Below are positions 1 through 23,442 of a stretch of 23,442 nucleotides of DNA, one piece after another. The notes under the pieces are model-generated. The model did no database searches and was not told the DNA's origin. It saw only the letters and a program-made list of their open reading frames with translations. Positions within the stretch are counted from its first letter, which is position 1. Every line of letters begins with the position of its first letter. Source of the stretch: a virus. Made by a program: the position numbers and the translations under genes. The stretch lies in IMG/VR virus record IMGVR_UViG_3300030109_004996, positions 3,311-26,752 of that record; one strand, given 5' to 3'.

Positions 1-1409
1 CCTTAGAGTCATTGGCTCCTTTACTCCCCACTGATGTTGATTACGGCAGTAACATTGATTTGTTAGGTGTAGCTTTTAATGCTGCTGTTGTAAACAAATT
101 CAATAAGAACGGTGATGGGATGGACAGTGCGACAGCTGTGAAGTATACCAAGAATTTTATACATAAACCTACTAACATTGAGCATGACAAACAAAAAGTT
201 GTTGGTCACATAGCTTCGGCTGGTTATAGCTCGTTTGGAGATAATAAATTATTATCAGAAGAAGAAGTAAAAACGCAAAAACAACCCTTCAATATTGCAT
301 TGGGCGCAATTATTTATAAAGGAGTCAATCCTTCTTTTACTAAATTAGTTGAAAATTCTTTAGACCCAGAAGATGGCAGTTATCAAAAGGTATCTGCTAG
401 CTGGGAGGTTGGTTTTAATAGTTATGTTTTAGCTGTCGGAAGTGACCTATTAAGTGAATCTAGAATTATCTCTGACCCTGATCAAATACTTGAATTACAG
501 GGGTTTTTAAGAAGTTTTGGTGGTAATGGTAAAACCGACAAAGGTGAGACTATCAATAGGTTAATCATGGGTGACATATACCCACTTGGTATAGCTTATA
601 CTTTGAACCCAGCAGCCCAAGTTAAAGGTCTGTATGGAGAACCACCTAAAAAGTCCCAGTTTTTTATAAAGGACAAAAGGGATAAAATTTCACAAAACCG
701 TGAATTAAATGTAAACAACGAAAAGAACTTTATCGACATGGAAATTGAAAAGACTCTTAACGAACTTAAGGAGCTACTTAGTGAGAAGAAATTCTCCAAA
801 GAAGCTGTCGCTTCGATGACTGACACTTTTGCAGACGCTATCCGTCAGCGGGATGAACAATACCGCAAGGATGTCGAAGCAGAAAAGACAGCTAAAGAAG
901 GCGCAATCAAGGAATACGAGGAGTTAAGATCCTCGGTTTCTGAGATGGAAGAGAAGTTGAATGCTGCCAATGAGCGCATTCTTGCTTTTGAACAGGACAA
1001 GAAAGCTGAAGAAGCCGTTGCCTCATTTAATGAGCGTATGGATTCTCTGGATGAGAAATTCCAACTTGATGATCAAGACCGCGAATTTCTTGCTACTGAG
1101 CTTAGGGATCTAGATGATTCTGATAGCTTTGAAGCATTTGCATCCAAGCTGGAAGTTCTTTGGAAACACAAAAACAAAGAGGTGCAAGCCGAATTTGATG
1201 CTGAGATTCAAGCTCGTATTGATGAGGAAGTTGCCAAGAGAGTATCTAACGCTTCTGAAGAAGAAGTCCAATTAGAAGAAGCTCTTGATGATGCTGAACC
1301 TACTGATGTTGGTGTTTCTAATGCAAACGAAGCTGTTTCTACTGAAGAGGCTTCTCTTCGTGACAGGTTTAAAAACGCATTTTCCCGCGATAATATTGAA
1401 ATCTCTTAA
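1..1409 (+). CDS. Prohead maturation protease with C-terminal scaffold domain (5' partial)
   Basis: The frame is open to the left edge (TTA GAG TCA before the TTG at 12), so the true start lies outside the window; residues are numbered from that TTG. Residues 1-215 read like a phage prohead (S78/HK97-type) serine protease: a helix containing FNAAVVNKFN, the motif KPTNIEHD with candidate catalytic His58, and YQKVSASWEVGF with candidate nucleophile Ser128 or Ser130. Residues 243-465 are rich in Glu, Lys, Ala and Gln and form a long predicted coiled coil, as expected of a scaffold. Proteases of this kind cleave scaffold and capsid precursors inside the prohead. The place directly before decoration and capsid genes supports this. 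Codon use changes sharply near 738: 1 of 5 Arg codons before it is CGN, 9 of 13 after it. The protease call is good; the exact catalytic residues are inferred. Confidence 0.75.
   Translation, partial: LESLAPLLPTDVDYGSNIDLLGVAFNAAVVNKFNKNGDGMDSATAVKYTKNFIHKPTNIEHDKQKVVGHIASAGYSSFGDNKLLSEEEVKTQKQPFNIALGAIIYKGVNPSFTKLVENSLDPEDGSYQKVSASWEVGFNSYVLAVGSDLLSESRIISDPDQILELQGFLRSFGGNGKTDKGETINRLIMGDIYPLGIAYTLNPAAQVKGLYGEPPKKSQFFIKDKRDKISQNRELNVNNEKNFIDMEIEKTLNELKELLSEKKFSKEAVASMTDTFADAIRQRDEQYRKDVEAEKTAKEGAIKEYEELRSSVSEMEEKLNAANERILAFEQDKKAEEAVASFNERMDSLDEKFQLDDQDREFLATELRDLDDSDSFEAFASKLEVLWKHKNKEVQAEFDAEIQARIDEEVAKRVSNASEEEVQLEEALDDAEPTDVGVSNANEAVSTEEASLRDRFKNAFSRDNIEIS
738..1409 (+). other. Possible nested in-frame scaffold protein start
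   Basis: An in-frame ATG at 738 (residue 243 of the protease ORF) opens exactly where the protease-like part ends and the coiled-coil part begins. The 223-residue product would be a free scaffold, as in phages where a scaffold is encoded inside the protease gene (lambda C/Nu3). The codon change starts here, which fits extra translation of this part. No strong Shine-Dalgarno is visible; the upstream bases are A-rich (AACGAAAAGAAC). Release by proteolysis is the alternative. Confidence 0.35.
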
Positions 1410-1429
1410 TTAACTAACTAACTAAAATC

Positions 1430-2083
1430 ATGGCATTACGAATTTTACCATTCAGACAATACTCTGATCACGATGTTGTAAACTTGTATGCACTTGCTAA
1501 CGCAAGTGTTAATACAGCTACGACAGACTCAGGCGCTGGCGATGCAGGTGTCTTTGTCAAGATCTCAGACGGTAACTTCGATAACGATCCTATTACCTAT
1601 CAAACAAACGCATACCTTGGCGAAACCGCTAGTTATCCGTTTTTAGGCACTACGGAGATGTATCCTGAAGTTAATCTCAAAGTTACACCCGCTACTTCTG
1701 GTGATATCCCACTTGGGATGACCCTGTATCAGACGGCTAAAAATGATGAGAACGGAGAAAAACTCCTTTACAATCCAACCAAGCGCGAAGAGCTGCAAGC
1801 AATGCTTCCAGGTCAAGCCGTCCCCATCGCTACTAAAGGTATCTTTACCTTAGCATCTGCTGCTGTGGATACTCCTGCTCCTAGTGTGGGTGATGCAATC
1901 GTTGTTTCACACACTAGTGCTGGTAAAGTTTCTGGAGTTGGAAGAGGCGTTGCTGGAGTTACAGGCGATCGTGTGTTTGGTCACATTATCGGAACGGGCA
2001 ACCGCCCGAATACAGGAAACACCACAGATCAATTCTCTGGTGATTATATAGTTGTATCGTTCGATTGTAACGCTGCCCGTTAA
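1430..2083 (+). CDS. Probable capsid decoration/stabilisation protein
   Basis: This is a 217-residue, Gly/Thr/Val-rich, mostly beta protein with no signal peptide or membrane segment. It lies between the protease-scaffold gene and the major capsid gene, where many tailed phages keep a head decoration protein (lambda gpD-like or beta-tulip types). The middle part (LPGQAVPIATKGIFTLAS, then VGDAIVVSH) is typical of a compact beta fold. Only 20 bases separate it from the gene upstream; the spacer repeats AACT and offers no Shine-Dalgarno before the ATG. Codon use is like the capsid gene, suggesting high copy number. Function is inferred from position and composition; another head structural role is possible. 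Confidence 0.5.
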   Translation: MALRILPFRQYSDHDVVNLYALANASVNTATTDSGAGDAGVFVKISDGNFDNDPITYQTNAYLGETASYPFLGTTEMYPEVNLKVTPATSGDIPLGMTLYQTAKNDENGEKLLYNPTKREELQAMLPGQAVPIATKGIFTLASAAVDTPAPSVGDAIVVSHTSAGKVSGVGRGVAGVTGDRVFGHIIGTGNRPNTGNTTDQFSGDYIVVSFDCNAAR

Positions 2084-2087
2084 TTAG

Positions 2088-2093
2088 AAAGGA
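2088..2093 (+). promoter_or_regulatory. Shine-Dalgarno of the major capsid gene
   Basis: AAAGGA lies 10 bases before the ATG at 2104. It is one of the few clear purine-rich ribosome sites in the window; several other genes here start without one. Confidence 0.55.
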
Positions 2094-2103
2094 TCTTATA
2101 CAA

Positions 2104-3279
2104 ATGAAAATTACTTTAAAAAGAACTCCCGAACAAGTCGAGCTTATCAAAGCTATGGCTTCTCGCAATCGCAATGTTGCTTACGAGGCACAGGTCGCTC
2201 TTGCTGAATTCATCGGACCAGTATTGGCCGAGGTTCTCAACAATGCTCCTACCGTTAGCAGCCTTTTCCAGTCGCTTCAGTTCGACGCTGATGACAATCC
2301 AAGCATTCCGCTTGATCTTTACTACGACATCGCTGACGAAGATTACGTCAAGGTGTGGAGTCAGAGTCATGCTGGTGGACTTCCTAGCAGTCAGGTTCTT
2401 CCGACTGTTTCCGAGTTGAAGGTCGCCACTTACACTCTTGATTCTGCTGTTGATTTTGATCGTCGTTATGCAGCTAAGAGCCGCATGGATGTTGTAAGCA
2501 AGACTTTCACCCGTGTTGCTCAAGAGATTCTTCTCAAGCAAGATCGCACTTCTGCGACTCTTGTTATGAGTTCTCTTGCTGGTGCATCTATTAAGTCTTC
2601 GCCACTTACTGCCAACACTCAAGTGTTCAGGACCGCTGTAGCAGACACTGTTCTTATTGATGACTTCAATAAGCTCATGACTCTTGCAAAGCGCGTCAAC
2701 ACTTCTTGGATTGGTGGAACTCCTACCACTCGGACTCGCGGTATCACTGATATCGTTTGCTCTCCAGAGGTTGTAGGAAGTATCCGCGCTATGGCTTACA
2801 ATCCAATCAACACCGCTGCTGGCGTCACTACTGACGCTGCTGGTGGAACCGCAGGTATCACATCTAGTGTTGTCGCTGCTCCTGAACAGCTCCGCAACGA
2901 GCTTTATCAGAACGCAGGTCTCGACAGCTTCATGGGTGTCAACATCTTAGAATTCAATGAATTCGGTAAGGGACAGAAGTTCAACACTCTGTTTGATACC
3001 GCTGCTGGAGCCACTACTTACGCTACATTTGCAGGTGCTCGCACCGCAGTATTTGATGGCGCAGCAACTGGAGATGAAATCATTGTTGGTGTTGACCGCA
3101 CTCGCGATTCGCTTATGCGTGTCGTAGCAACTGATCCTGATAGTCAGAGTGAGATGAATCTGGTCGCTGATGACCAGTATAGCATTCGTCAGAATAAGAT
3201 TGGTTACTTCGGTCAAATCGAAGAGGGCCGTATTGTTCTTGACAATCGCGTCCTTCTCGGACTCATCAAGGGTGGTTAA
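2104..3279 (+). CDS. Major capsid protein
   Basis: The 391-residue product has a helical N-terminus (TPEQVELIKAMASRNRN onward) followed by mixed alpha/beta sequence; its length fits an HK97-fold capsid subunit. There is no long N-terminal coiled coil, which fits a separate scaffold supplied by the gene at 1-1409. It follows the protease-scaffold and decoration genes and ends 17 bases before a strong terminator. Codon use is the most biased in the window: Arg is almost always CGC or CGT, and AAG and CTT are common, as expected of the most abundant virion protein. The call rests on gene order, size and codon bias; no residue-level motif proves it. Confidence 0.8.
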   Translation: MKITLKRTPEQVELIKAMASRNRNVAYEAQVALAEFIGPVLAEVLNNAPTVSSLFQSLQFDADDNPSIPLDLYYDIADEDYVKVWSQSHAGGLPSSQVLPTVSELKVATYTLDSAVDFDRRYAAKSRMDVVSKTFTRVAQEILLKQDRTSATLVMSSLAGASIKSSPLTANTQVFRTAVADTVLIDDFNKLMTLAKRVNTSWIGGTPTTRTRGITDIVCSPEVVGSIRAMAYNPINTAAGVTTDAAGGTAGITSSVVAAPEQLRNELYQNAGLDSFMGVNILEFNEFGKGQKFNTLFDTAAGATTYATFAGARTAVFDGAATGDEIIVGVDRTRDSLMRVVATDPDSQSEMNLVADDQYSIRQNKIGYFGQIEEGRIVLDNRVLLGLIKGG

Positions 3280-3296
3280 TCTAACCTTAACAAAAG

Positions 3297-3327
3297 AAGC
3301 CGTCCCTTCGGGGGCGGCTTTTTTTTT
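3297..3327 (+). terminator. Intrinsic terminator after the capsid unit
   Basis: The arm AAGCCGTCCC (3297-3306) pairs with GGGGCGGCTT (3311-3320) around the loop TTCG, with one G-U pair. It is followed by T to 3327. C(UUCG)G is an exceptionally stable tetraloop. The element sits 17 bases after the capsid stop codon. Confidence 0.93.
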
Positions 3328-3340
3328 GTAATTTATTAAT

Positions 3341-3359
3341 TAAGTGTATATAATAGTAT
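3341..3359 (+). promoter_or_regulatory. Candidate phage promoter before the 149-residue gene
   Basis: TAAGTGTATATAATAGTAT lies between the capsid terminator and the ATG at 3360, so a new start of transcription is needed about here. It includes TATAAT (3349-3354) and GTGTA (3344-3348), a pentamer also found before the genes at 3829, 7633 (-), 9743 and 22437. No Shine-Dalgarno is present, so the transcript may be leaderless or nearly so. Confidence 0.4.
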
Positions 3360-3809
3360 ATGGCTAAGAAGAAATCAGGTAAAAAGAAAAATGCTCCATA
3401 TAAAGAGGTGACCACTGGTCAAGAGCAACCTGCAAAAAAAGGTCTTCTAGAGGAATTAGAGGAGCTTAGGAATGATGGAGAAACAAGCACTGCTAGATAT
3501 CAAGAGTTATTGAAAGAAGTAGAAGTTATTTATGGGACTGGCGAAACCAATAACTTTGGCACGAATGACATTAATATTTTAAAAAGTAAACTCAGCAAAA
3601 TGACTAAAGCAGATCTACAGTCTTTTGCTAGGAAAGTAGGTATTAATCCATACTACCAGCCGAATGCATTGAAAGACAATATTATTAAAGAATTTAATAG
3701 ATATCAAAGTAGAGGTAATATCTTTACAGCCCCACAAGAACAACCTGCGTTTGAGCTAGATCCTAATAATCCTCAACATAAAGAGCTTCTTGATTGGTTA
3801 AACATATAA
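3360..3809 (+). CDS. Hypothetical protein with SAP/HeH-like domain
   Basis: The 149-residue product begins with a very basic stretch (AKKKSGKKKN), then a charged helix (GLLEELEELRNDGE). Residues about 74-114 (LSKMTKADLQSFARKVGI onward to KEFNRYQSRG) resemble the small helix-extended-helix fold of SAP/HeH or Rho-N domains, which bind nucleic acid or act in assembly. The C-terminus is acidic and Pro-rich. It is the first gene after the capsid terminator and precedes the probable adaptor, so it may be a minor head, DNA-binding or neck protein. The domain resemblance was judged by eye. I do not recognise the family. Confidence 0.6.
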   Translation: MAKKKSGKKKNAPYKEVTTGQEQPAKKGLLEELEELRNDGETSTARYQELLKEVEVIYGTGETNNFGTNDINILKSKLSKMTKADLQSFARKVGINPYYQPNALKDNIIKEFNRYQSRGNIFTAPQEQPAFELDPNNPQHKELLDWLNI

Positions 3810-3814
3810 AGATT

Positions 3815-3829
3815 GTGTAATAAATTACA
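3815..3829 (+). promoter_or_regulatory. Palindrome with GTGTA motif at the adaptor start
   Basis: TGTAAT-AA-ATTACA (3816-3829) is a perfect inverted repeat whose last base is the A of the start codon. It contains the GTGTA pentamer at 3815-3819. It could be a phage promoter, an operator or a small hairpin hiding the start codon. No Shine-Dalgarno is seen. Confidence 0.35.
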
Positions 3830-4326
3830 TGCCCAACGTATTAGAAGATCTCGCCTCTGGAATTGTTGAAACTGAATTCGACAGTGATACAAGCATTGCA
3901 ACAGTGTCTGCTGTGAGTGGTTGGTTGTTTGAAAACTTAGGACAAGTTAATAATTACCTCTATACAGATTTTGCTGGAGAAACAGCTAGTGGCACTTATG
4001 GCGAAATGGATATAGAGGCTCAAAGTGTTCTCAAAGAGTTATACCTTTCTCATTACTACAATAAACAAGCCAGAAACGCCCTCAGAGGCATTACAGACTC
4101 ATCCGTGAGTGGAGACAATGTTTTATCCTTGCGAGACGGTGAGAGCGCTGTGACGTTCATTAATCGCAATGAAGTGTCTAAGGTCTACAGGGGTCTAGCC
4201 AGCGACTGTATGGATAGGGTAACGCAGCTATCAGCTCAATATAATATATACCAAGCTCAACCCAGACAGCTGGGAGGAATAGATGCAAGTGGAGTCGGTG
4301 GAGTGACAGCGTTAACTTACGTTTAA
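3829..4326 (+). CDS. Probable head-tail adaptor (neck) protein
   Basis: The 165-residue protein has a mostly helical N-terminal half (VSGWLFENLGQVNNYLYTDF; SVLKELYLSHYYNKQAR) and a helical segment RVTQLSAQYNIYQ near the end. Size, helical content and place after the capsid gene fit the head-tail adaptor family (HK97 gp6 or SPP1 gp15 type), which forms the ring under the portal. The remaining neck genes follow immediately but on the other strand. Its stop codon interlocks with that of the convergent gene (4323-4326). The adaptor role is inferred from synteny, not from a diagnostic motif. Confidence 0.5.
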   Translation: MPNVLEDLASGIVETEFDSDTSIATVSAVSGWLFENLGQVNNYLYTDFAGETASGTYGEMDIEAQSVLKELYLSHYYNKQARNALRGITDSSVSGDNVLSLRDGESAVTFINRNEVSKVYRGLASDCMDRVTQLSAQYNIYQAQPRQLGGIDASGVGGVTALTYV

Positions 4327-4556
4327 ACGCTTTTACGATAGATATCGTATAACTCTTTTTTGTCCTTAGCCCCTACTGAATCAAGTAATTTAGTAAGTTC
4401 TTCAGGCTTTGCTTTAGCAGCGAAGTTTTTTAACTTTTCTATAGTTCTGAACTTCTCAACCAAAAAAGCGCCACCTACCTTTTTAGGGGTAGGTGACGGC
4501 TTTATAAATGGTTGAAGCCCTATTGAGTTTTTAGTGTCAAGCTTCTTAGGAGTCAT
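4323..4556 (-). CDS. Small basic hypothetical protein
   Basis: This 77-residue, Lys-rich product has an extended Pro-containing N-terminus (PFIKPSPTPKKVGG) and two helical segments (EKFRTIEKLKNFAAKA; KPEELTKLLDSVGAKDKKE). It is the last gene of the inverted module, 4 bases after the probable tail tube gene, and its TAA shares bases with the TAA of the convergent adaptor gene. A terminator-like hairpin lies inside its first third, so expression may depend on read-through. Composition looks like a real protein. I do not recognise it; a tail-assembly accessory role would be a guess from position. Confidence 0.55.
   Translation of the reverse strand: MTPKKLDTKNSIGLQPFIKPSPTPKKVGGAFLVEKFRTIEKLKNFAAKAKPEELTKLLDSVGAKDKKELYDIYRKSV
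4462..4503 (-). terminator. Terminator-like hairpin inside the 77-residue gene
   Basis: On the minus strand CACCTACC and GGTAGGTG form an 8-bp stem around the loop CCTAAAAA. The stem extends by T-G, G-C and C-G pairs and then AAAG against CTTT with one bulged base, ending in TTTTTT. It begins about 58 bases after the probable tail tube gene ends. On the plus strand the same arms form a slightly weaker hairpin ending in CTTTAT, so it may stop convergent transcripts both ways. Confidence 0.55.
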
Positions 4557-4560
4557 TGTC

Positions 4561-5682
4561 TTAGTTGTTTAATCCTCCGTCTACGCCGTTAAATCCTGAA
4601 CGTGCTGTTACGTTAGCTCCACTCATGAACAATCCAGCTGCTGTATCATCAACTCCACCGATTTGAGCAGAGACGGTAATGTCTACAGTCTGGTTAGATC
4701 CGATTGCACTAGAGTAACTTTCGCTATCTACTTTACAGCCTTTTAGGGTGTATTGTGCAGCTGGTGCTCCAGCTTGATCTTTAATAGTTATGTTAATTTC
4801 TCTCTCACTTTGAGCTAGCTCATCAGCTAACTGATAAGCTTCTGTTTCGTTAACAAGAGCACTAATGCTCATGCTGATATCAATTGGGAAATCAACTTCG
4901 CGAGCGAATGGGAATTGACTACCAAGCCTTTGTAAAGGAGTTCTGCTCAAAGGAACACTTATCGAAACACTTTGAACATGAGCGTTTCCATCACCAGTAA
5001 GGTCTACTAAAGTCTCACCATTGATAGTTCCAATATCTAAAAGAATATCTCCTGGACGTAAAGCTGTTGGGCCGCTACCTGGACTTGCGACAGGGGGTGG
5101 AAGAGCCACACCTGCTGTGAGTGCAGTGCCGTTCTCTTGGTCAATCGCTGGAGTATCAATTGAAGCGCCTCCGTCAATTTCACCACGAACATTAGCGCCT
5201 TCCATAGTTACAGATACTGTCGGAATAGCGCCAACTGAAAGATCCACGCTGTAGTCACTTAAGTAGCAATTACCGATTCCAATAACGTGATCATCGGAAC
5301 CAACTGCTCCTGCACCATTAACGTCTTTTCCTTCAGGGCCAGTAACAATAAATACGTTCTTACCAGAAGAAGCAATCATGTGACCTGATACAAACTGTTT
5401 TTCAGCCGCTCCTCCAGTTTTTACATAAAAGCCTAAAGCTTGTTCGTTAAATCCGTTTGATAGGTAATAAGAAAAGTCAGTCGTAACAGTAGGTGGATCA
5501 AGAATGATTGAGTCGATCCTTGCCAACTCACCGAATTGGTTAATATCTTGTCTGTTAATCGTGTAACTGAAATTGGCGCTTTGCACCCTGCTTAATTGTG
5601 AGTGATAATCTGCTATCTGAGATGCGGCAGTATCACTTACATATAAAGCCTCTGATTGGTAAATTACTCTGTTTCTGGCCAT
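4561..5682 (-). CDS. Probable major tail tube protein
   Basis: The 373-residue, beta-rich protein seems built of two related halves: VQSANFSYTINRQDINQFG (from about residue 33) and VQSVSISVPLSRTPLQRLG (from about 236) open each half in the same pattern. This fits a tail-tube beta-sandwich fold. A Pro/Gly-rich linker (ALPPPVASPGSGPTALRPGD) separates them. Its C-terminal half and its GNC and SVGAIPT segments match the tail-tip gene at 18339 (+), which also starts MARN, and more weakly the gene at 16608. It follows the candidate tail terminator in transcription order, the usual place for the tube gene. The start ATG at 5682 is supported by the matching MARN. Which of the three paralogs makes the main tube is inferred from order. 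Confidence 0.65.
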   Translation of the reverse strand: MARNRVIYQSEALYVSDTAASQIADYHSQLSRVQSANFSYTINRQDINQFGELARIDSIILDPPTVTTDFSYYLSNGFNEQALGFYVKTGGAAEKQFVSGHMIASSGKNVFIVTGPEGKDVNGAGAVGSDDHVIGIGNCYLSDYSVDLSVGAIPTVSVTMEGANVRGEIDGGASIDTPAIDQENGTALTAGVALPPPVASPGSGPTALRPGDILLDIGTINGETLVDLTGDGNAHVQSVSISVPLSRTPLQRLGSQFPFAREVDFPIDISMSISALVNETEAYQLADELAQSEREINITIKDQAGAPAAQYTLKGCKVDSESYSSAIGSNQTVDITVSAQIGGVDDTAAGLFMSGANVTARSGFNGVDGGLNN

Positions 5683-5733
5683 GATAAAAGATTCTTTCTC
5701 TTGTTTACAGTTTTCTTATTAAAATATGAAAAA

Positions 5734-6582
5734 TTAGGTGAATCTAGTTCTAGCTTTACGCACATCGAAGTCTATAAAACCAACGTATAATTCATTTGCT
5801 ATTATATTTCTTTCTCGGTCAGTCAGCTTTGCTGTGGTAACTTTTTCTATATAAAATTTATCATTACCATCGAATGGGCTAATAGTGCCAGTATAAGAAT
5901 AAGTGTTGTCTTTTAAATCCCCAAGTTCTGTCACAGGATATTCTTTCATTGAAAGCTCTGTGAAACATTCATCAACTGAGTCCATAAAAATAGATAAAAC
6001 ACCATCTAACTGATAGGTGTCTTCAGCTAACACTACAGCATTAACATTTATTCTGCTATTTTGTAATCCACCCAAAGCAAAAGGTTCATTCTCTCCTCTT
6101 GTTGTAGATATAAACACAGCAGGGACTACATCATCATACGGTGTAATATTTGTCTCTGGACCAGAGGGCAATCTAGAATTAATAACATATTTGTTTTCTA
6201 TTATTATGTCATCTTCTGTATCATTTGTTAAATAAACATTAAAATCTTTAACTGCAAACTCTCCAGTTACCGTAGATGTAGTTACATCTCCTGAGACTAA
6301 AGCTCTGCCATTATCAAAATCTAACACAATTCCGTCATTGCGCCCCGAAAAATTACCATCAATAAATACCCCTGAAGGAACTGTGGCTCCTGATACTGAA
6401 GAATCTGTGACCCATTGCTTATAAGAACTACCATAAGGTGTGAATCTTGAATCTAACCTATTATCTGTATAATTAAAAAGATTCCCTGTTTTATTAGTAA
6501 AAGCCTCCCCTTTTGTTAAGAGAAAGTTATCAAACCATAAAATGAATGAGTTTGTTATCTTATGTTGAAATTGTTCTTTCAT
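5734..6582 (-). CDS. Putative tail terminator / neck protein
   Basis: This 282-residue, beta-rich acidic protein overlaps the gene upstream by four bases (ATGA), so translation is probably coupled. The N-terminus (FILWFDNFLLTKG) is helical. The C-terminus, with YVGFIDFDVRKARTRF, resembles tail-terminator-like proteins that cap the tail tube. It lies between the candidate tail-completion gene and the probable tube gene, which is the standard slot for a tail terminator. At 282 residues it is longer than common terminators (about 130-200), so an inserted domain or another virion role is possible. I see no diagnostic motif. Confidence 0.45.
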   Translation of the reverse strand: MKEQFQHKITNSFILWFDNFLLTKGEAFTNKTGNLFNYTDNRLDSRFTPYGSSYKQWVTDSSVSGATVPSGVFIDGNFSGRNDGIVLDFDNGRALVSGDVTTSTVTGEFAVKDFNVYLTNDTEDDIIIENKYVINSRLPSGPETNITPYDDVVPAVFISTTRGENEPFALGGLQNSRINVNAVVLAEDTYQLDGVLSIFMDSVDECFTELSMKEYPVTELGDLKDNTYSYTGTISPFDGNDKFYIEKVTTAKLTDRERNIIANELYVGFIDFDVRKARTRFT

Positions 6583-7160
6583 TTTAATTCTTTAATTTTT
6601 TTTATATATTTACTTAAAAAAGAAGATATGTAAGGAACATTTTGAAATCTACCTTTTCTTACTTTTACACGGGTTTGAATAGCAGCTCCTGACCTTCCCG
6701 CATTTTTTCTTAATAAGAATCCTAATCCTGAAATACCTCTCTCTATGCCTTCTGCCCAACTACGACCAGAGACATACGGCAATGGCGTTACTGCAAATAT
6801 TTGTTCTTTAGTGGGCATCGTGATTTCAAATTCTGAACCTATAAACCTACCTTTTGAGTCTTTTTTAAAAACTATTTGTGTTTTTTCTAATAGGTCTAGA
6901 ATAGGGAGTATTGGTTGGTCGCCTTTACTAAAACCTATAAAAGCAAAAAGATTACTGATTCCGTTTAAAGTTCCACTTGTGTTAGAAGCTTCTGGACCCC
7001 CCAAAATTTCTTTTGTTATGGGATGATCCAAAAATTCAGAGATCATCTGTTGTTTCAATTTTTTGAAGCGTTTGTCTACTTCTTTTCTTATATCTTTTTT
7101 AGCAACTTTAGGCGCTTGCTTTTTAAGAGCTGCTATAACATCTGGATCTAGTTTTGCCAT
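6579..7160 (-). CDS. Putative tail-completion (HK97 gp10-like) protein
   Basis: The 193-residue basic protein has a Lys-rich helical N-terminus (LKKQAPKVAKKDIRKEVDKR) and a C-terminal segment with SGRSWAEGIERGISGLGFLL, ending VPYISSFLSKYIKKIKELK. Size and charge, with a long basic helix first, recall HK97 gp10-type proteins that join the head connector to the tail. Its ATG shares one base with the TAA of the gene before it (TAATG), and its own TGA overlaps the next ATG, so the genes form a tightly coupled operon. The role comes from order and general character; the family is not certain. Confidence 0.45.
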   Translation of the reverse strand: MAKLDPDVIAALKKQAPKVAKKDIRKEVDKRFKKLKQQMISEFLDHPITKEILGGPEASNTSGTLNGISNLFAFIGFSKGDQPILPILDLLEKTQIVFKKDSKGRFIGSEFEITMPTKEQIFAVTPLPYVSGRSWAEGIERGISGLGFLLRKNAGRSGAAIQTRVKVRKGRFQNVPYISSFLSKYIKKIKELK

Positions 7161-7633
7161 TAAGCTGATTCTACTGGACTTAAAACAAACTCGTAAAATT
7201 GATTTGTATTCAAACCCCTTGGTTTTCCATCACTTTCAATAATAAATTTTGTGCCGTCAAATTCCACTCTACGAGCTTCATTGATGTAATTATAGCCATC
7301 TACTTTTACTACGATGCGGACTGTTCCATCAGCTACAACAACTTTATTTTGTGTTCCAGCTTGCTCTGCTGGTCCATCATCAGTAAGATATGATGTATCC
7401 ATATCATCGTAATATATACGTGCTTGAAAAGTCTCAGATTCTATACTATACTCAACAGAGCTATCTGTTCCTGTATTTGTCTTGCCATATAATGCATTCC
7501 AATTATCGTTAGATGCTATTAATGTTGTCTTCGCACTTTTATAGACAGTGATTGTTTTAGCGAACGTATCATGCAGGGTGTCATTGAGCGCTCTTACTTT
7601 GTTTATTTGATTCTGTGATAAAAATCCCGCCAT
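7160..7633 (-). CDS. Putative head-closure (stopper) protein
   Basis: This 157-residue protein has a short helical start (SQNQINKVRALNDTLHDTF) followed by mostly beta sequence (VVVADGTVRIVVKVDGY; FDGTKFIIESDGKPRG). Small beta proteins in this slot, before a gp10-like gene, are commonly the stopper or head-closure protein. It is the first gene of the inverted module. It is preceded on the minus strand by GTGTA 14 bases before the ATG and by a TATAAATA octamer at 7658-7651, which probably start the operon. No membrane segment or signal peptide is seen. The function is inferred by synteny. Confidence 0.45.
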   Translation of the reverse strand: MAGFLSQNQINKVRALNDTLHDTFAKTITVYKSAKTTLIASNDNWNALYGKTNTGTDSSVEYSIESETFQARIYYDDMDTSYLTDDGPAEQAGTQNKVVVADGTVRIVVKVDGYNYINEARRVEFDGTKFIIESDGKPRGLNTNQFYEFVLSPVESA

Positions 7634-7642
7634 ATTGATTTT

Positions 7643-7658
7643 TACACTTTTATTTATA
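7643..7658 (-). promoter_or_regulatory. TATAAATA late-type promoter with GTGTA leader
   Basis: On the minus strand the T4-late consensus octamer TATAAATA (7658-7651) is followed by AAAGTGTAAAAATC and the ATG at 7633. It is the only intergenic space before the inverted module. The plus strand of the same spacer reads TATATAATAAG toward the gene at 7679, so both directions may start here. Confidence 0.5.
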
Positions 7659-7678
7659 TAATAAGATAGGATTAAGGC

Positions 7679-7972
7679 ATGAACGCTAAAAAAAGATTTA
7701 ATTTAAGTTCACAAAGGGAAATATCTAAACTTTTTAAAGGTATGTTAAAAATGTTAGAGGATATGAAAGCGGATCACGATTTTCATTACCAAAAGCTCTA
7801 CGAAAATATACCCGAAGAACATCATAATGTCTTAAATACTGCCAATCACTTCACACCTGATAAGGTTAACTGGATAAGAAAAAGAATTTTAGATTTGGGT
7901 AACGAATCTATTAGAAATTTGTGCGATGAAGCAGATAATTATAGTGTAAGTTTCGTTTTTAATAAGGAATAA
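7679..7972 (+). CDS. Small helical hypothetical protein
   Basis: The 97-residue, charged and largely helical protein contains SQREISKLFKGMLKMLEDM and a His-containing middle part (HDFHYQKLYENIPEEHHN). It is divergent from the neck module and four bases upstream of the first chaperone-like gene, so it is the leading gene of the long tail operon. TAAGGC just before the ATG is a weak ribosome site. I do not recognise the family; a tail-assembly role is a guess from its neighbours. Confidence 0.55.
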   Translation: MNAKKRFNLSSQREISKLFKGMLKMLEDMKADHDFHYQKLYENIPEEHHNVLNTANHFTPDKVNWIRKRILDLGNESIRNLCDEADNYSVSFVFNKE

Positions 7973-7976
7973 GGTT

Positions 7977-8729
7977 ATGGAATTTAAAGAATTATATGCT
8001 TTCCCTCTAGAGAAAGAAAAAGAAGTCGAAAAGACTCACACCAGAAAAAACAAAAAAGGAGAGGAAACCACTGTTACTAAGAAGTCTACAGTGAAAGTTC
8101 CAGTTCAAGTCAGGTTAAAAAGACCCTCTCGGCGAGAACTTGAAGATGCTGAATTAGAATACTCAGTAGAAATGAGTAGATGTGTCAAAAAGGGCATCTT
8201 GACAAAGGCTATGTTGTTTAAAAAATATAGTGACACTGGTGGAGTTTGGAGTGAAGACGAAGCTAAAAATTATGGTAAGCTGTATAGAGAAATATTTGAT
8301 ATACAAAATGAGTATGCTCGCATAGAAACAGCTGATAAAAAAACACCTGAACAAGAAAAAAGGTTAGAAGAGCTGAAAACATCTTTGGTGGAAATCAACA
8401 AGAAAATTGTCAATCATGAATCCACCATGCAAAACTTATTTGATCACACTGCTGATACTAAAGCTCAAAATCGTTTGTTGTTGTGGTATGCGCTAATGCT
8501 AACGTATGTTCAATACGAAGATGATGAATCACCGAAACCCTTCTTCGAGGGATCAGATTTTGAAGATAAGTTAGAAGACTATTATGAAAAAGAAGATAAT
8601 ACTGACGATTTTTATATGGCCATGATAAAAAAAGTTAGCACTATTCTTGCTTTCTGGTTTTTTAACCAAGCTTCAACTCCTGAAGAATTTAATGCGTTGA
8701 TTGAAAAAGTCGAAAAAGGTGATCTTTGA
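7977..8729 (+). CDS. Putative tail assembly chaperone, copy 1
   Basis: This 250-residue acidic, helical protein has a Lys-rich strand-forming start and a central segment GILTKAMLFKKYSDTGGVW with Trp91, followed by SEDE and a long coiled coil (about residues 100-150). The same arrangement occurs in the next gene (G-x-x-T, D-x-G-x-W-S-x-E-D, then a Glu/Lys coiled coil), so the two look paralogous. Two proteins directly before the tape measure are usually the tail assembly chaperones (lambda gpG/gpGT slot), which keep the tape measure soluble while the tube forms. At 250 residues it is larger than typical ones. AAGG three bases before the ATG gives a ribosome site. Function is inferred from place and pairing. 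Confidence 0.5.
   Translation: MEFKELYAFPLEKEKEVEKTHTRKNKKGEETTVTKKSTVKVPVQVRLKRPSRRELEDAELEYSVEMSRCVKKGILTKAMLFKKYSDTGGVWSEDEAKNYGKLYREIFDIQNEYARIETADKKTPEQEKRLEELKTSLVEINKKIVNHESTMQNLFDHTADTKAQNRLLLWYALMLTYVQYEDDESPKPFFEGSDFEDKLEDYYEKEDNTDDFYMAMIKKVSTILAFWFFNQASTPEEFNALIEKVEKGDL
8714..8724 (+). promoter_or_regulatory. Extended Shine-Dalgarno deciding the TTG start at 8726
   Basis: AAAAGGTGATC at the end of the upstream gene contains GGTGATC, an exact match to the complement of the 16S rRNA 3' end beyond the usual core. It supports initiation at the TTG at 8726, which overlaps the upstream TGA (TTGA). Confidence 0.5.
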
Positions 8730-9709
8730 ACGAGGAATATTATATTTCATTGATAGGTGAGGCTTTCGATGGATATTCTGAAACCACACTTAACGATAAA
8801 ACGGCTTACATAAAACATGTAAGCATAAAGGATCAAAGGTATCTTCATAAATATTATGAAAGATACAAAACCTTAGCTACACAAAAAGGTCTTGAAACTT
8901 CAGAGGAAAGACTGACTAGAGTTAAAAATGATGGAATGTGGTCTTCAGAAGATGATGGCAAAATATCATCGTTAGAGTTTGAGTTAAAAAATTTACGTGT
9001 AACACAAAAAAATCTACCACTGCCATCTCAGCGTCAAAAACTAGGTGAAGAAATAAAAGAAAAAGAGCAAGATCTTATTTCTCTAAAAAGTAAAAGAAAA
9101 GAGATTATAGGCAAAACCGCCGATGACTATGCCATGTCTAGAAGTGGCGATGAGATACTAAGGTTTTTAATATTTAAAGATCAAGATTTGACTGATCATT
9201 TTTACGGTGCTACAGAATTTGATGAATTAGAGGTTTGGGAGGTATTAAAGATCAACAAGTTACAGCTAGAGGTCAGTGAAAGATTAAGTGATAAGAAAAT
9301 ACAAGAGGCAGTTTTAAGACCTTTCTTTGGTTTATATCTCTCTCTTTTTGATGATGTGGCTGGTTTTTACGGAAAGCCAGTTGTTAACTTATCTCACTAC
9401 CAATTAAGAGTAGCTTACTTTTCCAAGGTTTTTTATAATATATTCCAAAATGTCGAAGATATCCCTGATGACTATAAACAAGATCCTGAAAAATTGCTAG
9501 CGTTCGCAGACGCATCAAGAGATCCTAATAAGTCAAAAGCATTGGTTAAAGATGACGCTGATGGATCAGTTGTTTTTGGCGCTACAGATCAAGATGTGAA
9601 ACATTTAAAGGGCAAAAAGGGTGACACTAAATTATCTGATGAATTAAAGAAACATGGTGGAAAACTAGATATGCAACAAATGATGCGATTAGCTGGGCAT
9701 GATGTGTAA
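8726..9709 (+). CDS. Putative tail assembly chaperone, copy 2 (TTG start)
   Basis: The 327-residue protein starts at a TTG that overlaps the upstream stop (TTGA). The frame is closed by TGA at 8720-8722, and the next Met is residue 71, so the TTG is the likely start. It shares with copy 1 the core DGMWSSEDDGK (Trp72) and the following coiled coil (EELKNLR-like, residues 80-130). A further helical domain (VAYFSKVFYNIFQNVED) and an acidic-to-basic tail of about 70 residues come after. The extra C-terminal part may be the tape-measure-binding extension that other phages add by ribosomal frameshifting (gpT of gpGT). Role inferred from position directly before the tape measure. Confidence 0.5.
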   Translation: MNEEYYISLIGEAFDGYSETTLNDKTAYIKHVSIKDQRYLHKYYERYKTLATQKGLETSEERLTRVKNDGMWSSEDDGKISSLEFELKNLRVTQKNLPLPSQRQKLGEEIKEKEQDLISLKSKRKEIIGKTADDYAMSRSGDEILRFLIFKDQDLTDHFYGATEFDELEVWEVLKINKLQLEVSERLSDKKIQEAVLRPFFGLYLSLFDDVAGFYGKPVVNLSHYQLRVAYFSKVFYNIFQNVEDIPDDYKQDPEKLLAFADASRDPNKSKALVKDDADGSVVFGATDQDVKHLKGKKGDTKLSDELKKHGGKLDMQQMMRLAGHDV

Positions 9710-9711
9710 AT

Positions 9712-9732
9712 CTTTGTGTAAATAATACAAAG
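9712..9732 (+). promoter_or_regulatory. Hairpin/promoter-like element before the tape measure gene
   Basis: CTTTGT (9712-9717) and ACAAAG (9727-9732) are inverted repeats around GTAAATAAT. The element contains GTGTA and an AT-rich core resembling the palindrome at 3816-3829. No T run follows, so it is not a classical terminator; a promoter, operator or mRNA processing site is possible. Confidence 0.35.
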
Positions 9733-9742
9733 GTTTAGGGAT

Positions 9743-12700
9743 ATGCCATTAAGATTACCAGCAGAAGTAGTAGGTTTAGAGAAAAGTATTGAGCAGCAAG
9801 CTAAAAAAGCTGGCAAGAATCTAAAGCTAAATTTAGGGACAAGCGCAAAAAGTATTGAGGGTTTATCTCAACCTTTAGGGCGTATTACTGGTAAAGCAGA
9901 TCAGTTTACTAAATCTATGGAAGCAGCTAACGCTAGGGTGTTAGCTTTTGGTGCGTCTGTCGGTGTTTTAAATACTGTGACTCAAGCTTTTAAAGATCTT
10001 GTCACAACTACTATACAAGTAGAAAAACAACTAGCTAGTATCAACACCATATTAGGGACAACCACTAGTCAGTTAGATTCTTTTAAGAAAACATTATTTG
10101 ATGTAGCTAAAAATACAGAACAATCTTTTAGTCTAGTTTCAAACGCAGCTTTAGAATTAAGTAGGCAAGGTCTGAAAGCAGATGAAGTTACAAGAAGATT
10201 AAATGATTCTTTAATACTTAGTCGTTTATCAGGATTAGGGGCATCAGAAGCCGTTGCAGGTCTGACAGCCGCTATAAACTCTTTCCAAAAAGAAGGGGTA
10301 ACAAGTGCTGAAGTTCTCAATAAATTATCTGCGGCATCAATTAAGGCAGCAGTTTCGGAAAAGGATTTGATCGAAGGTATCAAGCGATCAGGTTCAGTTG
10401 CTACTCAAGCTGGAGTTAGTTTAGACGAATTAGTAGGTGTTATATCTGCGGTGCAAGAAAGAACAGCCCGAGGTGGCGCTGTTATTGGTAACTCTTTTAA
10501 AACAATTTTTACTAGGATTCAGAGCATTGATAAGTTGAAAACAATGCAAAACCTTGGAGTCCAAATTACGAATGCTTCAGGTGATATATTAAGTGGAACA
10601 CAACTAATACAAAACTTAGGTAAGGCAATTGAGACATTGCCAGATGCCAAGAAACTTCAAATAGCAGAGAATTTAGTAGGAAAGTTTCAGATCGCACCAT
10701 TCTTAGCTATACTGGAGGATTACAATTCTGAAACCTCTAAAGCTATTGAAATCACTAAGGTGGCGCAAGGAGCTTTTAGTGAGGCTTATGATCGAAACAT
10801 AGCTTTAAATGAAACATTATCAGCAGCTATAAATAGTGTTGTAGTAAACCTTCAAGATTTAGCTAATACGTTAGGCGGAATAGGTGTTACAGATAATTTA
10901 AAAAATATATTAGATTTCTTCAATACTCTTACAGAAAATATTAAGGGAACTTTAGATGGAGAAGGAGCGGGTAGCACATTTGCAAAAGGTATAGTTAAAG
11001 GTATAGGAGCTGTGCTAAGTGGACCTGGATTAGCAATCTTTGGAGCTATCCTAGCAAGACTTACAATAGATTTAGTTAAGTTTGGAACTGGATCTCTTAA
11101 AACCTTCTTCGGTTTAAACAAAGCGGCACAAGAACAAAAATTATTACAAGGTCAAATCGCATCTACTCTTCTGACAAACAAAGGTATCCAAGATGCAATA
11201 TTAGCTATAGAGAGACAGCAAATAAGCGCTGAAGAGAAAAAAGCGCAACAAACACAATTTTTTACCACTGCACTTAACGAGCAATTAGCTGTTATGCAAA
11301 GAATGCAAGGGATCGCTGCTACGGTGGCACCTGGAGTTGCAGCTGGGACAAGAAGAGGGCGAGCTGCTGGTGGATTTATTCCTAATTATAATGCAGTTAT
11401 GGGATACGCTCCTAATTTTGCTGCTGAAAGCTCTGACATAGCTAAAGGTGTTGGGGGCGCTCCTAGATCTGCTAGACCTGTTGCGATACCTAATTTTAAT
11501 TTTGGTGCAGGGCAGAGAGGCACAATGGTAGCAAACACTAGCGAGTTTGCTGTGCCTAATTTTGCTGGTAGTGGAGCGACTGCTATATTTAATCAAAATA
11601 TGGCCTCAACTATGGGACTGCCATCTGGCGCAAAAAGCTTAGGTGCAGCTGGAGGTTTTATTCCTAATTTCGCGACATTTGGTGGTATTGAATCAGCTGA
11701 GTTAGAAAGACTTGGCTTAATGAAAGAAGGTAAAGGCGGCAGAGTTCCTAAATCTCCTAGTAAAATTAGAGATTTAATAAAAGGTAAAAATGCTAGTCCA
11801 CAGCTTGTAGCAGCGGGACAAGCACTACTAGATGAAAAAGAATTAGGCAATACATCTTTCTTAGCGAATGTCCCTAAAGGCGGGGGTGGATTTATAATGT
11901 TGTTAGCTCAGAATGAAAAATTTAATCAAGATGGTGCTGACAAAGCTTTCAAAAATCCTTTTGTAAGGCCATCACCTAACAGTGATCAAGCTATTAGTTT
12001 TTTCGAGGGTGCTTCAGCTGGTGTAAATCCATTATTAAAGGACGCAGATACTAATCCTTCTAAAAAGTTTAGAAAATTAGCTAACTTAGATGAAATTTTG
12101 ACTGAAGGGTTAGAAAAAGGAGTCGAAAAAACCATAGGAAATATCTTGTCCTTAATGAAGCCATCTTTAAAGATAGGTAAAGAAAATAGTCTTAAAGGGG
12201 ATAGCATAGTTCAAACTTTAGAAAAAGGAGGCTCAGGAGCATTTGGGGCTTTAAGGGGTAGTGTATTTGAGAAAGTAATGAATTTAGCTCTGGGTAGTTT
12301 AGGCGATCCTGGGTCTGAATTAGATGTGCTTATAGATAATGATAGAGAAGCTTTAGAGCTAATATTTAATTTACCCGAAGGTCAATTCGCAAGAGGTGAT
12401 TTCAAAAACAGCAAGGGACAAAGAGATAAATTTATATCACAAGTTTTAGGCAGTAAATTCAGAGGTGTTACTCGCACAGAAAATGTCAGAAGAAAAACAG
12501 CTACTACTAAAAAAGCTAAAACGAGACGTTCTGCTTCTGGATTTATTCCAAACTTTGCGGTTAGCCCTTTAGATCAAGCTGTTCAACGTGAGGCTTCAGC
12601 TGGTCTACCAATAAATCAGATCAGAATCAATCAAGATGCTTCTTTAAGAAATTCGGGTAACCCTATGGGTCTAGCTGTAACAAACACCCGAGATGAGCCT

Positions 12701-15700
12701 ACAGGTGCGATTCCAAATTTTGCTAATGGTAGAGCGTCAGATTTTGATATCAATTCTATTAATAAATCTTTTAAAGCATCTAGTAAAGCTGTTGATGAAA
12801 ACACTAAAAAAACAAAAGAAAACGTCAATGCTAATGGAAGTCTGATAACTAGATTTTTGCTTTTACAAAGCACCATGACATTCTTAAGCGCCGCTACAGG
12901 TGATGCGAGTAGTGGTGTAGGTAGATTGACTAATACAGTTAGTGACGCAATTGGGACTTTTGCTCTCGCAGGAACTGCTGGAGAAACATTGTCGGAATTC
13001 GGCAATAGTATGGCTGAAAATTCTAAGGGTCTTAAAGGAGCTTTTGGCAGCTTGATTAGTGCAGCTGGCACAGCTGTGACAGCTTTTGGTATTTTTAAAG
13101 GGACATTAGATGGCGCACAAAATATATTCTTTGATCTAAGCGGCACGACAGAAGAAAATGCTATTCTTTTTGATAAGTTATCCAAAGCAACTGATGGAGT
13201 TATTAAAAAATTCGACGAATTATCTAAAGAAGAACAGTTGCAAATCGAGAGAGAAATTGAACAAGATTTAGGCAAAGCAACTGGAGCTGGTGGTAATGCC
13301 CTTAAAAATATATTGGGTGCTCTCGCAGTTGGAAAACTTGTTATTGGTGACAAAGAAGAAAGAGAAGAATTTGGTAGAGATGCTATGGTGTCTGGTGGTG
13401 CAATAGAAAAAGTAGCAGCGTTTTTATTAAGGGCTTCGGGAGATAACATACCGACAGAAGATCAGTTAATAAAAGATCCTACTGGAAGAGGAGAACCTTT
13501 GTTTCAAACCAATATATTGAAGGGAGGCACAGGACGCACTATTAGTATAAATCAATCTGATCTACTGGGCGTTCAAGAATTATTCAAACAAGCGAGAATC
13601 GCTGGTATTTCACTAAGTGAGTTTTCGGATATAGCTAGAGAGGCAGCTGTGCAGGGTCCAGATAGCTTATTATTTGGAGAGGGAACAGGGCGTGGCGGTA
13701 TGACTCTTGAGGGTATACAAGAGAAGGCTTTTCTTTTTAATGAAGTTCAAAAAAGAATAATAGAGAACGCAGGAGCAGAAACAAAAAGATTAGAAGCGTT
13801 ATCAACTTTTGCTGAAAGATTAGGAGCAGAGGGTCGTGCAAAATTTATAAAAGGAGCTGATAGATTTGAAACAGCTGAATTTATAAGACAACAGGGCATG
13901 AAGTTCGCAGCTCCATTTGGAATTGGTGATTTACCAATGGGTGGAGAATTAGATACTTTACGAGGGGGTCTTGCTGGCGGTGCGGAAGAAGTTACTCAAT
14001 TAAAGATAGTTGAACAAATTGTAGAAAACATTAAACAATTTAGGGTTGAAGGTAATGATGAATCAAGAATAGCTTTAGAATTAGCAAAAGCTCAAATAAG
14101 TAGAACAATCGAACAAAATAAAGTTCTTAGAGATGGCTCTAAGGAAGCGCAACTGCAATTGGATGTAGCCAAATCAAGAGGAGATTTAAGTAAAGAGGAT
14201 GAAAGAACACTTGCTCTAAGAGTAAGAGATGAAAAATTTAGAACTTCAATTGAACAAGCAAGACTGGGTGCAATTCAGCAAACGGCGAATCAAATGAAAA
14301 GAATGGATCTTTCATTGGAGCAACAACAAGCTATCACGCAGTCAATTAATGATATTAGCGATAAGGATCTTCGAACTAAAGAAGGTTTAGCTGGAGTGCT
14401 CACAAAAATATTAGGTGTAGAAGACGCAACAGAAGATTCTATTCAAAGACAAGTAGCTTTAGCAGTAGAGACAAATGAAAAACTGATAGATCGTCTGAGT
14501 TTACTAGATGAACAAGGAAGAAAAATTTTCTTAGCAAATCAAGATGCTGAGAGATTAAAAGAAAATTTACAGACGGCAGCGGGTAGAGCTAAAGATGCAT
14601 CTGCACAAACTAAATTTGATACTACAAGAGGTCTGGATGATGAGAAAAGTCGTTTAGAAAGAGAAAAGGCTGCATTACAAAAACAACTTAACAGTGGTAG
14701 ATTAGGCCAAGATGCTGCTGACGCAGTAAGATCAAGAATAAATGTTTTAGGTCGTAATATATCTCTTCAATCGGGTGCAAGGCGGGAAGCTGGTTTATTA
14801 CAGCAAATACAAGGAACACAAATCCCATTAAGTAGTGAGGGTTTTGGTGTTCTTGATAGAGGTGCTGGTATGTTTGGAAGAGGTCCAGTAAGTAATAGAG
14901 GAAGACAAAATGTCCAAAGAAGACTTAGCCTTACAGAAAATCTTGGAGATGCTAAAGATTCGGAAAGTGCCCTTAACATATTAAAAGAAGCTAGAAGTGA
15001 ATTAAGTGCTTCGCAAGTAGAAGAAATAGAAAGTTTAAATCTTCTTATAAATGAGTTTGAGCGTAAGATACAAAAAAACAAAGAGGATCAAAAAGCAACT
15101 GAGGATCTCACTCAGGCTCAGTTAGATTTGACTACTGCCAGACAGAAAGAACTTAATATTCTTGAAAGAGAGGAGCAAGAACTGAGAAGAGCTGGTCTTG
15201 ATGTTGAGGCCGCAAACAAAAAAAGAAAAGCAGATGCAATAAGAGAGAGAAGCGATCTACCAACTGGTGTGGCTGCGAGACTAGGAGATATGCAAAGAGG
15301 CGTTTTTTCAAGACTACAAAGTGATACTAGTTTTCAAGGTTTAAGTAATTTCAATACTTTAGCCGATAATATTAAAAGTGCGGCTATATCTTTTAAAGAC
15401 ACAATGTCAGACGCTTTGGTCGATGCCATAGCAAAGGGTGAAAGTCTCAAGGATGTTCTACAGTCAGCTGCGACAGAGTTCTTTAACATGATGTCTAAAG
15501 CGTTTATGCAAAGCGCTGTTGATCAACTTGTTGGTGGATTCTTGGGTAATGATCAGAGTCAGTCAGGAGGAGGAGGTGGAGGATTATTTAGTGTTATTAG
15601 AAATCTAGGTAAAAACTCAGGAGGAATGATAAAAGGTGGATCTGGAGTCAGAGATGATGTTCCAGCTCTTCTTACTGGTGGCGAATTTGTCATGAGAAGA

Positions 15701-16606
15701 AGCGCTGTTGAAAAATTCGGCCCTAGATTCATGGAGTCTCTAAACTCTGGGAACATACCAATGTTCAACACAGGAGGTCTCTTTACCCCAGGAACATTTG
15801 GGCAAGGGGCTATAACTGGAAGCAGAAATTTATTAGGGTTCTCTACTCAATCTTTAACAGGTGGGAGATTTGATACAATAGGCGGCAAAGGAGGTTTAGG
15901 TTTTGCCTCCTTAGAGCCTCAGAGTGGTAGACTTACCATGTTTGGTAGAAGAAACAACCCAATGTTCCAAAGAGAACAACAGTCAAAGCAAGAGGCTTTT
16001 GGTTTGTTTGCTAGGCAAGCACAGTTTGAAGCTCAATTGAAAGAGCAAAGAAAACAAGAAAGAAAAGCTTTCTTAGGTTCTATATTAGGTTTAGTTGGTT
16101 CTATCGCTATTAGTGAAGTAACCAGCGGACTTTTGGGAGGCGGAAAAGGTAAAAAACCTAGTATTCCAAAGAGATTAGCTGCTATAGAAGAAAGGTTGGG
16201 AATGGTGCTACCGCCTCTAGGGGCAATCCCTGAAAGAGCTACTGGAGGTTATATTGCTCCATCTGCTGGTATTGATAACGTCCCCGCTATGCTGTCTGGT
16301 GGTGAGTTTGTAATGAACGCTGCTGCCACGCAAAGGATTGGTAGAGGCAACTTAGCAGCTATTAATTCTGGCGCATCTGGTGGTGATGATAAAGAAGCTG
16401 TAATAAACAGACTAGATCAGTTAATAGCAGTTTCTAGCGATAAAGGAGAAACAGTTGTTAACATAACTATCAACTCTGATGGAACAGAGACTCAAGATGG
16501 AAACGCTCAAGAAGATCAACAGCAGTTAGCCAAGAAGATCAAAGACGTAGTTAGACAAACTATTGACGATGAAAAAAGATTAGGTGGCACACTAAGAAGG
16601 CAATAA
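9743..16606 (+). CDS. Tail tape measure protein
   Basis: At 2287 residues this is by far the longest gene and follows the two chaperone-like genes, the defining position of the tape measure. Residues about 80-330 match the TP901/PhageMin tail core: RVLAFGASVGVLNTVTQAF, then LSRQGLKADEV, FQKEGVTSAEVLNKLSAAS and TARGGAVIGNSFKTIFTRIQ. Hydrophobic, possibly membrane-active stretches lie near 416-447, 1032-1120 and 2110-2135. Seven PN(F/Y) motifs punctuate residues 547-991, with a possible nuclease-like domain between the fifth and sixth. Residues about 1250-1900 are mostly helical and charged. The C-terminus has a Gly run near 1945 and two copies of D-(D/N)-VPA-x-L-x-GGEFVM. Tape measures set tail length at about 1.5 angstroms per residue, giving roughly 340 nm, and help DNA entry into the cell. 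A GGGAT purine patch precedes the ATG. Confidence 0.93.
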   Translation: MPLRLPAEVVGLEKSIEQQAKKAGKNLKLNLGTSAKSIEGLSQPLGRITGKADQFTKSMEAANARVLAFGASVGVLNTVTQAFKDLVTTTIQVEKQLASINTILGTTTSQLDSFKKTLFDVAKNTEQSFSLVSNAALELSRQGLKADEVTRRLNDSLILSRLSGLGASEAVAGLTAAINSFQKEGVTSAEVLNKLSAASIKAAVSEKDLIEGIKRSGSVATQAGVSLDELVGVISAVQERTARGGAVIGNSFKTIFTRIQSIDKLKTMQNLGVQITNASGDILSGTQLIQNLGKAIETLPDAKKLQIAENLVGKFQIAPFLAILEDYNSETSKAIEITKVAQGAFSEAYDRNIALNETLSAAINSVVVNLQDLANTLGGIGVTDNLKNILDFFNTLTENIKGTLDGEGAGSTFAKGIVKGIGAVLSGPGLAIFGAILARLTIDLVKFGTGSLKTFFGLNKAAQEQKLLQGQIASTLLTNKGIQDAILAIERQQISAEEKKAQQTQFFTTALNEQLAVMQRMQGIAATVAPGVAAGTRRGRAAGGFIPNYNAVMGYAPNFAAESSDIAKGVGGAPRSARPVAIPNFNFGAGQRGTMVANTSEFAVPNFAGSGATAIFNQNMASTMGLPSGAKSLGAAGGFIPNFATFGGIESAELERLGLMKEGKGGRVPKSPSKIRDLIKGKNASPQLVAAGQALLDEKELGNTSFLANVPKGGGGFIMLLAQNEKFNQDGADKAFKNPFVRPSPNSDQAISFFEGASAGVNPLLKDADTNPSKKFRKLANLDEILTEGLEKGVEKTIGNILSLMKPSLKIGKENSLKGDSIVQTLEKGGSGAFGALRGSVFEKVMNLALGSLGDPGSELDVLIDNDREALELIFNLPEGQFARGDFKNSKGQRDKFISQVLGSKFRGVTRTENVRRKTATTKKAKTRRSASGFIPNFAVSPLDQAVQREASAGLPINQIRINQDASLRNSGNPMGLAVTNTRDEPTGAIPNFANGRASDFDINSINKSFKASSKAVDENTKKTKENVNANGSLITRFLLLQSTMTFLSAATGDASSGVGRLTNTVSDAIGTFALAGTAGETLSEFGNSMAENSKGLKGAFGSLISAAGTAVTAFGIFKGTLDGAQNIFFDLSGTTEENAILFDKLSKATDGVIKKFDELSKEEQLQIEREIEQDLGKATGAGGNALKNILGALAVGKLVIGDKEEREEFGRDAMVSGGAIEKVAAFLLRASGDNIPTEDQLIKDPTGRGEPLFQTNILKGGTGRTISINQSDLLGVQELFKQARIAGISLSEFSDIAREAAVQGPDSLLFGEGTGRGGMTLEGIQEKAFLFNEVQKRIIENAGAETKRLEALSTFAERLGAEGRAKFIKGADRFETAEFIRQQGMKFAAPFGIGDLPMGGELDTLRGGLAGGAEEVTQLKIVEQIVENIKQFRVEGNDESRIALELAKAQISRTIEQNKVLRDGSKEAQLQLDVAKSRGDLSKEDERTLALRVRDEKFRTSIEQARLGAIQQTANQMKRMDLSLEQQQAITQSINDISDKDLRTKEGLAGVLTKILGVEDATEDSIQRQVALAVETNEKLIDRLSLLDEQGRKIFLANQDAERLKENLQTAAGRAKDASAQTKFDTTRGLDDEKSRLEREKAALQKQLNSGRLGQDAADAVRSRINVLGRNISLQSGARREAGLLQQIQGTQIPLSSEGFGVLDRGAGMFGRGPVSNRGRQNVQRRLSLTENLGDAKDSESALNILKEARSELSASQVEEIESLNLLINEFERKIQKNKEDQKATEDLTQAQLDLTTARQKELNILEREEQELRRAGLDVEAANKKRKADAIRERSDLPTGVAARLGDMQRGVFSRLQSDTSFQGLSNFNTLADNIKSAAISFKDTMSDALVDAIAKGESLKDVLQSAATEFFNMMSKAFMQSAVDQLVGGFLGNDQSQSGGGGGGLFSVIRNLGKNSGGMIKGGSGVRDDVPALLTGGEFVMRRSAVEKFGPRFMESLNSGNIPMFNTGGLFTPGTFGQGAITGSRNLLGFSTQSLTGGRFDTIGGKGGLGFASLEPQSGRLTMFGRRNNPMFQREQQSKQEAFGLFARQAQFEAQLKEQRKQERKAFLGSILGLVGSIAISEVTSGLLGGGKGKKPSIPKRLAAIEERLGMVLPPLGAIPERATGGYIAPSAGIDNVPAMLSGGEFVMNAAATQRIGRGNLAAINSGASGGDDKEAVINRLDQLIAVSSDKGETVVNITINSDGTETQDGNAQEDQQQLAKKIKDVVRQTIDDEKRLGGTLRRQ
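11372..12730 (+). repeat. Seven dispersed (G)F-I-P-N-F-A motifs in the tape measure
   Basis: The motif core PN(F/Y) occurs with its Pro at residues 547, 557, 583, 605, 641, 936 and 991 of the tape measure. The best copies read GGFIPNF or SGFIPNF. Five lie in a 95-residue cluster and two farther on, with a 295-residue domain between the fifth and sixth. Codons differ among copies (CCT or CCA for Pro), so the similarity is at protein level and not a recent DNA duplication. The motifs look like spacers, binding or cleavage sites between domains. Confidence 0.75.
12242..12480 (+). other. Possible PD-(D/E)XK nuclease-like domain in the tape measure
   Basis: Between two PNFA motifs, residues about 834-912 read GALRGSVFEKVMNLAL, then SELDVLID, then ARGDFKNSKGQRDKFISQVL. 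This resembles the order of a PD-(D/E)XK nuclease: a Glu in the first helix (Glu843), an acidic residue after a strand (Asp861) and D-x-K (Asp886, Lys888), followed by a helix with Gln. The likeness is by eye and activity is unproven. Confidence 0.35.
15616..16320 (+). repeat. Duplicated D(D/N)VPAxLxGGEFVM segment at the tape measure C-terminus
   Basis: GGMIKGGSGVRDDVPALLTG followed by GEFVM (near residues 1960-1985) and GGYIAPSAGIDNVPAMLSG followed by GEFVM (near 2168-2190) share the same pattern, each followed by a helix ending FMESLNSG or LAAINSG. Similar GEFVM segments are common near the ends of tape measure proteins; two copies in one protein suggest an internal duplication. Confidence 0.7.
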
Positions 16607-16607
16607 A

Positions 16608-17387
16608 ATGTTTGGATCTAAATCAAATTACGATGCTAATTTCTTTTTCGAGGGTGAACAACTCTCTGGAGTAAATTCTGTAGATATAAACTATTCTAAT
16701 GCTGCGAATATATCAAAGCCGTTAGGATATCATCTTGGAGCTGTCACAGCCGCGAGTCCAACAACTCAAAATGTTTCTTTTTCTAGATCAATTATTTCAT
16801 CAAAAAATTATGTTTTAGGAACACAGTTTAGTGGCAGTTTAAATTACCAAGGATCCTCTTACGGTTTCCAAAGTGGATTTGTCGGCAATGTTTCAGTTAA
16901 TTGTGCCGTTGGAACTATTCCTACAGAAAACGTAACCGTTACTGTATATGATGAACTTTCCTCTGGAGTAAATGCTTCGGGAGAAGTGACCAATACCATA
17001 CACATACCAAGCCAAGGATCGATTGTCATAAGTTCTGACAATATTAGTAGCAATAGAGTCATAGGTTTTGATTATAGTGTTCAGGCTAACTATAAACCTT
17101 ATTATACTATCGGTTCTAAAACTGCCGATTCTGTTAAGTATATAGGTCCAGCTACTTATAACGCAACTGTGCAACTTGAAGTAGATGACGTTATGCCTCA
17201 ATCTGGTTTATTGTTTTTAACAGAAGGTAAAAATGGAAAAGATACAGTTTCACTTACAATAAATGGAAGAGATGGGACAAACATACAAAATTACCCCATA
17301 CCATCGGCTGTTTTGGTTTCAGAACAACTAAGCGCAACAGCTGATGGTTCATTAAGATTAACTCTAAACTATGTAGGACATCAGTAA
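16608..17387 (+). CDS. Tail-tube-fold tail tip protein (third tube paralog)
   Basis: This 259-residue beta protein follows the tape measure after one base. It lacks helices and is rich in Ser, Thr, Asn and Val. Its halves begin VNSVDINYSNAANISKPLG and VIGFDYSVQANYKPYYTIG, matching the pattern of the probable tube protein at 4561-5682, and VNCAVGTIPTENVTVTV matches the SVGAIPT segment there. Genes just after the tape measure usually encode distal tail proteins with tube folds. It is shorter than its two relatives because the linker between the halves is small. Probable role: ring at the tail tip, or tail completion. Its stop overlaps the next start (TAATG). Confidence 0.6.
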   Translation: MFGSKSNYDANFFFEGEQLSGVNSVDINYSNAANISKPLGYHLGAVTAASPTTQNVSFSRSIISSKNYVLGTQFSGSLNYQGSSYGFQSGFVGNVSVNCAVGTIPTENVTVTVYDELSSGVNASGEVTNTIHIPSQGSIVISSDNISSNRVIGFDYSVQANYKPYYTIGSKTADSVKYIGPATYNATVQLEVDDVMPQSGLLFLTEGKNGKDTVSLTINGRDGTNIQNYPIPSAVLVSEQLSATADGSLRLTLNYVGHQ

Positions 17388-18337
17388 TGGGAGAAACTTT
17401 ATTTTATAATAGAGATGTAAATATCTCTGGTGTTTCAGTTCCAAGTGATCTGACTGGTCTTTCTTTGACTCCTGTTTATGGATCTTCTGTTAGGTTTGCT
17501 TCAGATTCAAATACGTATTTAACTGACAATTTTTATTATAATTCAATACCTCTTTCTTTGAATAGCTTAACAGCACAGTTTGATATAAAGTATAATCTTA
17601 ATCAGTCTAATGCTAAAAGTTTAGCGGCATTTATAGAAAATCAATCTGGTCAAAATCAGATAGAATTTATAGCAGATACAAGAACATATAAAACAGTATC
17701 TGGTTTTTGTAATGACTACTCTATCAACTTTGTCAATAATCAAAATTTTGAAGTTGGTATTAGTATATCAGTTGATGGTGCTCCCACACTTTTAAATTGG
17801 TCTGGTGGGAATTTTGCTAATGTAGATTTTGAAACTTGGGCTGATTCAATAAGTTATAAAAAATACGATGTTGTATTTAGTGGCATAAATGAAAATAAAT
17901 TAGATAATTTTTACTATTGCACTGTAGATCATTCTTCGACCGAAACAAATAGTCCCACTGGAGCTTCTACAGCTTGGAGTCAACAATTCTTTTTTGAACC
18001 AGATATAGGCACCACTAATAACGTAAGCATAAAAGCTGATATACAAGAGTTTAATAATTCCTTTAAACAAAGGCTGAAAACACAAGATAACATTTCAACA
18101 TTCCCGATTAGTTACAGCTTTACTAATATTAGTGATCATCAACTAAAATCCATGATACATTTCTTAGAAAGAAAAGGTGGCTACAGAAGATTTGAGCATC
18201 AAATACCATCTGTTTATGATAGACCAAAGGTCTATTATTCTCCGAGCTGGAGTCATACGTGGGTGGCTTTTAATTCTAATAATTTAACGGTAGATCTGGT
18301 AGAAGATCCACTAGGCGTTATACCACCATCGACATAA
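17387..18337 (+). CDS. Minor tail protein, two gpM-like domains flanking a CBM5/12-like insert
   Basis: The 316-residue protein has a C-terminal half (about residues 205-312) resembling the lambda minor tail protein M family: FPISYSFTNISDHQLKSMIH, then GGYRRFEHQIP and SWSHTWVAFNSNNLTVDLVED at the end. The N-terminal part (about 55-140) has the same layout: QFDIKYNLNQSNAKSLAAFI, then FIADTRTYKTVSGF and NDYSINFVNNQNFEVGISIS. Between them residues 150-202 (Trp151 to Trp197) read like a carbohydrate-binding module of the CBM5/12 kind: TWADSISYKKYDVVFSG, FYYCTVDHSS, then AWSQQFF. M-type proteins sit where tube meets tip. The insert may bind cell-surface sugar. It starts inside the stop of the previous gene. 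The M-like call is good; the insert call is moderate. Confidence 0.65.
   Translation: MGETLFYNRDVNISGVSVPSDLTGLSLTPVYGSSVRFASDSNTYLTDNFYYNSIPLSLNSLTAQFDIKYNLNQSNAKSLAAFIENQSGQNQIEFIADTRTYKTVSGFCNDYSINFVNNQNFEVGISISVDGAPTLLNWSGGNFANVDFETWADSISYKKYDVVFSGINENKLDNFYYCTVDHSSTETNSPTGASTAWSQQFFFEPDIGTTNNVSIKADIQEFNNSFKQRLKTQDNISTFPISYSFTNISDHQLKSMIHFLERKGGYRRFEHQIPSVYDRPKVYYSPSWSHTWVAFNSNNLTVDLVEDPLGVIPPST
17831..17992 (+). other. CBM5/12-like carbohydrate-binding segment in the minor tail protein
   Basis: The pattern W-x-x-x-x-x-Y-x-x-x-D-V-V, then an aromatic pair with Cys (FYYCTVDH), then P-x-x-x-x-x-A-W fits small chitin-binding-type modules that use exposed aromatic residues to hold sugars. 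It lies between the two M-like halves. Confidence 0.5.
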
Positions 18338-18338
18338 A

Positions 18339-19442
18339 ATGGCTAGAAACATATTAAATAGTAATAATTTAGCTGTTCTTATTCAGCAAGGGAACAATCT
18401 TGGTAGCAATTACTCTCAAGACTTAGATTGCAATTTATTTGAAGCTGTTCAGGATTTTAATTATTCCGTAGAATTTCCAAGGCAAGATTTAAAACAGATA
18501 GGAAGTCAAGGACTCGCAACTAGAGATTTTCCATTTCAGCCTGATGTTCAGCTATCCCTTACCTACATACCAACTGTAGGTTTTCAAAATGAAGAATTTG
18601 CAAATTTTCTTTTCCCTGTCACAGCTAGAGATAAGTTTTATAATTTCTTTTCTGGCACATTAGATTTTGATTGTAATTTTGTAGTCATAGCTGAACCAAA
18701 TCAGGGTTCTGATGTTTTTAATAGGCTAGCTTTTGATGAGAGCAGATTTAATCTTAATGGCTTAAACGCGATATCTTTTGGAAATTGTTTTCCGACAACT
18801 TATGGTTTGTCTTATTCAAATGGCTCTATGCCAGCTATATCGACTAATTATATCTGCTCTAATGTTGTAATGGAAACTCTTACGGGCACATCAATGATTA
18901 AGCCAGCTATAAATTTAACTGGTGGCAACACTGACAACGTAGGACAAATTTTGTTCCAAATTGACCCGAAGACAACCAGTGATATAGATCCAACAATAGT
19001 AGATCCAGTAGGTTCTCAGACTTCAGTAACCTTGCAAAATTTACAAGTGGGTGGGCAAAATTTAAGTGGTGTCCACTTTATACAGTCTTTAGATATGTCA
19101 GTAGATCTGCCTAGAACTTCCCTATATGGCTTGGGGAATGACTTTGCTTATGGAAGAAAAGCTCAACTTCCAGCTAACGGATCATTAACCGTTAGTTCTC
19201 TAGTTTCAGGATTAGATGATGGAGTAATAACAGGTGTATTATCTAATGACGAAAATTATAATTTCGATATAAAATTTGGCTCCGCATCAGGTTCTTTTGA
19301 ATCTATATATAGAATAGAGGATGCTAAATTAAACAGTTATAATTATGGTATAGCTGTTAATGATTTTATGAACTTTGATGCTCAGTTTACTTTTAAAGTA
19401 ACAGAAACTAGAGGTTTAAAAGTAAGTGGTAGTAATACCTAA
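18339..19442 (+). CDS. Tail-tube-like structural protein, paralog of the tube gene
   Basis: The 367-residue beta protein aligns along its length with the probable tube protein on the opposite strand. Both start MARN. VQDFNYSVEFPRQDLKQIG matches VQSANFSYTINRQDINQFG, ISFGNC matches GIGNC, IQSLDMSVDLPRTSLYGLG matches VQSVSISVPLSRTPLQRLG, and EDAKLNSYNYGIAV matches GCKVDSESYSSAI. It therefore has two tube-type domains joined by a linker. It is the last plus-strand gene of the tail operon, after the M-like gene, so it probably forms a ring at the distal tail or replaces a distal tail protein. Its TAA shares bases with the stop of the convergent gene. No tail fibre gene follows in this window. Confidence 0.65.
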   Translation: MARNILNSNNLAVLIQQGNNLGSNYSQDLDCNLFEAVQDFNYSVEFPRQDLKQIGSQGLATRDFPFQPDVQLSLTYIPTVGFQNEEFANFLFPVTARDKFYNFFSGTLDFDCNFVVIAEPNQGSDVFNRLAFDESRFNLNGLNAISFGNCFPTTYGLSYSNGSMPAISTNYICSNVVMETLTGTSMIKPAINLTGGNTDNVGQILFQIDPKTTSDIDPTIVDPVGSQTSVTLQNLQVGGQNLSGVHFIQSLDMSVDLPRTSLYGLGNDFAYGRKAQLPANGSLTVSSLVSGLDDGVITGVLSNDENYNFDIKFGSASGSFESIYRIEDAKLNSYNYGIAVNDFMNFDAQFTFKVTETRGLKVSGSNT

Positions 19443-19825
19443 TCATAATCTATTTTAACATTTTTACTTTCGTATCCACGTTCTTTAATTCTGTTTGGAT
19501 GCTCTGCACCTTTACGTTGTTTAGAATAGTTGTTGTAGAACTTTTCTTTTACTGGATCTAAGCCGCCAGCTTTCTCTGCTCTTTTACTGCTCAGTTCTGA
19601 AGACAAATCCATCATATCACCTATTGTTCCTTTTTTGTTATAGGTTGCATCAATATACTGTTGTTTGTTAAAAGGATCTACAGAACTATCAATGGAGGCG
19701 TTGGGTGAAAGAAATACCCTCTTCCACTCAACGCCATCCTCTGAGTAGGTATGTTCATCGTTCATACCTTGAAGAACTTCTTTATACTTTTCGTCCTCTG
19801 GATGTTTGTATACGTAAATAGGCAT
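19439..19825 (-). CDS. FmdB-like zinc-ribbon-derived protein without cysteines
   Basis: The 128-residue product starts MPIYVYKHPEDEKYKEVLQG, the opening of FmdB-family zinc-ribbon proteins, and continues WKRVFLSPNASI as in phage members. The usual Cys pairs of the ribbon are absent; the protein has no Cys at all. The rest is charged and helical (KKGTIGDMMDLSSELSSKRA onward, then PVKEKFYNNYSKQRKGAEHP). Its start overlaps the Hsp20 stop (TAATG), so it is the last gene of the regulatory operon. Loss of metal ligands suggests a structural or protein-binding role. The FmdB likeness is moderate; the function is unknown. Confidence 0.55.
   Translation of the reverse strand: MPIYVYKHPEDEKYKEVLQGMNDEHTYSEDGVEWKRVFLSPNASIDSSVDPFNKQQYIDATYNKKGTIGDMMDLSSELSSKRAEKAGGLDPVKEKFYNNYSKQRKGAEHPNRIKERGYESKNVKIDYD
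19697..19735. other. Long hairpin inside the FmdB-like gene
   Basis: GGCGTTGGGTG (19697-19707) pairs with CACTCAACGCC (19725-19735) with one G-T wobble. After one mismatch, AAG pairs with CTT, leaving a 9-base loop. That gives about 14 pairs in a coding region, which is unusual in such AT-rich DNA. No T run follows on either strand, so it is not a classical terminator. Confidence 0.5.
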
Positions 19826-20154
19826 TATGTTTTAATTTCTATCTCAGTGCTTTCAGCTACAGCTCTTTTTGGTAATGTCAATTTAAGCAGTCCATTTTTA
19901 AGCTCCGCATCAATATGTTTTTCTGAAACAGAATTATTTAATCGTAGCCTAAACTTTTGTGACCTATCTTCATTTTTTGCATTAATATAAAGAGTATCAT
20001 CAAGAACTTTTATCCTGACATCTTCTTTGCCAAAACCAGCTAGTTCTAGCTCCATTTTATAAACGTCCCCTGCGTCAACAACTGGATGTTCTGCTTTCAT
20101 GTGATCGGTTGTATTAAAAAATGATTCAATTAAATTCATACTTAGACTTAACAT
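19825..20154 (-). CDS. Hsp20-family small heat shock protein
   Basis: The 109-residue protein is an alpha-crystallin domain with short ends. YKMELELAGFGKEDVRIKV is the opening strand pair, KNGLLKLTLPKRA is the signature end of the domain, and the last residues IEIK give the I-x-I motif that docks into neighbouring subunits. Such proteins hold unfolding proteins as ATP-independent chaperones. Hsp20 genes are known in cyanophages and other T4-like phages, where a helper role in virion assembly or host stress has been proposed. It lies between glycosyltransferase and FmdB-like genes in one operon. Start may be the ATG at 20154 or Met6 (20139). Confidence 0.9.
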   Translation of the reverse strand: MLSLSMNLIESFFNTTDHMKAEHPVVDAGDVYKMELELAGFGKEDVRIKVLDDTLYINAKNEDRSQKFRLRLNNSVSEKHIDAELKNGLLKLTLPKRAVAESTEIEIKT

Positions 20155-20170
20155 TATCTATGCCATAATT

Positions 20171-21256
20171 TTATGCATTAATTACAGCTAAAATTTGCTC
20201 TACAGTTTTAGTGTAGGACATTTCTTCTGCCAACTTTTGACCCTCTGTGTTAAGTTGTCCTGCTTTCTCAACGGCTTTTTCCATAGCGCTAACAGCTTCA
20301 TTTTCGTCCCAAAGATGGAATGTGCCATTATTAAAGATAGAATTACTGGCAAAAAATACACCGTCTTCAACTGGCATCTCCCCTTTTGGTTCGACAAGTA
20401 TTGAATTTTTTTCAGTAGCCCAATCTTTATGAGATGTAGCGTTTAAAACTACACTCCATTTTCCTAGACAAGTTGCATTAAACGCTGGCAAATTCCAGCC
20501 TTCTCCCCCAGATAAACCTGTAAGATCAATATCAATTGAATTCAATAATTCATTTACCTCTGAGTTTTTTTCTAAAGTAGGTAAAAAGTTAATATTATTA
20601 AAATGATGCCCTTGTAGAGTGTCTGCTATCACACCTCTCATTTGATCGTCATTAAAAAAAGGATTATTTATACAGCAAGTCAATTGATATTTATTGTTAT
20701 TACCATATTTTTTTAACCAAGTCCTAATTATGCTTTGGGTGTGTTTTCTTCTTTCAAACTTACCCATCAAACCAAAATGGATTGTATCTTTTAAGTAAGT
20801 CTTCTCGGTTCTAAAAAAATCTTCATCAAAGCCAAGGGGTATACTCGTCGCCAGTTCAACCCCAGCTTCTCTAAAATGATCGGCTGCATATTTTGAACTA
20901 AAGATAATCTTGTCTTGGACAAGAGCTATTTGCTTTTCTATTTGTGTGGGTTTGTTACACTCATAGAAAGTGTATAGATATTGAGACGGATTTTTTCTGT
21001 TTTCGCTACCGTTCAGATGCCACAACTTTAGAGAGGGCACACAAGGATCTAGATAGTCCCATCTCTTATTTATACAGTCTTCAATATATTTTTTGGTATC
21101 CTCGCTAGGATCAAAAGCAGATAGATCTAATTGATTTAGATCACCAATAGGGAATATTCCTAGATCTACGTCTAGCTTTCTTAACTCTCTTATGAAATTA
21201 TAAGAGACATTACCAAAGCTTAACCTGTTTATAGGGGCTTCTAGTAATAATTTCAT
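20171..21256 (-). CDS. GT-B fold glycosyltransferase (group 1, GT4-like)
   Basis: The 361-residue protein begins MKLLLEAPINRLSFGNVSYN, the Gly-containing loop of the N-terminal Rossmann domain. A second domain starts near FGLMGKFERRKHTQSIIRTW, and the donor-site region is LTGLSGGEGWNLPAFNATC with Glu252. In most members of the group a second Glu follows eight residues later (E-x7-E); here that position is Asn260. The enzyme should move a sugar from a nucleotide-sugar donor to an unknown acceptor: phage DNA base, virion protein or host surface polymer. It shares its start with the stop of ssb (TAATG), so it is co-expressed with replication genes, which mildly favours a DNA or host-modification role. 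There is no membrane segment. Confidence 0.8.
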   Translation of the reverse strand: MKLLLEAPINRLSFGNVSYNFIRELRKLDVDLGIFPIGDLNQLDLSAFDPSEDTKKYIEDCINKRWDYLDPCVPSLKLWHLNGSENRKNPSQYLYTFYECNKPTQIEKQIALVQDKIIFSSKYAADHFREAGVELATSIPLGFDEDFFRTEKTYLKDTIHFGLMGKFERRKHTQSIIRTWLKKYGNNNKYQLTCCINNPFFNDDQMRGVIADTLQGHHFNNINFLPTLEKNSEVNELLNSIDIDLTGLSGGEGWNLPAFNATCLGKWSVVLNATSHKDWATEKNSILVEPKGEMPVEDGVFFASNSIFNNGTFHLWDENEAVSAMEKAVEKAGQLNTEGQKLAEEMSYTKTVEQILAVINA

Positions 21257-21624
21257 TAAAACGGAACATCTTCGTGTTCTGAGTTTTGTGAGTTCTCTCC
21301 ATTAGATTCTGAATCAGACTTTTTAGATGAACTCAAGAACTGTAAATCTTTACCTCTGATGAAATACTTGCTGAAATTTTTGCCGTCTTTCTCCCAAGAA
21401 GACATGCAAAGCTCTCCTTGCACCATAAACTCTCTGCCTTTGGTTAAATACTTTTCAGCGATCTCTGCTGTTTTGTCCCAAAACTCAATATCTACAAAAC
21501 ACTTTGTTTTTGCGTTAGCTGTCGAAATGCCAGCCCTAAGATTAACTACCTTAGATCCAGATTTAGTATTCCTAACTTCTGGATCTTTTACAAGATATGC
21601 TGCTGCTGTTACTGAATTAAACAT
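21256..21624 (-). CDS. ssb: Single-stranded DNA-binding protein
   Basis: The 122-residue protein has the OB-fold layout of bacterial-type SSB: FNSVTAAAYLVKDPEVRNTK, then VVNLRAGIST, FVDIEFWDKTAEIAEKYL, GREFMVQGEL and KYFIRGKDLQFL. A disordered Ser/Asn/Glu tail follows, ending EHEDVPF, the acidic Asp-x-Pro-Phe-type tip that recruits replication and repair partners. It is shorter than E. coli SSB (178) but has all the main parts. It overlaps the sigma factor gene by eight bases and the glycosyltransferase start by one. It coats single-stranded DNA during phage replication. Confidence 0.92.
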   Translation of the reverse strand: MFNSVTAAAYLVKDPEVRNTKSGSKVVNLRAGISTANAKTKCFVDIEFWDKTAEIAEKYLTKGREFMVQGELCMSSWEKDGKNFSKYFIRGKDLQFLSSSKKSDSESNGENSQNSEHEDVPF

Positions 21625-22231
21625 AATTAATTTCTTTTTTTACTTTGTTAATAAAACGGTTATGGATGTTTATACAACCTTGAATACTCATGTCAAGAGC
21701 TTCTGCTATTTTTCTCCAAGGAGTTAATTTATTGTTATCGACATTGTATCTCATGTCAATAATTTTTTTAACTCTAAAATCTTTTTCTTTATTTAAAGTT
21801 GATTCTAACAAAGCAAAAGCCTCCTGCTTATTAAGTTGACCAATAAAACTTTCAGAAAATGGCTCGTCAGAAAGAGGAACATCATCCATAGACATTTCAT
21901 TAGATCTTTTTTTCTTATTAATTATATTGAGGCATTTCCATTTTGCTTGATTAGCTAGATAAGTTGAGAATTTAGTATTCTTTTCAGGATTAAAACTAAC
22001 AGCAGAATTAAAAATTACATAATCTTTTTCTTTAACTGCTTGAGACCTATCAATATTGTAGAAAGGATGAGACAAAAATTGATTCACCATAGAATGGTAT
22101 ATCCCAGAATGTCTGTCAACTAAAGCAGACAAACTTTCTTCGTCCGTATTATCGTCTTGTATACGACAAATTAGTGTTAAATCGCTTTCCACTAGGACAC
22201 ATAGTAAAATGAAATTTTTATTTTTCAACAA
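21617..22231 (-). CDS. Sigma70-family RNA polymerase sigma factor, candidate late sigma
   Basis: The product (204 residues from the TTG at 22231, or 191 from the GTG at 22192) carries sigma region 2: LSALVDRHSGIYHSMVNQFL, then VSFNPEKNTKFSTYLANQAK and WKCLNIINKKKR, the core-binding and -10-recognition helices. A C-terminal helix-turn-helix resembling region 4 follows (TPWRKIAEALDMSIQGCINI). Region 1 is missing, as in small phage sigmas such as T4 gp55. It should direct host RNA polymerase to phage promoters. Neither start has a Shine-Dalgarno. The GTG start gives a cleaner sigma N-terminus (ESDLTLICRIQDDNTDEESL), because the residues before it (ILLCVLV) are atypical. Two TATAAATA octamers and a consensus sigma70 promoter lie upstream. 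Confidence 0.85.
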   Translation of the reverse strand: MLKNKNFILLCVLVESDLTLICRIQDDNTDEESLSALVDRHSGIYHSMVNQFLSHPFYNIDRSQAVKEKDYVIFNSAVSFNPEKNTKFSTYLANQAKWKCLNIINKKKRSNEMSMDDVPLSDEPFSESFIGQLNKQEAFALLESTLNKEKDFRVKKIIDMRYNVDNNKLTPWRKIAEALDMSIQGCINIHNRFINKVKKEINYV

Positions 22232-22241
22232 AAAAGTGCAT

Positions 22242-22260
22242 TATTTATAATATATTTATA
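22242..22260 (-). promoter_or_regulatory. Twin TATAAATA late-promoter octamers before the sigma gene
   Basis: On the minus strand TATAAATA occurs at 22260-22253 and again at 22249-22242, 11 bases apart (one helix turn), just before the sigma gene. This is the exact T4 late-promoter octamer read by a gp55-type sigma. The nearer copy leaves almost no leader before the TTG at 22231 and would suit the GTG at 22192 better. Confidence 0.5.
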
Positions 22261-22261
22261 A

Positions 22262-22319
22262 AACGTAATAGTAAGCGATAACGTATTGCCTTACTAAAAC
22301 GTAAAAGAAGAAGAAACGT
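22262..22319. repeat. Periodic AACGT repeats in the divergent control region
   Basis: AACGT occurs at 22262, 22280, 22298 and 22315, at spacings of 18, 18 and 17 bases. Units 1-3 continue with A (AACGTA). The array lies between the consensus promoter and the late octamers, within the expected leader of the sigma transcript. It looks like a set of protein-binding sites. Confidence 0.5.
22269..22296. promoter_or_regulatory. Long imperfect palindrome/hairpin in the sigma leader
   Basis: TAGTAAGCGATA (22269-22280) pairs with TATTGCCTTACTA (22284-22296) around ACG, about 12 pairs with one bulged C and one G-T. It is not followed by T on either strand. It could be a dimer-type operator or an RNA structure controlling sigma translation. 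Confidence 0.5.
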
Positions 22320-22325
22320 CTTAGA

Positions 22326-22338
22326 ACCGTTTCACGGT
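22326..22338. promoter_or_regulatory. Palindrome at the predicted start site of the sigma promoter
   Basis: ACCGT-TTC-ACGGT is a perfect 5-bp inverted repeat placed just after the -10 box of the minus-strand promoter, covering its predicted +1 (about 22333). This is a typical operator position. Confidence 0.45.
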
Positions 22339-22339
22339 A

Positions 22340-22368
22340 ATTATAATCACGCGCTTTTAGGATGTCAA
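22340..22368 (-). promoter_or_regulatory. Perfect-consensus sigma70 promoter driving the sigma operon
   Basis: On the minus strand TTGACA (22368-22363) is separated by exactly 17 bases from TATAAT (22345-22340). Both hexamers and the spacing match the bacterial sigma70 consensus. Transcription would start near 22333 and run into the sigma, ssb, glycosyltransferase, hsp20 and FmdB-like genes after a leader of about 100 bases. Confidence 0.8.
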
Positions 22369-22393
22369 AACAAAATTTTCACAAATTTTTCTA

Positions 22394-22420
22394 TTGACGA
22401 TGATGCCAATGCTGTATAAG
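22394..22420 (+). promoter_or_regulatory. Candidate promoter for nrdB
   Basis: TTGACG (22394-22399) and TATAAG (22415-22420) resemble sigma70 boxes, but the spacer is short at 15 bases. The GTGTA motif follows at 22420. The element lies back-to-back with the minus-strand promoter, 25 bases from its -35 box. Confidence 0.4.
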
Positions 22421-22436
22421 TGTAATCTCCTTTAAG

Positions 22437-23408
22437 ATGATTTTTGAAGAGCAAGTATCAAGGAAGCCCGACCATTATGAGTGGGCGCAGGAGTTCATCG
22501 AGGCGATGCACAATGGGTTTTGGACAGACAAAGAATTTAGCTTTAGTAGTGATATTCAGGACTTTAATGTCAACCTCAATGAAGATGAGAGAGAGATGAT
22601 AATCAGAACTTTATCTGCGATTGGACAGATAGAGGTCGCTGTCAAGAAGTTTTGGAGTAAATTGGGTGATAACTTACCTCACCCTAGCTTGACTGACTTA
22701 GGTTACGTGATGGCTAACGTGGAAGTAATTCACAATAATGCTTACGAAAGACTTCTTAAGGTTTTGGGGCTAGAGGATGTTTTTGAGGAAAACCTGAAGC
22801 TTGATTTTATTGAAGGCCGTGTAAAATATTTGAGGAAGTATACTCATAAGTTTTACAAAGATTCTAAGAAGCAGTATGTTTACGCATTAATTCTTTTTAC
22901 TTTGTTTGTAGAGAATGTCTCTTTGTTTAGTCAGTTCTATATTGTTAACTGGTTTAATCGCTATAGGAATGTGCTGAAAGATACAGGGCAGCAAGTGAAG
23001 TATACGAGAAATGAGGAAAACATTCATGCGCTTGCTGGCATCAAGATTATCAACACCATTAGAAGCGAGCATCCAGATCTTTTCGATGAAGAGCTTGAGG
23101 AGAGGATAGCTCATGAGGCGCAAGCAGCTTTCGTAGCAGAGAGCAAGATAATTGATTGGATGGTAAATGGTTTTAACGAGACGGGTCTAAACGCTAATAT
23201 TTTAAAAGAGTTCATTAAGAATCGTATCAATGATTCTTTAGAAAAAATCGGGTTTTCTTCTGCGTTCGAAGTTGACACTTCTGCTTTGGAAGATACAATG
23301 TGGTTCGAAGAAGAACTGATGGGCAACAATGCCACCGACTTCTTCCACTCTCGTCCCGTAGAGTATTCTAAAAATTCGCAAACATTTGATGCTGACGATC
23401 TCTTTTGA
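22437..23408 (+). CDS. nrdB: Class I ribonucleotide reductase small (radical) subunit
   Basis: The 323-residue product is a four-helix-bundle R2 protein. Likely di-metal ligands are Glu66 (in SAIGQIEVAVKK), Glu96 and His99 (VEVIHNNAY), Glu159 (LFVENVSLFSQFY), and Glu194 and His197 (RNEENIH). Tyr103 is at the radical-tyrosine position. By hand alignment the first ligand is Glu where E. coli R2 has Asp84. The tail ends QTFDADDLF, the part that docks to the large subunit. With NrdA it converts ribonucleotides to deoxyribonucleotides for phage DNA synthesis. A TGATG overlap couples it to the next gene. No Shine-Dalgarno precedes the ATG; an upstream in-frame stop leaves no other ATG or GTG start. 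Confidence 0.93.
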   Translation: MIFEEQVSRKPDHYEWAQEFIEAMHNGFWTDKEFSFSSDIQDFNVNLNEDEREMIIRTLSAIGQIEVAVKKFWSKLGDNLPHPSLTDLGYVMANVEVIHNNAYERLLKVLGLEDVFEENLKLDFIEGRVKYLRKYTHKFYKDSKKQYVYALILFTLFVENVSLFSQFYIVNWFNRYRNVLKDTGQQVKYTRNEENIHALAGIKIINTIRSEHPDLFDEELEERIAHEAQAAFVAESKIIDWMVNGFNETGLNANILKEFIKNRINDSLEKIGFSSAFEVDTSALEDTMWFEEELMGNNATDFFHSRPVEYSKNSQTFDADDLF

Positions 23409-23442
23409 TGAAAAAATATAAGTGGCTTAATAAAGACTCCAG
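23408..23442 (+). CDS. nrdA: Probable ribonucleotide reductase large subunit, N-terminal fragment
   Basis: An ATG overlaps the nrdB stop (TGATG) and opens a frame that runs off the window, giving MKKYKWLNKDS. The WLN-x-(D/E)-S start is common in class I large subunits, and a large subunit is expected next to nrdB. Only 11 residues are visible, so the call rests mainly on context. Confidence 0.5.
   Translation, partial: MKKYKWLNKDS

Follow-up and report, generated by a model that had tools for sequence, protein, structure and literature searches.

Upstream of the gene for a phage sigma factor is a strongly conserved control region made up of a start signal of host type, a site resembling a repressor operator, and an array of repeats. 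The stretch of DNA analysed here (the window, 23,442 nucleotides) corresponds to bases 3311–26752 of a 26.8-kb IMG/VR record, and the features on which the analysis rests are given below. Comparison of related sequences supports all of these elements, their conservation, the start codon and the identity of the sigma factor, as well as the enrichment of the hexamer GTGTAA before other genes. We moderately favour a model in which this is the control region of the sigma–ssb operon and of its divergent target nrdB, operating as a two-promoter switch.

21256–21624, minus strand: single-strand DNA-binding protein gene, ssb (PF00436, E-value 6e-17)
21617–22192, minus strand: sigma-70-family sigma factor gene, 191 amino acids, GTG start (NCBIfam sigma70-ECF, best E-value 4.8e-9; AlphaFold2 model)
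22201–22228, minus strand: P3, probable proximal promoter of sigma-70-like type (TTGAAA-N16-TACTAT), 8 nt upstream of the GTG
22242–22260, minus strand: AT-only tract TATAAATATATTATAAATA, the supposed late octamers; stays AT-rich among the relatives, 14 of 58 of which lack the octamer
22263–22319, no strand assigned: array of four ACGT-centred sites, 17–19 bp apart, with the same period in divergent relatives
22326–22338, minus strand: ACCGTGAAACGGT dyad across the P1 start, a predicted operator; no change in ACCGTGAAACGG among 21 relatives
22340–22368, minus strand: P1, sigma-70-type promoter TTGACA-N17-TATAAT; hexamers conserved in 21 relatives, predicted start 22333
22371–22392, minus strand: A/T tract directly upstream of the P1 −35 element, presumably UP-element-like in role; AAAATTT..GAAAATTTT kept in alignment A1
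22420–22425, plus strand: GTGTAA, putative phage promoter with a single element, for the divergent nrdB; present in 58 of 58 divergent relatives, where it reads TTACAC on the opposite strand
22437–23408, plus strand: nrdB, ribonucleotide reductase small subunit, divergent neighbour (PF00268, E-value 1.5e-47; ATG at 22437)

The sigma factor and its relatives

The gene predicted to encode a phage sigma factor does so: its product is a sigma-70-family protein by profile search and by comparison of an AlphaFold2 model (mean pLDDT 80, pTM 0.48) with the PDB, with homology to both region 2 and region 4. The NCBIfam profile TIGR02937 (sigma-70 ECF superfamily) matches 20 of 22 family members with a best E-value of 4.8e-9, the window protein itself scoring 30.9 bits, below the curated cut-off of 42.9. 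Among the PDB matches listed by Foldseek, the top ones are sigma factors or sigma complexes (best E-value of 1.3e-4). The next gene of the sigma operon is ssb, which overlaps the sigma stop codon.

No match to the sigma protein was found among 50,697 phage records; a protein query retrieved 50 relatives, and an alignment query at least 230 related IMG/VR loci. Four larger relatives (78–104 kb) were read whole and four others (61–90 kb) whole or nearly so, all of them metagenomic contigs with genes called by simple ORF rules. Common to most of the genomes read are a long tape-measure gene, a terminase, a DnaB-type helicase, a primase and a DNA polymerase, the last with only remote likeness to known phages. 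Three of the genomes have variable ends with poor coding density and small ORFs (94–104 kb in G001, 1–6 kb in G002 and 80–91 kb in G003), where early-type promoters (TTGNNN, TATANT) stand directly before ATG codons. Relatives of NrdB with 81–87% identity (L173–L177) are encoded on contigs in mixed MAG bins (Verrucomicrobiales, Flavobacteriales, Cytophagaceae); these are probably phage contigs in bins and a hint of the host only. Such mixed-bin contigs were all that the NrdB search of bacterial genomes returned, and no host was identified from these.

The comparisons below cover 64 distinct relatives, of which 58 carry the sigma gene divergent from nrdB and six carry it elsewhere; counts over them are not probabilities, because related sequences are not independent. 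In the six (L125, L138, L139, L141, L142 and L144) the sigma gene follows a different gene and has neither P1 nor the dyad nor the array close by.

Start codon and predicted promoters of the sigma gene

Promoter P1 consists of TTGACA (22368–22363), 17 nt and TATAAT (22345–22340), read on the minus strand, and has the hexamers and spacing of a host sigma-70 promoter (TTGACA, 16–18 bp, TATAAT). It is the sole 12/12 promoter match in the window. Of the four genomes examined at first, three likewise have a single such match, and the fourth (G001) has TACAAT as its −10 element. Simulated windows of the same dinucleotide content contain 0.0125 perfect promoters each, none of which is then followed by a 5-bp dyad. 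Invariant in the alignment of 21 relatives are all six −35 positions and five of the six −10 positions, and the spacer drifts. The pattern TTGAC[ACG]-N16-18-TANNAT is kept in 53 of the 58 divergent relatives (the perfect promoter in 42), the other five keeping TTGAC with CATAAT.

Centred on the predicted P1 start, 22333, is the dyad ACCGT-GAA-ACGGT (22338–22326). The form ACCGT-N3-ACGG is exact in 51 of the 58 divergent relatives and a relaxed dyad is present in 58 of 58; both arms are changed in the distant relatives L147 and L150 (ATCGT..ACGAT), as expected of a dyad. Together with P1 it occurs once per genome. The dyad thus overlaps the start site and is conserved with it, in the manner of a repressor operator, and it could not fold into a hairpin in the P1 transcript, because its left arm lies upstream of the predicted +1. 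A search of ten small or shared genes recognised no conserved DNA-binding repressor. Both the perfect promoter and the palindrome on its start site had been part of the original prediction; both are present, conserved together before the sigma gene, and the palindrome is operator-like.

The start codon of the sigma gene is the GTG at 22192. It had been placed at a TTG (22231), which is excluded because the frame is closed upstream of the GTG in L002, L003, L007 and L008, and because an ATG occupies the GTG position elsewhere. Also missed at that time was the proximal promoter P3, the hexamers of which are poor in the window (9 of 12). In 42 of 53 distinct sequences TANNAT precedes GTG or ATG; the distance is 7 nt, except in L093 with 5 and in the clade of the window with 8. 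TNGAAA is located 16 nt further upstream in the sequences inspected by eye.

The stretch before GTG 22192 could instead be an N-terminal coding extension (MEKG...) and nothing else, with sigma made solely from P1, an explanation that we consider possible but doubtful. In many relatives ATG/GTG/TTG-GAA-AAA-GG with an open frame runs over the P3 stretch, and part of the P3 conservation may come from coding, because the stretch may also encode MEKG. An exclusively coding role is, however, at odds with in-frame stops before the GTG in seven contigs (L002, L003, L007, L008, L082, L084 and L108), which retain TANNAT and its spacing. The start codon in the 42 sequences is GTG 37 times and ATG five times; where it specifies valine it is always GTG, a codon that makes up 15% of valine codons genome-wide, and in L122, L128 and L130, where the codon is CTG, TANNAT is lost together with the start codon. 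These codon and stop counts over 53 sequences favour a promoter followed by a start codon, overlapped by coding sequence in some clades, and P3 is likely to be a promoter. The MEKG extension, present in most relatives, is interrupted by stops or shifts of frame in the clade to which the window belongs (window 22193–22231; L001, L002, L003, L007 and L008).

As P3 ends 7–8 nt before GTG 22192, a leaderless sigma mRNA is predicted. Genome-wide, a sigma-70-like promoter lies 4–9 nt upstream of 49 gene starts, compared with about 10 per control band, and such promoters are numerous at 5–8 nt from the start codon in the eight genomes (G001, G002, G003, G005, G009, G011, G012 and G014) and the window. 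Shine–Dalgarno words show no overall excess in the five of these that were counted; owing to these abutting promoters and the lack of a Shine–Dalgarno excess, leaderless mRNAs look common across the phage family. An unlikely elaboration is that the two stacked sigma-70 promoters form a toggle, in which the strong distal promoter would produce a long leader without a ribosome site, under control of the dyad and of the ACGT array, and the proximal promoter a leaderless sigma mRNA; the distal transcript would then toggle sigma through interference with P3 or through a poorly translated isoform.

The ACGT array, GTGTAA and the AT tract

Downstream of the dyad are four ACGT cores, at 22263, 22281, 22299 and 22316 (spacing 18, 18 and 17), a density of four within 56 bp that was reached in 2 of 300 simulated windows. 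In the relatives the cores lie about 24, 42 and 60 bases past the dyad, almost always 18–19 apart, with flanks that differ by clade, and many relatives have a further core nearer the dyad. Dyad symmetry flanking several of the cores is above control.

The lambda origin of replication comprises four iterons and an AT-rich unwinding region and involves transcriptional activation. The region resembles it in having about four dyad-like sites in units of about 18 bp and then an AT-rich tract, all close to an early promoter, and because of this likeness a replication origin was considered, to which control of sigma would be secondary. Three to four sites with a period of 18–19 bp before an AT-only tract, the near uniqueness of the array within the genome and the presence of ssb as the next gene are consistent with an origin, but we regard it as quite unlikely. 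The third-position GC skew does not switch at the locus, as forks moving away would require, and left of sigma (in the G001 orientation) genes of both directions share a strand bias that points toward sigma. No initiator gene was recognised, and the array is reduced to one or two sites in L041 and L146–L150. Unlike in lambda, the array lies between promoter and gene and not inside an initiator gene, and neither raw nor third-position skew gives an origin signal.

Very unlikely is a role of the dyad and the array as RNA hairpins in the leader that control translation. The symmetry around the cores and an imperfect hairpin possible in the window leader (AGTAAG...CTTACT) are compatible with it, but RNAalifold found no conserved leader structure in 17 relatives (−0.36 kcal/mol), and the left arm of the dyad precedes the predicted start. 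Given that no RNA fold is conserved, the dyad and the array look like DNA sites; period, flank symmetry and the absent fold favour the array as a set of protein sites on DNA. Of the periodic array with a hairpin that had been described, the array and an imperfect hairpin are present, whereas the leader fold is not conserved.

The word that precedes genes throughout the family is GTGTAA: it is enriched in all eight genomes, and in six of them no other upstream hexamer is as significant. Per genome it stands before 3 to 10 gene starts, where 0.2–0.4 are expected, mostly 6–15 nt from the start codon, and almost without signal in the control bands (further upstream and on the opposite strand) of the genomes counted. 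These results come from counting hexamers against bands further upstream and on the opposite strand; an unsupervised EM motif search returned low-information words only. Behind GTGTAA are structural genes, the tape measure, a Clp-type ATPase gene and nrdB. Logos of four genomes revealed no conserved upstream element as a −35 partner, and a literature search yielded no paper on GTGTAA as a phage late promoter. The phage sigma factor would be its natural reader, a pairing that we infer from co-occurrence. In G009 and G011, the genomes of two relatives with a relocated sigma gene, GTGTAA is still found upstream of some genes. Located at 7633–7679 of the window, and in homologues from G001, G002, G003, G005 and G014, is a short, almost unchanged divergent gap between two late genes, with GTGTAA 8 nt before one ATG and TATAAATA just upstream; G005 has lost the octamer and kept GTGTAA. 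In none of the 64 relatives does GTGTAA face the sigma gene, and self-activation through a late promoter is therefore unsupported.

Just upstream of P3, the tract TATAAATATATTATAAATA contains two copies of TATAAATA (22260–22253 and 22249–22242), as had been noted; their proposed use as T4-type late promoters, through which sigma would drive its own gene once made, is tempting, as T4 late promoters have the same word without a −35 element (PMC1524935) and a further copy is found 17 nt ahead of the gene at 7633, both in the window and in three relatives, but it is most unlikely and is corrected here, since 14 of the 58 divergent relatives have other AT-rich tracts instead of the octamer and keep the dyad and a P1-like promoter, the octamer occurs near gene starts only 0 to 3 times per genome versus 3 to 10 for the enriched GTGTAA, the G005 homologue of the gene at 7633 has dispensed with it, and the sigma factor has no detectable similarity to T4 gp55.

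A proposed switch and its counterparts in other phages

In the favoured switch model, host RNA polymerase would use P1 from the outset, a promoter of sigma-70 consensus whose UP-element position holds an A/T tract. A putative DNA-binding protein would bind the ACCGT-N3-ACGGT dyad over the P1 start, damping P1, and probably also the tandem ACGT sites downstream, and the weaker sigma-70-type P3 at the start codon would give a basal supply through the leaderless sigma mRNA. The sigma factor would direct host core polymerase to the GTGTAA promoters of the structural genes, the Clp-type ATPase gene and nrdB. What we infer in this model are the repressor and the timing, that P3 is used, and that this sigma factor reads GTGTAA. 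The early-to-late switch of the original prediction keeps its host-type promoter and operator-like dyad before the sigma gene, and loses its self-drive via the octamers. For an uncultured phage family, represented in IMG/VR by at least 230 related loci, the sequence comparison alone outlines an early-to-late program that can be put to the test; new to it would be the late-promoter word GTGTAA, an operator dedicated to the sigma gene and apparently leaderless expression.

With the T4 gp55 system, in which TATAAATA serves as the late promoter with no −35 element (PMC1524935), the family would share a phage sigma factor, a −10-like element only and host core polymerase; the motif, GTGTAA, is different. 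Comparison of the sigma factor with gp55 by hhalign gave a probability of 0.8% over 11 columns, with the limited sensitivity of a single gp55 sequence, and the gp45 clamp profiles PF02916 and PF09116 had no match in six genomes, nor in control genomes. In Salmonella phage 7-11, the sigma factor gp47 recognises the bipartite element GTAAtg-N16-aCTA (PMC8948821); there too a phage sigma factor serves late genes and its gene is presumably read first from host promoters, but no sigma-70 promoter is predicted directly before it. Profile comparison detected no similarity of the sigma factor to gp47 or to phiEco32 gp36, and these results, like that for gp55, are weak negative evidence because the alignment has few effective sequences.

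Closest in its manner of working is phiEco32, the sigma factor of which, gp36, uses single-element middle and late promoters, tAATGTAtA (PMC8948821). As there, a small phage sigma factor would work with host core polymerase, early genes would be read from host sigma-70 promoters, and late genes lie behind one short element, GTGTAA, without a −35 element and with the start predicted a few bases downstream. Unlike gp36, which is encoded by a middle gene, this sigma factor has region 4-like helices, and its gene has its own consensus host promoter, operator and array. The family thus appears to work like phiEco32, with host sigma-70 early and a phage sigma factor plus a short element late; we do not claim membership in either the phiEco32 or the T4 group, from both of which it is set apart by a dedicated consensus promoter with operator and array, a proximal promoter abutting the gene, and GTGTAA.
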